A stretch of 64,000 nucleotides of DNA from Zeimonas sediminis (lineage in GTDB: Bacteria > Pseudomonadota > Gammaproteobacteria > Burkholderiales > Burkholderiaceae_E), in NCBI RefSeq assembly GCF_023721795.1, contig NZ_JAMQYE010000001.1, forward strand, positions 3,073,671 to 3,137,670. Direction: 5' to 3'. The position numbers and the translations under genes were made by a program. Positions 1 through 64,000 of this stretch are shown here, piece by piece. Below the pieces are notes generated by a model. It made no database searches. It saw nothing but the letters and a program-made list of their open reading frames with translations, and was not told the origin of the DNA. Each line of letters begins with the position of its first letter. Position 1 is the stretch's first letter.

Positions 1-324
1 CTGGAGGCTGACCTGGCGGTCGAAGGAGATCCCGACGAGGCCGCGGAAGACGGTGTCCGAGCGGCTCGTGTTGCCATAGGACGACAGCGGGCTCACGCCG
101 TCAGGCAGCGCGAAGACGTTGCTGTGCCTCTCGACCTCCGCGCCCGCGAACAGCTGAAGGACGTCACGATCGGAAGCGTAAACCTCGAGCGGGGCGATGC
201 CGTACCCTGGCACGTATGGCCGACTGAACTCGGTCAGAGTCACCTGGGCAGATGCCGCAACGGGCACGGATCCCAGCAGGCAGGCTGCCAGGCAAGCCCC
301 GGCCTTCTTCGTGACGATCCGCAT
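1..324 (-). CDS. EpsL-like outer-membrane beta-barrel protein, N-terminal part (cut by window edge)
   Basis: The minus-strand frame is open from the ATG at 324 to the window edge (108 codons) and starts just after a purine-rich AGGGGTGGAG. The product begins with a Sec signal peptide (MRIVTKKAGACLAACLLGS, cleavage likely after ASA near residue 26). The mature part has features of beta-barrel proteins of exopolysaccharide loci (EpsL type): a motif like FAGAEVERHSNVFALPDG, then SRSDTVFRGLVGISFDRQ, which reads as alternating barrel strands. It is divergent from the glycosyl-phosphate transferase at 550, which supports a role in polysaccharide export or assembly at the outer membrane. The C-terminal part is outside the window, so the family call is by resemblance only. 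Confidence 0.6.
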   Translation of the reverse strand, partial: MRIVTKKAGACLAACLLGSVPVAASAQVTLTEFSRPYVPGYGIAPLEVYASDRDVLQLFAGAEVERHSNVFALPDGVSPLSSYGNTSRSDTVFRGLVGISFDRQVSLQ

Positions 325-549
325 CTCCACCCCTCTGACTTTGAGAAATAATGCCTTCCAGCGACCGCCCGGAAACCGTGACCATCGAGGTGCCGTCGAC
401 CACGAAAGTTCACGGAACGGCTCTAGAGTCCGGTACCGGCCCTTTCTCGGGACGGTCGCGCGGGCAGCCGCCGGAGCAGTCAGAAATTATCAGCTTTGGG
501 CGGATTTTTCCATCGACGACGGCTACCGCTCGAAGCTCGGGATGAATTC
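325..549. promoter_or_regulatory. Divergent intergenic region of the EPS locus
   Basis: This 225-bp gap separates the minus-strand EpsL-like gene from the plus-strand glycosyl-phosphate transferase and must carry promoters for both. It is less GC-rich than its surroundings near 340-350 (TTGAGAAATAATG). No clear -35/-10 pair or operator palindrome could be assigned by eye. Confidence 0.4.
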
Positions 550-1956
550 ATGGTGGACCCACAATCCGGGCTCATGATCTCGGCCAGACCACTCGTTCGT
601 ACCGGCAGCCGCAGCTTGCTGACCTTCGGCGGCTCTCTCGTGGATCCGGCGCTCGCGGTGGTTTGTCTGCTGGGCGCCTCCGCCGCATGGGGGCAGCCGA
701 TCGGGCCGGCCGAGAGCCTGCTCTCGGTGATCGCCTTCCTGCTCGTCTATCCGTTCGAGATACCCTTCCGTCAGCGGGTGCCGGCCCTCATCCGCCAGAT
801 CGCGGCCCGCTGGGGGCTGATACTGGCGGTCATGCTGACTCTCGGGCTGTCGCTCGACATGCTCCGGCTCTTCGATCACAACGTTCTCGCGACCTGGGCG
901 ATCGCCACGCCGCTGTCGCAGGTTGCGGTGCACTGGTTCAGCCCCATCGTCCTGCCCAGGCTGGTCGCCATGCGCGGCGAGCAGGTGGCGATCGTGATCG
1001 GCGCGAACAAACTGGGCCGGACGCTGGCGCGCCGGTTGTCGGACGACCCCTTCGCCCAGACTCGGGTCGCGGCCTTCTTCGATGACCGCGGCCTGGACCG
1101 GCTCGGCGAGGTGCCCGAGGCGCCGATCAGTGGCAGGATCGACCGGGTCGCGGACTACGTGAGGTCCAACCGCATCCACCAGATCTACATCGCGCTGCCC
1201 ATGGCCTCGCAGCCCCGGATCCTGCAACTGCTGGACTCGCTGCGCGACACCACGGCCTCGATCTACTTCGTGCCCGACGTCTTCATGCTCGACATCATCC
1301 AGGGGCGGGTCGACACGGTCGAGGGGTTGCCGGTCGTGGCGGTCTGCGAGACACCCTTCCACGGCACGACCGGTGTCATCAAACGGCTGTCCGACCTGTG
1401 CATCGCTTCGGCCGCCCTTCTGCTCACCGCGCCGGTCATGTTGGCCGTGGCGGTCGCGATCAAGGTCACGATGCCGGGGCCGGTGATGTTCAAGCAGCGC
1501 CGCTACGGTCTGGACGGACACGAGATCATCGTCTGGAAGTTCCGGACGATGAAGGTCCAGGAGGACGGCGCCGTCGTGAGGCAGGCCACGAAGGACGACG
1601 ACCGGATCACGCCGCTCGGGCGCTTCCTGCGCCGCACCTCTCTCGACGAGCTGCCGCAGTTCTTCAACGTGCTGCAGGGGAGCATGAGCGTGGTCGGGCC
1701 GCGGCCGCACGCCGTTTCGCACAACGAGATGTACCGCAAGCTGATCAAGGGCTACATGGTCCGCCACAAGGTCAAGCCGGGTATCACCGGGCTCGCGCAG
1801 ATCAGCGGCGCCCGGGGAGAGACCGATACCCTCGACAAGATGGAGATGCGAATCCGGTACGATCTGGAGTACCTTCGCAACTGGTCCCTGCGTCTCGACC
1901 TGTGGATCATCTACCGGACTGTCATGCAGGCATTCCGGGACCCGAACGCCTACTGA
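550..1956 (+). CDS. Polyprenyl-phosphate glycosyl-1-phosphate transferase (EPS priming enzyme, WcaJ/EpsE type)
   Basis: A 468-aa integral membrane enzyme expected to transfer a sugar-1-phosphate from a UDP-sugar to undecaprenyl phosphate, the first committed step of repeat-unit exopolysaccharide synthesis. The N-terminal third has several hydrophobic segments. A Rossmann-like segment follows (residues about 165-270, with VIGANKLGRTLARRL). The bacterial sugar transferase domain runs from about residue 278 to the end: KRLSDLCIASAALLLTAP, KFRTM, SLDELPQFFNVL, SVVGPRPH and PGITGLAQISG are all present. The frame is open upstream to 496, but ATG 550 is preferred because it starts MVDPQSG and has GGGA upstream at suitable spacing. 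The adhesin gene starts 12 bp after the stop, suggesting co-transcription. Sugar specificity (glucose versus another hexose) cannot be read from sequence. Confidence 0.9.
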   Translation: MVDPQSGLMISARPLVRTGSRSLLTFGGSLVDPALAVVCLLGASAAWGQPIGPAESLLSVIAFLLVYPFEIPFRQRVPALIRQIAARWGLILAVMLTLGLSLDMLRLFDHNVLATWAIATPLSQVAVHWFSPIVLPRLVAMRGEQVAIVIGANKLGRTLARRLSDDPFAQTRVAAFFDDRGLDRLGEVPEAPISGRIDRVADYVRSNRIHQIYIALPMASQPRILQLLDSLRDTTASIYFVPDVFMLDIIQGRVDTVEGLPVVAVCETPFHGTTGVIKRLSDLCIASAALLLTAPVMLAVAVAIKVTMPGPVMFKQRRYGLDGHEIIVWKFRTMKVQEDGAVVRQATKDDDRITPLGRFLRRTSLDELPQFFNVLQGSMSVVGPRPHAVSHNEMYRKLIKGYMVRHKVKPGITGLAQISGARGETDTLDKMEMRIRYDLEYLRNWSLRLDLWIIYRTVMQAFRDPNAY

Positions 1957-1968
1957 TCGATCGTCCAG

Positions 1969-4900
1969 ATGCCCATCGTCCTCGAAGCCACCGGCGCCAG
2001 CGGCGACGTACAGCGAATCCCACTCTCTGGCGGCGCCAACAGCGTGCGGGCGCTGCCGGGCCTGAAGTACAGGCTCGTGGACAGCGAGGGCGGGCGCGTT
2101 GCGGAAACCGCACTCGTCAAGCGCATCGGCGACGACCTGGTCATCGAAGGCCTGGCCGACGGCGCGAGCGTTTCGCTGGAGGGCTTCTTCACCCGATGCG
2201 CGCCCGGCGACGCCTGCTCGCTGTCGATGGAGAACATCGGGGGTTCCGCGGCCGAAGCCATCCTTCCTTCCACCCAGCCGGTCGCTGCGCTGTCGGAGGG
2301 CGGCTTCCTGATGTACGCATCGGGGGCGGCCGCGCCGCCGCTGCCGACGGCACCCGAGGCGGAGACCGACTACAAGCCCGCCCTTGCCGGTCTCGCAGGC
2401 CTCGCCGTGGTGGGGGCCGGGGGCGGCGGTGGCGGAGACACTTCCTCGGACACTACGCCGCCGCCGGCGCCGGTCATCACGTCGGGCACGTACACGAACA
2501 AGACCAAGCCGGTCATCGCCGGCACTGCCGAGGCCGGGTCGACGGTGACCGTGACGCTCGACGCGGGCAGCGACGGCACGAGCGACGTCAGCTATTCGGT
2601 GGTGACCGATTCGAGCGGCCTCTGGTCGGTCGACACCGCCACCGCCGCCCCCATCTCCGGGGCGCTGCCCGCGCTGGCCGAAGGGGTGCCCACGGAGATC
2701 CGCGCGCTTGCCAGGGATGCGGCGGGCAACGCGAGTGGCGTCACGGTCGGCTCGCTGATTCTCGACACGATCCCCCCCGGCCAGCCGACCATCACCAGCG
2801 CCCTCCTCACCAACGATCCGACTCCGCGAATCGGCGGCGCCGCCGATGCCGGCTCGATCGTCACGGTCGGCGTGGACCTCGATCGGAACGGCTCGATCGA
2901 TGTCAGTTGGAGGACTGCGGCCACGGCCCTCGGAACGTATTTCGTGGACCTGGGAAACACGCCGGCCAGCGGCACCCTGCCTGGCGGCGCGCTCGGCGAC
3001 GTCAGCACGACGAACCTCGTCGTCGTCGCGTCCGACCTGGCCGGCAACGTCAGCCCGCCGGCGACCGCCGTGCTCAACGTCGACACGCGACTGCCCGACG
3101 CGCCGCTGATCAACACGATTGCCGGCGACAACGCGGTCAACGCGCTCGAGGCGGCCTCTTCGATCACGATCAGCGGCACGATCTCCGAGGCGGATCGACC
3201 GGTCACGCTGCAGTGGGGATCGCTGACCCGCACGTTCACGTCCACCGGCACGACCTGGTCGGTCACGCTGTCGTCGGCCGAGATTCCGGCAGACGGCCTG
3301 CAGACCGTCACGGTCACCTACGTGGGCGCGGCGGGCTCGACCAGCGTTGCCGGAACGCAGGACGTGCTCATCGACCGGGTGGCGCCGGGGGCGCCTGCGG
3401 TGGCGCTCAACCCGATCAGCGACACGGGCGCGCTCGGCGACGGGATCACCAGCGACGACACGCCGACGATCCGGGTTACGCTGACTGCCACGGGCGCCGC
3501 CGCTGGTGACACGGTCATCCTGTTCTCGGGCGGGACTGCGGTCGGCTCGGCGCCGCTGGACGACTCGGACATCTCGGCCGGTTTCGTCGACGTCGTCCCC
3601 GCCTCGCTCGGCGCGGACGGCGTCAAGACGCTGACCGCCACGATCACCGACGCGGTCGGGAACGTCTCGGGCGCATCCGCGCCGCTGCCGGTGACGATCG
3701 ACCGCACCGCGCCGACGCTCGCGATCACCGACGACGCGCCCGGCACGGCGACCGGCCCGGTCACCTTCACCTTCACCTTCAGCGAGCCGGTGTCCGGGTT
3801 CGATGCGAGCGACGTCGTGGTGGGCGGCGGCACCAAGGGCGCCTTCACCGCCGTCAGTGCCACGGTCTACCGCCTCGTCGTCACGCCGACACCCGACACC
3901 GACGGGCAGATCACCGTCGACGTGCCGGCCGGCGCAGCGATCGACGTGGCGGGCACGCCGAACGTGGCCGCACCGCAGGCGGTGCAGCCCTACACGCTGG
4001 CCGTCGCGCCGGCGCTCACGATCACGGACAATGTTCCCGGCACGGCCACCGGCCCGATCACCTACACCTTCACCTTCAGCGAGCCGGTCACCGGCTTCGA
4101 CGCCAACGACGTCGCCGTCAGCACCGGAACCAAGGGCGCGTTCACCGCGGTCAGCACTTCCGTCTACACGCTGGTCGTCAACCCGCCCTTGAACAGCACC
4201 GGCACGATCGACGTCTCGGTCGCCGCCGGCGCGGCCAACGACCTGTCGGGCAACGCGAGCCTTGCTGCCAGCGCCTCGGCGCAGCCGTTCGACACCGCGG
4301 CGCCTGCGCTGGCGATCACCGACAACGTGGCCGGCACCGCCACCGGCCCGGTCACCTACACTTTCAGCTTCAGCGAGCCGGTCACCGGCTTCACCGCCGA
4401 CGACGTCACCGTCACCGGCGGCACGAAGGGCGCCTTCGGCGGCAGCGGCGCGACCTACACACTGGTCGTCAACCCGCCGGCCGACACCACCGGCACGATC
4501 GGCGTGTCGGTCGCCGCCGGCGTGGCCGCCGACCTCGCGGGCAACCCCAACACCGCCGCGGTCGCTGATCCGCAGGCCTTCGACACGGCCGTCGCGCCCT
4601 CGCTGGCGATCACCGACAACGTCCCCGGCACCGCGACCGGCGCGATCACGTACACCTTCACCTTCAGCGAACCGGTCACCGGCTTCGACGCCAACGACGT
4701 CGCCATCAGCGCCGGGACCAAGGGCGCGTTCACGGCTGTCAGCACCTCCGTGTACACGCTGGTCGTCAACCCGCCGGCCGACACCACCGGCACGATCGGC
4801 GTGTCGGTCGCCGCCGGCGTGGCCGCCGACCTCTCGGGCAACCTCAACACCGCCGCGGTCGCTGATCCGCAGGCCTTCGACACGGCCGTCGCGCCCTCGC

Positions 4901-5802
4901 TTGCGATCACCGACGACGTTCCCGGCACCGCCGCCGGCCCGGTCACCTACACCTTCAGCTTCAGCGAGCCGGTCACCGGCTTCACCGCCGACGACGTCAC
5001 CGTTACCGGCGGCACGAAGGGCGCCTTCGGCGGCAGCGGCGCGACCTACACGCTGGTCGTCAACCCGCCGGCCGACACCACCGGCACGATCGGCGTGTCG
5101 GTCGCCGCCGGCGTGGCCGCCGACCTCTCGGGCAACCTCAATACCGCCGCGGTCGCTGATCCGCAGCCCTTCAACACGGCCGTCGCGCCCTCGCTTGCGA
5201 TCACCGACGACGTTCCCGGCACCGCCGCCGGCCCGGTCACCTACACCTTCAGCTTCAGCGAGCCGGTCACCGGCTTCACCGTCGACGACGTCACCGTCAC
5301 CGGCGGCACGAAAGGCACCCTCAGCGGCAGCGGCTCGACCTACACGCTCGTCGTCACCCCGCCGGCCGACACCACCGGCACGATCGCCGTTTCGGTCGCC
5401 GCCGGCGTGGCCGCCGACCTCTCGGGCAACCCCAACACCGCCGCCAGCGCCAATCCGCAGGCCTTCGACACCGCGGCCCCGACGGTCGCGATCACCGACG
5501 TCGTCGATGATTTCGGGATCGATACCGGTTCGCTCGCAAGCGGCGGCACGACCGACGACAGCACGCCGACGCTCACGATCGGTTTCGGGGAGGTGTTCGA
5601 CGCGAATCACACCGTCGAGATCCTGCGAAACGGCAGCGTGATCCAGACGCTTGCGCCCACCGGCACGACGTCGGCCCAGTTTTCCGACCAGCTTCTCGTC
5701 GACGACTCCTACACCTACACGGCCCGGATGACCGATGCGGCAGGGAACGTCGGGACCAGCGGTTCGTTCCTGCTGATCTTCGAGTCCCCGCCGCTGCCCT
5801 GA
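1969..5802 (+). CDS. Large Ig-like repeat surface adhesin, probable type I secretion substrate
   Basis: A 1277-aa protein. Residues 1-160 form an N-terminal module resembling the BapA prefix domain (KRIGDDLVIEGLADGASVS, EGFF, then two Cys five residues apart, then FLMYASG). It ends in a hydrophobic stretch (LAGLAGLAVVGAGGGGGG) and a Gly linker. Ig-like modules beginning TPPPAPVI and PPGQPTIT follow. Residues 584-1172 are six near-identical Big_12-type repeats with the core FSEPVTGF-ADDV. A last Ig-like module ends the protein. There is no Sec signal peptide and there are no GGxGxD RTX repeats. A paralogue starts 7 bp downstream and a complete type I secretion system follows, so export by that system is inferred. 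No Shine-Dalgarno is obvious; translation may be coupled to the upstream gene 12 bp away. The role is probably a biofilm-matrix or cell-surface adhesin. Confidence 0.75.
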   Translation: MPIVLEATGASGDVQRIPLSGGANSVRALPGLKYRLVDSEGGRVAETALVKRIGDDLVIEGLADGASVSLEGFFTRCAPGDACSLSMENIGGSAAEAILPSTQPVAALSEGGFLMYASGAAAPPLPTAPEAETDYKPALAGLAGLAVVGAGGGGGGDTSSDTTPPPAPVITSGTYTNKTKPVIAGTAEAGSTVTVTLDAGSDGTSDVSYSVVTDSSGLWSVDTATAAPISGALPALAEGVPTEIRALARDAAGNASGVTVGSLILDTIPPGQPTITSALLTNDPTPRIGGAADAGSIVTVGVDLDRNGSIDVSWRTAATALGTYFVDLGNTPASGTLPGGALGDVSTTNLVVVASDLAGNVSPPATAVLNVDTRLPDAPLINTIAGDNAVNALEAASSITISGTISEADRPVTLQWGSLTRTFTSTGTTWSVTLSSAEIPADGLQTVTVTYVGAAGSTSVAGTQDVLIDRVAPGAPAVALNPISDTGALGDGITSDDTPTIRVTLTATGAAAGDTVILFSGGTAVGSAPLDDSDISAGFVDVVPASLGADGVKTLTATITDAVGNVSGASAPLPVTIDRTAPTLAITDDAPGTATGPVTFTFTFSEPVSGFDASDVVVGGGTKGAFTAVSATVYRLVVTPTPDTDGQITVDVPAGAAIDVAGTPNVAAPQAVQPYTLAVAPALTITDNVPGTATGPITYTFTFSEPVTGFDANDVAVSTGTKGAFTAVSTSVYTLVVNPPLNSTGTIDVSVAAGAANDLSGNASLAASASAQPFDTAAPALAITDNVAGTATGPVTYTFSFSEPVTGFTADDVTVTGGTKGAFGGSGATYTLVVNPPADTTGTIGVSVAAGVAADLAGNPNTAAVADPQAFDTAVAPSLAITDNVPGTATGAITYTFTFSEPVTGFDANDVAISAGTKGAFTAVSTSVYTLVVNPPADTTGTIGVSVAAGVAADLSGNLNTAAVADPQAFDTAVAPSLAITDDVPGTAAGPVTYTFSFSEPVTGFTADDVTVTGGTKGAFGGSGATYTLVVNPPADTTGTIGVSVAAGVAADLSGNLNTAAVADPQPFNTAVAPSLAITDDVPGTAAGPVTYTFSFSEPVTGFTVDDVTVTGGTKGTLSGSGSTYTLVVTPPADTTGTIAVSVAAGVAADLSGNPNTAASANPQAFDTAAPTVAITDVVDDFGIDTGSLASGGTTDDSTPTLTIGFGEVFDANHTVEILRNGSVIQTLAPTGTTSAQFSDQLLVDDSYTYTARMTDAAGNVGTSGSFLLIFESPPLP
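3718..5484 (+). repeat. Six tandem ~294-bp in-frame repeats encoding Big_12-like Ig domains
   Basis: Units start at 3718, 4015, 4309, 4603, 4900 and 5194 (lengths 297, 294, 294, 297, 294, 291 bp), each opening with a Leu-[AT]-Ile-Thr-Asp codon block. Units 3-6 share long identical nucleotide runs in their second halves. First halves come in two subtypes: GFDANDV/TKGAFTAVS (units 2 and 4) and GF[TV]DDVTVTGGTKG (units 3, 5, 6). This mosaic suggests recent duplication and recombination. Confidence 0.9.
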
Positions 5803-5809
5803 GTTCGCC

Positions 5810-7876
5810 ATGACGGCGATCCTCGAAGTCGTTTCGGCGGCCGGCGGCATCGAGAGCCTTCCACTCACCGATCGAGCGCCGGCACTGCAGGCGCAGCCCG
5901 GGGCCCGCTATCGGATCGCGCTGGAGGCCGACGCGTCCCTTCCGGTGGCCCCGACGGTCAAGCGCCTCGGCGACGACCTGGTCGTCGAGGGCCTTCCCGA
6001 GGGCCGCAGCCTCACCCTCGAGGGCTTCTTCGTTCGCTGCCCGCCCGACGCCCCCTGCTCGATGTCGCTCGAAAACCTCGGCGGCACCGCGGCCGACGCG
6101 ATCACCCCGACGACCCGGCCTGTGGCCGCGATGGCAGACGGCAGTTTCCTGATGTACGCGTCCGGGCCCCTGGCCGCGGCCGTGCCCGCGCCGCCCGAGG
6201 CCGAAGCCTCCTACAAGCCCGCGCTGGCCGGCTTCGCGGGCCTGGCCGTGGTGGGCGGAGGGGGAGGCGGCAGCAGCGGGGCGGCGGACACGACGCCGCC
6301 GGCCGCCCCGACGGTCGACCTGGCCGCTTTCACGAACAAGGCCCGCCCGGTGTTCGGCGGATCCGCCGAGCCGGGCGCGCTAGTCACCCTGACCGTCTTC
6401 TCCGACGCCACCGCCACCTGGGAGACCCGGGCCGGCGCTGACGGCGCCTGGCGGGTCGATACCGCGACGGACGCCCCTCGCCTCGGCCAGGCCTTCGACC
6501 TGGTCGAGGGCATCCCGGTCCGCTACTCGGTCGTCGCCGCCGACGATGCCGGCAACCGCAGCGCGCTCGCCACCGGCAGCCTCACGCTCGATACGCTGGC
6601 CCTGCCCGCGCCGGTGATCACCAGCCCCCTGGTCACCAGCGACACGACCCCCACGGTGCGAGGCGTGGCGGAACCGGGCTCGCGGGTGCGGCTCACGGTC
6701 GACGTCGACGGCGACGGCGGTTTCGAGGCCGCGTGGGAAACCATCGCCGCCGGCTCGGGCGCGTGGGCGATCGACCTGGGAAGCGCGCCCGCCTCGGGCG
6801 CGTTGCCGGGCGGCGCGCTGGCCGCGGGCAGCATCGTGGCGCTGGTCGCAGTGGCGTCCGACGGCGCCGGCAACACCAGCCCTGCCACGACCGCCACCCT
6901 GCGCGTGGACCCCGGCCTGGCGCCGCCGCCGACGATCGACCCGGTGGCCGGCGACGACGCGGTCAACGCGCTGGAGGCCGGCGGGTCGATCGCGGTCACC
7001 GGCACGCTGCCCGTCGCCGACCGGCCGGTGCTCGTCAGCTGGGGAAGCGCGACGCTGGCCGCCACGGTCAGCGGCAACCGGTGGAGCGTCGTGTTCGACG
7101 CCTCGCAGGTCCCGCCCGACGGCACGCAGCCGATCCGGGCGAGCTACACCACATCCGCCGGAGTCGGGAGCGACGAGGCCTCGCGCGACGTGCTGGTCGA
7201 CCGGCTGGCGCCCGAGGCGCCGCAGATCGCGTCGGTGCCCGACAACGACGGCGGCGGCATAAACGCAAGTGAGGCGGCCGACGGTGCCACGGTCCGGGTC
7301 GACCTGGCGGGCACCGGCGCCGCGGCGGGCGACCGGGTACTGGTGCGGGCCGGCGACACGCTGATCGCCGAGCACCTGATCTCCGGCGCCGAGATCGGCG
7401 GCAGCGTGGCCTCGGTGGAAATCTCCGCCGCGGCGCTCGCAGCGCTGGGCGACGGCAGCTTCGCGCTCAGCGCCTCTGTCGTCGACTACTCGGGGAACCA
7501 GGGTGCGGCGAGCGGCCCGTTCGCCCTCACGATCGACACCGCGCCGCCCGTTGCCGCGCTGCTGTCGGCGACGATCGTCGACGACCGGCGCCCCGGCACC
7601 GGCACCGTGGAAGACGGCGGGCAGACGAACGACCGCACGCCGACGCTGCTGCTGACGCTGGACAGCGTGCTGGCCGACGGGGAAACGCTTCAGGTCCTGC
7701 GCGACTCGGGCGACGGCCCGGTGCTAGCCGGCGAGGCCAGCCCGCTGACTGATTCGGTCTACGAGTTCACCGATTCGGTGGACGGGCGGGAAACCTATGC
7801 CTACTCGGCCCGGGTGGTCGACGCGGCCGGCAACGCGACGCTGCTGCCGCTTGAGTACACGATCAGGGTGACGTGA
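5810..7876 (+). CDS. Second Ig-like repeat adhesin, paralogue of the upstream gene
   Basis: A 688-aa protein whose first ~157 residues align with the upstream adhesin: VKRLGDDLVVEGLPEG, LEGFF, two Cys five residues apart, SLENLGG, FLMYASG and YKPALAGFAGLAVVGGGGGG. Ig-like modules follow (TPPAAPTVDLAAFTNKARP; DTTPTVRG; APPPTIDPVAGDDAVNALEAG). The final module matches that of its neighbour (GG-T-D-TPTL; YSARVVDAAGN). It lacks the tandem Big_12 block and so looks like a short form of the same architecture. No Sec signal, no RTX repeats and no recognisable C-terminal secretion signal were seen. Located 7 bp after the first adhesin and 209 bp before the TolC-like gene, it is inferred to use the same secretion system. 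Confidence 0.72.
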   Translation: MTAILEVVSAAGGIESLPLTDRAPALQAQPGARYRIALEADASLPVAPTVKRLGDDLVVEGLPEGRSLTLEGFFVRCPPDAPCSMSLENLGGTAADAITPTTRPVAAMADGSFLMYASGPLAAAVPAPPEAEASYKPALAGFAGLAVVGGGGGGSSGAADTTPPAAPTVDLAAFTNKARPVFGGSAEPGALVTLTVFSDATATWETRAGADGAWRVDTATDAPRLGQAFDLVEGIPVRYSVVAADDAGNRSALATGSLTLDTLALPAPVITSPLVTSDTTPTVRGVAEPGSRVRLTVDVDGDGGFEAAWETIAAGSGAWAIDLGSAPASGALPGGALAAGSIVALVAVASDGAGNTSPATTATLRVDPGLAPPPTIDPVAGDDAVNALEAGGSIAVTGTLPVADRPVLVSWGSATLAATVSGNRWSVVFDASQVPPDGTQPIRASYTTSAGVGSDEASRDVLVDRLAPEAPQIASVPDNDGGGINASEAADGATVRVDLAGTGAAAGDRVLVRAGDTLIAEHLISGAEIGGSVASVEISAAALAALGDGSFALSASVVDYSGNQGAASGPFALTIDTAPPVAALLSATIVDDRRPGTGTVEDGGQTNDRTPTLLLTLDSVLADGETLQVLRDSGDGPVLAGEASPLTDSVYEFTDSVDGRETYAYSARVVDAAGNATLLPLEYTIRVT

Positions 7877-7918
7877 ACCGGCCGGAGCGTGCAGCCGGAA
7901 CGGTGGCTCGACCGGGTG

Positions 7919-7935
7919 GGCGCGCCTGGCGCGCC
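7919..7935 (+). terminator. GC-rich hairpin between adhesin genes and secretion genes
   Basis: A 7-bp perfect stem (GGCGCGC / GCGCGCC) with a CTG loop, 43 bp after the second adhesin stop. There is no T-tract, so it may be a weak terminator or an RNA-stability element separating adhesin from exporter transcripts. Confidence 0.3.
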
Positions 7936-8085
7936 GGCACGACCTGTTACCATCTCCGCGACCGGACATCGGCCGTCGACGGCCGTGCGAACGAGGCAGG
8001 CTGCGGGGGACCCGGGCCGCGAGCATGCTCCGCTCGATGAGCACCGCGACCCGCCCACCCGAGGCGCCGCCCGCCCCAGGAGCAG

Positions 8086-9321
8086 ATGCGCATTTCCTTT
8101 CGTTGGCCCCCGTCGGTCGTGAAGGCCGTTGCCGCGGTTTCAGCGTCCTGCCTTGCCGTGCCGTGGGGCGCGGCATCGGCGGCCTCCATCGCTGACGTCG
8201 TGCGAACAGCGCTCGACTCGTACCCGGCCGTTCTCTTCGCACGGGCCAACCGAAGCGTCGCCCAGTACGACGTCAACCGCGCACGGTCGCTGCACTACCC
8301 CACCGTCGACCTGCTCGGCACCCGCAGGCTCGCCGGCAGCGCCAGCAACCTCGCCCAGCCGAGATTGCGCCTGAACGTCTGGGCTTCGGGCGGCATCGAC
8401 GCCACGATCGAGCGAGAAACGCTGCGAGAGAGCGCGCTGGCCAGCCGCGAGCTGGAGACGCGCGAGGACGTCGCCTTCGAGGCCGCGCAGGCCTACCTGC
8501 GGTTGCTGCGCGGCGTTCGCACGCTCGAAGCCACCCGGCGCAACCTGCAGCGGCACGAGGCGCTGGTCGCCGACTTCGAGGCGATCGCCGCGATCGACGT
8601 CGGCCGGCGCTACGACCTGGTGCAGGCGCGCACGCGACTCGAGCAGGTGCGCCTGCAGATCGCCGAGCGCGAAGCCGAGATCGCGTCGGCCCGGGAGGTG
8701 CTCGCCCGCTATTACCCGAGGCCGGTGCCCGTCGACACGCTGAAGATGCCGCCGACCCTTTCCGAGCCCTCTCGGGAAGCGATGCAGGCGGCGCTGGAGG
8801 GCCATCCGTCGATCGAGGCCGCGCGCCGCACGGTGGAGGTGGCCGAGGCGGACACCAGGGTTGCCCGGGCGGAGCGCATGCCACGCGTCGACATCGAGTC
8901 CACCGTCGGCAAGGAGAGCGCCACGCAGCTGATCGTGTCGCTGCCCGTCTTCGACCTGGGCCGCGAGGCAGCGGAGCAAGCCGCGCAGGCCGCCGTCATC
9001 GGCGCCCGCGCCCAGCTCGAGGAGCGCGAGCGCATCATCGAAGAGCGGCGGCGCTCGGCGTTCCAGGACTACCTCGCCGCGCAGCGCCGCGAGAGCGTGT
9101 CGCGGGGACAGATCGGCATGGCCGAGGAGCTCGTCTCGGTCTATCGCGAGCAGTTCCGGATCGGTCGGCGCAACCTGCTCGACCTGCTCAACGCCTTCAC
9201 CGAGCTGTCCAGCGCCGAGGTGACCTACGAAGCCTCGCGGGTCGATCGGACACTCGCACGCTACCGAATCGAGTACGCCGCCGGCAGGCTGGCTCTCCTG
9301 TTCGATCGGGGGCCCCGATGA
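8086..9321 (+). CDS. TolC-family outer-membrane efflux protein of a type I secretion system
   Basis: A 411-aa protein with an N-terminal signal peptide (cleavage likely after GAASA, residue 32). The long alpha-helical repeats are typical of outer-membrane factors: ASIADVVRTALDSYPAVLFARANR in the first half and ALEGHPSIEAARRTVEVAEAD in the second. The C-terminal NLLDLLNAFTEL motif is characteristic of the TolC/LapE group. The trimer should form the outer-membrane duct for the ABC/HlyD pair that follows. Its stop codon overlaps the ABC gene start (ATGA at 9318-9321), showing translational coupling. ATG 8086 follows AGGAGCAG and is well supported. Confidence 0.88.
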   Translation: MRISFRWPPSVVKAVAAVSASCLAVPWGAASAASIADVVRTALDSYPAVLFARANRSVAQYDVNRARSLHYPTVDLLGTRRLAGSASNLAQPRLRLNVWASGGIDATIERETLRESALASRELETREDVAFEAAQAYLRLLRGVRTLEATRRNLQRHEALVADFEAIAAIDVGRRYDLVQARTRLEQVRLQIAEREAEIASAREVLARYYPRPVPVDTLKMPPTLSEPSREAMQAALEGHPSIEAARRTVEVAEADTRVARAERMPRVDIESTVGKESATQLIVSLPVFDLGREAAEQAAQAAVIGARAQLEERERIIEERRRSAFQDYLAAQRRESVSRGQIGMAEELVSVYREQFRIGRRNLLDLLNAFTELSSAEVTYEASRVDRTLARYRIEYAAGRLALLFDRGPR

Positions 9322-11441
9322 ACGCGCCGGAGCCTCTCCGCGCCGATGCGCCTCAGGCGGACGACCTGCTGGATTCGCTCGCCCGGCTCGCCCGGCTCAA
9401 GGGCAAGCCGCTGTCGCCGACGGCCCTGCGTGCGCAGTGCACGCGGGACCGGGCCGGCCGGCTGAACCAGGAATCCGTGCGCGCCACGCTGGCCGCCGCA
9501 GGCCTCGACATGCAGCGGATGCAGGGAAGCCTTCGCCAGCTCGAGCGCGCCGGGCTCCCGGCGCTGGTGACGACGCGGGACGGGCACCGGTTGCTGATCG
9601 ATCGGGCCGAGCTGCGCTCGCCCGAGCTGCAGGCAGCCTTCGCGGGCCACTGGTACACGCTGACGCCGCGGCCCGACCCCGACATGCGCTCCGAGATCCC
9701 GGCCAGGCGCAACGCCCGCGCCTGGTTCTGGCGCGTGCTGTGGGGCCTGCGCGCCTACTACGCACACGTGGCGCTGGCCACGCTGTTGGTCAACCTGCTG
9801 TCGATCGCGGTGTCGCTTTACGTTATGAACGTGTACGACCGCGTGGTGCCCAACCGCACCTACGAGACCTTGTGGGTGCTCACGATCGGCACCGCGGGCG
9901 CGCTGCTGTTCGACTTCGCGGCGCGAATGCTGCGCGGCTGGCTGGTCGACACCGCCGGCAAGCGCGCCGACATGGAGATCAGCGCCGGGCTGTTCGAGCG
10001 CCTGCTGGGCATCCAGCTGATCCAGAAGCCGGCCTCGTCGGGCGCCTTCGTCAGCAACCTGCGCGACTTCGAGGCGATCCGCGAGGTGCTCACCTCGGCC
10101 ACCCTCACCGCGCTGATCGACCTGCCCTTCTTCCTGCTGTTCGTGGCGGTCATCGCATCGATCGCGCCGCCGCTGGCGATCGTGCCGCTCATCGCGATCG
10201 TGCTGGTGGTGGTGGTGGGAGCGCTGGTGCAGGCGCCGCTGGCGCGCAGCATCCGCGACTCGATGAAGGAGGCGTCGCAGCGCCAGGGGCTGGCGGTGGA
10301 AACCGTGGAGGGCCTCGAGACGCTGAAGGTCAACAACGCCCAGGCCCACGCGCAGCAGCGCTGGGAGTGGTACACGGAGACGGTGGCGCTGGCCTCGATG
10401 AAGGCGCGCAACCTGTCCAACCTGGTGATCAACGCCACCGCCACGCTGCAGCAGCTGGCCACGGTGGCCACCGTGGTCGTCGGCGTCTACCTGATCCACG
10501 ACGCGAAGCTCTCGATGGGCGGCCTGATCGGGGCGGTGATCCTGTGCGGCAGGGCGATCGCGCCGCTGGCGCAGGTGGCCGGCCTCGCGGTGCGGATCCA
10601 GCAGGCGCGCACCGCCTTCGACGGCCTGCAGGCGCTGGTCGACAAGACCAGCGAGCGCGACCCGGAGCGCAGCTACCTGAGCCTGCAGAACGTGCGCGGC
10701 GACCTCGCCCTGTCGGGCGTGGACTTCAGCCACGACCCGCAGGGCCCCACCTTGTTCCGCGGCCTGAACCTGTCGATCCGCGCCGGCGAGCGGGTGGCGA
10801 TCCTGGGGCGCACCGGCAGCGGCAAGTCCACGCTGCTGCGGCTGGCCGCGGGCCTGTACGCGCCGAACGCCGGCCTGGTCACGCTGGACGGCGTCGACCT
10901 TCGGCAGATCGATCCGGCCGACCTGCGCGCGGCGATCGGGCTGCTGCCGCAGGACGCCCGCCTGTTCCTCGGCACGCTGCGCGAGAACCTCGACATGGCC
11001 CGCAGCGACCGCGAGCGCGACGACGACCGCCTGGTGGCGGTGCTGCGGCAGTTCGGCCTGGACCAGTTCATCGCGCGCCACCCGCGCGGTCTCGACATGC
11101 CGCTGGGCGAGGACGGCCTCGGCCTGTCGGGCGGCCAGAAGCGTCTCGCCTGCCTGGCGCGGCTCGCGCTGCGCGACCCGGCCGTCGCGCTGCTGGACGA
11201 GCCGACCAGCGGGCTGGACCCCGGCACCGAGAAGCAGATCCTGCAGGCGATCGGCCAGTGGGCCAGCGCCGGCCGCCAGCGAACGCTGGTCGTCGTGACG
11301 CACCGGCCGCAGGTACTCGAGATCGTCGACCGGGTCGTCGTCCTGGAGGCCGGCAGGGTCGTGGTCGACGGGCCGCGCGCCGAGGTGGTCGAGCGCCTGC
11401 AGAAGGGGATCGCGGTGCCGGCACGGGGAGGCGGATCGTGA
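9318..11441 (+). CDS. Type I secretion ABC transporter (permease/ATPase) with C39-like domain
   Basis: A 707-aa LapB/HlyB-type transporter. Residues about 10-125 form a C39-peptidase-like domain. No catalytic Cys is visible where the protease would have one, so it is probably a substrate-docking domain. The transmembrane region spans about 145-450 (LATLLVNLLSIAVSLYVMNV, FFLLFVAVIASIAPPLAIVP). The nucleotide-binding domain follows, with Walker A GRTGSGKST (about residue 497), signature LSGGQ (about 604) and Walker B VALLDEPTSGLD. It powers export of unfolded substrates straight to the outside. It overlaps the TolC-like gene by 4 bp and the HlyD gene by 4 bp, so the three form one translationally coupled unit. 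The adjacent adhesins are the likely cargo. Confidence 0.92.
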   Translation: MNAPEPLRADAPQADDLLDSLARLARLKGKPLSPTALRAQCTRDRAGRLNQESVRATLAAAGLDMQRMQGSLRQLERAGLPALVTTRDGHRLLIDRAELRSPELQAAFAGHWYTLTPRPDPDMRSEIPARRNARAWFWRVLWGLRAYYAHVALATLLVNLLSIAVSLYVMNVYDRVVPNRTYETLWVLTIGTAGALLFDFAARMLRGWLVDTAGKRADMEISAGLFERLLGIQLIQKPASSGAFVSNLRDFEAIREVLTSATLTALIDLPFFLLFVAVIASIAPPLAIVPLIAIVLVVVVGALVQAPLARSIRDSMKEASQRQGLAVETVEGLETLKVNNAQAHAQQRWEWYTETVALASMKARNLSNLVINATATLQQLATVATVVVGVYLIHDAKLSMGGLIGAVILCGRAIAPLAQVAGLAVRIQQARTAFDGLQALVDKTSERDPERSYLSLQNVRGDLALSGVDFSHDPQGPTLFRGLNLSIRAGERVAILGRTGSGKSTLLRLAAGLYAPNAGLVTLDGVDLRQIDPADLRAAIGLLPQDARLFLGTLRENLDMARSDRERDDDRLVAVLRQFGLDQFIARHPRGLDMPLGEDGLGLSGGQKRLACLARLALRDPAVALLDEPTSGLDPGTEKQILQAIGQWASAGRQRTLVVVTHRPQVLEIVDRVVVLEAGRVVVDGPRAEVVERLQKGIAVPARGGGS

Positions 11442-12625
11442 GCCGCGGCGCGCTAGGGGGGCACCCCCGCCTGGCCTTCGCGTCGATCGCGCTGATGCTC
11501 GCGGCGATCGGCGCCTTCCTGTGGTGGGCCGCCACCTCGGAGCTGGAGGAGGTGACCCGCGGGCAGGGGCGCGTGGTGCCGTCCAGCAAGGAGCAGGTGA
11601 TACAGAGCCTTGACCCCGGCGTGCTCACCGAAATGCTGGTGCGCGAGGGCGACGCCGTTGCCAAGGACCAGGTGCTGCTGCGGATCGACGACACCCGCGC
11701 CACCGCGTTGCTGCGCGAACTCGAGGCCAAGACCCACGCGCTGTCGGCCTCGGCCGCGCGCGCCCGCGCCGAGGCCTACGGCGGCGGGCTGGAGTTCCCC
11801 GCCGAGCTGAAGGCGTCCCCGGAGCTGATCCGACGGGAGACCCGGGCATACAACGCGCGCAGGCGCGCGCTCGACGAGAGCGTGGCCGCGCTGCGCAACG
11901 GCATGGCGCTGCTCGACCGCGAGATCGAGATAACCGAGCCGCTGGTGGGCCGGGGACTGGTGTCCGAGGTCGAGCTGCTGCGGCTCAAGCGCCAGCGCAA
12001 CGACCTTTCGCTGCAGGTCGCCGACCGGCAGAACAAGTTCGCGACCGAGGCCGCCGCCGACCTTGTCAAGTTCGAGGCCGAGCTGGCGCAGGCGCGCGAA
12101 ACGCTGGTCGCCCGGGCCGACGCCGCCCGCCGAACCGAGATCCGCTCGCCGATGAAGGGCACGGTCAAGAGCATCCGGGTCAGCACGATCGGCGGGGTGA
12201 TCCAGGCCGGCCAGGAGATCATGACGATCGTGCCGACCGAGGACACGCTGGTCGTGGAGGCCTACGTGCGGCCGGCCGACGTGGCCTTCCTGCACCCGGG
12301 CCAGAAGGCGGTGGTGAAGATCAGCGCCTACGACTACGCGATCTACGGCGGCCTGGACGGCGTGGTGGAGAACATCAGTCCCGACACCTTGCGCGACGAG
12401 CGTCGCGCAGGCACGCCGGTGGCCGACGTGGCGGACGAGGCCAATGCCTACTACCGGGTGCTGGTCCGAACGAAGGCCGCCGCCCTGACCGCGCCGAACG
12501 GCCAGGTGCTGCCGATCATCCCCGGCATGACGGCCAGCGTGGAGATGCTGACCGGGCGGAAGACGGTGCTGCAGTACCTGGTGAAGCCGCTGAACCGGGC
12601 GGGGGAGGCAATGAGGGAGCGGTGA
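11438..12625 (+). CDS. HlyD-family periplasmic adaptor (membrane fusion protein) of type I secretion
   Basis: A 395-aa protein starting at GTG 11438, which overlaps the ABC stop (GTGA) and has GGAGGCGG upstream. A single N-terminal membrane helix (about residues 12-32, ending AFLWWAAT) is followed by a lipoyl/barrel segment (GRVVPSSKEQVIQSLDPG, VREGDAVAKDQVLLRIDD). A long coiled coil spans about 95-225, with the returning barrel half at RSPMKGTVKSI and VPTEDTLVVEAYVRP. It bridges the ABC pump and the TolC-like duct. The open frame extends far upstream in a shadow frame, but the domain content and overlap fix the start here. Confidence 0.92.
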   Translation: MSRGALGGHPRLAFASIALMLAAIGAFLWWAATSELEEVTRGQGRVVPSSKEQVIQSLDPGVLTEMLVREGDAVAKDQVLLRIDDTRATALLRELEAKTHALSASAARARAEAYGGGLEFPAELKASPELIRRETRAYNARRRALDESVAALRNGMALLDREIEITEPLVGRGLVSEVELLRLKRQRNDLSLQVADRQNKFATEAAADLVKFEAELAQARETLVARADAARRTEIRSPMKGTVKSIRVSTIGGVIQAGQEIMTIVPTEDTLVVEAYVRPADVAFLHPGQKAVVKISAYDYAIYGGLDGVVENISPDTLRDERRAGTPVADVADEANAYYRVLVRTKAAALTAPNGQVLPIIPGMTASVEMLTGRKTVLQYLVKPLNRAGEAMRER

Positions 12626-12638
12626 TGTGCCACCGAGG

Positions 12639-12658
12639 CGGCCGGCGCAAGCCGGCCG
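12639..12658. terminator. Bidirectional hairpin between convergent HlyD and lipoprotein genes
   Basis: A perfect 8-bp inverted repeat (CGGCCGGC-GCAA-GCCGGCCG) lies in the 40-bp gap between the convergent genes ending at 12625 and 12666. It is a likely factor-independent or shared terminator, although no T-run follows. Confidence 0.5.
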
Positions 12659-12665
12659 TCCGGAC

Positions 12666-13838
12666 TCAGCGGGGCGGCGGATTGGCGCGCAGCACGGCCT
12701 CGCTCATGGTGTGCATGACGTGCAGCTGCGGCTCGACGGTCACGTACTTGTGCCGCGAGGTGCCGATGCCCGGGTAGTAGGACACCGACACGCCCTTGGG
12801 CGGGTACCAGTCGGCGCCGATACCCAGCAGGAAGCGCGCGTACTGCCGGTCGTCCACCCCGTTGGGGTCGTTGAGCACCAGCTGCGAGTAGCACAGCACC
12901 AGCACTTCGGCGACGTCGTAGGGATCGATGTCGATCACCCCGCCGGTGTAGCCGTGCGGCACCCAGTAAGTGCCCGAGGAATCCAGCCCGCGCACCGGCA
13001 TGGGCCTGACCGAGGTCGAGCCGTCGGACTCCTTGCGCAGGTCCAGAGCGTAGGACTCGAAGTTCGCCGAGCCGCGGAAGGTGGGCCGCCAGGCCTCGGC
13101 GGACTTGTCGTCGCGCTGGAACAGCCTGCGCCAGACGCCGGACTTGGACTTGATCCACAGCTCGTAGCCCCAGGTGCGCACCCGCGAGTTGCCGGTGTAG
13201 CCGGGCGCGTGGTTCGCGCCGTAGCGCTCGCCCAGGTAGACCTGGTCCCAGAGGTTGATCCGAGGCCAGCTCTGGATGTAGCGCATCGGATCGGACGAGC
13301 TCAGGTAGGCGAGTTGCTCCTGATAATCGGGGTTCTGTGTGGTGAAGGCGGCCGAAGTCGCGTACCGGCCCATGATGAGCACCGCGCGATCGGTCTGGGT
13401 CGAATACGAGACGGCACTGCGATGCAGGAGGCGGTCGTCGTTGGCTGCGTAGGAGCCGTCGGCCGCGCGCATGTCTCGCACCGCGACTTCTACCCACGAG
13501 GCGGCGGTCGAGGGCTTGGTCGCCGTCTTGACGGGCGTCGCGGTGGTCGAATCGGTCGCGGACGGACTCCTCACATCGCTCTCGGTCGGGCTCTTGAGGT
13601 CCGTGCTGGTCACCGTGGAACTCTGGGCGCTCTCGCCGGCGGTGGTCTGATCCGGAAGCGCTTGACCGTCCTGCGCGGTCGCGACGTTCGCCTCGGCGAC
13701 GAGCGATTCGTCGAGCGTGCCGCCGCCGCTGCAGGCGGCGAGCATCAAGGATACGACCGCGGCGGCCAATCCGGTCCAGAGGCGACGCGAACCGGCGTTG
13801 GGTGAAACTCGGTCTGTCTGAAAGGGTTGGTGCTTCAT
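12666..13838 (-). CDS. Lipoprotein of unknown function
   Basis: A 390-aa protein with a type II signal: a basic start (MKHQPFQ...RRLW), a hydrophobic helix and the lipobox LMLAAC with Cys 36. A Ser/Thr-rich low-complexity linker (about 40-95) leads to a folded C-terminal domain rich in Trp and Tyr (VRTWGYELWIKSKSG, YYPGIGTSRHKY). I do not recognise the family. It is convergent with the secretion operon and divergent from the glycosyltransferase at 14242, separated from it by a 403-bp regulatory gap. Its place in the EPS/adhesin locus suggests an envelope role. The size equals that of the second lipoprotein at 15600-16772, but their sequences are not obviously similar. Confidence 0.7.
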   Translation of the reverse strand: MKHQPFQTDRVSPNAGSRRLWTGLAAAVVSLMLAACSGGGTLDESLVAEANVATAQDGQALPDQTTAGESAQSSTVTSTDLKSPTESDVRSPSATDSTTATPVKTATKPSTAASWVEVAVRDMRAADGSYAANDDRLLHRSAVSYSTQTDRAVLIMGRYATSAAFTTQNPDYQEQLAYLSSSDPMRYIQSWPRINLWDQVYLGERYGANHAPGYTGNSRVRTWGYELWIKSKSGVWRRLFQRDDKSAEAWRPTFRGSANFESYALDLRKESDGSTSVRPMPVRGLDSSGTYWVPHGYTGGVIDIDPYDVAEVLVLCYSQLVLNDPNGVDDRQYARFLLGIGADWYPPKGVSVSYYPGIGTSRHKYVTVEPQLHVMHTMSEAVLRANPPPR

Positions 13839-14241
13839 ATGGTGCTCTTGGAACGAACTTCGATGGGCCCAGGCTGCGGCCGGATGCCGAACGGCGACGC
13901 ATCGTCTCGTCGGACGACGAAATCAGTCATCTGCCTGGTAATGCGTCGGATCGCCGGAAGGGCCGGCCCGTCACCGCCAGTGTCTGTTCCCGACGTTTGG
14001 CGGCGACCTGGGAACGGGGGAACTCTAGGTGCGGATTCGGGTCAGAATGTGGCGGCCGTGCGATAGTTCCAAGGCGGGAACGGCCGATCGCATGACTGCT
14101 TCCCAGCGGTCGTTCGGCGCACTCCAGCGGCGCCGGGGTGGTATAAGGATTCTTCTCGTCGTCGGGCAGAAAGTGCCTGACAAGGCCGGCGCGATGACTT
14201 GACCGTCAGCTTCCTGGCGATAGCTCTGCTGGACCCTACCG
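13839..14241. promoter_or_regulatory. 403-bp divergent intergenic region with GTTCC/GGAAC inverted repeats
   Basis: There is no coding feature here. Two inverted repeats of the same sequence type are visible: GTTCCC at 13986-13991 with GGGAAC at 14010-14015, and GTTCC-N6-GGAAC at 14066-14081. A TATAAG that could serve as a -10 lies near 14141. The gap must serve both the lipoprotein (minus) and the glycosyltransferase (plus). Confidence 0.4.
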
Positions 14242-15468
14242 ATGCCGAAAATCCTTCTCGTCAACAACTATCACTATCGGCGCGGCGGGGCCGACGTCGT
14301 GTACCTCGAGCAGGGACGACTCCTCCGAAAGATGGGGTGGAGCGTCGTCGAGCTCGCGATGAACCACCCGAAGAATGATCCGTCCGACTTCTCCCCGTAC
14401 TTCACCGAGGAGATCGAGTTCGGCCACGACTACAGCGCGCTGACGAAGCTCCGGCACGCGGCCAAGATCATCTACTCGGCCGAAGCCGCGAAGAAGGTCA
14501 AGGAACTGATACGGGCCGAGCGCCCGGATCTCGTGCACGCGCACAACGTGTACCACCATCTGTCGCCGTCGGTGCTGCGGGCCGCCAGGCAGTGCGGCGT
14601 CCCCGTGTTCCTGACGACGCACGACCTGAAGCTGCTATGCCCGGCGTTCAGCATGCTCTCCGATGGACAGGTCTGCGAGGAGTGCCGGACGCGCGGCCGG
14701 TTCTCGGTCGTCCGCAAGCGTTGCCTGAAGGACTCGCTCGCGCTGAGCTCCCTCGTGTTCGTCGAGTCGGGGCTGCACGCGCTCTCGGGCATCTACCGCG
14801 ACTCGATCGACCGGATGATCTCGCCGAGTCGTTTCTTCATCGACAAGTTCGGCGAGTGGGGCTGGGGCGGCGCGCCGTTCAGCTACGTGCCGAACTTCGT
14901 CGACGTCGAGGCGCTCCGGCCCTCGTACCCGCCGGGCGGCTACTTCCTGTACTTCGGGCGCTTGAGCAAGGAGAAGGGCCTGCATACCCTGGTTTCGGCA
15001 GCGGCGCTGGCCGGCGTCGAGCTCTGGCTCGTGGGAACCGGGCCGCTGGAAGCCGAACTGCGAGCGAGCGTCGAGATCTCGGGAGCGAACGTCAGGTTCT
15101 GCGGATTCCAGAGCGGCGAGGCGCTGTGGGACATCGTGCGGGGGAGCCGCGCAACGGTGCTGGCGTCGGAGTGCTACGAGAACGCTCCGCTATCGGTGCT
15201 CGAGGCCTATGCGTGCGGCAAGCCGGTCCTGGGCGCGCGAATCGGGGGCATACCCGAGCTGATCAGGCCCGGGCAGACCGGTGACCTGTTCGCGAGCGGC
15301 GACAGCGAGGGGCTTGCCGCACTCATGCGGCGATACGCCGAGATGTCGGCGGCCGAGATCGAAACGCAGGGCAGGGAAGCTCGCTCGTGGGTCGAGCAGG
15401 ACTTCACGATCGAGCGGCACATCGCCAACGTGACCGGAGTCTACAGGCTGGCAGGCGCGGCGGTCTGA
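14242..15468 (+). CDS. GT4-family glycosyltransferase
   Basis: A 408-aa GT-B fold enzyme. The N-terminal half opens with a beta strand and Gly-rich loop (PKILLVNNYHYRRGGADVV) and has HAHNVYHH and a DL-KL-CP segment. The C-terminal half has the donor-binding pattern: YFGRLSKEKGLHTL, then the E-x7-E motif in ECYENAPLSVLEAYACGKPV, and IGGIPELI. It probably adds a sugar from an NDP-sugar to the lipid-linked EPS repeat unit on the cytoplasmic face. A Cys cluster (CPAF, CEEC, RC at about 133-161) is a feature of a GT4 subgroup. Donor and acceptor cannot be inferred. Confidence 0.88.
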   Translation: MPKILLVNNYHYRRGGADVVYLEQGRLLRKMGWSVVELAMNHPKNDPSDFSPYFTEEIEFGHDYSALTKLRHAAKIIYSAEAAKKVKELIRAERPDLVHAHNVYHHLSPSVLRAARQCGVPVFLTTHDLKLLCPAFSMLSDGQVCEECRTRGRFSVVRKRCLKDSLALSSLVFVESGLHALSGIYRDSIDRMISPSRFFIDKFGEWGWGGAPFSYVPNFVDVEALRPSYPPGGYFLYFGRLSKEKGLHTLVSAAALAGVELWLVGTGPLEAELRASVEISGANVRFCGFQSGEALWDIVRGSRATVLASECYENAPLSVLEAYACGKPVLGARIGGIPELIRPGQTGDLFASGDSEGLAALMRRYAEMSAAEIETQGREARSWVEQDFTIERHIANVTGVYRLAGAAV

Positions 15469-15532
15469 GCGACTCCCGGATGGCCCGCGCCGAGGGGCGC
15501 TCTCCGGGCGGGATGCGCGGCCAAGAAGAAGA

Positions 15533-15555
15533 ACGGGGCCCTCGCAGGGCCCCGT
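15533..15555. terminator. Strong hairpin terminator between convergent genes
   Basis: A perfect 10-bp stem (ACGGGGCCCT-CGC-AGGGCCCCGT) lies between the glycosyltransferase stop (15468) and the lipoprotein stop (15600). Read on the minus strand it is followed by TCTTCTTCTT, so it best suits the minus-strand gene but probably serves both. Confidence 0.75.
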
Positions 15556-15599
15556 AGCCACCGGTTCGCATCGCCCTGACGGACGATGCGGTGGTCGGA

Positions 15600-16772
15600 T
15601 CAGGAGTCCGAGGTGTGGAACTCCCAGGTTCGGCTGACCGGGCGTCCGTTGACCGTCGCCTGGAAGGTCGCCCGGTACACCTTGTTCTCGCCCAGCGGCG
15701 CATTCGGGATCAGCGCCATCGAGGTCGGGAAGCGGAACACGTCGGATTCCTGCGCGGTCACGCCGCTCGCCAGCTGCATGCCGGCCGGCACCAGGATCGT
15801 GCCGGCGACGGGGCCCACGACGCTGCCGCCCGCGCCGTCGACCTCCTCGAGCCTGAACTGCTGGATCGTGATCGCGGAGGTCGCTATCGGAGCACCAGTG
15901 CCGGCGCCGGGAACCGCGTACGGCAGCGCATCGACGCTGGCCACGCTCACGAAGACCACGTGGCCGGGCTGATCGACGAAGCCGAGCGCCTCGTGGTCGC
16001 CCCAGTATCGGGTGAGAGTCTGGATCTTGCCGGGGTACGGATAGACCGAAGACGAGCCCGTCGGCGGCAGCTGCCAGATTCCGTCATCCTTCAGCGCGCC
16101 GATCATCACGCAGGAGTTCGTCGAGGTGTCGGGAACCAGCAGGCCCAGATCGCGCATGCCCGACGAGGCGAGTTCGACGCCGGGCAGCGAGCTGAAGATC
16201 GCCTTTGCGCAGAACTGGCCGGAAGGGATGTACGCGTAGGGGTTCGCGGCGAGGTCCGCCGAGATCGCCACCGAAACCTCGTAGCCGGCCTGGAGCAACT
16301 GCGAGGCGGCGTCGTCCTGCCACGCCTGGCGTTGCTGCGTCCGCTCGCCGGGATCGGTGCTCGGGGTGGGCAGCGAGTTGGCGAAGGAGCTCGCGAAGGC
16401 GTCGAGCGTGGTGTCCTGTGTCAGCAGTCCGACGCCGAAGGCGCCTTCCTCCTCGGTGCGCATCTGGCTGCGCCAGCTCTGGATCAGCTGGTAAGCGGTC
16501 AGGGCTGCGTTGGTGTAGGTCGAGCCCTCGTCCACGTTGTCGACGAGATTGGCGGCGGGAACCAGAGGCGCTGCCGGCAGCCCCGGGGTGATCGTTCCCA
16601 CCTCATCGCTGTTGGTGCCGCTGCTGGTGCCGGGGGCCGCAGTCGGCGTGGAGGGGGTGGTCGGCGTGGTGGGGGCGACAGGGGTCGTCGTCGAATCGCC
16701 GCCGCCACCGCCGCAGCCGGCGAAGGCGGCCGAGATGGCGATGACGAGCAAACCGAGCTTGAACGAGGGCAT
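15600..16772 (-). CDS. Putative CAP/SCP-domain lipoprotein
   Basis: A 390-aa protein with a lipoprotein signal (MPSFKLGLLVIAISAAFAGC, lipobox AFAGC) followed by poly-Gly and a Thr/Pro-rich linker (about 25-70). The central part (LTAYQLIQSWRSQM, then TLDAFASSFANSL) resembles a divergent CAP/SCP domain. The C-terminal end (NAPLGENKVYRATFQATVNG, RTWEFHTS) has the Ig-like ending often found on bacterial CAP proteins. ATG 16772 is chosen because GGAGAAG precedes it and the signal peptide starts there; the frame itself opens further upstream. The family call is by resemblance only. Confidence 0.6.
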   Translation of the reverse strand: MPSFKLGLLVIAISAAFAGCGGGGGDSTTTPVAPTTPTTPSTPTAAPGTSSGTNSDEVGTITPGLPAAPLVPAANLVDNVDEGSTYTNAALTAYQLIQSWRSQMRTEEEGAFGVGLLTQDTTLDAFASSFANSLPTPSTDPGERTQQRQAWQDDAASQLLQAGYEVSVAISADLAANPYAYIPSGQFCAKAIFSSLPGVELASSGMRDLGLLVPDTSTNSCVMIGALKDDGIWQLPPTGSSSVYPYPGKIQTLTRYWGDHEALGFVDQPGHVVFVSVASVDALPYAVPGAGTGAPIATSAITIQQFRLEEVDGAGGSVVGPVAGTILVPAGMQLASGVTAQESDVFRFPTSMALIPNAPLGENKVYRATFQATVNGRPVSRTWEFHTSDS

Positions 16773-17073
16773 TGGGTGCTTCTCCAAATTGAGTGGCGAG
16801 GAGTCTCTCGGGACTCTGGCCGAATCATATTTCATGGACTGCTTGGCCGAAGAGGCAATTCCGCACATTGGATGCGCGCGGCCCGAGGCGGCTTCGGCTG
16901 GCAGCCCGCCTTAAGAGGATCGCCTGCACTTGGAACTCGGTCGATCCGTGGTGTCCGCGCATCGTTCAGGGGGTATTCCCACTTGTCACTCCCCCCGTTC
17001 GAGGGGTAGGTTTCGCATCAGGAAATAGCCATCAGGCCATTTCAGAAGAATCAAGGGCTTGGGAGGGGACGTG
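16773..17073. promoter_or_regulatory. Intergenic region upstream of lipoprotein and small membrane gene
   Basis: A 301-bp divergent gap without convincing genes. It has a small hairpin (GAGTC at 16801-16805 with GACTC at 16812-16816) in the leader of the minus-strand lipoprotein. No clear promoter elements could be assigned by eye. Confidence 0.3.
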
Positions 17074-17265
17074 ATGGAATGGCTTCAGGTTGGAGCCACG
17101 TTCGCGCTCGTCGCAGTCTGGATCTCGGCCGTCGTCGCGGTGCTGGCGCTGTTGTCCGGCGGGAGGCGCGACGACGAAGAGGATCCCTTCGCCTCGACGC
17201 CTCCGGGAGGCCATCGAGCGTTGTCTGCGAACTTGCAGCCGCAGGCCGGGGAGCCCGGCGAGTGA
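17074..17265 (+). CDS. Small single-span membrane protein
   Basis: A 63-aa product: a hydrophobic helix at about residues 5-32 (LQVGATFALVAVWISAVVAV) followed by a charged, disordered tail (GGRRDDEEDPFAS). A strong ribosome-binding sequence GGGAGGGG lies just upstream of ATG 17074, the main reason for accepting this short frame. No family is recognised. It lies in the EPS locus next to the MBOAT/SGNH pair, which is read toward it. Confidence 0.5.
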   Translation: MEWLQVGATFALVAVWISAVVAVLALLSGGRRDDEEDPFASTPPGGHRALSANLQPQAGEPGE

Positions 17266-17278
17266 GCGCCGCAACGGG

Positions 17279-18373
17279 CTAGTGCGCTGTACCGGTGGAG
17301 ACGTGCTCGCCCCGCTCGAGCGCCCTTGCCGCTGCCGCCGCCGCGAGCCGGTGGCCGGTCGCGTTCCAGTGCCAGTCTTCGGGGGAGTGGTCGACCCGCT
17401 CCCGGGTCCTGGCGAAGTGCTCGGCAAACACATCGGCCATTCGCACCGTCTTCATGCCCGATGCGCGCGCCTCGCGGGCGAGCAGTTCGAGGGCCAGGCC
17501 ATCCCGCGTTCGGCAGCTTCGCGGGCCCTCGCGTCCGGGGCCGGCGTAGATCGCCCGGCGTGCGGACTGCGAGTCGAACACGAGCACGATTCTTTCTGGC
17601 GACAGCCCTAACGCCTCCGGGAGCTTGTCCGAGAAGGCGCGAACCACGGCCTCGTCTCCGCTGGAGAGCCGATCGTCCGCGCATCCGACGCTCTCGTCGT
17701 GCAGGTGCGACTTGAACAGTGTGTTCAGGTTCAGCTTGAGATTGCCCCGCGCGTAACGAAAGAGCGCCAGCTCCCGCAGGGTCTTCTTGAGCGGGCTGCG
17801 CAACTCGTCGGGCTGGAGCGCCACGGCCTCATCGGCCCTATCGGGCGTCCAGAAGAAGTGGCCCGGATGCCCGAAGAAGCCCTCGACGAAGTCCCCCTCG
17901 CTGACGACGACCACGGCCCCTTCCACCTTGTAGCGGTCGGCAACCAGCCTGGCCACGCCGAGGTAGTCGGGCAACGCGGAACTCCCGATCCCGAAGTTGT
18001 AGACGGCGACGCCTTCGCGCACGCGCTTCGCGAGCTGGGCCTGGATCGTCGCCGGGTAGGGATTCATCAGCGACTCGACGTAGCTGTCGCCGAGCACGGC
18101 GACGATCGGCGTGCCGGCCACGTAGTCGAAGGGCGCCACATAGCCGGAGGAGTTCGTGTGGCTGTACGTCCGGTGGGTCATGTCCCAGCCGGCGGACCAT
18201 GTCAGGTCGGTGTTGGGAACGAGGTGATGCACCGGCCAGGCTTCGTCGGGATCGGCCGCGCGAATCCCGTTCTGGATCGGCAGGATCCGCAGAACGGCCT
18301 CGAGCACGGCCAGTGCCGCGACGAAGCCGATCGCCGTGCCGGCGAGCATGCGGAAGTATCGACGCAGCTTCAT
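17279..18373 (-). CDS. SGNH-like esterase/acyltransferase partner of the MBOAT protein
   Basis: A 364-aa protein with an N-terminal membrane anchor (MLAGTAIGFVAALAVLEAVL). It has an SGNH-hydrolase layout: block I GDSYVES at about residue 95 with the Ser nucleophile, a Gly/Asn-containing YNFGIGSSALPDYL segment and block V DWHWNATGHRLA near the C-terminus carrying the catalytic Asp/His. Its ATG overlaps the stop of the MBOAT gene by one base (the two codons share position 18373), so the two are coupled. By analogy with AlgX/PatB-type systems, it likely transfers acyl groups delivered by the MBOAT partner onto the polysaccharide in the periplasm. Direct activity as a deacetylase is the alternative. 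Confidence 0.75.
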   Translation of the reverse strand: MKLRRYFRMLAGTAIGFVAALAVLEAVLRILPIQNGIRAADPDEAWPVHHLVPNTDLTWSAGWDMTHRTYSHTNSSGYVAPFDYVAGTPIVAVLGDSYVESLMNPYPATIQAQLAKRVREGVAVYNFGIGSSALPDYLGVARLVADRYKVEGAVVVVSEGDFVEGFFGHPGHFFWTPDRADEAVALQPDELRSPLKKTLRELALFRYARGNLKLNLNTLFKSHLHDESVGCADDRLSSGDEAVVRAFSDKLPEALGLSPERIVLVFDSQSARRAIYAGPGREGPRSCRTRDGLALELLAREARASGMKTVRMADVFAEHFARTRERVDHSPEDWHWNATGHRLAAAAAARALERGEHVSTGTAH

Positions 18374-19875
18374 CAGAAGTTGAAGTAGATGAACTCGGTG
18401 ACGTCGCGCGACGCCGAGATCAGCGCGAGCATCACGATCGCCACGGTCGATGCACCCACGGTTGCGCCGAACGCGAGGTCGCCGACGCGAGACGCCGCGA
18501 GCCGCTCGACGTGCGGGCGGAGCCGTCGATCGACCAGCTCCTGCGAATTCGGCGCGATCAGGGTCGCCGCAAGGGCCGCCAGGAGCAGGAACCACGTCGA
18601 AGCGACGGGCGGGGGAATCGCCGGCGACTGCGCGGCTTCCTGAAGGCCGCCCATCGCGAGGAGGACGTTCGTGGCGTCGGCAAAGCTGGATGCCCGGAAG
18701 AAGACCCACGCGATCATCACGCAGAGCAGCGTGAGTGCCGTCGATGCGACTGCGCCGCACCGCCTGGCCGCAGGCGACGCGGCGAAGCGGGCCCGCGGCA
18801 GGAAGCGCTCGCTCGCGTGGCGCCATCCGTGATTGAGGACCAGGAACGCCCCGTGCAAGGCGCCCCACGCCACGAAGGTCCAGGAAGCGCCGTGCCACAG
18901 GCCGCCCAGAAGCATCGTGATGGCCAGGTTCACGTAGCGGCGCACGACGCCCCGCCGGTTTCCGCCCAGGGCCACGTACAGGTAGTCGCGCAGGAACCGC
19001 GAGAGCGTCATGTGCCAGCGCCGCCAGAAGTCGACGATGCTGCGCGCCTTGTAAGGGGAATTGAAGTTGTAGGGGAGCCTGACGCCGAAGAGCAGCGACA
19101 GGCCGATTGCCATGTCCGAGTAGCCGGAGAAGTCGTAGTAGATCTGGACCGTGTAAGCCAGGATGCCCTCCCACGCGGTCGCGAAGCCCAGGGGCCCCGC
19201 ATTCGCCGCGTCGAAGACGCCGTTCGCTATCGGCGCCGCGCTGTCCGCGACGAGGACCTTCTTGGCGAGCCCTATGCCGAGGAAGGCGAGCCCGAGCACG
19301 ATGTTGGTCACGTCGGGCCGGTAGGTCTCCCTTCGCGCGAACTGCGGCATCATCTCCGCGTGGTGCAGGACCGGGCCTGCGATAAGGTGCGGAAAGTAGG
19401 TCACGAACAGCGCGTAATGGAGCGGATTGCGCTCACGGACCTTGCCGGCGTAGGAGTCGACCAGGTAGGCGATCTGGGTGAACGTGAAAAACGAGATCCC
19501 GATCGGCAGGGCGACGTCGACGGGTTGGATCGACAGATTGGCGATCGCGGAAACGGTCCCGAGCAGGAAGTTCGCGTACTTGTAGTACGCGAGCAGGCCG
19601 AGGTTGACTGCAACCGCCCCGGCCAGCAGGCGCTTCCTGGTCAGGACGGAGTCGTCGGTCGCGCTTTGGATTGCGCGTCCGGCAATGTAGTTGAACGTGA
19701 TCGACCCCATCAGCAGGGGCAGGTCCTGAAGCCTCCAGAAGCCGTAGAAGAAGAGTGAGGCCAGGGTCAGCCACGCCGCCGCGAACCCGGCCCCAAGGAA
19801 GCGGGCGACCAGGAAGAAGCCGGCCAGCACGATCGGCAGGTACAGGAAGAGGAACTCGCCTGAAGAGAAGAGCAT
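18373..19875 (-). CDS. MBOAT-family membrane O-acyltransferase (AlgI/DltB type)
   Basis: A 500-aa multi-pass membrane protein starting MLFSSGEFLFLYLPIVL, typical of the AlgI group, with about ten hydrophobic segments. The conserved MBOAT core is visible: YYDFSGYSDMAIGLSLLFG, PYKARSIVDFWRRWHMTLSRFLRDYLY and LLGGLWHGASWTFVAWGALHG, where the catalytic His lies in WHG and a second His follows. It is expected to move acetyl groups from the cytoplasm across the inner membrane for polysaccharide O-acetylation. It is the first gene of a two-gene unit with the SGNH-like protein. Confidence 0.92.
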   Translation of the reverse strand: MLFSSGEFLFLYLPIVLAGFFLVARFLGAGFAAAWLTLASLFFYGFWRLQDLPLLMGSITFNYIAGRAIQSATDDSVLTRKRLLAGAVAVNLGLLAYYKYANFLLGTVSAIANLSIQPVDVALPIGISFFTFTQIAYLVDSYAGKVRERNPLHYALFVTYFPHLIAGPVLHHAEMMPQFARRETYRPDVTNIVLGLAFLGIGLAKKVLVADSAAPIANGVFDAANAGPLGFATAWEGILAYTVQIYYDFSGYSDMAIGLSLLFGVRLPYNFNSPYKARSIVDFWRRWHMTLSRFLRDYLYVALGGNRRGVVRRYVNLAITMLLGGLWHGASWTFVAWGALHGAFLVLNHGWRHASERFLPRARFAASPAARRCGAVASTALTLLCVMIAWVFFRASSFADATNVLLAMGGLQEAAQSPAIPPPVASTWFLLLAALAATLIAPNSQELVDRRLRPHVERLAASRVGDLAFGATVGASTVAIVMLALISASRDVTEFIYFNF

Positions 19876-20130
19876 TCTTTAGCGGGGCCGGCCGTTGTCC
19901 GAAGCCTCGAGGGTGGCGTGGGGGTTGCCTGTGCAGACTCACGCTCATTCTAGGGTCGCCGCCGCCCGCCGCGTGTGCGAAATCTCAATGATCGGCCTGG
20001 CGAGCAGGGGCGCGCCGCCGGGCCGGCCGCAATCCTTCCGTAACCGATCGGAAACCGATTCTTCGCGGAACCGTCATCGCCGCTCCCTAGCATCCGTGCA
20101 GGTTCATCCAACCGGCCACGGAGCAGGAAC
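19876..20130. promoter_or_regulatory. Divergent intergenic region upstream of the MBOAT gene and phoX
   Basis: A 255-bp gap. An AACCGAT element occurs twice 11 bp apart at about 20041-20058. The element CCGTCAT near 20082 looks like one half of a Pho-box repeat, but the second half-site is not convincing. Confidence 0.3.
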
Positions 20131-22173
20131 ATGCACTTCGACAACGACGACATCCCGAGCAACCCGTCCTCCAACCCCAGCCTGCAACAACTCGTCCAGC
20201 GCGCGATCTCGCGCCGGACGGTCCTGAAGTCCGGCCTCGGCATCGCGGCGCTGCCCTTCTTCGGCGGCCTGGCGGCCTGCGGCAGCGGCGGCGATTCCGG
20301 CACGCCGGCCGCCGTCGTCGAGCAGCTCAAGCCGCTGAAGAACGCGTTCGTGCCGCTGCCCGCGTCCAGCGGCCACGAGGTCGTCGTACCCGAGGGCTAC
20401 GTGGCCGACGTGCTCTATCGCTGGGGCGATCCGCTGAAGAGCTCGGCCGCCTACACGTGGCGGGGCGACGCCACGGAGGGCTGGATCGAGCAGGAAAACC
20501 AGGCGGGCGACAACCACGACGGGATGAGCTACTTCCCGCTAGCGAAGAACGCCGACGGGGCCAGCGAGTCGGGACTGCTGGTCATGAACCACGAGTACGT
20601 CAACTACGAGTACTTCTTCGCGCCCGACACCGATCCGGCCAACTGGCTCGAGCCCTGGAACGCAGACAAGGCGAAGAAGGCGCAGGCCGCCCACGGCGTC
20701 TCGGTCGTCGAGGTGCGCCGTGCCCGGGACGGCCGCATGTCGTACGTGCCCGACTCGCAGTACAACCGCCGGATCACCGGCTACACCGAGATCGACATCA
20801 CCGGACCCGCGGCAGGTGCCGACGCGCTGCGCACCTCGGCCGACCCGACCGGCACTCGGGTGCTCGGCACGCTGAACAACTGCGCCAACGGCAAGACGCC
20901 TTGGGGCACCTACCTGACCTGCGAGGAGAACTTCAACGGCTACTTCGGCTCGACCGATCCGGCCTACGCGCGGACCGACCTCGAGAGGCGCTACGGCGTG
21001 AGCACGTCGAGCGGCTATCGCTGGCACGAGGTCGACGAGCGCTTCGACATCAGCAAGAACCCGAACGAGCCGAACCGCTTCGGCTGGATCGTCGAGATCG
21101 ACCCCTACGACCCGGAGAGCAAGCCGCGCAAGCGCACCGCGCTGGGCCGCTTCAAGCACGAGAACGCCGAGGTCGTCGTCGCGAAGGACGGGCGCGTCGT
21201 CGTGTACATGGGCGACGACCAGGCGAACGACTACATCTACAAGTTCGTCTCGGACGGCAAGTACGACCCGTCGGGCACGAGCTTCGACAGCAACCTGCTC
21301 GACTCCGGAACGCTGTACGTGGCCAGGTTCGACGCAGGCGATGTGACCGGCGACTTCAAGGGGACAGGCGAGTGGCTTCCCCTGGTCCAGGGCCGGGGCC
21401 CGCTGACCGACGCCAACGGCTTCGCGACCCAGGCCGACGTGCTGATCAACGCCCGCGGGGCCGCGGACCTGCTCGGCGCGACCAAGATGGACCGGCCGGA
21501 GTGGATCGCGGCGAACCCGAGGTCGCTCGGCGAGGTCTTCTGCACGCTGACCAACAACAGCGGCCGCACCGCCACCGACGACGCCAACCCGCGCGCGGCC
21601 AACCGCTTCGGCCAGATCGTCCGCTGGAACGAGGCGGGCGGCGATCCGACCGCCACGAGCTTCGAGTGGGACCTGTTCCTGATCGCTGGCAACCCGATCG
21701 CATTCCCCGACCGCAGCGACCTGAACTCGGGCTCTGCGATCATCACCGCCGAGAACACGTTCAACAGCCCCGACGGGCTGGCCTTCGACTACGACGGCAG
21801 GCTGTGGATCCAGACCGACGGGAATTTCTCGAACACCGGTCGCCACGAGGGGCAGGGCAACAACCAGATGCTGGTCGCCGACCTGAAGACCGGGGAGCTC
21901 CAGCGCTTCCTGGTCGGTCCCAGCGGCTGCGAGGTGACTGGCCTGGCATTCACGCCCGACATGCGGACGATGTTCGTGAACATCCAGCACCCGGGCGAGA
22001 TCGGCAGCCATCCGGATGCGCCGAAGAAGCCGGACGGCAGCGTCTACGGCGACAACGACATCGCGCGCGACCCGACGGCGTTCACCAGATGGCCGGACGG
22101 CGCCACGGCAGGCCGGCCGCGCTCGGCGACGGTGGTCGTTCGCCGCGCGGATGGTCGGAAGCTGCTGGGCTGA
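20131..22173 (+). CDS. phoX: PhoX-family alkaline phosphatase (DUF839), Tat-exported
   Basis: A 680-aa protein with a twin-arginine signal (ISRRTVLKSGLGIAALPFFG). The signal is followed by an AACGSGG segment that could also act as a lipobox. The family motif TPWGTYLTCEENFNGYFG is present at about residue 257; its Cys and Glu are metal ligands in characterised PhoX enzymes. Further DUF839 motifs include GRFKHENAEVV, VVYMGDD, CTLTNNS and SPDGLAFDYDGRLWIQTDG. PhoX hydrolyses phosphate esters in the periplasm using Fe/Ca cofactors. A GGAGCAGGA ribosome site precedes ATG 20131. No convincing Pho box was seen upstream, although PhoX genes are usually phosphate-regulated. Confidence 0.88.
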   Translation: MHFDNDDIPSNPSSNPSLQQLVQRAISRRTVLKSGLGIAALPFFGGLAACGSGGDSGTPAAVVEQLKPLKNAFVPLPASSGHEVVVPEGYVADVLYRWGDPLKSSAAYTWRGDATEGWIEQENQAGDNHDGMSYFPLAKNADGASESGLLVMNHEYVNYEYFFAPDTDPANWLEPWNADKAKKAQAAHGVSVVEVRRARDGRMSYVPDSQYNRRITGYTEIDITGPAAGADALRTSADPTGTRVLGTLNNCANGKTPWGTYLTCEENFNGYFGSTDPAYARTDLERRYGVSTSSGYRWHEVDERFDISKNPNEPNRFGWIVEIDPYDPESKPRKRTALGRFKHENAEVVVAKDGRVVVYMGDDQANDYIYKFVSDGKYDPSGTSFDSNLLDSGTLYVARFDAGDVTGDFKGTGEWLPLVQGRGPLTDANGFATQADVLINARGAADLLGATKMDRPEWIAANPRSLGEVFCTLTNNSGRTATDDANPRAANRFGQIVRWNEAGGDPTATSFEWDLFLIAGNPIAFPDRSDLNSGSAIITAENTFNSPDGLAFDYDGRLWIQTDGNFSNTGRHEGQGNNQMLVADLKTGELQRFLVGPSGCEVTGLAFTPDMRTMFVNIQHPGEIGSHPDAPKKPDGSVYGDNDIARDPTAFTRWPDGATAGRPRSATVVVRRADGRKLLG

Positions 22174-22191
22174 GCGCCTGCGGGCCCCGGC

Positions 22192-22214
22192 GCCCCGGGG
22201 CATTCGCCCGGGGC
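22192..22214 (+). terminator. Hairpin after phoX
   Basis: An 8-bp perfect stem GCCCCGGG / CCCGGGGC with a 7-nt loop, 18 bp after the phoX stop, in the gap before the convergent glpD gene. No T-run is present. Confidence 0.5.
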
Positions 22215-22291
22215 AGCTCGGGGAACCGCATTGTCGTGACGCGGGCTGCGGGCCTTCGGGCCTTGCCGCCCGTCTTCGTCTGCGCGCGGCC

Positions 22292-23917
22292 TCAGCGGGC
22301 GGGACGGTTGGCCTGCAGCCAGTCCTCGATTCTCGCGAGTTCGGCCGGCGCCAGCCGCAAGCCGAGCTTCGTCCGCCTCCAGGCGACGTCCTCGGCGCTG
22401 CGGGCCCACTCCTCGCGCACCAGGTAGCGAAGCTCGACTTCGTAGAGGCCGGGCGCGACCTCGCTGCCCAGGCCTTCGAGCGACCTCGCGTCGCCGACGA
22501 TCCGGTCGAGCCGCGAGCCGTACAGCCGCGCCCAGCGCTGCAGCAAGGGCGCGGGCAGCCACGGCAGTAGCGCGGCCTTCGCCAGCGCGAAGCTCGCGAA
22601 GTCGCGCTCCGGCTGCCCGGTCTCGCGGATCGAACCCGATAGGTCGCCGCCCGGAAGCTTCGCGCCGCCGGTCCACCCCGGCGCGTGCGTGCCGAGTTCC
22701 GGCGCCAGCAGGTCGACCGCTTCCTCGGCCAGCTTGCGGAAGGTCGTGATCTTGCCGCCCCACACGGTCAGCAGCGGCGCGGGCACGCGTTCGAGCTCGA
22801 GCAGGTAGTCTCGGGTCACCGCCGACGGGTCGCCCGCCTCGTCGTCGAGCAGCGGGCGCACGCCCGAGTAGCTCCAGACCACGTCCGACGGGGAGACTTC
22901 TGCCTTGAAGCAGCGCCCGGCGAGCTCGCAGAGATAGGCGACCTCGGCCTGGTCGGCGCGAACGCGTCCCGGGTCTTCGTGATGCTCGACGTCGGTCGTG
23001 CCGATCAGCGTGAAGTCCTGCTCGTAGGGGATCGCGAACACGATCCGCTTGTCGGCGTTCTGGAAGATGTAGGCCATGTCGTGGTCGAACAGCCTCGGGA
23101 CCACGATGTGGCTGCCGCGAATCAGGCGCAGGCCGCGCTTGCTGCGCCGGCCCAGGCCTTCGCTCAGGAACTGCATCGCCCACGGGCCGGCGGCGTTGAC
23201 CAGCGCGCGCGCGTGGACCGTGCGCTCGACAGAGCCGCCGGCGCTCTTTCCCGCAGAGGGGCCGTCGGCTTCCTCGCGCCCGATCGGGGCGGCCGCGCTG
23301 TCGTCGCGCAGCCGAACCCGCCACCCCCCGGCGGCCGGCTCCGCGCCGGTCACCCGGGTTCGGGTCAGCACGGTGGCGCCGCGGTCGGCCGCGTCGCGCG
23401 CGGCGAGCACCACCAGCCGCGCGTCGTCAACCCAGCCGTCGGAATAGACGAAGGCCCTGGAGAAGCGCGGCTTCAGCGGCTCGCCGGCCGGGTGGCCGGC
23501 CAGGCGGATCGCCTCGGAGGCCGGCAGCACCTCCCGGCGCGCCAGATGGTCGTAGAGCCAGATACCCAGCCGGATCATCGAGGCCGGTCGCATCGACGGA
23601 TCGTGCGGCATCACGAAGCGCAGCGGCCACATGATGTGCGGGGCCGAGCGCAGCAGCACCTCGCGCTCGGCCAGCGCCTTGCGGACCAGGCCGAACTCGT
23701 AGTGCTCGAGGTAGCGCAGCCCGCCGTGGATCAGCTTGGTCGAGGCCGACGAGGTGTGCGCGGCGAGGTCGTCCTTCTCGGCCAGCACGACCGACAGCCC
23801 GCGGCCGGCCGCGTCGCGCGCGATGCCGGCGCCGTTCACGCCGCCGCCCACGACCAGCAGGTCGCAGCGCTGGGGCACATCGGAGGATGGAAGGGCGCTC
23901 GGCGGGGTGGCAGGCAT
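22292..23917 (-). CDS. glpD: Aerobic glycerol-3-phosphate dehydrogenase
   Basis: A 541-aa FAD enzyme that oxidises glycerol-3-phosphate to dihydroxyacetone phosphate and passes electrons to quinone at the inner membrane. The N-terminal FAD-binding motif is DLLVVGGGVNGAGIARDAAG, followed by the family signature SASTKLIHGGLRYLE and PHIMWPLRFVMPHD. Downstream are RGSHIVVPRLF, TIGTTDVEH and the Gly-rich GGKITTFRKLAEEAVD of the second nucleotide-binding part. A C-terminal DAO_C-like domain completes the normal length. It is divergent from glpK across a 196-bp gap, the usual pairing for glycerol use. Confidence 0.95.
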   Translation of the reverse strand: MPATPPSALPSSDVPQRCDLLVVGGGVNGAGIARDAAGRGLSVVLAEKDDLAAHTSSASTKLIHGGLRYLEHYEFGLVRKALAEREVLLRSAPHIMWPLRFVMPHDPSMRPASMIRLGIWLYDHLARREVLPASEAIRLAGHPAGEPLKPRFSRAFVYSDGWVDDARLVVLAARDAADRGATVLTRTRVTGAEPAAGGWRVRLRDDSAAAPIGREEADGPSAGKSAGGSVERTVHARALVNAAGPWAMQFLSEGLGRRSKRGLRLIRGSHIVVPRLFDHDMAYIFQNADKRIVFAIPYEQDFTLIGTTDVEHHEDPGRVRADQAEVAYLCELAGRCFKAEVSPSDVVWSYSGVRPLLDDEAGDPSAVTRDYLLELERVPAPLLTVWGGKITTFRKLAEEAVDLLAPELGTHAPGWTGGAKLPGGDLSGSIRETGQPERDFASFALAKAALLPWLPAPLLQRWARLYGSRLDRIVGDARSLEGLGSEVAPGLYEVELRYLVREEWARSAEDVAWRRTKLGLRLAPAELARIEDWLQANRPAR

Positions 23918-24113
23918 GCAGGCTCGGCGGGTTCCGCGATTCGCTGGGCGGCGGTCCTGGCGGGTCCAGGGATTCTAGCCAGCGCCCGCGGGCGGCGCGA
24001 GTCGGTTCCTGGCCTGCGCGAAGCGAATTAAGATCGCGCGACGACGGCCGGCGGAAGCGGCCCGGGCGGCATCCGCCCGCGGCCTGACGCGCGCCCGTCG
24101 CGGGAGACCCTCG
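23918..24113. promoter_or_regulatory. glpD-glpK divergent promoter region
   Basis: A 196-bp gap that must drive both glycerol genes. No clear GlpR-type operator or sigma-70 elements were recognised by eye. Confidence 0.4.
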
Positions 24114-25595
<1,482 letters not shown>

Positions 25596-25657
25596 GCGAT
25601 TCCGCCCGAGGCGGATAATGGCGGCCGACCAGAACAACGCACCCGCGGAGGACACGA

Positions 25658-26884
25658 ATGAGCGCCGACATCGTCACCCTGACCCCTGCCGAGATCCTGC
25701 CCGACGACGGTTGCGCGGGCACGCTGGTCGGCCGCGCCTGGCTGCCGGCGGACCCGGCGGCGGGCGCGTCCCGGGCGGCGGCCGGGCCGGCGGTCGTCGC
25801 GATTCGCGCCGACGGCGTCTACGACCTGAGCGACACGGCGGCCACGATGTCCGGCCTGCTCGAGCGCGAGGACCCCGCGGCCGTCGTGCGGGCAGCGGCC
25901 GGCCGGCGCGTCGGCGGCCTGGACGAGATCCTCGCCAACACCGCGAAGGCCGCACCCGACCCGGCGCTGCCGCGCCTGCTCGCGCCCTGCGACCTGCAGG
26001 TGGTCAAGGCCGCCGGCGTCACCTTCGTCGACAGCATGCTCGAGCGCGTCATCGAGGAGCAGGCGCGCGGCGACGCGGCCCGCGCCGAGGCGGTCCGCGC
26101 CCGGGTGCGCTCGGTGATCGGCGACAACCTGTCGGCGGTGCGGCCCGGATCGGAGCAGGCCGCGAAGCTCAAGGCGGTGCTGATCGAGCAGGGCATGTGG
26201 TCGCAGTACCTGGAGGTGGGCATCGGCCCCGACGCCGAGGTCTTCACCAAGGCGCCGGTGCTGTCGGCGGTCGGGACCGGCGCCGAGATCGGCATCCACC
26301 CGAAGTCGGAGTGGAACAACCCGGAGCCCGAGGTGGTGCTGGCGGTGAACAGCCGCGGCCGCATCGTCGGCGCCTCGCTGGGCAACGACGTGAACCTGCG
26401 CGACTTCGAGGGCCGCAGCGCGCTGCTGCTCAGCAAGGCCAAGGACAACAACGCGTCCTGCGCGATCGGGCCCTTCATCCGCTTGTTCGACCAGACCTTC
26501 TCGCTCGACGACGTCCGGCGCGAGGACCTGGACCTGCGCGTCGAGGGCACCGACGGCTTCGTGCTGAGCGGCGCGAGCACGATGAAGCGGATCAGCCGCG
26601 ACCCGGCCGACATCGCCGGCCAGACGCTGAACGAGAACCACCAGTACCCGGACGGCTTCATGCTGTTCCTGGGCACGCTGTTCGCGCCGACCGAGGACCG
26701 CGATGCGCCGGGCGCCGGCTTCACACACCACGTGGGCGACGTGGTCACGATCCGCAGCGCGCGGCTGGGCGCGCTGCGCAACCGGGTCACCACGTCGGAT
26801 CGCGCGAGGCCCTGGGAGTTCGGGCTGCGCGCGCTGATCGCGAACCTGGCCGCGCGCGGGATGCTGGGCGAAGGGCGGGCCTGA
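25658..26884 (+). CDS. Fumarylacetoacetate hydrolase (FAH) family protein
   Basis: A 408-aa protein of the FAH superfamily. The C-terminal catalytic part carries GIHPKSEWNNPEPEVVLAVN (metal-binding Glu pair), LGNDVNLRDFEGRSALLLSK and AKDNNASCAIGPFIRLFD. The long N-terminal region (about residues 1-150) and these motifs resemble the XylX-type 2-keto-3-deoxy-sugar-acid dehydratases more than classical FAH. The substrate is therefore probably a 2-keto acid from sugar-acid breakdown, but no sugar-acid genes surround it to confirm this. ATG 25658 follows GCGGAGGACACGA. It is convergent with the SIMPL gene. Confidence 0.8.
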   Translation: MSADIVTLTPAEILPDDGCAGTLVGRAWLPADPAAGASRAAAGPAVVAIRADGVYDLSDTAATMSGLLEREDPAAVVRAAAGRRVGGLDEILANTAKAAPDPALPRLLAPCDLQVVKAAGVTFVDSMLERVIEEQARGDAARAEAVRARVRSVIGDNLSAVRPGSEQAAKLKAVLIEQGMWSQYLEVGIGPDAEVFTKAPVLSAVGTGAEIGIHPKSEWNNPEPEVVLAVNSRGRIVGASLGNDVNLRDFEGRSALLLSKAKDNNASCAIGPFIRLFDQTFSLDDVRREDLDLRVEGTDGFVLSGASTMKRISRDPADIAGQTLNENHQYPDGFMLFLGTLFAPTEDRDAPGAGFTHHVGDVVTIRSARLGALRNRVTTSDRARPWEFGLRALIANLAARGMLGEGRA

Positions 26885-26887
26885 GCG

Positions 26888-26919
26888 GCGGCGGCCGGAC
26901 GGGATCGCCGGGCCGCCGC
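26888..26919. terminator. Hairpin between convergent FAH and SIMPL genes
   Basis: A perfect 9-bp inverted repeat (GCGGCGGCC / GGCCGCCGC) with a 14-nt loop fills the 40-bp gap between two converging stops. It is likely a shared terminator. Confidence 0.5.
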
Positions 26920-26924
26920 GGCGT

Positions 26925-27674
26925 TCAGCGCTCGAGCAGCACCGAGCCGCTGACGCCGACGCTGACCGTGGTGCGGCCCTCTGCCATCGGCATCGGTGCC
27001 GACTCTGCCACCTGGGCGCGCGCCATCGCCACGCGGGGAATCGGCTCGGGCCGCCCCGGCCCCGAGTCGCTGACCGACACCGCGCGCACCGCAAAGCCCT
27101 TGTAGCCGAGCGCCTGCGACGCGGCCTGCGCCTTGGCGCGGAAGGCTGCGACCGCGTCGGCGATCAGCTCTCGCTCGACCGCCTCGCGCGCCTCGCGGCT
27201 CAGGAAGTGGACGACCGACTCCACGTTCAGCGTGCCCGCCAGCTCTCCGACCAGCCGGTTGAAGTCCTCGGACGGCGCTGCGGTGACGCGGATCGCGCCG
27301 CGCGCGCGCCAGGCGACGATGCGCGAGTCCTTCCAGACCGGGTCGGTGCGGTAGCCGGCGCTCTGCACCTCGAGGTCCTTGCGGCCCTTCAGGCGCTCGA
27401 GCGCCGGGTTCAGCTGCTCGTTGACCCTGGCCTGCGCCTGGGCGGGCTGCGGCGCCTCGTGGTTCGCGTACAGCGTGACCGCCACGCGGTCCTGCGCGAC
27501 CTCGCGCCAGGCTTCGGCGGACAGCGTGAGCTGCGGGAACTCGGGCATCGACGGCGCAGGCACGACGGCCACCGTCGGGGGCGAGGCGGCCTGCGCCGTG
27601 GCCGTCAGCGGCGCCCCGAGGGGCACGAGCAGGGCGGTAAGGGCGATTGCCCCCGCCAAGGATCCTCTTTGCAT
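26925..27674 (-). CDS. SIMPL-domain (DUF541) periplasmic protein
   Basis: A 249-aa protein with an N-terminal signal peptide (MQRGSLAGAIALTALLVPLG, cleavage likely near ATAQA). A DUF541/SIMPL domain follows: PQLTLSAEAWREVAQDRVAV, then paired helices ARVNEQLNPALERLKGR and a C-terminal GRTTVSVGVSGSVLLE strand. The family is periplasmic and poorly characterised; some members are linked to oxidative stress tolerance. The frame remains open far upstream, but ATG 27674 is the start that yields the signal peptide. Confidence 0.82.
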   Translation of the reverse strand: MQRGSLAGAIALTALLVPLGAPLTATAQAASPPTVAVVPAPSMPEFPQLTLSAEAWREVAQDRVAVTLYANHEAPQPAQAQARVNEQLNPALERLKGRKDLEVQSAGYRTDPVWKDSRIVAWRARGAIRVTAAPSEDFNRLVGELAGTLNVESVVHFLSREAREAVERELIADAVAAFRAKAQAASQALGYKGFAVRAVSVSDSGPGRPEPIPRVAMARAQVAESAPMPMAEGRTTVSVGVSGSVLLER

Positions 27675-27754
27675 GTTCGGGCTCCGGTTCGATCCAGTTC
27701 GACGGTCCATTTCGATTCTCGGCGCAGTCCGTCGCCGGCGCTGGGCCGGCCTGC

Positions 27755-28534
27755 TCAGGATCCGCGGGTCAGCGTCACGCCGCCGTCGACGACCAGCGTC
27801 TCGCCGACCACGTAATCGCCGGCCCGCGAGGCCAGGTAGATCGCGGCGCCGGCCATGTCCTCGTCCTCGCCGACCCGGCGGGCGGGCACGCGCTTGGCGA
27901 CGTCGTCGGCGTGGTCGCGCGCCTCGCGGTTCATCTCCGAGCGGAAGGGCCCCGGCGCGATCGCCGACATCACGATGTTGTCCTGCGCGAGCCGCAGCGA
28001 CATCCGCTTGGTCAGGTGGATCAGGCCGGCCTTGCTGGCGGCGTACGAGTAGGTCTCCCAGGGGTTCACCGAGATGCCGTCGATCGAGGCGATGTTGATC
28101 ACCTTGGCCGGGCGGGACTTCGCCGCGGCGCGCAGCTGCGGCGCGAGCGCCTGGGTCAGGAAGAAGGGCGACTTCAGGTTCAGGTCGACCACCTTGTCCC
28201 AGCCGCTCTCGGGGAACTCGTCGAAGGGCGCGCCCCAGGCGGCGCCGGCGTTGTTGACCAGCACGTCGAGCGCGGGCTCGCGCTTCGCGATTTCGGCGGC
28301 CAGCGCCTTGGCGCCTTCGACCGTGGACACGTCGGCCGGGATCGACACGCACTCGCCGAGCTTCGACAGCTCGGCAGCGGTGGCGTCGCAGGCCTCGGCC
28401 TTGCGCGACGAGATGTACACGCGCTTCGCGCCGGCGGCCAGGAAGCCGGTCGCGATCATCTTGCCGATGCCGCGCGAGCCGCCGGTGACCAGCGCGACGC
28501 GGCCGGCGAGGGAGAAAAGTTCGTGGGTGTTCAT
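27755..28534 (-). CDS. Short-chain dehydrogenase/reductase
   Basis: A 259-aa classical SDR with the NAD(P)-binding motif TGGSRGIG at residues 18-25, NNAG at about 93, the catalytic Ser region (INIASIDG) and the YAASK catalytic pair. It ends with the usual VVGETLVVDGG. AAGGAGA precedes ATG 28534. It probably reduces a 3-keto or oxidises a hydroxy substrate, but the substrate cannot be predicted. It lies between the SIMPL gene and a toxin-antitoxin pair, and the gaps suggest it is a separate unit. Confidence 0.92.
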   Translation of the reverse strand: MNTHELFSLAGRVALVTGGSRGIGKMIATGFLAAGAKRVYISSRKAEACDATAAELSKLGECVSIPADVSTVEGAKALAAEIAKREPALDVLVNNAGAAWGAPFDEFPESGWDKVVDLNLKSPFFLTQALAPQLRAAAKSRPAKVINIASIDGISVNPWETYSYAASKAGLIHLTKRMSLRLAQDNIVMSAIAPGPFRSEMNREARDHADDVAKRVPARRVGEDEDMAGAAIYLASRAGDYVVGETLVVDGGVTLTRGS

Positions 28535-28591
28535 CGTGGTCTCCTTGGAGTCGTGGGATCGGAAAGCACCGTGCGGCGGTCGCGATGCGCG

Positions 28592-28852
28592 TCAGCCGCG
28601 ATAGACCTCCCGGCGATGGCCGACGCGAATCACCTCGACCACGATCCGCTCGTCGTCGATCGAGTAGACGATCCGGTAGATGCCTTGCCGGACGCGGAAG
28701 AGCTCTGTGCCGCCGAGCCCCTGGCAGCCAGGCGGGCGCGGGTCGTCGCGCAGCGCCTCGATCCGGTCGAGGATTCGCCGGACGTCGGCCGCCGGCACGC
28801 CTCGCAGGTCCTTGCTGACCGACGCCTTGAACCGCAGTTCAAAGCGTGCCAT
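28592..28852 (-). CDS. RelE/ParE-family toxin
   Basis: An 86-aa protein with the compact RelE/ParE fold: FELRFKASVSKDLRGVP, a central PPGCQGLGGTELFRVRQG strand pair and RIVYSIDDERIVVEVIRVGHRREVY. RelE relatives cleave ribosome-bound mRNA and ParE relatives poison gyrase; the VGHRREVY ending favours the RelE side. Its start overlaps the end of the antitoxin gene by 14 bp, the usual order of antitoxin first. Confidence 0.88.
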   Translation of the reverse strand: MARFELRFKASVSKDLRGVPAADVRRILDRIEALRDDPRPPGCQGLGGTELFRVRQGIYRIVYSIDDERIVVEVIRVGHRREVYRG

Positions 28853-29072
28853 CGGCCTTCAGTTTCTTCAGGAAGGCTTCGTAGGTGATCGTGGGCTCGG
28901 CCGCTCGGAGCTCGACGGCGGCCAGGTCCTCCTGGTCTTCGCGAAGCGATTCGCGCACCGCTTCGTTGACGAGTTCCGAGATCGAGCGGCCGGTGCTGGC
29001 CGCCTTCAGGCGGACGGCGCGATGCAGCTCCGAGTCGAGGTAGATCGTGGCCCGGGTGGTCGAGGTTTCCAT
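28839..29072 (-). CDS. Ribbon-helix-helix antitoxin
   Basis: A 77-aa protein with an N-terminal ribbon-helix-helix DNA-binding segment (RATIYLDSELHRAVRLKA, then SISELVNEAV). An acidic C-terminal tail (EDQEDLAAVELR, TYEAFLKKLK) should wrap the toxin. It should neutralise the toxin and autorepress the pair. The start is uncertain: ATG codons at 29072, 29078 and 29102 are all in frame, with no strong ribosome site. 29072 is chosen because the fold starts directly after it. Confidence 0.8.
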   Translation of the reverse strand: METSTTRATIYLDSELHRAVRLKAASTGRSISELVNEAVRESLREDQEDLAAVELRAAEPTITYEAFLKKLKADGTL

Positions 29073-29168
29073 CTGCATGGCCTGTCGGGTTCGATCGACC
29101 ATTTTCGGTCGGCGGCGCTTTGACGTCAAGTCGTCATGACGCCTTGCCGTCGAGCGCAGGGCCGGTCG

Positions 29169-30263
<1,095 letters not shown>

Positions 30264-30364
30264 TGGGAAAGGCTCCAGGCGGGCCGCGAGCCGGCGCGCG
30301 GTCGTGCTGCGCGCCGAGCGGCCGAAATCGTCGAAACCGCGATTGTCTCAGGTTCGCGCAATGT

Positions 30365-30675
30365 GCCGGGTCGCGGGGGCGGGGCGGGCGGACCGACCCG
30401 CGCCGTGTCGGGTTTGAAGAGCTCGTCGGGCGGCGGTCGCGGCTTCCCGCGCCGTGTGCAAGCCGAGCGCCACCGAAAGAAATTTCGCGGGACCCGCTCG
30501 CCGCGGGGCGAAGCCCCCTGCGAGGCGGGTGCGAAATTTCGAGGTGGGCGAGGGAAGCCCCGCCGAAGGCGGGGCCGCAGCACCCGGCGCGGGAAGCCGC
30601 GACCGCCGCCCGACGAGCCCGCCCCGGCAGGTCGAGGCGCGGCTCAGTCCGCCCGCCCCGCTCCCGCGACCCGGC
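30365..30675. repeat. About 311-bp nested imperfect palindrome (possible REP/MITE-like element)
   Basis: Three pairs of inverted arms share a common centre near 30515: outer arms 30366-30393 with 30647-30674 (28 bp, one mismatch), middle arms 30421-30454 with 30585-30618 (34 bp, perfect) and inner arms 30479-30488 with 30531-30540 (GAAATTTCGC, perfect). An extra hairpin (AGCCCCGCC-GAA-GGCGGGGC) lies in the right half near 30556-30574. The element fills the gap between ychF and the MaoC-Pta gene, and its right end contains the last ten or so codons and stop of that gene. It has no credible coding content. Confidence 0.85.
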
Positions 30676-32080
30676 TGGCCCCATGCGCGCGCCACCAGTC
30701 GTGCAGCTGCGCCAGCGCGCAAGACACCAGCCGCGACCGTGCGTCGTCCGCCCGGCTGGTCAGCATCACCGGCACCTGCGCGCCGAGCACCAGCCCCGCC
30801 GCCTCGGCATGCGCGAGGAACACCAGCTCCTTGGCCAGCATGTTCCCGGATTCGAGGTTCGGCACGATCAGCACCTGCGCGCGGCCGGCCACCAGCGAGG
30901 CGATGCCCTTGGTGCGCGCGGCCCGCAGGTCAACCGCGTTGTCCATCGCCAGCGGGCCGTCGACAAGGCCGCCGGTGATCTGGCCGCGCTCGGCCATCTT
31001 CGACAGCACCGCCGCGTCGATCGTCGAAGGGATCGCCGGCGTGACCGTCTCGACCGCCGACAGCACGCCGACCCGCGGCTCGGCCAGGCCGCAGGCGCGC
31101 GCCAGGTCGATCGCGTTCTGCACGATGTCGACCTTCTCCTCGAGGCCGGGGGCGATGTTGATCGCCGCGTCGGAAACGAACAGCGGGTCGGCCATGCCGG
31201 GCAAGTCCAGCACGTAGACGTGGCTGATCCGGCGGTTGGTCCGCAGGCCGCCGGTGCGGCGTACCACCGCGGAGAGCAGCGCGTCGGTGTGCAGGTGCCC
31301 CTTCATCAGCGCGCGCACCCGGCCCTCGTGGACCAGCGCCACCGCGCGGGCGGCGGCCTCGTCGTCGTGCGCGACGTCGATGATGTCCACGCCTTCGAGA
31401 TCGCGCCCAAGTCCAGCCGCGACTTCGCGGATCGCCGAAGCAGGGCCGACCAGCACTGGCGCGATCAGGCCGGCGTCGCGCGCCTGCAGCGCGCCCTCGA
31501 GCGAATCCGGATCGTCGGGACTCACGACCGCGGTCGGCAGCGCGGGCAGCCCCGCGCAGGCGGCGAGCAGCCGGTCGAAATGCTCGTGCCGGCGAACCAG
31601 CACGTCGGGCAGCTCGGCGTTCGCGATCTCGATCCGGCGTGCCGGCGCGAACACCTCGGCCTGCCCCTCGGCGATCGACTGCCCGCCGGAGGCGCCGCCC
31701 AGCCGTTCGATCCGGGTGTCGAGCAGCAGCAGCCGCGGCTCGCGCTTGTCGACCACGGTGACCGTGACCTGCAGCTCGTCGCCGACCCGCGCGCGATCGC
31801 GGAACACCAGGGTCTGGGCACGGTAGAGCGCGCCGGGGCCCGGCAGCCGCGTGCCGATCACGTTGCCGATCAGCGAGGCGAGCCACATCGACGGCGCGAC
31901 CGCGCCGGTGCCAGGGTCGCCGTCGGTGTCGAAGCGCGCTTCCAGGTCGGGCAGGTTGGCCGGGTTCAGGTTGCCCGACACGTTGGCGAAGACGTACAGG
32001 TCGGACTCGGTGCAGACGCGGCGGATGCTCGCGCTGTCGCCGATCGCGATCTCGTCGAACAGGCGGTTGGTCAGCTTCAT
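30644..32080 (-). CDS. Fused MaoC-like dehydratase / phosphate acetyl(butyryl)transferase
   Basis: A 478-aa two-domain protein. Residues about 1-150 are a MaoC-like hot-dog domain (FDEIAIGDSASIRRVCTESD, YVFANVSGNLNPAN). Residues about 170-470 are a phosphotransacetylase domain with VLVGPASAIREVAAGLG, MKGHLHTDALLSAVV, FVSDAAINIAPGLEEK and GQVPVMLTSRADDARSRLVSCALA-type endings. The same fusion is annotated elsewhere as bifunctional enoyl-CoA hydratase/phosphate acetyltransferase. It could interconvert acyl-CoA and acyl phosphate. No acetate kinase follows, unlike typical loci. The last codons fall in the palindromic element, so the final residues (GASRVAGAGRAD) may be foreign. Confidence 0.85.
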   Translation of the reverse strand: MKLTNRLFDEIAIGDSASIRRVCTESDLYVFANVSGNLNPANLPDLEARFDTDGDPGTGAVAPSMWLASLIGNVIGTRLPGPGALYRAQTLVFRDRARVGDELQVTVTVVDKREPRLLLLDTRIERLGGASGGQSIAEGQAEVFAPARRIEIANAELPDVLVRRHEHFDRLLAACAGLPALPTAVVSPDDPDSLEGALQARDAGLIAPVLVGPASAIREVAAGLGRDLEGVDIIDVAHDDEAAARAVALVHEGRVRALMKGHLHTDALLSAVVRRTGGLRTNRRISHVYVLDLPGMADPLFVSDAAINIAPGLEEKVDIVQNAIDLARACGLAEPRVGVLSAVETVTPAIPSTIDAAVLSKMAERGQITGGLVDGPLAMDNAVDLRAARTKGIASLVAGRAQVLIVPNLESGNMLAKELVFLAHAEAAGLVLGAQVPVMLTSRADDARSRLVSCALAQLHDWWRAHGASRVAGAGRAD

Positions 32081-32103
32081 GGCGGCAATGCTACGCTTTC
32101 CGG

Positions 32104-33069
32104 ATGCCCGCAAGCCTTGACGGAAAACTGGTCGTCGCGATCTCGTCGCGCGCTGTCTTCGACTTCGAGGAGGAGAACCGCGTCTTCGAGCGGGACGACG
32201 ACGCCGCGTACATGGCGCTGCAGCGCGAGCGGCTCGACCTGCCGGCGCAGCCCGGCGTGGCCTGGGCGCTCGTGCGCAAGCTGCTGCAGTTCGACCCGCC
32301 CGACCGGCTCGAGCGCGACCGACGGGTCGAGGTGGTGGTCGTCTCTCGCAACGATCCGGTCAGCGGGCTGCGGGTGTTCCGCTCGGCGGCCAGCGCCGGG
32401 CTTCGGCTCGAACGGGGCGTGTTCACCCGCGGGCGCGCGCCCTGGCGCTACCTGGCGCCGCTGAAGGCCAACCTGTTCCTGTCGGCCAACTCCGACGACG
32501 TGCGCGCCGCGCTGGCCGCGGGGATCCCGGCCGCGCGGGTGTTCCCGGAGTCGGTGAAGGCGTCCGAGTCGCATCCCGACGAGATCCGGATCGCCTTCGA
32601 CGGCGACGCGGTGCTGTTCTCCGACGAGTCCGAGCGCGTGTTCCAGGCAGGCGGGCTCGACGCCTTCCAGCGCCACGAGGCGGCGCACGCCGAGCTGCCG
32701 CTGCCGCCGGGTCCCTTCAAGCCGCTGCTCGAGGCGCTGCACAGGCTGCAGCGCGAGAGCGAGGTCGCGGACCCCGGCGTGGGCGCCGAGATGGCGGTGG
32801 TGGTGCCGATGCGCATTCGCACCGCGCTGGTCACCGCGCGCAGCGCGCCGGCGCACGAGCGCGCGATCCGCACACTGATGCACTGGGGCATCGAGGTCGA
32901 CGAGGCGCTGTTCCTCGGCGGGCTGGCCAAGGGCCCGTTCCTGAAGGAGTTCGAGCCCGACTTCTTCTTCGACGACCAGACCGGCCACTGCGAGTCGGCG
33001 GCGCAGGTGGCGCCCGCGGGGCACGTGCCGGCGGGCGTGGCGAACGAGGGCCGAGAAGGCCAAGGCTGA
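32104..33069 (+). CDS. 5'-nucleotidase (PF06189-like, cytosolic NT5C1 family)
   Basis: A 321-aa protein starting KLVVAISSRAVFDFEEENRVF, the characteristic opening of this HAD-like nucleotidase family. Further family segments are LERDRRVEVVVVSRNDPVSGLRVF, FLSANSDDVRAALAAGIPAA and RIAFDGDAVLFSDESERVFQ, with a late LGGLAKGPFLKEFEPDFFFDD carrying acidic metal ligands. It dephosphorylates nucleoside 5'-monophosphates in the cytoplasm. It is divergent from the MaoC-Pta gene with only 23 bp between starts. Confidence 0.85.
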   Translation: MPASLDGKLVVAISSRAVFDFEEENRVFERDDDAAYMALQRERLDLPAQPGVAWALVRKLLQFDPPDRLERDRRVEVVVVSRNDPVSGLRVFRSAASAGLRLERGVFTRGRAPWRYLAPLKANLFLSANSDDVRAALAAGIPAARVFPESVKASESHPDEIRIAFDGDAVLFSDESERVFQAGGLDAFQRHEAAHAELPLPPGPFKPLLEALHRLQRESEVADPGVGAEMAVVVPMRIRTALVTARSAPAHERAIRTLMHWGIEVDEALFLGGLAKGPFLKEFEPDFFFDDQTGHCESAAQVAPAGHVPAGVANEGREGQG

Positions 33070-33082
33070 AGCGTCGCGGACT

Positions 33083-33931
33083 TCAGTCCAGGCCGAAACC
33101 CTTCGCCCTCACGAACGCTCCCCAGTCCGCGCGCTGCGCAACCGAGTACTGCTTCGCCTTCTCGTCGGACCAGCGCGGGCCGACGGCCGGGACCGGGGCA
33201 GGCGGCGGCGCACTCGCAGGGCCCCCGCGCTGCGCGCGGGCCAGGGCCCAGCGCTCGTCGAACTCGTCGAGCAGCGCGTCGGTGTCCTCGTCGTCGAACC
33301 GGTCGATGTGGAAGCTCGCCTTCAGCGATAGCCGCGGGTTGACCGACAGCGCCGCCGCCGGGTAGCCGGCGCAAAGGCCAGCGACCGGAAATACGTGCTC
33401 GGGCAGTTCGAGGATCGCGGACAGCTCGGTAGCGCGGTCCCGCAGCACGCTGATCGGGCAGCAGGCCAGCCCCGCTGCCTCCGCGGCCCGGATGAAGTTC
33501 ATCAGCACCAGAGCCGCGTCCACCGCCGGGTTGAAGAAGGCGTCGAGGTGCTCGTTCACGAAGGGCTGGCCGCGCCGCGCGAAGATCCGCCGGAAGCGCC
33601 GGCCGTCGCCGCAGAACACCAGGAAGGCTGGCGCGCCGCGGACCCACGGCATCTGCGGCACGAGCGCCGCGATCGCATCGAGCCGGGCCGGGTCGCGCAC
33701 CTGGACGATGTCGGCCTGCTGCAGGTCGCTCTTGGACGGCGCGCTCAGCGCGCAGGCCGCCAGCAGCCGGACCAGGTCGTCGGGCACCGGACGATCGGCC
33801 CAGCGGCGGTGGGTGACGTGGGTCGCGATCCGGAGCAACTCGTCGAGTCCCGCGGTGGACGGGGGCACGTTGACGGTTTCGCCGAAGCGGCGGGCCAGCG
33901 CCCCAGCAACAGCGGATGCCGCGTCCGTCAT
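33083..33931 (-). CDS. Nitroreductase-family protein
   Basis: A 282-aa FMN-binding nitroreductase-like protein: RRWADRPVPDDLVRLLAACALSAPSKSDLQQADIV (N-terminal FMN site with the RRS/A-P-S-KS pattern), VDAALVLMNFIRAAEAAGLACCPISVL and FPVAGLCAGYPAA (C-terminal FMN-phosphate site). A non-family tail of about 50 residues, Pro/Ala-rich, extends the C-terminus. Substrate unknown; relatives reduce nitro groups, enones or flavins with NAD(P)H. Convergent with the 5'-nucleotidase 13 bp away. Confidence 0.83.
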   Translation of the reverse strand: MTDAASAVAGALARRFGETVNVPPSTAGLDELLRIATHVTHRRWADRPVPDDLVRLLAACALSAPSKSDLQQADIVQVRDPARLDAIAALVPQMPWVRGAPAFLVFCGDGRRFRRIFARRGQPFVNEHLDAFFNPAVDAALVLMNFIRAAEAAGLACCPISVLRDRATELSAILELPEHVFPVAGLCAGYPAAALSVNPRLSLKASFHIDRFDDEDTDALLDEFDERWALARAQRGGPASAPPPAPVPAVGPRWSDEKAKQYSVAQRADWGAFVRAKGFGLD

Positions 33932-33962
33932 CGCTGGCCCCGGAAATGCATGCGGCGCTGGC

Positions 33963-34961
33963 TCACTGCTTCTGCGCCCCGGAGAGCTCGAATGCCTTGG
34001 CCCACTTGTCGATTTCGCTCGTGATGCGCCGCGCGGTGCTCTCGGGGCTCGACTCGGCTATCGGCGTGATGCCGAGCTCGGTCAATCTCTTCTGGATGCC
34101 CGCCTCGCCGAGCACCGTGTTCACGGCGCGATTGAGCTTTTCCACGATCGGCTTCGGCGTTCCGGCGGGAGCCATCACGACGTTCCAGGTGCCTACCTCC
34201 AGGTTCGGAAGGCCCGCTTCGGCGAAGGTGGGGACGTCAGGCGCTGCGGCCAACCGGTTGACTCCCATCACCGCGATCGCTCGGAGCTTGCCCGCCTTCA
34301 GCAGGGGGGCTCCGGCTCCGATCGACGCCCCGGCGAACTGGACCTGTCCCGCGGCCAGATCTTGCAGGGCAGGTCCGGTTCCCTTGTAGGGGACGTGAAC
34401 CGCGTTCACTGCGGCGACGTTCTTGTAGAGCTCGATGCCGAGATGGCTCGTGCTTGCTCCAGCCGCGCCGTAGGAGAACTTGCCCGGGTTCGCCTTGAGC
34501 ATGGCCGTAAAGTCGCCGAGCTTCTCCGGCATGGACGGGTGAGTGAACAGCACGAGCGGCACGGAGCCGACGAAGGCGACCGGCTCGAAATCCTTCAGCG
34601 GGTGGTACGGCAGCGACTTGAAGACGGACATGTTCAGGGCATGTGTAGCCGCGGTGCCGAAAATCAGGGTGTAGCCATCGGGCGCGCTTCGCGCGACGAG
34701 TTCGCTGGCGACGATGCCGGTCGCGCCTGGCCTGTTCTCGACCACGACCGATTGGCCGAGCACCTCGCCAAGCCGTCCGGATATCGCCCGCGCGAAGATG
34801 TCGGTCTCGCCGCCCGGCGCGAAGGGGATGACCAGCCGGATCGGTCGGTTCGGGTAGTCGGCCTCGGCCGCGGCGGGCATCGCCATGGTGGCCGCAAGCG
34901 AGGCAGCAACGACGAGGAGTGCGCGGCGCGCAATCGCGAGACGGTGTTTCGTGGGTTGCAT
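33963..34961 (-). CDS. Bug/TctC-family periplasmic solute-binding protein (Bug-1)
   Basis: A 332-aa protein with a signal peptide (cleavage near AAAEA). It has the typical Bug motifs DYPNRPIRLVIPFAPGGETDIFAR, VVENRPGATGIVASE, SYGAAGASTSHL, VHVPYKGTGPALQDLAAGQVQ and DVPTFAEAGLP. Such proteins bind carboxylates or other small organics for tripartite tricarboxylate transporters or act as sensors. No TctA/TctB subunits are near. It probably belongs to the run of Bug and dioxygenase genes read from 39130 to 33963. Confidence 0.9.
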   Translation of the reverse strand: MQPTKHRLAIARRALLVVAASLAATMAMPAAAEADYPNRPIRLVIPFAPGGETDIFARAISGRLGEVLGQSVVVENRPGATGIVASELVARSAPDGYTLIFGTAATHALNMSVFKSLPYHPLKDFEPVAFVGSVPLVLFTHPSMPEKLGDFTAMLKANPGKFSYGAAGASTSHLGIELYKNVAAVNAVHVPYKGTGPALQDLAAGQVQFAGASIGAGAPLLKAGKLRAIAVMGVNRLAAAPDVPTFAEAGLPNLEVGTWNVVMAPAGTPKPIVEKLNRAVNTVLGEAGIQKRLTELGITPIAESSPESTARRITSEIDKWAKAFELSGAQKQ

Positions 34962-35001
34962 CTGGTCCTCCGGGTGTGGCGGCTATCGGGCGTTGCGGGC
35001 C

Positions 35002-36057
35002 TCAGTGGGCGAGTTCGGCGACGATCTCGTCGATGTCGAAGACGGGGGGGCGCGGGTTGCGCTGCCAGGCGATCATGTCCTCGTTCCGATCGGCGAAGGC
35101 CGGCGGCAGCGATGAAAAGCCAGGGGTTCGGAGCCAAAGGCGAAGCAGGTGCCTCTTGCGCTCCGGTTCGGGCCAGTCCTCGTAGTCGGCGCGCGAGTGC
35201 AGCGTCACGTAGTTGCAGATGAACTGCATGTCCCCAGGCTCGAATGCCATGTCCAGGTAGAACTCGGGGTCGTTGCAGAGGCTGTCCATCAGGTCGAGCG
35301 CCTCCACCTGGGCCGGAGTCAGGCGAGGCACCTCCGGAAAACGCTGCGCCGACTCGATGAAGGTCCGGTTGTAGCGGACGAACAGTCGCCCTTCGTGCCG
35401 AACGAAGCAGGGCGTCACGTACCAGGGCTTTTGCCCCGGGCTCTCTTCGCCCCTCCGGTCCACGCAGAAGGGCTCGTGCATGACCTGCCACAAGTCCGGG
35501 CGCCGCGCCAGGAACTCGTTGTGAATTGCCGTGGAGCTTACGATCCTGGATTGGCCTCCGGACTTGGCCTTCTGAAGGCAAAGCAGGCCCACGACGTCCG
35601 TCGAATCGTTGTGGAATGGCAGGTGCATGCGGGTCTGGTAGCCGCGTGCCTTCATGTCGGTCTTCCAGTCCGCGCCGAGGTCCCTGACGTGGCCCAGCAT
35701 GTCTCCCTGGGCGTTCTGCGCGAAGGCCGGACCGAGGTGGGCGCCGATTCCCCAGTAGACGAGCGCAGCGTCGGCCTTGGAGTAGCGATCGATGGGGAGA
35801 CCTCGCAGCAGCACGAAGCCGCGGCCGTCTTCGAGCTCGCTTCGAATCGCCGACAGTTTCGGGGCCAGGCGATCGAGCGGGAAATCGCCGCGGGATGTGC
35901 CGGGGATCCCGAGGCCGCGCTGCTTGGCGTGTCTCAGTGCCGCTTCCAGTTCCTCGACGTCTCCTTCATCGAGGCGAACCATCCAGTCATCTCGCAGCCG
36001 CATGTCCTCGCCTTTCCACGCGGACGGGCGCTGGCAGGCTCGTGGGTCCCTTTCCAT
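35002..36057 (-). CDS. TauD/TfdA-family Fe(II)/2-oxoglutarate dioxygenase (copy 1)
   Basis: A 351-aa protein with the jelly-roll dioxygenase features: the HxD metal pair in LPFHNDSTDVVGLLCL, the distal His in YVTLHSRADYEDWPE and the 2-oxoglutarate-binding Arg in KRHLLRLWL. It is clearly paralogous to the enzyme at 38054-39130. A strong ribosome site (GGAGGAGA) precedes ATG 36057; a second in-frame ATG at 36003 also has a purine-rich leader. It probably hydroxylates a small organic substrate imported with the adjoining Bug proteins. Substrate unknown. Confidence 0.87.
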   Translation of the reverse strand: MERDPRACQRPSAWKGEDMRLRDDWMVRLDEGDVEELEAALRHAKQRGLGIPGTSRGDFPLDRLAPKLSAIRSELEDGRGFVLLRGLPIDRYSKADAALVYWGIGAHLGPAFAQNAQGDMLGHVRDLGADWKTDMKARGYQTRMHLPFHNDSTDVVGLLCLQKAKSGGQSRIVSSTAIHNEFLARRPDLWQVMHEPFCVDRRGEESPGQKPWYVTPCFVRHEGRLFVRYNRTFIESAQRFPEVPRLTPAQVEALDLMDSLCNDPEFYLDMAFEPGDMQFICNYVTLHSRADYEDWPEPERKRHLLRLWLRTPGFSSLPPAFADRNEDMIAWQRNPRPPVFDIDEIVAELAH

Positions 36058-36107
36058 GTTGGTCTCCTCCGTATTGGGTGCTGCGTTCAGCGCTTCGGGC
36101 GCCGCGC

Positions 36108-37067
36108 CTATCGCTTCGACTTGCCCATCGCCTCGATGAACTTCGTGGCCCGCGCGACCTCGTCGTCGAGGAAGGCCTGGAAAGCGGGGGTGTCGAGATA
36201 GGCGAGTTCCGCTCCGAGGGCGGCGATGCGTGCCTGTATCCGGGGATCGGCGGCGGCTTCGCTCACCGCCCGGGCCAGCTTCTGGATGACCGGTTTCGGC
36301 GTGCCGGCGGGAGCGTGGAACCCGAACCAGCTCACCGATGTCGCCTCGGGGAATCCGGATTCGGACATCGTGGGTACATCGGGCAACAGCGGCGATCGCT
36401 GAGGACCCGTATTCCCGATGGCGACGAGCTGGCCGTCCTTGACCAGCCGAAGAACGACGTTCATCGGCGACACCGACATCGCGAGCGTTCCGCTGAGCAG
36501 GTCGGGGATGAAGCTGACGCCGCCCTTGTATGCGACACCCAGCAGCTCGATGCCGGCTGCCTTCGCGAAGCTCTCGCGTGCGACCGACTGCGAGGAGCCG
36601 AGGCCGGTGACCGGGGTCGTGAGGCCGGGCTTGCTCCTGGCCAGGACGATGAAGTCCTGAAGGGTGTTCACCTTCATCGCGGGCGAGACCACGATCAGGT
36701 TCGGGGACTGCACCATCCTCGCGATCGGCGTGAAGCTGCTGGCGCTCCAGTCGATGTTCCTCTCGGTGAGCGGGTTGAACACCGTCGCGGTCGAACTGGC
36801 GAGCAGCGTGTAGCCGTCGGGAGATGCCTTGGCGACCAGCGAGGGTCCGATGTTGGCATTCGCACCGGGGCGGTTCTGGATCACGATCGGCTGGCCGAGG
36901 GTCTGCGACATGTGCTCGGCGAACACCCTGCCGATCACGTCGACCGCTCCGCCGGGTCCATATGGGACGACGACCTGTATTGGCCGGCTGGGGTAGTCAG
37001 GCGGTGCGGCGGCGACGTTGGCCGCCAGACAGACGAGCATGACTGCCAGCGTTCGAAGAGCTTTCAT
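36108..37067 (-). CDS. Bug/TctC-family solute-binding protein (Bug-2)
   Basis: A 319-aa protein with a signal peptide (MKALRTLAVMLVCLAANVAA) and the Bug motifs YPSRPIQVVVPYGPGGAVDV, IVIQNRPGANANIGPSLVAK, VAYKGGVSFIPDLLSGTLAM and DVPTMSESGFPEATSVSW. It is a close paralogue of the next gene upstream (Bug-3) over its whole length, including a shared LAYLDTPAF ending. The two are separated by 21 bp. Local tandem duplication is inferred. Confidence 0.9.
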   Translation of the reverse strand: MKALRTLAVMLVCLAANVAAAPPDYPSRPIQVVVPYGPGGAVDVIGRVFAEHMSQTLGQPIVIQNRPGANANIGPSLVAKASPDGYTLLASSTATVFNPLTERNIDWSASSFTPIARMVQSPNLIVVSPAMKVNTLQDFIVLARSKPGLTTPVTGLGSSQSVARESFAKAAGIELLGVAYKGGVSFIPDLLSGTLAMSVSPMNVVLRLVKDGQLVAIGNTGPQRSPLLPDVPTMSESGFPEATSVSWFGFHAPAGTPKPVIQKLARAVSEAAADPRIQARIAALGAELAYLDTPAFQAFLDDEVARATKFIEAMGKSKR

Positions 37068-37088
37068 TCGAGTCTCCTGCGTTCCCGG

Positions 37089-38039
37089 TCATTGCCCCTT
37101 GATCATGCGCGCGAAACGCTCGGCCTTGCTCGTTTCGCCGGCGAGGAACTCGCCGAAGGCAGGCGTATCCAGGTAGGCGATCTCGGCGCCAGCGGCGGCG
37201 ATGCGGGCCTGCACCTGGGGATCCTCGAGCGCGGCGCGAACCGCCTTCGAGAGCTGCTGGATCACCTCGGGCGGCGTTCCGGCGCGAGCGTGCAGGCCGT
37301 ACCAGCTGACGGAGGTGGCGTCCGGATAGCCCGCCTCGGCGATCGTCGGCAGATCGGGGAGCATCGAAGAGCGGCGCTTGCTCGTGATCGCCAGCGCGTT
37401 CAGCTTCTGCTCCCGGACCAGGGTGAGCGCGACGTTCAACGGGGCAACCGACAAGGACAGCGTGCCGCTGATCAGGTCCGGGATGTAGCTGGTTCCTCCC
37501 TTGTACGCGACGTTCGTGAACTTGATGCCGGCCGCGTGGGCGAAGTACTCCCTTGCGATCGCCTGGCTGTTTCCGGCGCCCGAGACGTTGGTCGTGAGGC
37601 CCGGATTCGCGCGAGCGTGGGCGACGAAGTCGGCGAGGGTCGCGAACTTCGACGACGCCGGGACCACCAGAACGTTCGGCGCCTGGACGTAGCGAGCAAC
37701 GGGTACGAAGTCGCTTACATTCCACTTGATGTTCGTGTCGAGGAACGGGTTGACGATCAAGGCGGCGGAACTCGCCAGCAGCGTGTAGCCGTCGGGCTGT
37801 GCTTCGGCAACGATGCCGGGGCCGATGTTCGCGTTGCCGCCCGGTCGGTTCAGGATCACGATCGGCTGGCCGAGCGTCTGGGCCATGTGCTCACCGATGA
37901 TCCGGCCGAGAACGTCGACGGCGCCACCAGGGCCGTAGGGCACGACGACCTGGATCGGCCTGGCAGGGTAGCCGGAGGCGTGCGTCGCCGGCGAGAGCGC
38001 GCAGGCGATGACTGCGAGAAGGGATTTCAGGAACCTCAT
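37089..38039 (-). CDS. Bug/TctC-family solute-binding protein (Bug-3)
   Basis: A 316-aa protein with a signal peptide (MRFLKSLLAVIACALSPATH). Motifs: YPARPIQVVVPYGPGGAVDV, IVILNRPGGNANIGPGIVAE, VAYKGGTSYIPDLISGTLSL, DLPTIAEAGYPDATSVSWYG and IAYLDTPAFGEFLAGE. The frame is open far upstream, but ATG 38039 gives the signal peptide and lies 14 bp after the upstream dioxygenase stop, with GAGGAGGACTCC before it. It is co-transcribed with dioxygenase copy 2 and Bug-2. Confidence 0.9.
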   Translation of the reverse strand: MRFLKSLLAVIACALSPATHASGYPARPIQVVVPYGPGGAVDVLGRIIGEHMAQTLGQPIVILNRPGGNANIGPGIVAEAQPDGYTLLASSAALIVNPFLDTNIKWNVSDFVPVARYVQAPNVLVVPASSKFATLADFVAHARANPGLTTNVSGAGNSQAIAREYFAHAAGIKFTNVAYKGGTSYIPDLISGTLSLSVAPLNVALTLVREQKLNALAITSKRRSSMLPDLPTIAEAGYPDATSVSWYGLHARAGTPPEVIQQLSKAVRAALEDPQVQARIAAAGAEIAYLDTPAFGEFLAGETSKAERFARMIKGQ

Positions 38040-38053
38040 CCTCGGAGTCCTCC

Positions 38054-39130
38054 TCAGGCCGCGACGAGCGGCGCGACGAAGGGCACGCCCGGCACGCAGA
38101 TCCCGTTTGGCCTGCCGCGAGCCGTCACGCCAAGCCGGGAAACCATGGAGGGCGGTAGCTCGGGCCCGTCGTCGCAGGCCAGCCAGAGGCGCAGCAGGTG
38201 TCTGCGCTTCTCGACCTCGGGCCAGTCCTCGTAGGCGGTCCGGGAGTGGAACACGAAGTGATTCGACAGAAGCTGGATGTCGCCGGGCTCGAAGCTCATG
38301 TCGAGGTGCAGCGTCGGGTCGGCAGCCAGGGCGTCCACGTGATCGAGCGCCTCGATCTGCTCGGCGCTCAGGCGGGGGACCTCGGGCATCGCCTGGGCCT
38401 TCATGATCGCGCTGCGCACGTACGAAGCGAACATCCGGCCCTTGTAGGGCGCGAAGATCGGGTTGGAGCCGTAGCCCTTCTTGTTCTCGGGAATCTCGCC
38501 CCAGCGTGTGCGATGGAATTCCCCGAGCAGGGTGCGCGCGTGGTCCGGGCGTCGACGCACCAGTTCGTTCCAGATGGTCGTTGAGCTGACGATGGACGAA
38601 AGGCCGCCGGCTTTCGCCGTGCGCAGGCACAGCAGGGCCACGATGTCCGAGGAATCGGTGTGGTAGTTCAGGCGGGCCGAGGTCTGGTAGCCGCGCACCT
38701 CGGGATCGGCATAGTTCAGGCCGAGATTCGTGACGTGGCCCAGAACGTGGCCCTTGCCGTTTTGCGAGACCGGCTCGCCGAGATGCAGTCCCAATCCCCA
38801 GTAGGCGATCGCGGATTGCCTGATCGTGAAGCGCTCGACCGGGATTCCGCGCAGCAGATGGAAGCCGCGCCCGTGCAGTACCTGCTTTCGCACTTCATCC
38901 AGCAGCGGCTGCAGGCCTGGCAACGGGAAGTCTGCGCGGCGCAGTTCCAGGATGTCCTTGCCGGTGGCGTCGGCAGCCCGGACCACCGCTTCGATCTCGG
39001 CAATCTCGGCCTCGGTGAGCCGGTGGACCCAGTCGATTCGTGCGGCCATCTCCGGCCCATACCAGGCCTGGGCGTTCTCGAAGATTGGCAGGTCGGTGCT
39101 GGCGACACCGACGGCAGGTTGCGCGGACAT
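38054..39130 (-). CDS. TauD/TfdA-family Fe(II)/2-oxoglutarate dioxygenase (copy 2)
   Basis: A 358-aa paralogue of the enzyme at 35002-36057. The HxD pair is in LNYHTDSSDIVALLCLR, the distal His in HFVFHSRTAYEDWPE, and the Arg in KRRHLLRLWL. It is the first gene of the minus-strand cluster, reading away from an AT-rich intergenic region shared with a LysR regulator at 39230. Expression is therefore likely controlled by that regulator and an effector related to its substrate. A GAGGAGAAG ribosome site precedes ATG 39130. Confidence 0.88.
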   Translation of the reverse strand: MSAQPAVGVASTDLPIFENAQAWYGPEMAARIDWVHRLTEAEIAEIEAVVRAADATGKDILELRRADFPLPGLQPLLDEVRKQVLHGRGFHLLRGIPVERFTIRQSAIAYWGLGLHLGEPVSQNGKGHVLGHVTNLGLNYADPEVRGYQTSARLNYHTDSSDIVALLCLRTAKAGGLSSIVSSTTIWNELVRRRPDHARTLLGEFHRTRWGEIPENKKGYGSNPIFAPYKGRMFASYVRSAIMKAQAMPEVPRLSAEQIEALDHVDALAADPTLHLDMSFEPGDIQLLSNHFVFHSRTAYEDWPEVEKRRHLLRLWLACDDGPELPPSMVSRLGVTARGRPNGICVPGVPFVAPLVAA

Positions 39131-39229
39131 CTTCTCCTCCTCGTTTGCTTTTTGTTGATGAAAGTCAATCTAGAACTAGAATCGGGCAATGTCTATTCGA
39201 TTATTTATCAACTTTATTCGATTGAATTC
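39131..39229. promoter_or_regulatory. AT-rich LysR-type control region
   Basis: A 99-bp gap between a dioxygenase and a LysR gene, far more AT-rich than the coding DNA. TATTCGATT occurs twice, at 39194-39202 and 39215-39223, exactly 21 bp (two helical turns) apart. TTGA-N6-TCAA lies at 39155-39168, and TCTAGAACTAGA at 39169-39180. These are candidate regulator contact sites. Confidence 0.6.
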
Positions 39230-40183
39230 ATGAATGTGACTCTGCGTCAGATGCGGCTGTTCTGCTCCGTGGCCCAGGAACTCAGTTTCACGGCCGCGGC
39301 GCAGCGGGCGAACATCACCCAGTCCGCGCTGACATCGGCGATCCGTTCGCTCGAGGCCGAGTTGGGCCTCAAGCTGTTCGACCGAACGACGCGGCGGGTC
39401 AGCCTCACGGTCGAGGGCGAGCACTTCCTGGCAACGGCCGAAAGGCTTCTCGGCGACATCGACGCGTCGCTCGAGAACGTACGGTCGGTCGCTGCGCGAA
39501 CCCGGGGGCACGTCACGCTTTCATCCGCGTACTCGTTCCTCGGCTACGTTGCCTGCCCCGCCGTCGTGATCCTGTCGAAGACGCATCCCGGCGTCACGGT
39601 TCGGCTCGTGGAGAAGCGGGTCGACGAGGCGATCGCGGCCGTGCTCGGTGGCGAGCTCGACTTCGCGGTCTGTGGACTGGTTTCGCCGAACCCGGAGATT
39701 GCGAGCGTCACCGTCGTCCGAGACCGTTTCGGCATCGTGGCCACGCCGGAGGTCATGGCGCGTCATGGTGCCCGTCGATGGGCCGACCTCGATCCCGCGC
39801 ACTACGTGGCGCTGGCCAGCACTTTCGGGATTCGCCAGCTGATCGACCGCCATCGCCCGCTGGGTGAGTATTTGCGCCAGCCCCATTACGAGGTCGCCTC
39901 CACGATCTCGCTGGGATTGCTGCTCAAGGAGGGGATCGGCTACGGCCTCGTTCCGGCGATGACCGCGCAGCCCTTTGTCGACCAGGGCCTCGTCTTCCAG
40001 CCCCTCGACGAGCCAGCGCTGTTTCGGGAACTGCACATCATCAAGCGAAGGAACCGCGGGCTCTCCCCGGCGGCGGCCGCGCTGGTCGAGCGATTCGCGC
40101 CGATCATGGCGTCGATTCCCAGGATCGACGGCGCGGAGATCATGCTCGACGAGGCTTCTTCGAAACGGTTCGTCGAGAGCTGA
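39230..40183 (+). CDS. LysR-family transcriptional regulator (of the TauD/Bug cluster)
   Basis: A 317-aa regulator. An N-terminal winged helix-turn-helix (LRQMRLFCSVAQELSFTAAA, TQSALTSAIRSLEAELG, LFDRTTRRVSLT) is followed by a periplasmic-binding-fold effector domain. It is divergent from dioxygenase copy 2 and most likely controls that cluster, in line with LysR family habit. ATG 39230 is chosen because the domain begins directly there; another ATG 4 bp later is out of frame. Confidence 0.93.
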   Translation: MNVTLRQMRLFCSVAQELSFTAAAQRANITQSALTSAIRSLEAELGLKLFDRTTRRVSLTVEGEHFLATAERLLGDIDASLENVRSVAARTRGHVTLSSAYSFLGYVACPAVVILSKTHPGVTVRLVEKRVDEAIAAVLGGELDFAVCGLVSPNPEIASVTVVRDRFGIVATPEVMARHGARRWADLDPAHYVALASTFGIRQLIDRHRPLGEYLRQPHYEVASTISLGLLLKEGIGYGLVPAMTAQPFVDQGLVFQPLDEPALFRELHIIKRRNRGLSPAAAALVERFAPIMASIPRIDGAEIMLDEASSKRFVES

Positions 40184-40331
40184 ATGGCTTCGCCCGAGTG
40201 CGTCTGATAGCCTGATTCCGACTTCGCCGAAGCGGGGCAAATCAACAGGAGACGAGCGGAAGGGGTTGTCCGGCGGACGCGAGTGCCCGACGCACGAGCC
40301 TTCGCGGTCGCGGAATCCCTCGAGCACCGCG

Positions 40332-41738
40332 ATGAATCTGCACAGCCACTTCTCGCGCATTGCGCAAAGGGTAGAAACCTGCCTCGTCGGCGCCGGCAGC
40401 TTCGGCCGCAGCTTCGTCGCCCAGGGCATGAAGACCCCGAAGATGTGCGCCCGGGTGGCGGTCGATGTCCGCATCGAGACTGTCGAGGCCTTGTACCGCG
40501 ACCTCGGCGCGCCGGCCGACCGCATTCGCGCCTGCCGCACGGCGGACGAGGCGCGGGCGGCCTGGGAACAGGGCGCCTGGATCGCAGCCGAGGACCTGGC
40601 CGTGGTGCTGCCGCTGCCGATCGACGTTGTGGTCGAGGCGACCGGTCATCCCGAGGCGGGCGCGCGGCATTCGGAAATGGCGGTGCAGGCCGGCAAGCAC
40701 CTGGTGCTCGTCAGCAAGGAGGTCGACAGCGTCGTCGGGCCGATCCTGTTCCATCTTGCCCGCGAGCGCGGTCGCACGGTCACGCCGGTCGACGGCGACC
40801 AGCCCAGCCTGCTGATCGGCCTGGTCACCTGGGCCGAGACCCTGGGCTTCGAGATCGTCGCGGCCGGCAAGTCGAGCGAATACGACTTCGTCTTCGATTC
40901 GGCCACCGGGATGCTGGAGAGCAACGGCCGCGAGATCCACGCGCCGGGCTTCGCGGGCCTGATGGCCGCCGGCGAGCGCGACATGGCGACGTTGCTGGCC
41001 GAGCGCTCGCGACTGGCGGCCGAACTTCCCCAGCGCACGGTGCCCGACCTGTGCGAGATGCTGGTGGTGGGCAACGCCACCGGCCTGGTCCCCGACACGC
41101 CGGCCTTCCACTCGCCCATCCTGCGCATCGACGAGGCGCCCACCGTCTTCACCACCCGCGACGACGGCGGCCTGCTCTCCGGCACGCGGCGGCTGGACGT
41201 CTTCAACTGCCTGCGAACGCCGGGCGAGCTCAGCTTCGCCGGCGGGGTGTTCGTGGTCGTGCGCTGCGACGACCCGGTCACCTGGCAGATGCTCGCCGAG
41301 AAGGGCCACGTGCTCGGCCGCAATCGCAACACGGCCCTGCTCTGGCTGCCGCGCCACCTGCTGGGGCTCGAGGCCGCCACCAGCGTGCTGGGCGCGGCGA
41401 TCGGCGAGCCGACCGGCGGCGTGGAGCCGGCGCACCGGCTCGACCTGGTGGCGGTCGCAAGCCGCGACCTGGACGAAGGCACGATGCTCGACGCGGTCGG
41501 CCACCATCACTCGATAGCCGGCGTGGGGGCCGAGCTGCGGCGCGCCGGCCCGCTGGCGCCCGGCGCGCCGATGCCGTACTACCTGGTGGCGAATCGCAGG
41601 CTGCTGCGGCCGGTTGCCCGCGGACAGGCGATCTCGGTCGGCGACGTCGAGCTCGATCCGGGCTCGCGCCTGGTCGCGCTGCGGGCCTTGCAGGACGAGA
41701 TCTTCTTCGGCAAGGACGAGCCCGCAAGGAAGGCATGA
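40332..41738 (+). CDS. Homoserine-dehydrogenase-like NAD(P)-binding protein with C-terminal SAF domain
   Basis: A 468-aa protein with a Rossmann NAD(P) site at the start (VETCLVGAGSFGRSFVAQGM). Family segments follow: DVVVEATGHPEAGARHSEMA and LVSKEVDSVVGPILFHLARE. The C-terminal ~70 residues form a SAF-like domain (PYYLVANRRLLRPVARGQAI). This architecture occurs in COG4091-type predicted homoserine dehydrogenases, whose true substrates are mostly unknown. The start has a weak ribosome site; an in-frame TTG at 40266 after CAACAGGAGAC is an alternative. The stop overlaps the next gene (ATGA), so they form a unit, probably with the LysR gene 149 bp upstream. Confidence 0.8.
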   Translation: MNLHSHFSRIAQRVETCLVGAGSFGRSFVAQGMKTPKMCARVAVDVRIETVEALYRDLGAPADRIRACRTADEARAAWEQGAWIAAEDLAVVLPLPIDVVVEATGHPEAGARHSEMAVQAGKHLVLVSKEVDSVVGPILFHLARERGRTVTPVDGDQPSLLIGLVTWAETLGFEIVAAGKSSEYDFVFDSATGMLESNGREIHAPGFAGLMAAGERDMATLLAERSRLAAELPQRTVPDLCEMLVVGNATGLVPDTPAFHSPILRIDEAPTVFTTRDDGGLLSGTRRLDVFNCLRTPGELSFAGGVFVVVRCDDPVTWQMLAEKGHVLGRNRNTALLWLPRHLLGLEAATSVLGAAIGEPTGGVEPAHRLDLVAVASRDLDEGTMLDAVGHHHSIAGVGAELRRAGPLAPGAPMPYYLVANRRLLRPVARGQAISVGDVELDPGSRLVALRALQDEIFFGKDEPARKA

Positions 41739-42679
41739 GCATGGACCGACCCACGATCGCCGGACGCTGGAACGACGACCCCGAGGCCGTCACCCTGATC
41801 GACGCCCACCACCACATCTGGGACCTGAAGGCCAACCGCTATCCGTGGCTGGCCGACGAGCCCGAGCACCACTTCTTCATGGGCGACTACTCGCCGCTCA
41901 AGCGCGACTACCTGCCCGACGACTACAAGCGCGACGCGCAGGGGCACAACGTGCTGGCCACGGTGCACGTCGAGGCCGAGATGGACCGCAGCCGCCAGGT
42001 CGACGAGACCCGCTGGCTGACCGAGATGAACCGGCTGCACGGGATGCCGAACGCGATCGTCGCGCACGCCTGGTTCCACAAGGGCGACACCGACGAGATT
42101 CTCGCCCGGCACGCGGCCTTCCCGCTGGTGCGCGGCATCCGCTCCAAACCGGTGACCTCGCTTTCGCCGGACGTGTCGGTGGCCGGCCAGCCCGGCACGA
42201 TGCAGGACCCGGCCTGGCTGCGCGGCTTCGCGCTGCTGGAGAAGCACGGCCTGTCGTGGGACCTGCGGGTGCCGTTCTGGCACCTGCCCGAGGCGGCCGA
42301 GGTGGCGCGCAGTTTCCCGCGGGTGCCGATCGTGCTGAACCACACCGGCTTTCCGTGGGACCGCAGCGAGGAAGGGCTGCGCGCCTGGCGCAAGGCGATG
42401 GAAGCGATCGCGCAGTGCCCGAACGTGCACCTGAAGGTGTCCGAGTTCGGGCTCAAGGACAAGCCGTGGGACTACGACTCCAACGCGCGGGTAGTGGCGG
42501 ATGCGATCTCGATCTTCGGGATCGAACGCTGCATGTTCGCCAGCAACTTCCCGGTGGCGGGCCTGCGGATCGGCTACGACGCGCTGGTCCGCGCGATGAA
42601 GCGGATGCTCGCCGGCTTCTCGCCCGGGGACCAGGAGCGCTTCTTCTGGAGGAATGCGAAGGCGTTCTACCGGCTCTGA
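41735..42679 (+). CDS. Amidohydrolase-2 family metal-dependent hydrolase
   Basis: A 314-aa protein with the amidohydrolase TIM-barrel signature: metal-binding HxH in LIDAHHHIWDLKANRYPW, further His in IVLNHTGFPWDRS and a late Asn/Asp strand in RCMFASNFPV. Relatives include lactonases and decarboxylases of aromatic or sugar-acid pathways. AAGGAAGG precedes ATG 41735, which overlaps the upstream stop by 4 bp. Coupled with the dehydrogenase-like protein, it may hydrolyse a lactone product, which is inference. Confidence 0.88.
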   Translation: MSMDRPTIAGRWNDDPEAVTLIDAHHHIWDLKANRYPWLADEPEHHFFMGDYSPLKRDYLPDDYKRDAQGHNVLATVHVEAEMDRSRQVDETRWLTEMNRLHGMPNAIVAHAWFHKGDTDEILARHAAFPLVRGIRSKPVTSLSPDVSVAGQPGTMQDPAWLRGFALLEKHGLSWDLRVPFWHLPEAAEVARSFPRVPIVLNHTGFPWDRSEEGLRAWRKAMEAIAQCPNVHLKVSEFGLKDKPWDYDSNARVVADAISIFGIERCMFASNFPVAGLRIGYDALVRAMKRMLAGFSPGDQERFFWRNAKAFYRL

Positions 42680-42747
42680 TCGGCTGGCGCGATCGCGCTG
42701 GCGGCAAAGGGCACGGGCCGGCGACGAGGCGGGCAGCGCCGGCGGCC

Positions 42748-43530
42748 CTAGGCCCCGAGCCGCTCCCAGGCCGCGCGCACCGCGTCGGCCCCGTACGCCC
42801 GCTCCAGCCGCCGCACCGCGAAGTGCCCGCGGCTCATGTCCTGGAAGTGGTCGATGAACAGGTAGTTGACCGCAGCGCCGCCGGCCGCGCCGATCAGCGG
42901 CACGGCCCCGGCGGCCGCCTTCTGCGACACCTGCACCTTGAAGCGGGCCGCGACCAGCCCGATCAGGCGCACAAGCGCCGGGGCGCTCTCGCTGGCGACC
43001 GCCTGCGTCGCCACGTATTCCGCCGCCTCCGACACTGCCCGGGCGAGGGCCGCGCGGATCGCGAAGTAGGCGGTCTCGCTCGCGTCGTCGGCGCTCGAGG
43101 CGCCGCCCAGTGCGAACACCTCGATGCAGGCCATCCGGGCCTCGGCCGATGAGAGATCCTCGCCATTGGCGCGCGCGATGTCGGCGATCGAGCGGCAGAT
43201 GATCGTGGTCGAGACCGGCAGCTCGATCGCGAGCGCCGGCAGGCCGAAGGCGCCGCCGGCCGCGCCGCTGGCGGTGGCGGCCAGCTTGTGCCAGAGCGGG
43301 CGAGAGGTCGCCTTCTCGACGTCCATCGAGGACAGGGCAAGCCTGAGCGCCAGGCCCAGCGCGTCGCGCGTGGCGACCATCACCTGCGTGCGCACCCGCT
43401 CGGGCAGCAGGTCGAAGCTCTTCTCGATCGGCTTGCCGAGAAGATTGGTCAGCTTGGCGGCCAGACCGGGGTTCTCGAGCAGCCGTTTCGCCTCGGCGAG
43501 CGCGGCGAGGTCTTCGTCACGTAGTGGCAT
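42748..43530 (-). CDS. EcsC-family protein
   Basis: A 260-aa protein matching the EcsC family pattern: KRLLENPGLAAKLTNLLGKP, then Ala/Gly-rich helices AATASGAAGGAFGLPALAIE, LPVSTTIICRSIADIAR and ARMACIEVFALGG. The C-terminal part has a hydrophobic, Gly-rich segment (AAAGAVPLIGAAGGAAVNYLF). The family function is not established; it is named for a gene next to an ABC exporter in Bacillus. It stands alone, convergent with the amidohydrolase. Confidence 0.85.
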   Translation of the reverse strand: MPLRDEDLAALAEAKRLLENPGLAAKLTNLLGKPIEKSFDLLPERVRTQVMVATRDALGLALRLALSSMDVEKATSRPLWHKLAATASGAAGGAFGLPALAIELPVSTTIICRSIADIARANGEDLSSAEARMACIEVFALGGASSADDASETAYFAIRAALARAVSEAAEYVATQAVASESAPALVRLIGLVAARFKVQVSQKAAAGAVPLIGAAGGAAVNYLFIDHFQDMSRGHFAVRRLERAYGADAVRAAWERLGA

Positions 43531-43611
43531 GTCGCGGGCGGAGAACGTGTGCTTTCACGATTACACACGATTTCCACCCGGCGGTCCCTGCCTGGGCCGG
43601 GGCAGGCGGCG

Positions 43612-44136
43612 TCAGAGTTGCCTGCCCCCGAGGCCCACCTTGGCGTAGATCTCGTTGACGTGCCGCTTCACGTCTTCGGGGGTCGTGTCGTTCTCGGCCA
43701 TGTGGGCCCAGCCGACCTTCTCGCGGGCGTAGCGGCCGATCACCTCGTCCTGGTCGCCCGTGGCGCCGCTGATGCCATAGGCGCCCACCATCTCGTCGCC
43801 CTTGAACACCGGCGCGCAGCCTCCCGACGCCACGATCTGGCCACCGGTGAAGACCGATGCGTTGATCAGCATCTGGGGGTTGCGCTCGCGGAACCACTGC
43901 TGGATGACGAGACCGTCCGGAAACCTCGGGCTCATGGACCGGAAGGCGGCCACCGTGTAGGCCTTCGCCTTCGCTGTGTCGGGCGTGATGAACCCCGCTT
44001 CGTCCATGCGCTCGAGCGCGATCAGGTGACCTTCGGCACTGACGATCGCCACCGAGACGGGCACGCCCATCTCAGCGGCCTTCTCGATGGCGGCGGCGAT
44101 GAACGCCCTGCACTCGGCGAGGTAGAGCTTGGCCAT
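43612..44136 (-). CDS. GlcG/HbpS-family protein (DUF336)
   Basis: A 174-aa protein of the HbpS/GlcG fold: AAIEKAAEMGVPVSVAIVS, EGHLIALERMDEAGFITPDTA and the Gly-rich GGCAPVFKGDEMVGAYGISG. Some members bind heme; others sit with glycolate or diol genes as accessory proteins. ATG 44136 is preferred over 44148 because GAGGG lies at the right distance. It follows the Bug-4 gene by 28 bp, so both are likely controlled by the LysR regulator at 45230. Confidence 0.85.
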   Translation of the reverse strand: MAKLYLAECRAFIAAAIEKAAEMGVPVSVAIVSAEGHLIALERMDEAGFITPDTAKAKAYTVAAFRSMSPRFPDGLVIQQWFRERNPQMLINASVFTGGQIVASGGCAPVFKGDEMVGAYGISGATGDQDEVIGRYAREKVGWAHMAENDTTPEDVKRHVNEIYAKVGLGGRQL

Positions 44137-44164
44137 GCGAACCCTCATTCTTGGCTTGCGTTGA

Positions 44165-45142
44165 TCACTGCGGCTTGATGCCGGCGTCCTTCACCACCTG
44201 CGCCCACTTCCGCGTCTCGCTGGCGATGTAGCGGGAGAAGTCGCCCGGCCCGGCCTTCACCGTGTCGATGGCCTGGGCGGCGAACTGCTGGCGGATCTGC
44301 GGATCGTCGAGCGCCGCGCCCAGCAGCTCGGAGAGCCGCCTTACGACGTCGGCCGGCGTGTTCGCGGGGGCAACGAGACCGAACCAGACGGAGGTCTCGA
44401 AACCGGCGAGACCGAGCTCGGAAACGGTCGCAAGATCGGGAGCCGCCGCGCTGCGGCTCGCGCCGGTGGTCGCAAGCGCCCGAAGCTTGCCCGACCGGAT
44501 GTGCGGCAGCACGGTCGAGGCAGGCGAGAACATTGCCTGGACCTGCCCGGCGAGCAGGTCGGTCACGGCGGGCGAGCTGCCGCGGTACGGCACGTGGACG
44601 AGCTTGATCCCCGCCATGGAGGCGAAGAGCTCGCCCGAAAGGTGCGGGGCGGTTCCGTTGCCCGACGATGCGTAGGTGATCTGTCCCGGCCGAGACTTCG
44701 CCTCGGCGATGAGCTCGGCCATCGACGAGGCCTTCATCGAAGGGTGGACGACCAGGAAATTGGGCACGCTGCCGATCATCCCGACCGGGGCGAAGTCCTT
44801 CGTGAAGTCGAAGGGGAGGCTTGCCTGGAAGCTCGGATTGATCGTGTTGGCGATCGTGCCAACCAGCAGGGTGTAGCCGTCGGCGGGCGCGCGGGCGACC
44901 TGCTCGGTTGCGATGTTGCTGCTCGCGCCGGGCCGGTTCTCGACGACGAACTGCTGTCCGGCGATGTCCGACATCTTCTGCGCCACCGCCCGGGCGGCGA
45001 CGTCGGTCGAGGCTCCCGCGGGGAAGCCGACCACTATCCGGACCGGCCGCTCCGGGTAGGAGCCCTGGGCGGAGGCGGCGCACTGGAGGCCGGCCATGCC
45101 GAGCGAAATCAGACCGGCCGCGATGATGGATCTCGTCTTCAT
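44165..45142 (-). CDS. Bug/TctC-family solute-binding protein (Bug-4)
   Basis: A 325-aa protein with a signal peptide (MKTRSIIAAGLISLGMAGLQ, cleavage near ASAQG) and the Bug motifs YPERPVRIVVGFPAGASTDV, FVVENRPGASSNIATEQVA, TYASSGNGTAPHLSGELF, VHVPYRGSSPAVTDLLAGQV and DLATVSELGLAG. It is divergent from a LysR regulator and followed by the HbpS-like gene. It is not especially close to Bug-2/3, so it probably binds a different ligand. Confidence 0.9.
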   Translation of the reverse strand: MKTRSIIAAGLISLGMAGLQCAASAQGSYPERPVRIVVGFPAGASTDVAARAVAQKMSDIAGQQFVVENRPGASSNIATEQVARAPADGYTLLVGTIANTINPSFQASLPFDFTKDFAPVGMIGSVPNFLVVHPSMKASSMAELIAEAKSRPGQITYASSGNGTAPHLSGELFASMAGIKLVHVPYRGSSPAVTDLLAGQVQAMFSPASTVLPHIRSGKLRALATTGASRSAAAPDLATVSELGLAGFETSVWFGLVAPANTPADVVRRLSELLGAALDDPQIRQQFAAQAIDTVKAGPGDFSRYIASETRKWAQVVKDAGIKPQ

Positions 45143-45229
45143 GGGTCTCCTCTGGTATTTCGGGGAATCTAGCCAATCGGCGATCCATCATGCAAACATA
45201 TTATTTAAATACGTCCATCAGGAAATCTC
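45143..45229. promoter_or_regulatory. AT-rich LysR-type control region
   Basis: An 87-bp divergent gap with a sharp AT-rich patch at about 45195-45212. It contains the perfect 10-bp palindrome TATTTAAATA (45202-45211), just 18 bp before the LysR start. It is a candidate regulator site or promoter element. Confidence 0.5.
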
Positions 45230-46132
45230 ATGAGCGTCACCTTCCGCCAGCTGCGGGCCTTCGTCCTGGTGGCCGAGTGGGGCAGCTTCACGAAGGCGGC
45301 CGCGGAGATGAACGTCACGCAGTCGGCACTCAGCCTGCTGGTCCGCAGCCTCGAGGACGCGATCGGGGTCCGCCTGATCGACCGGACGAGCCGGAGCGTC
45401 GCCCTGACCGCCGTGGGGCGGGAATTCCTCGCCAGTTCCGAACGAGTGCTGGGGGAGCTCGAGCAGTCGCTGAAGAGCGTGAACGAACTGGTCTCGAAGC
45501 GGCGTGGCCGGCTTGTCATCGCCGCACCGCTCGTTCTCGCGGGCACCTTCCTGCCGCCGGTCCTGGCGGAGTTCCGGGCGATGTACCCCGAGGTCGACCT
45601 GGTCCTGAAGGACACGCTCCCCGACCAGGTCCTGCCGCTCGTTCGAGGCGCGGCGGCCGACCTGGGGATCGGAACCTTCCACCGGAACGCCGACGACGTG
45701 CACTACCGGCTTCTGTTCCGGGAGTCCCTGGTGGCGGTCCTGCCCAGGTCGGATCCTCTCGCTTCGCGCAGCAAGGTCTCCTGGCGACAGGTCGCTTCCC
45801 GCCCGATCATGCTGCTGCCGCGCGGCAGCGTCTTCCGAACCCTGGCCGAGAGCGGCTTCGCGCAGGCAGGGGTTCAGGTCGAGCCGGCCTTCGAGGCCAC
45901 CTACGTGGGGACCCTGATCGGCCTCGTCAGGGCAGGGCTCGGCGTGGCCGTCGTGCCGGGGTATGCGACGGCCCTCCTCGATCGCGACGCGGCGGTCGCC
46001 CGCAGGCTGGAGCGGCCGGCCGTGGACAGGGAGGTTTCGATGGTCTACCGAATCGGGGCCTCGATGTCGCCGGCGGCGATCGCGTTCTCCGAGCTGCTCG
46101 AGAAGGCGGCGCGGCGGGTCCGCCCGAGTTGA
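45230..46132 (+). CDS. LysR-family transcriptional regulator
   Basis: A 300-aa regulator: helix-turn-helix at residues about 2-60 (FRQLRAFVLVAEWGSFTKAA, TQSALSLLVRSLEDAIG, LIDRTSRSVALT) and an effector-binding domain after residue 90. It is divergent from Bug-4 and its HbpS-like partner, which it probably regulates. It converges with the CoA transferase at 46182. Confidence 0.93.
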   Translation: MSVTFRQLRAFVLVAEWGSFTKAAAEMNVTQSALSLLVRSLEDAIGVRLIDRTSRSVALTAVGREFLASSERVLGELEQSLKSVNELVSKRRGRLVIAAPLVLAGTFLPPVLAEFRAMYPEVDLVLKDTLPDQVLPLVRGAAADLGIGTFHRNADDVHYRLLFRESLVAVLPRSDPLASRSKVSWRQVASRPIMLLPRGSVFRTLAESGFAQAGVQVEPAFEATYVGTLIGLVRAGLGVAVVPGYATALLDRDAAVARRLERPAVDREVSMVYRIGASMSPAAIAFSELLEKAARRVRPS

Positions 46133-46181
46133 GCGAGGCCGGCCCAGGCAGGCGCGTCGGAGACCGGACCCGCAACTCGCC

Positions 46182-47435
46182 TCACTCCGCCTCGCCGCCC
46201 CCGGCGGCGACCTTCCCGCCTCGCGCCTCGTCGTACGCCGCCCCCTGCGCGAGCATCGACGCGATGTCGGCGTCGCCGAAACCGATCTCCGCGAGCACCT
46301 CGGCTGTGTGCTGGCCGAGCAGCGGCGCCGGCTTGCGGATCTCGGTGAGCTCGCCGGTCGACTTGATCGGAAGGCCGAGCGTCTTCATCCGGCCGATCCG
46401 TGGATGGTCGACTTCGACGACCATCTTGCGCGCCGCCACCTGCGGGTCGGCCAGCGTCTGCTCGAAGCTGTAGACCGGGCCGCCGGGCACGCCGGCAGCG
46501 TCCATCTTCTCGACCCAGTGCGCGGTGGGCGCGGTGGCGAACACCGCCTCGATGTCGCGCTCGAGCTCGTCGGCGTTCTTCAGCCGGTCGGCCGGCTTCG
46601 CGTAGCGCGGGTCGGTCAGCCACTCGGGCCTGTCGCAGACCAGCTTGCAGAAGTTCTGCCAGAGCTTCTCGTTGCCCGCGCCCACCGTGGCGTAGCCGTC
46701 CTGCGTGCGGTAGGCCTGGTAGGGCGCCGAGCGGCGGTGCCGCGTGCCGGTGGGCGTGGGGATCTCGCCGGCGCCGGCCCAGGCGCCGAACTCCCAGATG
46801 CTCCAGGCAAGCCCGGCCTCGAGCAGCGAGGTCTCCAGGTACTGGCCCTTGCCGCTGCGCAGCCTGCCGATGTAGGCGCCCAGGATGCCGTACAGCGCGG
46901 TGACGCCGCTGGCGATGTCGTTCATCGCGATGCCGACCTTGGCCGGCCGGCCGCCGGGGTAGCCGGTCATCATCATGATGCCCGACATGCCCTGCGCGAT
47001 GATGTCGTAGCCGCCGCGCTTGCCGTACGGTCCGGTCTGGCCGAAGCCCGACATCGACGCGTAGACCAGGCCCGGGTTCGTCTTCGACAGGCTGTCGTAG
47101 TCGATGCCCAGCCGCTTGACCACGCCTGGGCGGAAGTTCTCCATGACGATGTCGGCGCCCGCGGCCAGCTTCAGGAAGGCCTCCTTGCCGCGCGGGTCCT
47201 TCAGGTCGAGCGCAACGCTGCGCTTGTTGCGGTTGAGCACCGCGAAGCAGTACGACTCGTCGTTCACCTTCGGGTCGAAGCGGCGCGAGGCGTCGCCGTC
47301 TGGAAAGCTCTCGACCTTGATGACATCGGCGCCGAGGTCCCCCAGCACCATCGCGCAGTAGGGGCCGGCCATCACGCTGGTCAGGTCGACCACGCGCACG
47401 CCTTCGAGCGGCAGCGACATTTCGGTGTTCTCCAT
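46182..47435 (-). CDS. CaiB/BaiF (class III) CoA transferase (copy 1)
   Basis: A 417-aa enzyme of the formyl-CoA-transferase family: [57 protein letters not shown] and [20 protein letters not shown]. The expected catalytic Asp lies in [16 protein letters not shown]. It moves CoA between carboxylic acids without ATP. It is the last gene in the run from the enoyl-CoA hydratase-like gene (52380) through the ABC genes, 52 bp after the ABC ATPase. A paralogue lies at 53166. Confidence 0.92.
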
Positions 47436-47487
47436 TCAAGGGGGCGCCGCGCGGGCGGCCCCGTCTTCGTTCAAGGGCTTGCGGGCC

Positions 47488-48552
47488 TCACTCGATGACC
47501 GTGACCTGGGTCGCGTCGATCTCGGCGATCACGTCCTCGTGCATGTCGAAGACCTCCTGCGGGCGAGCGGTCACCCGCAGCGGCTCGGCCAGGCCCGGGA
47601 TCCGGATCTGGTAGTCCCACGACTCGCCGAGGTAGGCGCGCTGGTCGATCTTCGCCGCCACGCAGTAGCGGCCGTCGCCGGCGGGCGGGGCGCTGCGGTG
47701 CAGGTGGATGCACTGCGGACGCACCGACACCTTGACCTGCTCGGACAGGCCCTCGCCGAGGGCCGCGGCCGGCAGCCCGAAGCCGCCGAAGTCGACCTGC
47801 CCGCCGTCCAGGCGCCCCTCGAGGAAGTTCGTCCGGCCGATGAAGCCGGCCACGAAGGCGGTCTTCGGCCTGCAGTAGAGCTCGAAGGGCTTGTCGATCT
47901 GCTCGATCTTCCCCTTGTTCATCACCGCGATCCGGTCCGAGGTGACCATCGCCTCGGCCTGGTCGTGGGTGACGTAGACCATCGTGATGTTGAACTCGTC
48001 GTGCAGCCGGCGGATCTCGAAGCGCATCTCCTCGCGCAGGTTCGCGTCGAGGTTCGACAGCGGCTCGTCGAGCAGCAGCACCGCGGGCTTCACGACGATC
48101 GAGCGGGCCAGCGACACGCGCTGCTGCTGGCCGCCGCTCAGCTCGGCCGGGTAGCGGTCGCGCAGGTGGCGCAGCTTGACAACGTCGAGGATCTCGTCGA
48201 CCCGACGGGCGATCTCCGAAGACTCGATCTTGCGGATCTTCAGGCCGAAGCCGACGTTCTCGGCCACGGTCATGTTCGGCCAGATCGCGTAGCTCTGGAA
48301 GATCATCGACATGTTGCGCTTCTCGGGCGGCAGGCTGGAGCCCGGCGACGACACCACCTTGTCCGCGACCTCGATCGTGCCGCCGGTGGGCGACAGGAAG
48401 CCCGCCATCATCCGCAGCGTGGTCGTCTTGCCGCATCCCGACGGGCCGAGCAGCGAGACCAGCTCGCCCTCCTCGATCGTGAGGTTCAGGTTGTCGACGG
48501 CGACGTAGTCGCCGAAGGCGCGGGAAACGTTGCGAAGCACGAGCTTGCTCAT
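47488..48552 (-). CDS. ABC transporter ATP-binding protein (FbpC/PotA type)
   Basis: A 354-aa importer ATPase. Walker A GPSGCGKTTTL is at about residue 38, followed by YAIWPNMTVAENVGFGLK, signature LSGGQQQRVSLARS, Walker B VLLLDEPLSNLDANLREEM and the His loop YVTHDQAEA. A C-terminal TOBE-like regulatory domain follows. Its start overlaps the permease stop by 4 bp. Similar systems import ferric iron, polyamines, phosphonates or other solutes. The surrounding CoA-metabolism genes suggest an organic substrate here. Confidence 0.93.
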   Translation of the reverse strand: MSKLVLRNVSRAFGDYVAVDNLNLTIEEGELVSLLGPSGCGKTTTLRMMAGFLSPTGGTIEVADKVVSSPGSSLPPEKRNMSMIFQSYAIWPNMTVAENVGFGLKIRKIESSEIARRVDEILDVVKLRHLRDRYPAELSGGQQQRVSLARSIVVKPAVLLLDEPLSNLDANLREEMRFEIRRLHDEFNITMVYVTHDQAEAMVTSDRIAVMNKGKIEQIDKPFELYCRPKTAFVAGFIGRTNFLEGRLDGGQVDFGGFGLPAAALGEGLSEQVKVSVRPQCIHLHRSAPPAGDGRYCVAAKIDQRAYLGESWDYQIRIPGLAEPLRVTARPQEVFDMHEDVIAEIDATQVTVIE

Positions 48553-50294
48553 GCGGAGGTTCTCCTGAGCATGAAGTCGCGGCCCATCAGGCGGAAGCCG
48601 ATCAGGATCAGCGCGACGGTGATGAAGACGAGGATCAGGCCGATCGACGCGAGCATCTCGAAGTTTCCTTCGTCACTCTTGTCGAACAGCAGCACCGACA
48701 GCACCTGCGTGTCGATCGAGTACAGGAAGATCGCGGCGCTGAGCTCGCGCGTGGCCGGGATGAACACCAGGATGAAGGCGCCGGCCAGGCTGCGCTTGAG
48801 CAGCGGCATCACCACCCGCCAGATCGCGGTGAAGCGGCTGCCGCCGAGGATCCGCACCGCGTCCTCGAGCTCGGGGTTGATGCTGCGTATCGCCGCGCTG
48901 CTGTTCGTGTACGCGATCGGCAGGAAGCGGGTCGCGAACGCGAGGACCAGGATCCATGCGGTGCCGTACAGAGCGAACGGCGGGTTCGCGTAGGCCGCGT
49001 AGAAGCCGATCGCCAGCACGATGCCGGGGATCACGAAGGGCGCCATCGTGAGGAAGGACAGCGTGTTGCCCAGGCGCTTTCCGACCAGGTTGCGGTTGAC
49101 CGCATAGGCGATGCACAGCGACAGCACGATCGCGATGATCGAGGCGCCGCCCGCGTACGTGAAGGTGTTGATCGTCGCGTCGCGGGTCAGGTTGTTCTCG
49201 AACATCGTGAAGTACAGGTTCTCGAGCGTGAAGTTGTCGAGCGAGAACCCGCGCCCCCACGCCTTCGCGGTGGCGGCCTGCACGATCACGACCATCGGCA
49301 TGAAGAAGGACAGCGTGCAGACGGCCAGGCAGAAGCCCAGCATCGGCCAGCGCCACTTGCCGAGCGCCACCGGCCGGCGCTCGCCGCCCTTGCCGGTCAG
49401 CGACACGTAGCCCTTGCGGCTGATGATCCGGCGCTGCAGCCAGAACAGCAGGATCGTGATGCCGAGCAGAGGCATCGCGTAGGCCGAGGCCACCCCCACC
49501 CTGGGCGGGAACTCGAAGAACTGCCAGAGCTGGGTCGTCACCACGTGGAAGCGCCCGGGCAGCGCCAGCAGCGCGGGCGAGCCGAACAGCGCGATCGCCT
49601 CGAGGAACACCAGGATGAACGCGCCGATGATCGCCGGCAGCGCCAGCGGCAGCGTGATCGAGAACGTGGTCCGCAGGTTGCCGGCGCCGAGGATGTTCGC
49701 CGCGTCTTCCATCTCGGAGGACACCAGGTCGAGCGCGGACTTGGTGAACACGAACACGTAGGGGAAGCTGTAGCAGGCGATGACCAGCACCAGCCCGGTC
49801 ATGCTGTAGATGTTGAACGGCCCGGAATCCGCCCCGGTCAGCGCCATGAAGGCCCGGTTCAGCCACCCCGCGTTGGGGCCGGCGAGCAGGATCCAGCCGA
49901 CCGCGCCCAGGTAGGGCGGGATGATGAAGGTGCCCAGGATCGAGATCCAGATCAGCCCCTTGAACGGCATGTCGGTGCGCGACAGCGCCCAGGCCATCGG
50001 CACGCCGAAGATCACGCACAGCGTCGCCGAGGCCAGGCCCAGGGTCAGCGAGTTGAGCAGCGCGTCGATGTGGCGCGAGCGGCCGTAGGCCGACACGTAG
50101 TTGGCCAGCGTGAAGGCGCCGTCGGCGTCCTGGAAGCTGACCAGCAGCAGGCGGACGAGCGGGTTCACGACCAGCACGACCAGCACGGCGATCGCCAGCA
50201 GCCAGACCCAGTACGAGCGGTCGATGTGACGCAGTCGCTCGCCGAGCGAGGCGGGCCGGCCCGCCGCCGAGGCGGGTGGGTTTACGGTACTCAT
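48549..50294 (-). CDS. ABC transporter permease, two fused BPD_transp_1 domains (AfuB/FbpB type)
   Basis: A 581-aa permease with twelve or so membrane helices and two copies of the importer permease loop, one near 200-250 (DLVSSEMEDAANILGAGNLR, FSITLPLALPAIIGAFIL) and one near 490-535 (NPELEDAVRILGGSRFTAIW). The internal duplication is typical of the iron/thiamine/2-aminoethylphosphonate group. It overlaps the ATPase gene and lies 118 bp downstream of the binding-protein gene, from which it is separated by a hairpin. Confidence 0.93.
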   Translation of the reverse strand: MSTVNPPASAAGRPASLGERLRHIDRSYWVWLLAIAVLVVLVVNPLVRLLLVSFQDADGAFTLANYVSAYGRSRHIDALLNSLTLGLASATLCVIFGVPMAWALSRTDMPFKGLIWISILGTFIIPPYLGAVGWILLAGPNAGWLNRAFMALTGADSGPFNIYSMTGLVLVIACYSFPYVFVFTKSALDLVSSEMEDAANILGAGNLRTTFSITLPLALPAIIGAFILVFLEAIALFGSPALLALPGRFHVVTTQLWQFFEFPPRVGVASAYAMPLLGITILLFWLQRRIISRKGYVSLTGKGGERRPVALGKWRWPMLGFCLAVCTLSFFMPMVVIVQAATAKAWGRGFSLDNFTLENLYFTMFENNLTRDATINTFTYAGGASIIAIVLSLCIAYAVNRNLVGKRLGNTLSFLTMAPFVIPGIVLAIGFYAAYANPPFALYGTAWILVLAFATRFLPIAYTNSSAAIRSINPELEDAVRILGGSRFTAIWRVVMPLLKRSLAGAFILVFIPATRELSAAIFLYSIDTQVLSVLLFDKSDEGNFEMLASIGLILVFITVALILIGFRLMGRDFMLRRTSA

Positions 50295-50326
50295 GTCGGG
50301 TGTCCCGGGCAGTCGAGGAAGGCCCG

Positions 50327-50349
50327 GGCGGGCCCTTGCAGGGCCCGCC
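50327..50349 (-). terminator. Intra-operon hairpin between binding-protein and permease genes
   Basis: A perfect 9-bp stem (GGCGGGCCC-TTGCA-GGGCCCGCC) in the 118-bp gap. There is no T-run. Such hairpins often stabilise upstream binding-protein mRNA or partly terminate, giving an excess of the binding protein over the permease. Confidence 0.5.
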
Positions 50350-50412
50350 GCGGGCGTGCGGAACCGGGTGTGCGGAGCCCGGTCCCGGCTCAGGCGGGAG
50401 TCGCGATCCGGG

Positions 50413-51459
50413 TCAGATCCCGAAGGTGTCGCGGAACTTCTCCTTCACCTCGGGGATGCCCTTGGCGATCTCGTCGGCGGTCGGGCGAGCGACCTTGATC
50501 TCCTCGAGCGGCTTCTTGCCCGGGCCCACCGCGACGCCCTTGACCACCGACAGCGCGTGGTTCTTGACCTGGGTCTCGGCGGCTTCCTTGCTGAGCAGGA
50601 ACTCGATGTACAGCTTGCCGGCGTTCGGCGACGGGGCGTTCGCCAGCACCGAGCTCGGCGACACCATCAGCAGCGCGCCGTCGGTCGGGTAGATGACCGC
50701 CAGCGGGTTGCCCTTGTCGCGGCTCATCAGGGTGGTCGCCTCGGGGCCCGCGGCGACCCAGCGCTCCTTGGCGTTGAGCATCGTGACCGTGTCGTTGACC
50801 GAGCGGCCGATCTGCGGGTTGTTCTTCTCGAGCTTCTCGAAGTACTCCCAGCCGTACAGCTTGCGCATCAGCACGACCCAGGTGCCCACGTAGCCGCTGA
50901 AGGCCGGGTGCCCGATCGAGACCTTGTCCTTCCACTTCGGGTCGAGCAGGTCGGGCCAGTTCTTCGGCGCATCGGCTTCCGAGACCAGGCTGGTGTTGTA
51001 GGTGATCAGCATCAGCGCCGCGGCGGTGGTCACCGAGTAGTGCTCGGGGTCGCTGTACTCCTTCAGCGAATCGACCATCTTGTCCCAGTTGTTGGGCTTG
51101 TACTGCATCAGCGCGCCCATCTTGCGCAGCGCCGGGTAGTGGCTGACGTCGGTGCTGCTGAACACCGAGGCGACCGGCCGCTTGGCCTGCAGGTCCTGGT
51201 TCAGGCGCTGGAAGGCCACCTGCGCGGTGGTGCGAACGAAGTTGCACTTCACGCCCGGGTACTTCTTCTCGAAGGCGGCGCAGATGTTGGCCGCCTCCTC
51301 GGTGTTGTAGTGGGCCGTGTAGACGGTGAATTCCTTCTCCTTCTTGGCGGCCTCGTAGAGCTTGGCCTCCCACTCGGGCATCTGCGCGCTGGCGGTGCCG
51401 GCGGCAAGGCCGAAGGCCGCGCAGACCGACGCGAAAACGGTGCGGATTCGCAGTTTCAT
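50413..51459 (-). CDS. ABC transporter periplasmic solute-binding protein (AfuA/FbpA-like)
   Basis: A 348-aa protein with a signal peptide (MKLRIRTVFASVCAAFGLAA, cleavage near ASAQ). The mature protein has EFTVYTAHYNTEEAANICAA, FEKKYPGVKCNFVRTTAQVA and LITYNTSLVSEADAPKNWPD, in keeping with the class of type II binding proteins for ferric iron, hexose phosphate or phosphonate. The Tyr pair that binds iron in FbpA is not evident, so the ligand is probably not free iron. It heads the ABC unit. Confidence 0.9.
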   Translation of the reverse strand: MKLRIRTVFASVCAAFGLAAGTASAQMPEWEAKLYEAAKKEKEFTVYTAHYNTEEAANICAAFEKKYPGVKCNFVRTTAQVAFQRLNQDLQAKRPVASVFSSTDVSHYPALRKMGALMQYKPNNWDKMVDSLKEYSDPEHYSVTTAAALMLITYNTSLVSEADAPKNWPDLLDPKWKDKVSIGHPAFSGYVGTWVVLMRKLYGWEYFEKLEKNNPQIGRSVNDTVTMLNAKERWVAAGPEATTLMSRDKGNPLAVIYPTDGALLMVSPSSVLANAPSPNAGKLYIEFLLSKEAAETQVKNHALSVVKGVAVGPGKKPLEEIKVARPTADEIAKGIPEVKEKFRDTFGI

Positions 51460-51535
51460 CGTGACTCCTCCAACTTGAAGTGGTGGGCGAAGCTCTGTGC
51501 GGCTTCTTCTCGCCCGGGTTTGCCCGGTATCGAAT

Positions 51536-51564
51536 GCGCCGGCGGCTGGGCAGGCCGCCGGCGC
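51536..51564 (-). terminator. Strong GC hairpin downstream of the crotonase-like gene
   Basis: A perfect 11-bp stem (GCGCCGGCGGC / GCCGCCGGCGC) with a 7-nt loop, 9 bp past the stop of the gene at 51574 and before the ABC genes. No T-run is visible. It may uncouple the first gene from the ABC unit. Confidence 0.55.
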
Positions 51565-51573
51565 GTGAGCACT

Positions 51574-52380
51574 TCAGCGGCCCCGGAACACCGGCGCGCG
51601 CTTCTCCATGAAGGCGCGGCGGCCTTCGACGTAGTCCTCGCTGTCGAAGCACTGGTCGACGACGCGGTCGCACAGCGCCTCGTCGCGCTTCGATTCGTCC
51701 TTCAGCGCCTCGCCGACGATCGTCTTGATCGACGCGACGGTCAAGGGCGCGTTGGCGGCGATCATCCGCGCGTAGTCGGCGACGTAGGCCTCGAGCTGGT
51801 CGTCGGCCACCATCCGGTTGATCAGGCCCATCTGAAGCGCCTCGGCCGCGCTGAACTGGCGGGCCGTGTAGAAGATCTCCTTGGCAAAGGCCGGGCCGAC
51901 CACGTCGACCAGCTTGCGCACGCCGGGCAGCTCGTAACCGAGGCCGAGCTTCGCGGCCGGCACGCCGAAGCGCGAGCTCTCGCCGGCGATGCGCAGGTCG
52001 CAGGACAGCGCGAGCGAAACGCCGCCGCCGATGCAGAAGCCCTCGATCATCGCGATCGTCGGCTTGCCGACCAGGCGAAGCGCCTCGCCGCCGCGCTCGG
52101 AGATCCGGCGATAGGCCTCGGTGCTCTCGGGGGTGGAGCGCTTCTGCTCGAACTCGGAAATGTCGGCGCCCGACACGAAGGCCTTGCCGCCGGCGCCGCG
52201 CGCGACGATGACGCGGATCGCGTCGTCCTTCGCGTAGTCGTCGACGATCTCGGCGAGCGCCTCCCACATCTCGACCGACACCGCGTTGCGGCGAGCCGGG
52301 TTGTTGAAGACGATCCAGCCGACCGGACCGTCCTTGCGGGCGATCATCTTCTCGGTGCGTGACGGCGTCGCGGTGCCCAT
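51574..52380 (-). CDS. Crotonase-fold (enoyl-CoA hydratase/isomerase family) protein (copy 1)
   Basis: A 268-aa crotonase-fold protein: RRNAVSVEMWEALAEIVDD, the oxyanion-hole segment FVSGADISEFEQKRS, and GFCIGGGVSLALSCDLRIAG. The position usually occupied by the first catalytic Glu (the E of the PE-x-x-LG motif) is Ala here (VPAAKLGLGYELPG), while the second (AKEIFYTAR) is Glu. It may therefore act as an isomerase, hydrolase or lyase rather than a classical hydratase. ATG 52380 is chosen by domain start. A paralogue lies at 54398, on the other side of the GntR gene. Confidence 0.88.
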   Translation of the reverse strand: MGTATPSRTEKMIARKDGPVGWIVFNNPARRNAVSVEMWEALAEIVDDYAKDDAIRVIVARGAGGKAFVSGADISEFEQKRSTPESTEAYRRISERGGEALRLVGKPTIAMIEGFCIGGGVSLALSCDLRIAGESSRFGVPAAKLGLGYELPGVRKLVDVVGPAFAKEIFYTARQFSAAEALQMGLINRMVADDQLEAYVADYARMIAANAPLTVASIKTIVGEALKDESKRDEALCDRVVDQCFDSEDYVEGRRAFMEKRAPVFRGR

Positions 52381-52418
52381 CGTTCGTGTCTCCCCTCTCG
52401 TTCGCTTCTTGTCTTCGC

Positions 52419-53075
52419 TCAGTCGAGCAGTTCCCTGGGCAGCTTCATCAGCAGGTCGGTGATCCACGGCGCGCCGCCCGGGTTCAGGTGGGCGAAGGCC
52501 GCCCTGCCTGCCGCCTCGCGGTCGTTGGCCAGGATGGCCGCGACGATCCCGGCGTGCCCGTCGAAGGACACCCGCAGCCGGACCACCGCGCTGAACGCGT
52601 GCTTCCGATAGGCCTGGGTGCGGGTGCGCATCCGCAGGATCTCCTGCCGCAGGTAGGGATTGCGCGCGCCGGCGTAGAGGATCTCGTGGAAGGCCTTGTT
52701 CGCGCGTTCCCAGCCGGCTTCGTCCTCGCGCTCGACCACGGCCTCGGACTCGCGGTGGGCGTCGGCCAGCGCCTGGCGTTCCGTTTTCGACATTCGCTCG
52801 CACGCATAACGCGCGGCGAGGCCCTCCAGCTCGGCGAGCAGTTCCCACATCGCGAACAGCTCGGGCACGTCCAGCTTGGAGACGACCATCCCGCCGCGCG
52901 GCAGGCTGGTCAGCAGCCCTTCGGCCTTCAGCTGCAGCATCGCTTCGCGAACCGGCGTGCGCGACACGCCGAAGTGCGCCATCAGCCGCTCCTCGTCGAT
53001 CGGGTCGCCGGGCAACAGCGCGCCGTCGCGGATCTGCGATTCGATGCTGCCGTGGATGCGCTCGCTGGCTTTCAC
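52419..53075 (-). CDS. GntR-family regulator (FCD/FadR-type)
   Basis: A 218-aa regulator with an N-terminal winged helix (IHGSIESQIRDGALLPGDPI, MAHFGVSRTPVREAMLQLKA) and an all-helical FCD effector domain (NKAFHEILYAGARNPYLRQE, FDGHAGIVAAILANDREAAG) with His ligands. It is divergent from the CoA transferase at 53166 and upstream of the crotonase/ABC genes. It is the best candidate controller of both arms of this locus. FCD regulators often respond to organic acids or acyl-CoA intermediates. Confidence 0.93.
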   Translation of the reverse strand: MKASERIHGSIESQIRDGALLPGDPIDEERLMAHFGVSRTPVREAMLQLKAEGLLTSLPRGGMVVSKLDVPELFAMWELLAELEGLAARYACERMSKTERQALADAHRESEAVVEREDEAGWERANKAFHEILYAGARNPYLRQEILRMRTRTQAYRKHAFSAVVRLRVSFDGHAGIVAAILANDREAAGRAAFAHLNPGGAPWITDLLMKLPRELLD

Positions 53076-53165
53076 GCGAATTTTTTATTGGATCGAGCGC
53101 ATATTGTCAATGCTCGAAAATATATTTATAAGTCGAGTGTGAATAAAAACGGAAGCGAGGAGACG
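53076..53165. promoter_or_regulatory. AT-rich GntR control region with nested palindromes
   Basis: A 90-bp divergent gap, strongly AT-rich. TCGAGC (53093-53098) and GCTCGA (53112-53117) form an inverted pair separated by 13 bp that contains ATTGTCAAT (53103-53111), itself a perfect odd palindrome. AAATATATTT (53118-53127) follows directly. These are good candidates for GntR binding and promoter elements for both directions. Confidence 0.6.
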
Positions 53166-54362
53166 ATGCCGAAGATCACCGCGTCGGGCGCGCTGGCAGG
53201 GCTCAGGGTGCTCGACCTGTCGCGCGTTCGCGCTGGCCCGACCTGCGTGCGGATGCTCGCCGACTTCGGCGCCGACGTCGTCCGGATCGAGCCCCCGCCC
53301 GGCGTGGACCCTAACGAGGGCATGTTCGCCGGCAACCGTCTGGGCGGCGATTTCCAGAACCTGAACCGCAACAAGCGCGCGCTGACGCTGAACCTGAAGA
53401 AGCCCGAGGGGCTCGAAGTGTTCAAGAGGTTGGTGAAGGATGCCGACATCGTCGTCGAGAACTGGCGGCCCGACGTCAAGGCCAGGCTGGGCGTCGACTA
53501 CGAGTCGCTGAAGGCGATCAATCCGCGGATCATCCTCGCCAGCATCTCCGGTTTCGGCCAGGACGGCCCGTACGCGAAGCGGCCCGGTTTCGACCAGATC
53601 GTGCAGGGCATGGGCGGGCTGATGTCGGTGACCGGGTTTCCCGAAACCGGACCGATCCGCGCCGGCATCGCGGTGGCCGACTCGAGCACCGGCCTGTACG
53701 CGGCGATCGGCATCCTGGTCGCGCTGCGCGAGCGGGAGAAGTCGGGCGAGGGCCAATGGGTCCACGCCTCGCTGCTCCACTCGCAGGTCGCGATGATGGA
53801 CTTCCAGGTGGCGCGCTACCTGAACGAGGGCGAGGTGCCGGTGCCGGCCGGCAACGATCATCCGACCAGCTCGCCGATGGGCATGTTCCACGCCGCCGAC
53901 GGCGCGCTGAACCTCGGCGCTTCGGGGCAGGGCACCTGGGTGCGGCTGTGCAAGGTGATCGGCCGCGAGGACTGGACAGCCGATCCCGACTGGGCGAACG
54001 AGAAGCTGCGCACGAAGAACCGGGCGCGGCTGAACGCCGCGCTCGAGGAGGTCTTCGCGACGAACACTGTGGCCCACTGGGTCGACACGCTGAACGCCGC
54101 CGGCGTGCCCTGCGGGCCGGTGTACACGGTGCCGCAGATGGTCGAGGACCCGCAGATCAGGCACCTGGGCGTGGTGAAGGAGACGCACACCACCGACGGC
54201 AAGCCGATCCGCGTGATCAGCCAGCCGGTGACGCTGTCGCGCACGCCCGCCGAGGTGGTGACCGCGGCGCCCTACTGGGGCGAGCAGACCGACGAGATCC
54301 TGCGCGAGGCCGGCTACGCCGATGCCGAGATCGCGAGGATGCGCGCCGACGGGATCGTCTGA
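53166..54362 (+). CDS. CaiB/BaiF (class III) CoA transferase (copy 2)
   Basis: A 398-aa enzyme: LAGLRVLDLSRVRAGPTCVR, LADFGADVVRIEPPPGVDPN, QNLNRNKRALTLNLKKPEGL and GFGQDGPYAKRPGFDQIVQG. The expected catalytic Asp is in GIAVADSSTGLYAAIGIL. It should activate a carboxylic acid as a CoA thioester. AGGAGACG lies before ATG 53166, and the frame extending further upstream is ignored. It leads a plus-strand unit with a crotonase-like gene, a quinone oxidoreductase and a Bug protein. Confidence 0.92.
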   Translation: MPKITASGALAGLRVLDLSRVRAGPTCVRMLADFGADVVRIEPPPGVDPNEGMFAGNRLGGDFQNLNRNKRALTLNLKKPEGLEVFKRLVKDADIVVENWRPDVKARLGVDYESLKAINPRIILASISGFGQDGPYAKRPGFDQIVQGMGGLMSVTGFPETGPIRAGIAVADSSTGLYAAIGILVALREREKSGEGQWVHASLLHSQVAMMDFQVARYLNEGEVPVPAGNDHPTSSPMGMFHAADGALNLGASGQGTWVRLCKVIGREDWTADPDWANEKLRTKNRARLNAALEEVFATNTVAHWVDTLNAAGVPCGPVYTVPQMVEDPQIRHLGVVKETHTTDGKPIRVISQPVTLSRTPAEVVTAAPYWGEQTDEILREAGYADAEIARMRADGIV

Positions 54363-54397
54363 ACCCTTCCGAATCGAATCGACAACAGGAGAACACC

Positions 54398-55180
54398 ATG
54401 CCCGAGATCATCGTACGGCGCGACGGCCCGATCGGCCGCATCATCATTTCGAATCCGGCCAAGTACAACGCGATGTCCAACGCCATGTGGGCGGCGCTGC
54501 CGCCCGCCCTGGAGCAGCACGACGCCGACCCCGAGGTCCGGCTGGTCGTGATCGAGGGCGAGGGCGACAAGGCCTTCGTGTCCGGCGCCGACATCTCGCA
54601 GTTCGAGACCGAGCGCACCGGCGCCGGCCGGCAGGACAAGTACGGCGATTCGGTCGAGGCCGCCTACGTGGCGCCGACCCGCTGCAGCAAGCCGGTGGTG
54701 GCGAAGATCCGCGGGATCTGCTTCGGCGGCGGCCTCGGGCTGGCCGCGGCCTGCGACATCCGCTTCGCGCGCGCCGACGCTCGCTTCCGGATGCCGGCCG
54801 GGCGGCTCGGCCTCGGCTACAACGCGATCGGCGTGCGCCGCTTCCTCCAGGTGTTCGGCGTGCAGAACACGATGGACATCTTCTTCTCGGCGCGCATCTT
54901 CGGCGCCGAGGAAGCTGCGCGGATGGGCTTCGTGAGCAAGGTGGCCGCGGCCGAGGACTTCGAGAAGATGGTCGACGACTGGTGCGCCACCGTTGCCGAG
55001 AACGCGCCGCTGACGCTGCGCGCGCTCAAGAAGACGGTCAACCAGCTGGTCCGCGATCCCGGCGACCGCGACATGGCCTCTGCCGAGGCGGCGATCCAGG
55101 CCTGCTTCGACAGCGACGACTATCGCGAGGGCGCCCGCGCGTTCATGGAGAAGCGCCCGCCCGTCTTCAAGGGGGCTTGA
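54398..55180 (+). CDS. Crotonase-fold (enoyl-CoA hydratase/isomerase family) protein (copy 2)
   Basis: A 260-aa crotonase-fold protein: KYNAMSNAMWAALPPALEQH, oxyanion segment FVSGADISQFETERTG and GICFGGGLGLAAACDIRFAR. The first usual catalytic Glu position is Gly (MPAGRLGLGYNAIG) and the second is Asp (NTMDIFFSAR), so classical hydration is doubtful. The C-terminus (EGARAFMEKRPPVFKG) closely matches copy 1 (51574). AACAGGAGAACACC precedes ATG 54398, 35 bp after the CoA transferase. Confidence 0.88.
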   Translation: MPEIIVRRDGPIGRIIISNPAKYNAMSNAMWAALPPALEQHDADPEVRLVVIEGEGDKAFVSGADISQFETERTGAGRQDKYGDSVEAAYVAPTRCSKPVVAKIRGICFGGGLGLAAACDIRFARADARFRMPAGRLGLGYNAIGVRRFLQVFGVQNTMDIFFSARIFGAEEAARMGFVSKVAAAEDFEKMVDDWCATVAENAPLTLRALKKTVNQLVRDPGDRDMASAEAAIQACFDSDDYREGARAFMEKRPPVFKGA

Positions 55181-55184
55181 CCGG

Positions 55185-56168
55185 ATGAAGACCGCTTGCG
55201 TGCGGATCACCCGCTTCGGCCCGCCCGAGGTGCTCGAGCCCGGCGAGGTCGAGATCGCTGCGCCGGGGCCGGGCGAGGTGCTGGTTCGCCACACCGGCAT
55301 CGGCGTGAACTTCGTCGACGTGTACCACCGGATCGGTCAGCTGCACGGCGACGGCCCGTTTCCGCCCTTCATACCCGGCGTGCAGGCCAATGGCGTGGTC
55401 GAGGCGATCGGTCCGGGCGTGCAGGGATTCGCGGTCGGCGACCGGGTCACGCACGCCAATGTCGGGATCGGCAGTTACGTCGCTCACCGCGTGCTGCCGG
55501 CCGACCGGCTGGTGCGGGTGCCCGACGCGCTCGACGACGACCTGGTCGCCGCGTCCTACCTGCGCGGGCTGACCTGCCACTACCTGCTCAAGCGGCTCTA
55601 CGTGGTGAAGCCCGGCGACACGGTGCTCGTGCATGCCGCGGCCGGCGGCGTGGGCCAGCTGATGGTGCAGTGGGCCAGGCGGCTCGGCGCCACGGTGATC
55701 GGCACCGTGGGCAGCGAGGCGAAGGCCGAGTACGTGCGCGGCCTGGGCTGCGACCACCCGATCGTCTACACCCGCCAGGACTTCGTGAAGGAGACGATGC
55801 GCATCACCGGCGGCGAGGGCGTGCCGGTCGTCTACGACTCGGTGGGCCGCGACACCTTCATGGGCTCGCTCGATTGCCTGCGGCCGATGGGCATCGCGAT
55901 CAATTACGGCACCGCGTCGGGGCAGGTCGAGCCCTTCCCGCTGCAGCGCCTGCACAGCAAGTCGCTGTCGGTGTGCCGCCCCACGCTGCGCACCTGGATC
56001 GCGAAGCGAGAGGACCTGGACCGCGCCTCGACCGAGTTCTTCGAGCTGCTCGCCGACCGGTCGCTGAAGATCGACATCGCGGCGAAGCTGCCGCTGAGCG
56101 AAGCCGCCCGCGCCCACGAGCTGATCGAAGGCCGGTCGATCAGCGGCGCGGTGCTCCTGCAACCCTGA
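55185..56168 (+). CDS. Quinone oxidoreductase-like, zinc-independent MDR family
   Basis: A 327-aa medium-chain reductase. The N-terminal GroES-like domain has VRHTGIGVNFVDVYHRIGQL, matching quinone oxidoreductase (Qor) without the structural Zn Cys cluster. The nucleotide-binding segment is VHAAAGGVGQLMVQWARRLG and the late segment is YDSVGRDTFMGSLDCLRPMG. It likely uses NADPH to reduce a quinone or an enoyl-type substrate. It begins 4 bp after the crotonase-like stop, so it is part of the same operon. Confidence 0.9.
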   Translation: MKTACVRITRFGPPEVLEPGEVEIAAPGPGEVLVRHTGIGVNFVDVYHRIGQLHGDGPFPPFIPGVQANGVVEAIGPGVQGFAVGDRVTHANVGIGSYVAHRVLPADRLVRVPDALDDDLVAASYLRGLTCHYLLKRLYVVKPGDTVLVHAAAGGVGQLMVQWARRLGATVIGTVGSEAKAEYVRGLGCDHPIVYTRQDFVKETMRITGGEGVPVVYDSVGRDTFMGSLDCLRPMGIAINYGTASGQVEPFPLQRLHSKSLSVCRPTLRTWIAKREDLDRASTEFFELLADRSLKIDIAAKLPLSEAARAHELIEGRSISGAVLLQP

Positions 56169-56241
56169 TCCCCGGTCCGTGGCGGCCGCCGGCCGCTACG
56201 CACCGCGGGGCAATCCCGTGAAACCTCCAAGGAGACAGAAG

Positions 56242-57237
56242 ATGACCCAAACCTCGGGCGCCAACCGCCGGCGAGTGCTCGCCGCGGCGCTCGGCCTGCC
56301 GCTGGCAGGCGCGATCGGCCGGGCCTTTGCGCAGTCGCAGGGCTGGCCCGACAAGCCGGTCAGGATCGTGCTCGGCTACCCGCCCGGCGGCGCTGCCGAC
56401 GGCACCGCCCGCCCGCTCGAGCCGAAGATGCAGGCGATGCTCGGCCAGCCGCTGCTGTTCGACTACAAGCCGGGGGCGGGTGCGACGATCGCCGCCGACT
56501 TCACCGCGAAGGCGCCGGCGGACGGCTACACGCTGCACTTCATCGACTCCGGGCCGATGACGATCCTGCCCAACGGCAAGAAGCTCGGCTACGACCCCTT
56601 CGCGAGCTTCACGCCGATCGGCATGGCCTGCGACGGCGGCACCTTGCTGGTCGCGCATCCGTCGGTGAAGGCGAGCACCGTGCAGGAGCTGATCGCCGAG
56701 GCGAAGGCCCGCCCAGGGTCCCTCAGCTACGGGACCTCGGGCATCGGTGGGGCGGGCCACCTTGCGGCCGAGCTGTTCCAGTCGATGACCGGCACGCAGA
56801 TGACGCACGTGCCCTACAAGGGCGGCAGCCAGGCGGTGGCAGACCTGGTCGGCGGGCAGGTGCCCCTGCTGTTCTCGTCGATGGCCACCGCGATCCCGCA
56901 CGTGAAGACCGGCAAGATCAAGGCGATCGCTGTCACGTCCACCGCGCGGGCCTCGGCCCTGCCGGAGGTGCCGACGGTGGCCGAGCAGGGCCTTGCAGGC
57001 TTCGAGGCGAGCGTGTGGTTCGCGCTGGTCGGGCCGGCGAAGCTGCCTGCCGAGATCGTCGCGAAGGCCAATGCGGCGCTGAACGCGGCGCTGGCCGAGC
57101 CGGCGGTGCAGGAGGCGATCCGCAAGCAGGGCTACGAGCCGGCCCCGGGCAGCGCGGAGGCCTTCGCCGCGCGGATCCGCGCCGACCACGAGAAGTGGGG
57201 GAAGGTGATACGCGACGCGAAGATCAGCTTCGCCTGA
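56242..57237 (+). CDS. Bug/TctC-family solute-binding protein (Bug-5), Tat-like signal
   Basis: A 331-aa protein starting NRRRVLAAALGLPLAGAIGR, a probable twin-arginine or strongly basic signal. Typical Bug motifs follow: WPDKPVRIVLGYPPGGAADG, LFDYKPGAGATIAADFTAKA, SYGTSGIGGAGHLAAELFQ, THVPYKGGSQAVADLVGGQV and EVPTVAEQGLAG. A GGAGACAGAAG ribosome site precedes ATG 56242. As the last gene of the CoA-transferase unit, it may supply the acid that is activated. No TctA/TctB is present. Confidence 0.9.
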   Translation: MTQTSGANRRRVLAAALGLPLAGAIGRAFAQSQGWPDKPVRIVLGYPPGGAADGTARPLEPKMQAMLGQPLLFDYKPGAGATIAADFTAKAPADGYTLHFIDSGPMTILPNGKKLGYDPFASFTPIGMACDGGTLLVAHPSVKASTVQELIAEAKARPGSLSYGTSGIGGAGHLAAELFQSMTGTQMTHVPYKGGSQAVADLVGGQVPLLFSSMATAIPHVKTGKIKAIAVTSTARASALPEVPTVAEQGLAGFEASVWFALVGPAKLPAEIVAKANAALNAALAEPAVQEAIRKQGYEPAPGSAEAFAARIRADHEKWGKVIRDAKISFA

Positions 57238-57251
57238 TCACGGTTCGCCGA

Positions 57252-57282
57252 GCGCGGGCCGGGGCGGCGCTCCGGCCCGCGC
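57252..57282. terminator. Terminator between Bug-5 and pth
   Basis: A perfect 11-bp stem (GCGCGGGCCGG / CCGGCCCGCGC) with a 9-nt loop, followed by GCCGTTCTTCC on the plus strand. It lies in the convergent gap between the accessory block and pth. Confidence 0.65.
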
Positions 57283-57321
57283 GCCGTTCTTCCGCAAGGT
57301 GCCCACGCCGCCCGGCAGCGA

Positions 57322-57909
57322 TCAGCCGCGCGTGTGCAGCTTCATCGTCGCGGCCTCGAAATGCCCGGCCACCGCGTCGGGCAGGCAGGCGAGGCCGCGG
57401 TCGATCTCGCCTTCGATCGCCTGCAGGTCCTCCCGGCTCGGCCGGTGCAGCACGAAGTCGGCGACCTGCTGGTTCAGCTGCAGCGTGCGCGGATGACCGA
57501 TGCCCAGCCGCAGTCGCCAGAACCCCGGCCCGCCCAGCCTGGCCGTGATGTCCTTCAGTCCGTTGTGGCCGGCGCTGCCCCCGCCCTTCTTCAGCTTCGC
57601 CTGGCCCGGCAGAAGGTCGAGCTCGTCGTGCGCGACGAGGACCTGGTCGGGCGCGACGCGGTAGAAACCTGCCAGGGCGGCCACTGCCAGCCCCGAGCGG
57701 TTCATGTAGGTCGTGGGCTTGAGCAGCCAGACCTGCGCGTGCCCGATGCGAACCCGGGCGACCTCGCCGAAGAACTTCGCCTCCTTCGCGAAGCTTCCGC
57801 CGTGCGCGCGCGCGACGGCGTCGACGAACCAGAAACCGGCATTGTGCCGGTCGTGCTCGTGCTCGGGGCCCGGGTTGCCGAGGCCGACGATCAGTCCGAT
57901 GCCATTCAT
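57322..57909 (-). CDS. pth: Peptidyl-tRNA hydrolase
   Basis: A 195-aa Pth1 enzyme that releases tRNA from stalled peptidyl-tRNA. Signature segments: [20 protein letters not shown] (with the catalytic His in RHNAG), [34 protein letters not shown] and [11 protein letters not shown]. The length is typical. It belongs to the conserved rplY-pth neighbourhood, though an MFS transporter is inserted between them here. Confidence 0.97.
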
Positions 57910-57987
57910 CTGCGGTCGAAGACTAGTCCAGTCAAATCGAGGAAACGGCCGTTCGCAGGCTCCTGCCGGGATCGCGCGGCGCAGCGA

Positions 57988-59214
57988 TCAGCCGTCGAAG
58001 CGTATCGTGTCGGGCCAGCGGTGGCGCAGCCACAGCCAGGCGCCGAGCCCCACGCCCAGCATCGCGAGAGACATCGCGGCCATCGCGACCGTGGACTGCA
58101 TGACCAGCGGTGCGACGACGCCCGCCACGATACCGTTGGCGACGCTCGCCACGAAGGACTGCAGCGACGAGGCCATGCCCCGGCGCGCCGGATACAGGTC
58201 GAGCACCATCAGCGTGACCACCGGCACGTTCAGCGACCATCCGAACGCGAACAGCGCGATCGGGACCAGCGCCCACGAGGCGTGCGCGTCGAACAGGACG
58301 TTCGCCGCCAGGTTCACCGCGGCCATCGCGAACATGATCACGAAGCCATGGCGCACCTGCCGGCGGCGCGGGATCCGGCCCGCCATCCGGCCGCTGGTCC
58401 AGGCGCCCGCCATGATCCCGCCGATCGTCAGCACGAAGAACCAGAAGAACTGGGTCGGACCCAGCCCGAGGTGGCCGCCCAGGAAGGCGGGCGCCGACAG
58501 CACGTACAGGAACAGGCCGTTGAAGGGCACGCCGCTGGCCAGCGCCAGCAGCAGGAAGCGCGGATCGGCGCCGAGCTGCAGGTAGCCGCGGAACAGGTGC
58601 CCGGCCTCGAAGGGCTGCTTCTGAGTGACGTGCAGCGTCTCGGGCAGGAAGCGCCAGACCGACAGCCAGAGCGCAGCGGCGATCGCGGCCAGGAACCAGA
58701 AGATAGCGTGCCAGTCGGCGTGAACGAACAGCCAGCCGCCGATCATCGGCGCGACCGCGGGCGCGACCCCGAACCAGATCGTGACCTGCGACATCACGCG
58801 CTGCGCGTCGGCGGGCGGGAACATGTCGCGGATCACCGCGCGCGAAACCACCATTCCGGCGCCGGCGGACAGGCCCTGCAGCGTGCGGAACAGCACCAGT
58901 TGGCCGATCCCCTGGGCCAGCGCGCATCCGACCGACGCGGCAGCGAACACCGCCACCGCGACGAGAACCACCGGGCGCCGGCCGAAGCTGTCGGACAGCG
59001 CGCCGTGGAACAGGTTCATGAAGGCGAAGCCGAACAGGTAGGCCGACAGCGTCTGCTGCATCTCGACCGGCGTGGCGCCGATCGATGCGGCGATGCCGGA
59101 GAAGGCCGGCAGGTAGGTGTCGATCGAGAAAGGGCCGAGCATGCCCAGCGTGGCCAGCAGGGCAGCCAGCGCCCAACGGGGGCCGGGCCAGAGTCGATCG
59201 GCGTCGGGATTCAT
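57988..59214 (-). CDS. Bcr/CflA-family multidrug MFS transporter
   Basis: A 408-aa protein with twelve predicted membrane helices. Drug/H+ antiporter motifs include FSIDTYLPAFSGIAASIG in helix 1, LFHGALSDSFGRRPVVLVA (motif A) and LQGLSAGAGMVVSRAVIRD (motif C-like). It probably exports drugs or metabolites. It lies between rplY and pth, an unusual insertion in this housekeeping block, with its own 5' gap containing the rplY terminator. Confidence 0.92.
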   Translation of the reverse strand: MNPDADRLWPGPRWALAALLATLGMLGPFSIDTYLPAFSGIAASIGATPVEMQQTLSAYLFGFAFMNLFHGALSDSFGRRPVVLVAVAVFAAASVGCALAQGIGQLVLFRTLQGLSAGAGMVVSRAVIRDMFPPADAQRVMSQVTIWFGVAPAVAPMIGGWLFVHADWHAIFWFLAAIAAALWLSVWRFLPETLHVTQKQPFEAGHLFRGYLQLGADPRFLLLALASGVPFNGLFLYVLSAPAFLGGHLGLGPTQFFWFFVLTIGGIMAGAWTSGRMAGRIPRRRQVRHGFVIMFAMAAVNLAANVLFDAHASWALVPIALFAFGWSLNVPVVTLMVLDLYPARRGMASSLQSFVASVANGIVAGVVAPLVMQSTVAMAAMSLAMLGVGLGAWLWLRHRWPDTIRFDG

Positions 59215-59258
59215 CGCGGCTCGGGTGCGCGCCCGGCTTTCGGTCCGGGAAAAAGGAA

Positions 59259-59280
59259 GGGCCCGGCGCTGGCCGGGCCC
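59259..59280 (-). terminator. Rho-independent terminator of rplY
   Basis: A perfect 9-bp stem (GGGCCCGGC / GCCGGGCCC) with a 4-nt loop, followed on the minus strand by TTCCTTTTTC, 76 bp past the rplY stop. It is the clearest classical terminator in the window. Confidence 0.8.
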
Positions 59281-59356
59281 CGCGGCGCCGTCCCGTGCGG
59301 GACGCGGCGCTCGCCCGGGCGGGCCGGCACTTTCGCTGCCGACCCGCCGCGGGAGA

Positions 59357-59956
59357 TCACTTCGCTTCGCCTTCCTCGCCGGCTTCCTCGCCCTTGCCGG
59401 CGGGCACCGTGACGGTCACGATCACCGGGTTCTCGGTGCCGTGCGCGGGCAGGCTGACGCCGGCCGGCAGCTTCAGGTCGTTCGCGTGGATCGTCTGGCT
59501 GGTCTCGAGATTGGCCAGGTCGACCTCGATGAAGCTCGGCAGGTCCTTCGGCAGGCAGCTGATCTCGATCTCGTTGACCACGTGACCGACGATCGCCGCG
59601 GAAAGCTTCACCGCCGGCGAGATTTCCTGGTTCACGAAGTGCAGCGGCACCTTGACGGTGATCTTCTCGTCGGCGGCGACGCGCTGGAAATCGATGTGCA
59701 GGACCTGCGGCTTGTACGGATGCCACTGGACGTCGCGCAGCAGGACCTGTTCGGTCTTGCCGTCGAGCTCCATGTCGAGGATCGACGAGTGGAAGGCCTC
59801 GACGCGCAGCGCGTGGTACAGCGGGTTGTGCTCGATCGCCACCGGAGTCGGCTCGACGCTTCCGCCGTATACGATTCCGGGGACCTGACCGGCACGGCGC
59901 AGGCGGCGGCTCGCACTCGAACCCTGCTCCTTGCGGGACATAGCAACGACTTTCAT
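59357..59956 (-). CDS. rplY: Ribosomal protein bL25 (CTC form)
   Basis: A 199-aa 5S rRNA-binding ribosomal protein of the long CTC type: an N-terminal L25 domain ([48 protein letters not shown]) plus the C-terminal beta domain ([20 protein letters not shown]) and an acidic tail. ATG 59956 ([11 protein letters not shown]) is preferred over ATG 59962, because AAAGGAA is about 7 bp from the former but almost touches the latter. It follows prs, as in many proteobacteria. Confidence 0.95.
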
Positions 59957-60045
59957 CGTCATTTCCTTTCAACGTTTGCCCCGGGTCCGCGACCAGAACG
60001 GCGGGGCGTCTTCAAATGTCCGGCAGCCGGCAGGCCCCGGACCCC

Positions 60046-60076
60046 AAAAAATCGAGAGATCGCCCGGCAGGCGGGC
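60046..60076 (-). terminator. Possible weak terminator after prs
   Basis: On the minus strand GCCCG-CCTGC-CGGGC is followed 10 nt later by TTTTTT. The spacing between stem and T-run is too long for a textbook terminator, so partial readthrough into rplY is likely. Confidence 0.3.
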
Positions 60077-60106
60077 CGCCCTGCGACCCGTCGCGCGGAC
60101 GTTTCG

Positions 60107-61090
<984 letters not shown>

Positions 61091-61113
61091 GGTCGACTCG
61101 AGATTGGAAAAGG

Positions 61114-61190
61114 TGGCTGGGGAGGAAGGATTCGAACCCTCGCATGCCGGAATCAAAATCCGGTGCCTTAACCAACTTGGCTACTCCCCA
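61114..61190 (-). tRNA. tRNA-Gln (anticodon TTG)
   Basis: The minus strand folds as a cloverleaf. The 7-bp acceptor stem pairs TGGGGAG with CTCCCCA, followed by discriminator G and an encoded CCA (61114-61116). The anticodon stem-loop is CCGGA-TTTTGAT-TCCGG with anticodon TTG, and the T-arm is GAGGG-TTCGAAT-CCTTC. It sits between ispE and prs, its usual location in beta-proteobacteria. Confidence 0.95.
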
Positions 61191-61234
61191 GCATTCTGAC
61201 CGCGCTCGCCCGACCAGACCGCAACCGGCCGGAA

Positions 61235-62149
61235 TCAGGCGCCCGGGACAAAAGCCCAGTCGGAGAGAGGATGCCTGGCCAGCGACCGGGCGACGAAGAC
61301 CTCGCCGACGGTTTCGGCCGAGCCGTTCCGGCGCCGCGACAGATCCTGCTGGATCGAGGTCGCGACCGATTCGTCGGGAACCGGAAGAAAGACACATGAA
61401 CCCGAGCCTGTCATTCGCGCCGAATCGGCGTTCAGACCGGCCTGCCTGGCAGCCGATTTCAGGGCCGCAAGCGCCGACGCGACGGCCGGGTAGGCAGCGC
61501 AGACGACGGGTTCCAGGTCGTTTCTCCCGCGACGAGCGGAACTCTCTCGCGAAAGACCTGAGATTGTGAGTGGTTTCGTGTCCCTTGTCAAACCGGTTGA
61601 GGAGAAGACGACAGCGGTCGAGACCGGCACCGGCGGCGCCACCACGACGTAGGTCGCCGGCGGCAGGGGCAGGGCCTGCAGCTTCTCGCCGATGCCGGTG
61701 GCGTAGGCGGTGCGGCCGAACACGAAGAAGGGGACGTCGGCACCGAGCCGAAGCGCGAACCGCATCAGCTGGCGACGGGTCAGGCGCAGGTCCCACAGGC
61801 GGTTCAGGCCCAGCAGCATCGTCGCCGCGTCGGAGCTGCCGCCGCCCAGGCCTGCGCCCATCGGGATCCGCTTGTCGATCGCGATGTCCACCCCGAGCCG
61901 GCAGCCGGTCTCCTCGGCGAGCAAGCGGGCAGCGCGCACGGTGAGGTCCTGTTCGGGCGTGACGCCGGGCAGCGAGTCGCGCCGGATCAGCGCGCCGTCG
62001 TTGCGCACGCGCAGCGTGAGCCGGTCGCCGACGTCGATCAGGTCGAACACGGTTTCCAGCAGGTGATAGCCGTCGTTGCGGCGCCCGGTGACGTGCAGGA
62101 ACAGGTTCAGCTTGGCCGGGGCAGGCAGGTTGCGGAGTTCTTCGATCAT
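61235..62149 (-). CDS. ispE: 4-diphosphocytidyl-2-C-methyl-D-erythritol kinase
   Basis: A 304-aa GHMP kinase of the MEP isoprenoid pathway. N-terminal PAPAKLNLFLHVTGRRNDGYHLLETVF is shown here in part as AKLNLFLHVTGRRNDGYH. The ATP-binding loop is PMGAGLGGGSSDAATMLLGL, and the C-terminal motif is RMTGSGSCVFLPV. The length is typical. It starts 13 bp after lolB and leads into tRNA-Gln. Confidence 0.97.
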   Translation of the reverse strand: MIEELRNLPAPAKLNLFLHVTGRRNDGYHLLETVFDLIDVGDRLTLRVRNDGALIRRDSLPGVTPEQDLTVRAARLLAEETGCRLGVDIAIDKRIPMGAGLGGGSSDAATMLLGLNRLWDLRLTRRQLMRFALRLGADVPFFVFGRTAYATGIGEKLQALPLPPATYVVVAPPVPVSTAVVFSSTGLTRDTKPLTISGLSRESSARRGRNDLEPVVCAAYPAVASALAALKSAARQAGLNADSARMTGSGSCVFLPVPDESVATSIQQDLSRRRNGSAETVGEVFVARSLARHPLSDWAFVPGA

Positions 62150-62161
62150 GGAAGGCCGCGT

Positions 62162-62746
62162 TCAGGAGACGTCGTCGACGATCAGCTTCAGCCTGACCTT
62201 GCGGTCGGTCGCCGCGGGGCGGTCAGGCCAGGCGAGGCTCAGCCGGACCGGGCCGTGGGAGCCCCAGTCCTCGAAGCGGATGGCCCAGCCGTGCTCGTTG
62301 CCGGCGACCGGCCTGCCGTCGCTGGACTCGGTCGGGCGCTCGAGGCGCCCGCGCAGCCAGCGCGGCAGGTCGCCGACCGGCATCGGCCAGCCGAGGACCT
62401 GCTCGGTGAGCGCCTCGGCCGAGTCGGCCTCGAAGCGCCGGCCCTCGGCGGTCAGCAGCTCGGCGCGCCCCGCCTGAAGCGACGCGGTGGCGACCGTCTG
62501 GCCGAACGGGGAGCGCAGTTCCAGAAGCGTCCCGCCGGGCACGGACTCGAGCACGAAACGCCCGCTGGTCCGCTCCTCGCGGGCCCCGGCGCCGGTGTCG
62601 ATCATCGTGACCGCGAAGCGGCCGGCCCAGCGGCTCGGTTCGGCCCCGGCCGGCAGCGGCGCCGACGGCGCCCCGGGCGTCGCGCAGCCGGCCGCGATCA
62701 GCGGCAGCGCGGCGATCCCGAGCAGGGCAAGCCGCCGGCCGGTCAT
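62162..62746 (-). CDS. lolB: Outer-membrane lipoprotein insertion factor LolB
   Basis: A 194-aa lipoprotein (lipobox LIAAGC, Cys 21) that accepts lipoproteins from LolA and inserts them into the outer membrane. Family features are WAGRFAVTM, SGRFVLESVPGGTLLELRSP, FGQTVATASL and the VLGWPMPVGDLPRWLRG segment. Its place before ispE is the standard order and supports the call despite low family conservation. Confidence 0.92.
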   Translation of the reverse strand: MTGRRLALLGIAALPLIAAGCATPGAPSAPLPAGAEPSRWAGRFAVTMIDTGAGAREERTSGRFVLESVPGGTLLELRSPFGQTVATASLQAGRAELLTAEGRRFEADSAEALTEQVLGWPMPVGDLPRWLRGRLERPTESSDGRPVAGNEHGWAIRFEDWGSHGPVRLSLAWPDRPAATDRKVRLKLIVDDVS

Positions 62747-62759
62747 CGCGGGCCGCCGC

Positions 62760-64000
62760 TCACAGGTCCACCCCGAAACGCTCCAGCGTCTTGCGCAGCG
62801 TCTCGCTGCCCGGCTCCAGCCTGCGCGCCTCCCGCCACATGCGCCTGGCCTCGTCTCGCTCGCCGCTGGCCCAGAGCACCTCGCCCAGGTGGGTCGCGAC
62901 CTCGGCCTCGGGGGTGGCCTTCCAGGCCTTGCGCAGATAGTCGAGGGCGCCGCGCAGGTCGCCGCGCCGATAGAGCACCCAGCCCATGCTGTCGAGGATG
63001 TGCCCGTCGTCGGGCCTGAGTTCGAGCGCCTTCGCGATCAGCTGCTGGGCTTCCTCGAGCCGGATGTTGCGGTCGGCGAAGGTGTAGCCGAGCGCGTTGT
63101 AGGCGTGCGCGTTGTCGGGGCGAAGCGAGATCAGCTTGCGCAGGCTCGCTTCCATCAGGTCGAGGCGGTCGACCCGCTCGGCCGCCATCGCGTGGTCGTA
63201 GAGCAGCTCCGGATTCTCGGGCAGGCGCTCGAGCGAGCGGGCGAGGAAGTCGAGGGCCTCGTCGAAGCGGCCGGCCTCGCGCAGGACCTGCGCCTCGACC
63301 GCGATCAGCTGCACGCGCTCGCGGTTGGTGGACACCGGCGTGTCGTGCAGGACCTTGCGCGCCTCGTCGACCCTGCCTTGCCTGGCGATCAGCAGGGCGC
63401 GGCGGCTCAGCGCGGGCAGGAACTGGTCCCCTCGCCCGACCTTGCCGTATCGCTCGATCGCCTCGTCGATCCGGCCGTCGGTTTCGGCGATCTGGCCGAG
63501 GAACAGCCAGGCCGGGCTGTCGTTGCGCTGAACGCTCGCCGGCAGCTCGACGTAGCGCCGCAGGTAGCCTTCGGCGGCCCGCGAGTCCTTGGCCTGCCAG
63601 GCGAGCTGCGCGAGCGAGAACAGGATCGTCGGGTCGTCGGGCCGCGCCTTGCGCGCGATCTCGAATTGGGCGCGCGCCTCGTCGATCCGCTCGGCCGAAG
63701 CGAGCAGCCGCGCCATCGCCAGGCGCGCCTCGATCGCGTCGGGCTGCCCGGCGAGGAAACGCTCGAGCAGCGCGATCGCTCCGTCGGGGCGGTCCTGGGC
63801 CGCCGCCACGTGCTGGGCGGCGGCCACGGCGACCTCCTCGTCGCCGGGCGCGAGCTCGATCGCGGCCGCCGCTTCGCGCGCCGCGCGCTCGCCGTCGCCC
63901 GCCGCAGCGGCTTGCGCGGCGAGCGCCAGTCGCGCCTGCGCCACCGCGGCGTCCGGGCCGGATATTCGCTCGAGCAGCGCGAGCGCGGCGGTCTTGTCGC
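62760..64000 (-). CDS. Tetratricopeptide repeat protein, C-terminal part (cut by window edge)
   Basis: The minus-strand frame is open to the window edge (413 codons seen), so the start is beyond 64000; the GTG at 63944 is internal. At least nine TPR-like helical pairs are visible, e.g. RLLASAERIDEARAQFEIAR, AYNALGYTFADRNIRLEEAQ and LDSMGWVLYRRGDLRGALDY. Such a TPR protein is common directly upstream of lolB in beta-proteobacteria. It is probably an envelope-associated scaffold; exact function is unknown. Confidence 0.88.
   Translation of the reverse strand, partial: DKTAALALLERISGPDAAVAQARLALAAQAAAAGDGERAAREAAAAIELAPGDEEVAVAAAQHVAAAQDRPDGAIALLERFLAGQPDAIEARLAMARLLASAERIDEARAQFEIARKARPDDPTILFSLAQLAWQAKDSRAAEGYLRRYVELPASVQRNDSPAWLFLGQIAETDGRIDEAIERYGKVGRGDQFLPALSRRALLIARQGRVDEARKVLHDTPVSTNRERVQLIAVEAQVLREAGRFDEALDFLARSLERLPENPELLYDHAMAAERVDRLDLMEASLRKLISLRPDNAHAYNALGYTFADRNIRLEEAQQLIAKALELRPDDGHILDSMGWVLYRRGDLRGALDYLRKAWKATPEAEVATHLGEVLWASGERDEARRMWREARRLEPGSETLRKTLERFGVDL

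Follow-up and report, generated by a model that had tools for sequence, protein, structure and literature searches.

How does a nested palindrome of about 311 bp come to lie at the 3′ end of a gene, and what keeps its arms complementary? The question is raised by a locus (positions 30365 to 30675) in a 64,000-nucleotide stretch of the Zeimonas sediminis genome, the whole of which is referred to here as the window. The palindrome reported in an initial annotation of this DNA is real, and its arms lie where they had been placed, around one shared centre. The outer arms (30365–30404 and 30636–30675, 40 nt) are 93% complementary, the inner pair (30421–30459 and 30580–30618, 39 nt) is 97% complementary, and a 10-bp stem, GAAATTTCGC / GCGAAATTTC, is nested inside both; the two arm pairs top the inverted-repeat list of the whole window at a distance limit of 400. 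Folding bears out the suspected hairpin, with a 361-nt stretch giving -289.7 kcal/mol versus -200.8 on average (sd 6.4) in 100 dinucleotide-shuffled sequences (z -13.8), and the 129-nt core folded alone giving z -5.2.

The central part is a conserved core of type A (30456–30583, + strand), which scores 133.6 bits with covariance model R1 and comprises a closing stem, a three-way junction, a side hairpin and a tip module. The tip module (30479–30540, +) has the GAAATTTCGC/GCGAAATTTC stem with a GGG bulge and corresponds to helices 3–5 of the type-A alignment, and a type B tip is found in other copies; the side hairpin, GCCCCGCC-GAA-GGCGGGGC (30557–30575, +), is helix 6 of the same alignment and is also seen in the fold of the core alone. 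Flanking the core are copy-specific inner arms of 34 bp (30421–30454 and 30585–30618, both +), in which 34 of 34 pairs are Watson-Crick. The left outer arm repeats, in inverted orientation, the 3′ end of a Pta-domain gene (30644–32113, − strand; open reading frame with PF01515), whose last 32 nt (the stop codon, the nine codons before it and part of one more) lie inside the right outer arm. The ychF gene (29169–30263, − strand; open reading frame with PF06071) starts about 100 bp from the element, which is upstream of it. The Pta gene had been named MaoC-Pta; the Pta part of the name holds (PTA_PTB, residues 254–467 of 489), and the MaoC part is unconfirmed because PTA_PTB is the only Pfam domain found at E<=0.001. 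No sigma-70-type promoter or intrinsic terminator pattern was found in positions 30200–30800 of the window, and the intrinsic terminator reading was rejected on these grounds.

The palindrome had also been proposed to be a REP/MITE-like repeat, and a search of its own genome shows that it is multi-copy and dispersed rather than a single copy with identical flanks. Seven further places in this genome match the core in a DNA search, with 84–99% identity and E below 1e-20, and there are weaker pieces besides. Covariance models of type A (R1) and type B (R2) gave overlapping lists of 20 matches at E<=0.01 and 33 matches at E<=0.1, respectively. A curated list of 124 copies was compiled from covariance-model matches, leaving out weak ones such as 982784+ of Z. 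sediminis; 28 of the 124 are from Z. sediminis (genome G000), for which the working list has 29. The 982784+ copy was included in the flank, arm, placement and outer-flank analyses (sets of 55 and 53 copies) described below.

Among 41 genomes searched, 14 contain the repeat: 13 of the 18 of the same GTDB genus (counting Z. sediminis itself) and one of seven from elsewhere in the family. When 369 genomes sampled evenly across the class were searched with stricter filters, Z. sediminis gave the only match. A search of named genomes with an exact pattern yielded 24 stretches, from sources including Zeimonas arvi CC-CFT501 (G007), Lautropia, Burkholderiaceae and Burkholderiales MAGs, and a 'Limnobacter' MAG. 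We note that single MAG contigs labelled Pirellulales and Pseudomonadota carry copies (L074, JABWBD010000164.1, and L080, JAKOZZ010000242.1); these are possibly mis-binned Burkholderiaceae contigs. A phage or plasmid origin was rejected, with no blastn match for 211 bases of the repeat in plasmids and phages and none to one exact pattern of it in IMG/VR. A known RNA family was likewise rejected, as neither window positions 30000–31000 nor seven loci with other copies matched Rfam 15 at E<=1. We found no published description of the repeat in the open-access literature, and the family is apparently limited to the clade of Zeimonas arvi (Burkholderiaceae) and undescribed so far. Most of the 124 curated copies are single. 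Close pairs number 24, of which 23 are arranged (-,+), one (-,-) and none (+,-), so that nearly all close pairs are inverted doublets. One genome (G001) holds three copies in a row (L032/L113, 1430–2251), the middle one decayed and armless.

Each copy has a core of about 128 nt with a predicted three-way junction and one of two tip modules. The core is closed by a GTGC/GCAC stem and further contains a second stem (for example GCCACC/GGTGGC) with the conserved loop letters GAAAG and CGAGG, as well as a side hairpin (GCCCCGC..GCGGGGC); the tip is either type A (CGCGGGACCCG..) or type B (CTGTCTGAG..CGAGTT). In the type-A alignment (A3; 68 model matches, 49 distinct) 98.3% of cells are paired, as against 29–46% in slid controls, and both sides have changed in 32 of the 41 pairs; none of 500 shuffles reaches any of the five measures used. 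Covarying pairs occur in the cores of both types, and the earlier claim of a large structured hairpin is thus borne out.

The arms are near-perfectly complementary within a copy and unlike in sequence from copy to copy. The inner arms of the 55 copies from Z. sediminis and Z. arvi, one of which has no real arm, have a median length of 34 bp and contain 1819 Watson-Crick, 21 G-U, 4 A-C and 37 other pairs, many of these 37 being a recurrent A against G at one arm end. Arms are present in 28 of the 29 copies from the other genomes, with a median of 88 bp, 19 of at least 50 bp, and 30 G-U pairs to 12 A-C; the longest, at L129, is 165 bp with 98% complementarity. A pyrimidine mismatch between arm and core is seen by eye in many copies. 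Copying of the arms from elsewhere in the genome was rejected, since 26 Z. arvi arms are no commoner elsewhere than controls, with a mean of 2.15 places per arm, most of them the arm's own two, versus 2.84 for control 33-mers, as counted with 16-mers in 2.38 Mb of genome.

Between the inner and outer arms the Zeimonas copies have short conserved ends, TCCAGG on the left and CCGGGCG on the right, which are not complementary throughout; one Z. arvi copy (C3:421810) lies outside the analysed DNA and is not part of this layout comparison. The outer flanks of a copy match as inverted repeats better than flanks taken from different copies do, 24 of 53 exceeding the 95% point and 21 the 99% point of cross pairings, and the mean was matched by none of 5000 permutations, with 29 of the 53 copies not above the 95% point. 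Two Z. arvi copies (C7:59780 and C2:351456) are not in this set.

On the core strand G-U pairs outnumber A-C pairs (binomial p 0.0009 for Z. sediminis and Z. arvi, 0.008 for the other genomes). This excess is moderate evidence, because related copies are not independent, and it points to RNA-level selection of that strand. Together with the conserved loop letters and the placement of the copies it suggests that the core (+) strand may be selected as RNA.

Copies are placed at gene 3′ ends. Viewed from the core, the genes flanking the 55 copies are converging in 34 cases, both on the opposite strand in 12 and both on the same strand in eight, with one copy having no 3′ gene; no copy lies between diverging genes. 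By raw count, the 3′ neighbour is oriented towards the core in 46 of 54 copies. Gene calls for placement and coding overlap used a custom filter on G+C by codon position, and four copies in the placement set are overlapped by a called open reading frame.

At some loci an arm contains the coding end of a neighbouring gene. Among 19 loci examined, five (L001, L059, L065, L118 and L141) have a plausible gene whose coding end overlaps one arm only, by more than 10 nt, on the core's 3′ side; L039 and L119 are omitted from this count because of their doubtful genes. The sole 5′-side overlap is at L030, the Z. arvi counterpart of the window copy, in flipped orientation. Three genomes (G008, G004 and G013) have a copy between the same two converging genes, which we take to be PhoH-like and threonine-dehydratase-like. 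The C-terminus of the PhoH-like protein is SRLADYATDAL or SRLADFATDAL in these genomes and SRLADFAADAL in the Z. arvi ortholog, and the converging partner ends in APSP in G013, SPQSNRTDAL in G004 and PASRLADYATDAL in G008. The partner's terminal residues equal to the end of its PhoH-like neighbour number 11 in G008 and four in G004. Across genomes the PhoH gene is 93–96% and the core 89–93% identical, whereas the arms hardly align (z 1.9–2.6 versus shuffles), although they are 95–100% complementary within each genome; both arms have therefore been rewritten together. The coding copy at this site derives from the gene on the 3′ side of the core. The initial annotation had suggested that the element supplied a new C-terminus to the Pta gene. 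This holds for a gene in another genome, the PhoH partner in G008, and appears not to hold in the window, where the terminal SRVAGAGRAD is also found in Z. arvi, the only close relative with a readable gene end; we infer that the Pta gene is the source, not the recipient, of the outer arm.

Comparison of Z. sediminis with Z. arvi shows that the arms change in concert, that cores can invert, and that tips are exchanged. Of 21 site groups in Z. sediminis, 14 have both flanks in the analysed part of Z. arvi, 13 of them with a model match there and one with a remnant of 46–55 nt (2276513). At a fifteenth (2743726) the Z. arvi site, which matches L004, is read as a deletion scar and not as an empty site, because sequence resembling the right arm and the 3′ end remains. 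In Z. arvi the window site keeps its outer arms around an inner element that is inverted, and by coordinates two more sites (2028071 and 2157253) are inverted there. A gene between two element pairs is also inverted (Z. sediminis C1:1195118–1196828 versus Z. arvi C1:139584–141322), as if by recombination of inverted copies. At site 1214096 one of 35 arm columns differs and there are two gaps, and the tip is type B in Z. sediminis and type A in Z. arvi. Over 18 ortholog pairings and 578 arm columns, 78 columns have changed on both sides and 21 on one; one Z. arvi copy was used twice in these pairings, and the four Z. sediminis copies around the inverted gene were paired by assumption.

The three-copy array of G001 faces a 30-bp gap in Z. 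arvi. At the Z. sediminis counterpart of Z. arvi C1:384561 there is a different gene-like stretch, and at the G001 counterpart of L004 a different small open reading frame; for this reason neither gives insertion ends. No target-site duplication, for which a check had been advised, was seen at the three sites looked at, and no clean occupied/empty pair was found there.

We consider it somewhat probable that the family is a clade-restricted, dispersed, non-coding repeat in which a folded core with one of two interchangeable tips sits in a long hairpin stem private to each copy, the arms being rebuilt by hairpin-templated DNA synthesis. While the DNA is single-stranded in replication or repair, the core would fold into a hairpin, and the growing strand would copy the other arm by template switching or snap-back synthesis. 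Such copying could keep the arms perfect, lengthen them outward, usually over the flank on the 3′ side of the core, and sometimes invert the sequence between them. Copies may swap tip modules by recombination or gene conversion, and the + strand may also be selected as RNA, perhaps as a 3′-end or read-through structure between converging genes. Judged from sequence comparison, hairpin-templated synthesis appears to be the simplest account. Several observations stand against it: the TCCAGG and CCGGGCG ends should be complementary if copied outward from the inner arm, 29 of 53 copies have outer flanks that do not exceed the 95% point, the new arm sequence has no explained source (the 26 Z. arvi arms are not found elsewhere above controls), and a fixed donor side, the core's 3′ side, is unexpected from plain template switching.

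That donor side is better explained if the arms arise in the act of insertion. The core, present as RNA or as single-stranded DNA, would be joined to a nicked strand at a gene 3′ end, fold back and self-prime a copy of the flank on its 3′ side, such that every insertion would carry an inverted target duplication. The one-sided coding ends, on the core's 3′ side at five loci and on the 5′ side at one flipped ortholog, agree with this, as do the 3′-side source at the PhoH site and the lack of copies between diverging genes (0 of 55). However, we regard it as unlikely: neither Z. sediminis nor Z. arvi has RVT_1, no Y1 transposase is present in six of six genomes, comparison of occupied and empty sites yielded no clean inverted duplication, and orthologous sites differ in both arms and not just in the copied one. 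Insertion by self-priming thus has the better explanation of the donor side, albeit with neither an enzyme nor a clean empty site. A broader proposal, conceivable if doubtful, is that the core is self-priming: on insertion or replication it would write the adjoining gene end, inverted, onto its far side, build private near-perfect stems of up to 165 bp and be able to pass C-termini between unrelated converging genes.

Ordinary selection on an expressed structured RNA, its stem kept by compensatory mutations, would account for the covariation of the core and for the G-U excess (21 to 4 and 30 to 12). It fits poorly with the PhoH-site arms, which barely align between genomes in spite of a gene 93–96% and a core 89–93% identical and yet are 95–100% complementary within each, with the coding ends inside arms, and with the core inversion at the window site, and we think it quite improbable. 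Only a slim chance attaches to a transposition model, in which a transposase that escaped recognition carried a REPIN-like miniature element into palindromes already present at gene ends. The (-,+) arrangement of 23 of 24 close pairs and the placement downstream of genes, as described for REPs in PMC3733652, are what such an element would show, but there is no RAYT in six genomes, and stems with coding ends are unlikely as old targets. Core-less long hairpins are moreover rare, with 10 having arms of at least 14 bp and loops of up to 30 in about 0.97 Mb of Z. arvi, and the four of at least 18 bp all belong to a second hairpin family (see below). Finally, the longest arms are in MAGs or fragmented assemblies, some with contigs ending within the repeat, as fold-back chimaeras would be; the same architecture in the Z. 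sediminis genome (three contigs) and in the named strain Z. arvi CC-CFT501, the always central core and the sites common to several genomes make an assembly artefact extremely unlikely.

The second hairpin family has a conserved loop of about 23 nt (CCAAGCGAGTATCGGGGAGCG..) in perfect arms that are unlike between copies. Five copies with arms of 25–36 bp are present in Z. arvi (C1:22745–24988, C2:383740 and C3:221389; L169, L249 and L272), three of them in or between parts of one gene, presumably uvrA-like. Z. sediminis has three, with arms of 29, 22 and 0 bp (C2:215545, C1:274489 and C1:1075290; L309–L311), and the loop, with up to two mismatches, occurs in eight of the 41 genomes.

How perfect long RNA stems originate and are kept is an old question, for which template switching is a proposed answer (PMC8794818). 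Among the 124 curated natural copies, which combine a constant core with ever-changing perfect arms, some belong to the named strain Z. arvi CC-CFT501, and this would allow the process to be tracked directly. The family also shows a route by which a protein end can become an inverted copy of its neighbour's end.

The signs of the mobile kinds named in the initial annotation were not seen: RAYT (Y1_Tnp, PF01797) was found in none of six genomes, in a search whose control was positive in five of 14 named genomes, and the three sites looked at lack target-site duplications. A RAYT-driven REPIN was accordingly rejected. The reverse transcriptase domain RVT_1 is absent from Z. sediminis, Z. arvi, G001 and G008 and present in G004 and G006, and a retron or group II intron was rejected for the Z. 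sediminis genome on this basis. No MITE-type helper transposase was found among the two families searched, Y1_Tnp and RVT_1.

In its workings the repeat is like the REP/ERIC-type extragenic repeats, from which it departs in the lack of RAYT and in size. REP/REPIN sequences (the GTAG and CGTC super-families) are outlined in PMC3733652 and PMC3116915 as dispersed palindromes, mostly downstream of genes, often in inverted pairs and possibly active as RNA, and dispersed palindromes, gene 3′ placement and inverted pairs are also features of the repeat here. REP units differ in being 20–40 bp with conserved sequence and a tag, whereas here a core of about 128 nt sits in private arms of 30–165 bp, with no RAYT in six genomes and no GTAG or CGTC tag noticed by eye at the hairpin feet. 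ERIC, a 127-bp enterobacterial repeat described in PMC2229807 as an intergenic imperfect palindrome that may act in mRNA, is similar in these respects and in core size. The core has no blastn match in 20,395 E. coli records, and variable arms and two exchangeable tips do not appear in the passages of PMC2229807 that describe ERIC. The Rickettsia palindromic elements (RPE) are, according to the same source, palindromic repeats able to contribute coding sequence; they do so in frame inside genes, whereas here an arm is an inverted copy of a neighbour's 3′ end. Template switching at inverted repeats is credited with homogenising arms, inverting spacers, and both creating and maintaining stems (PMC8604942, PMC8794818), and traces of each kind are also present in this repeat. 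Template switching is, however, a mutation process and not an element; here it would act repeatedly on one family, with arms of up to 165 bp.
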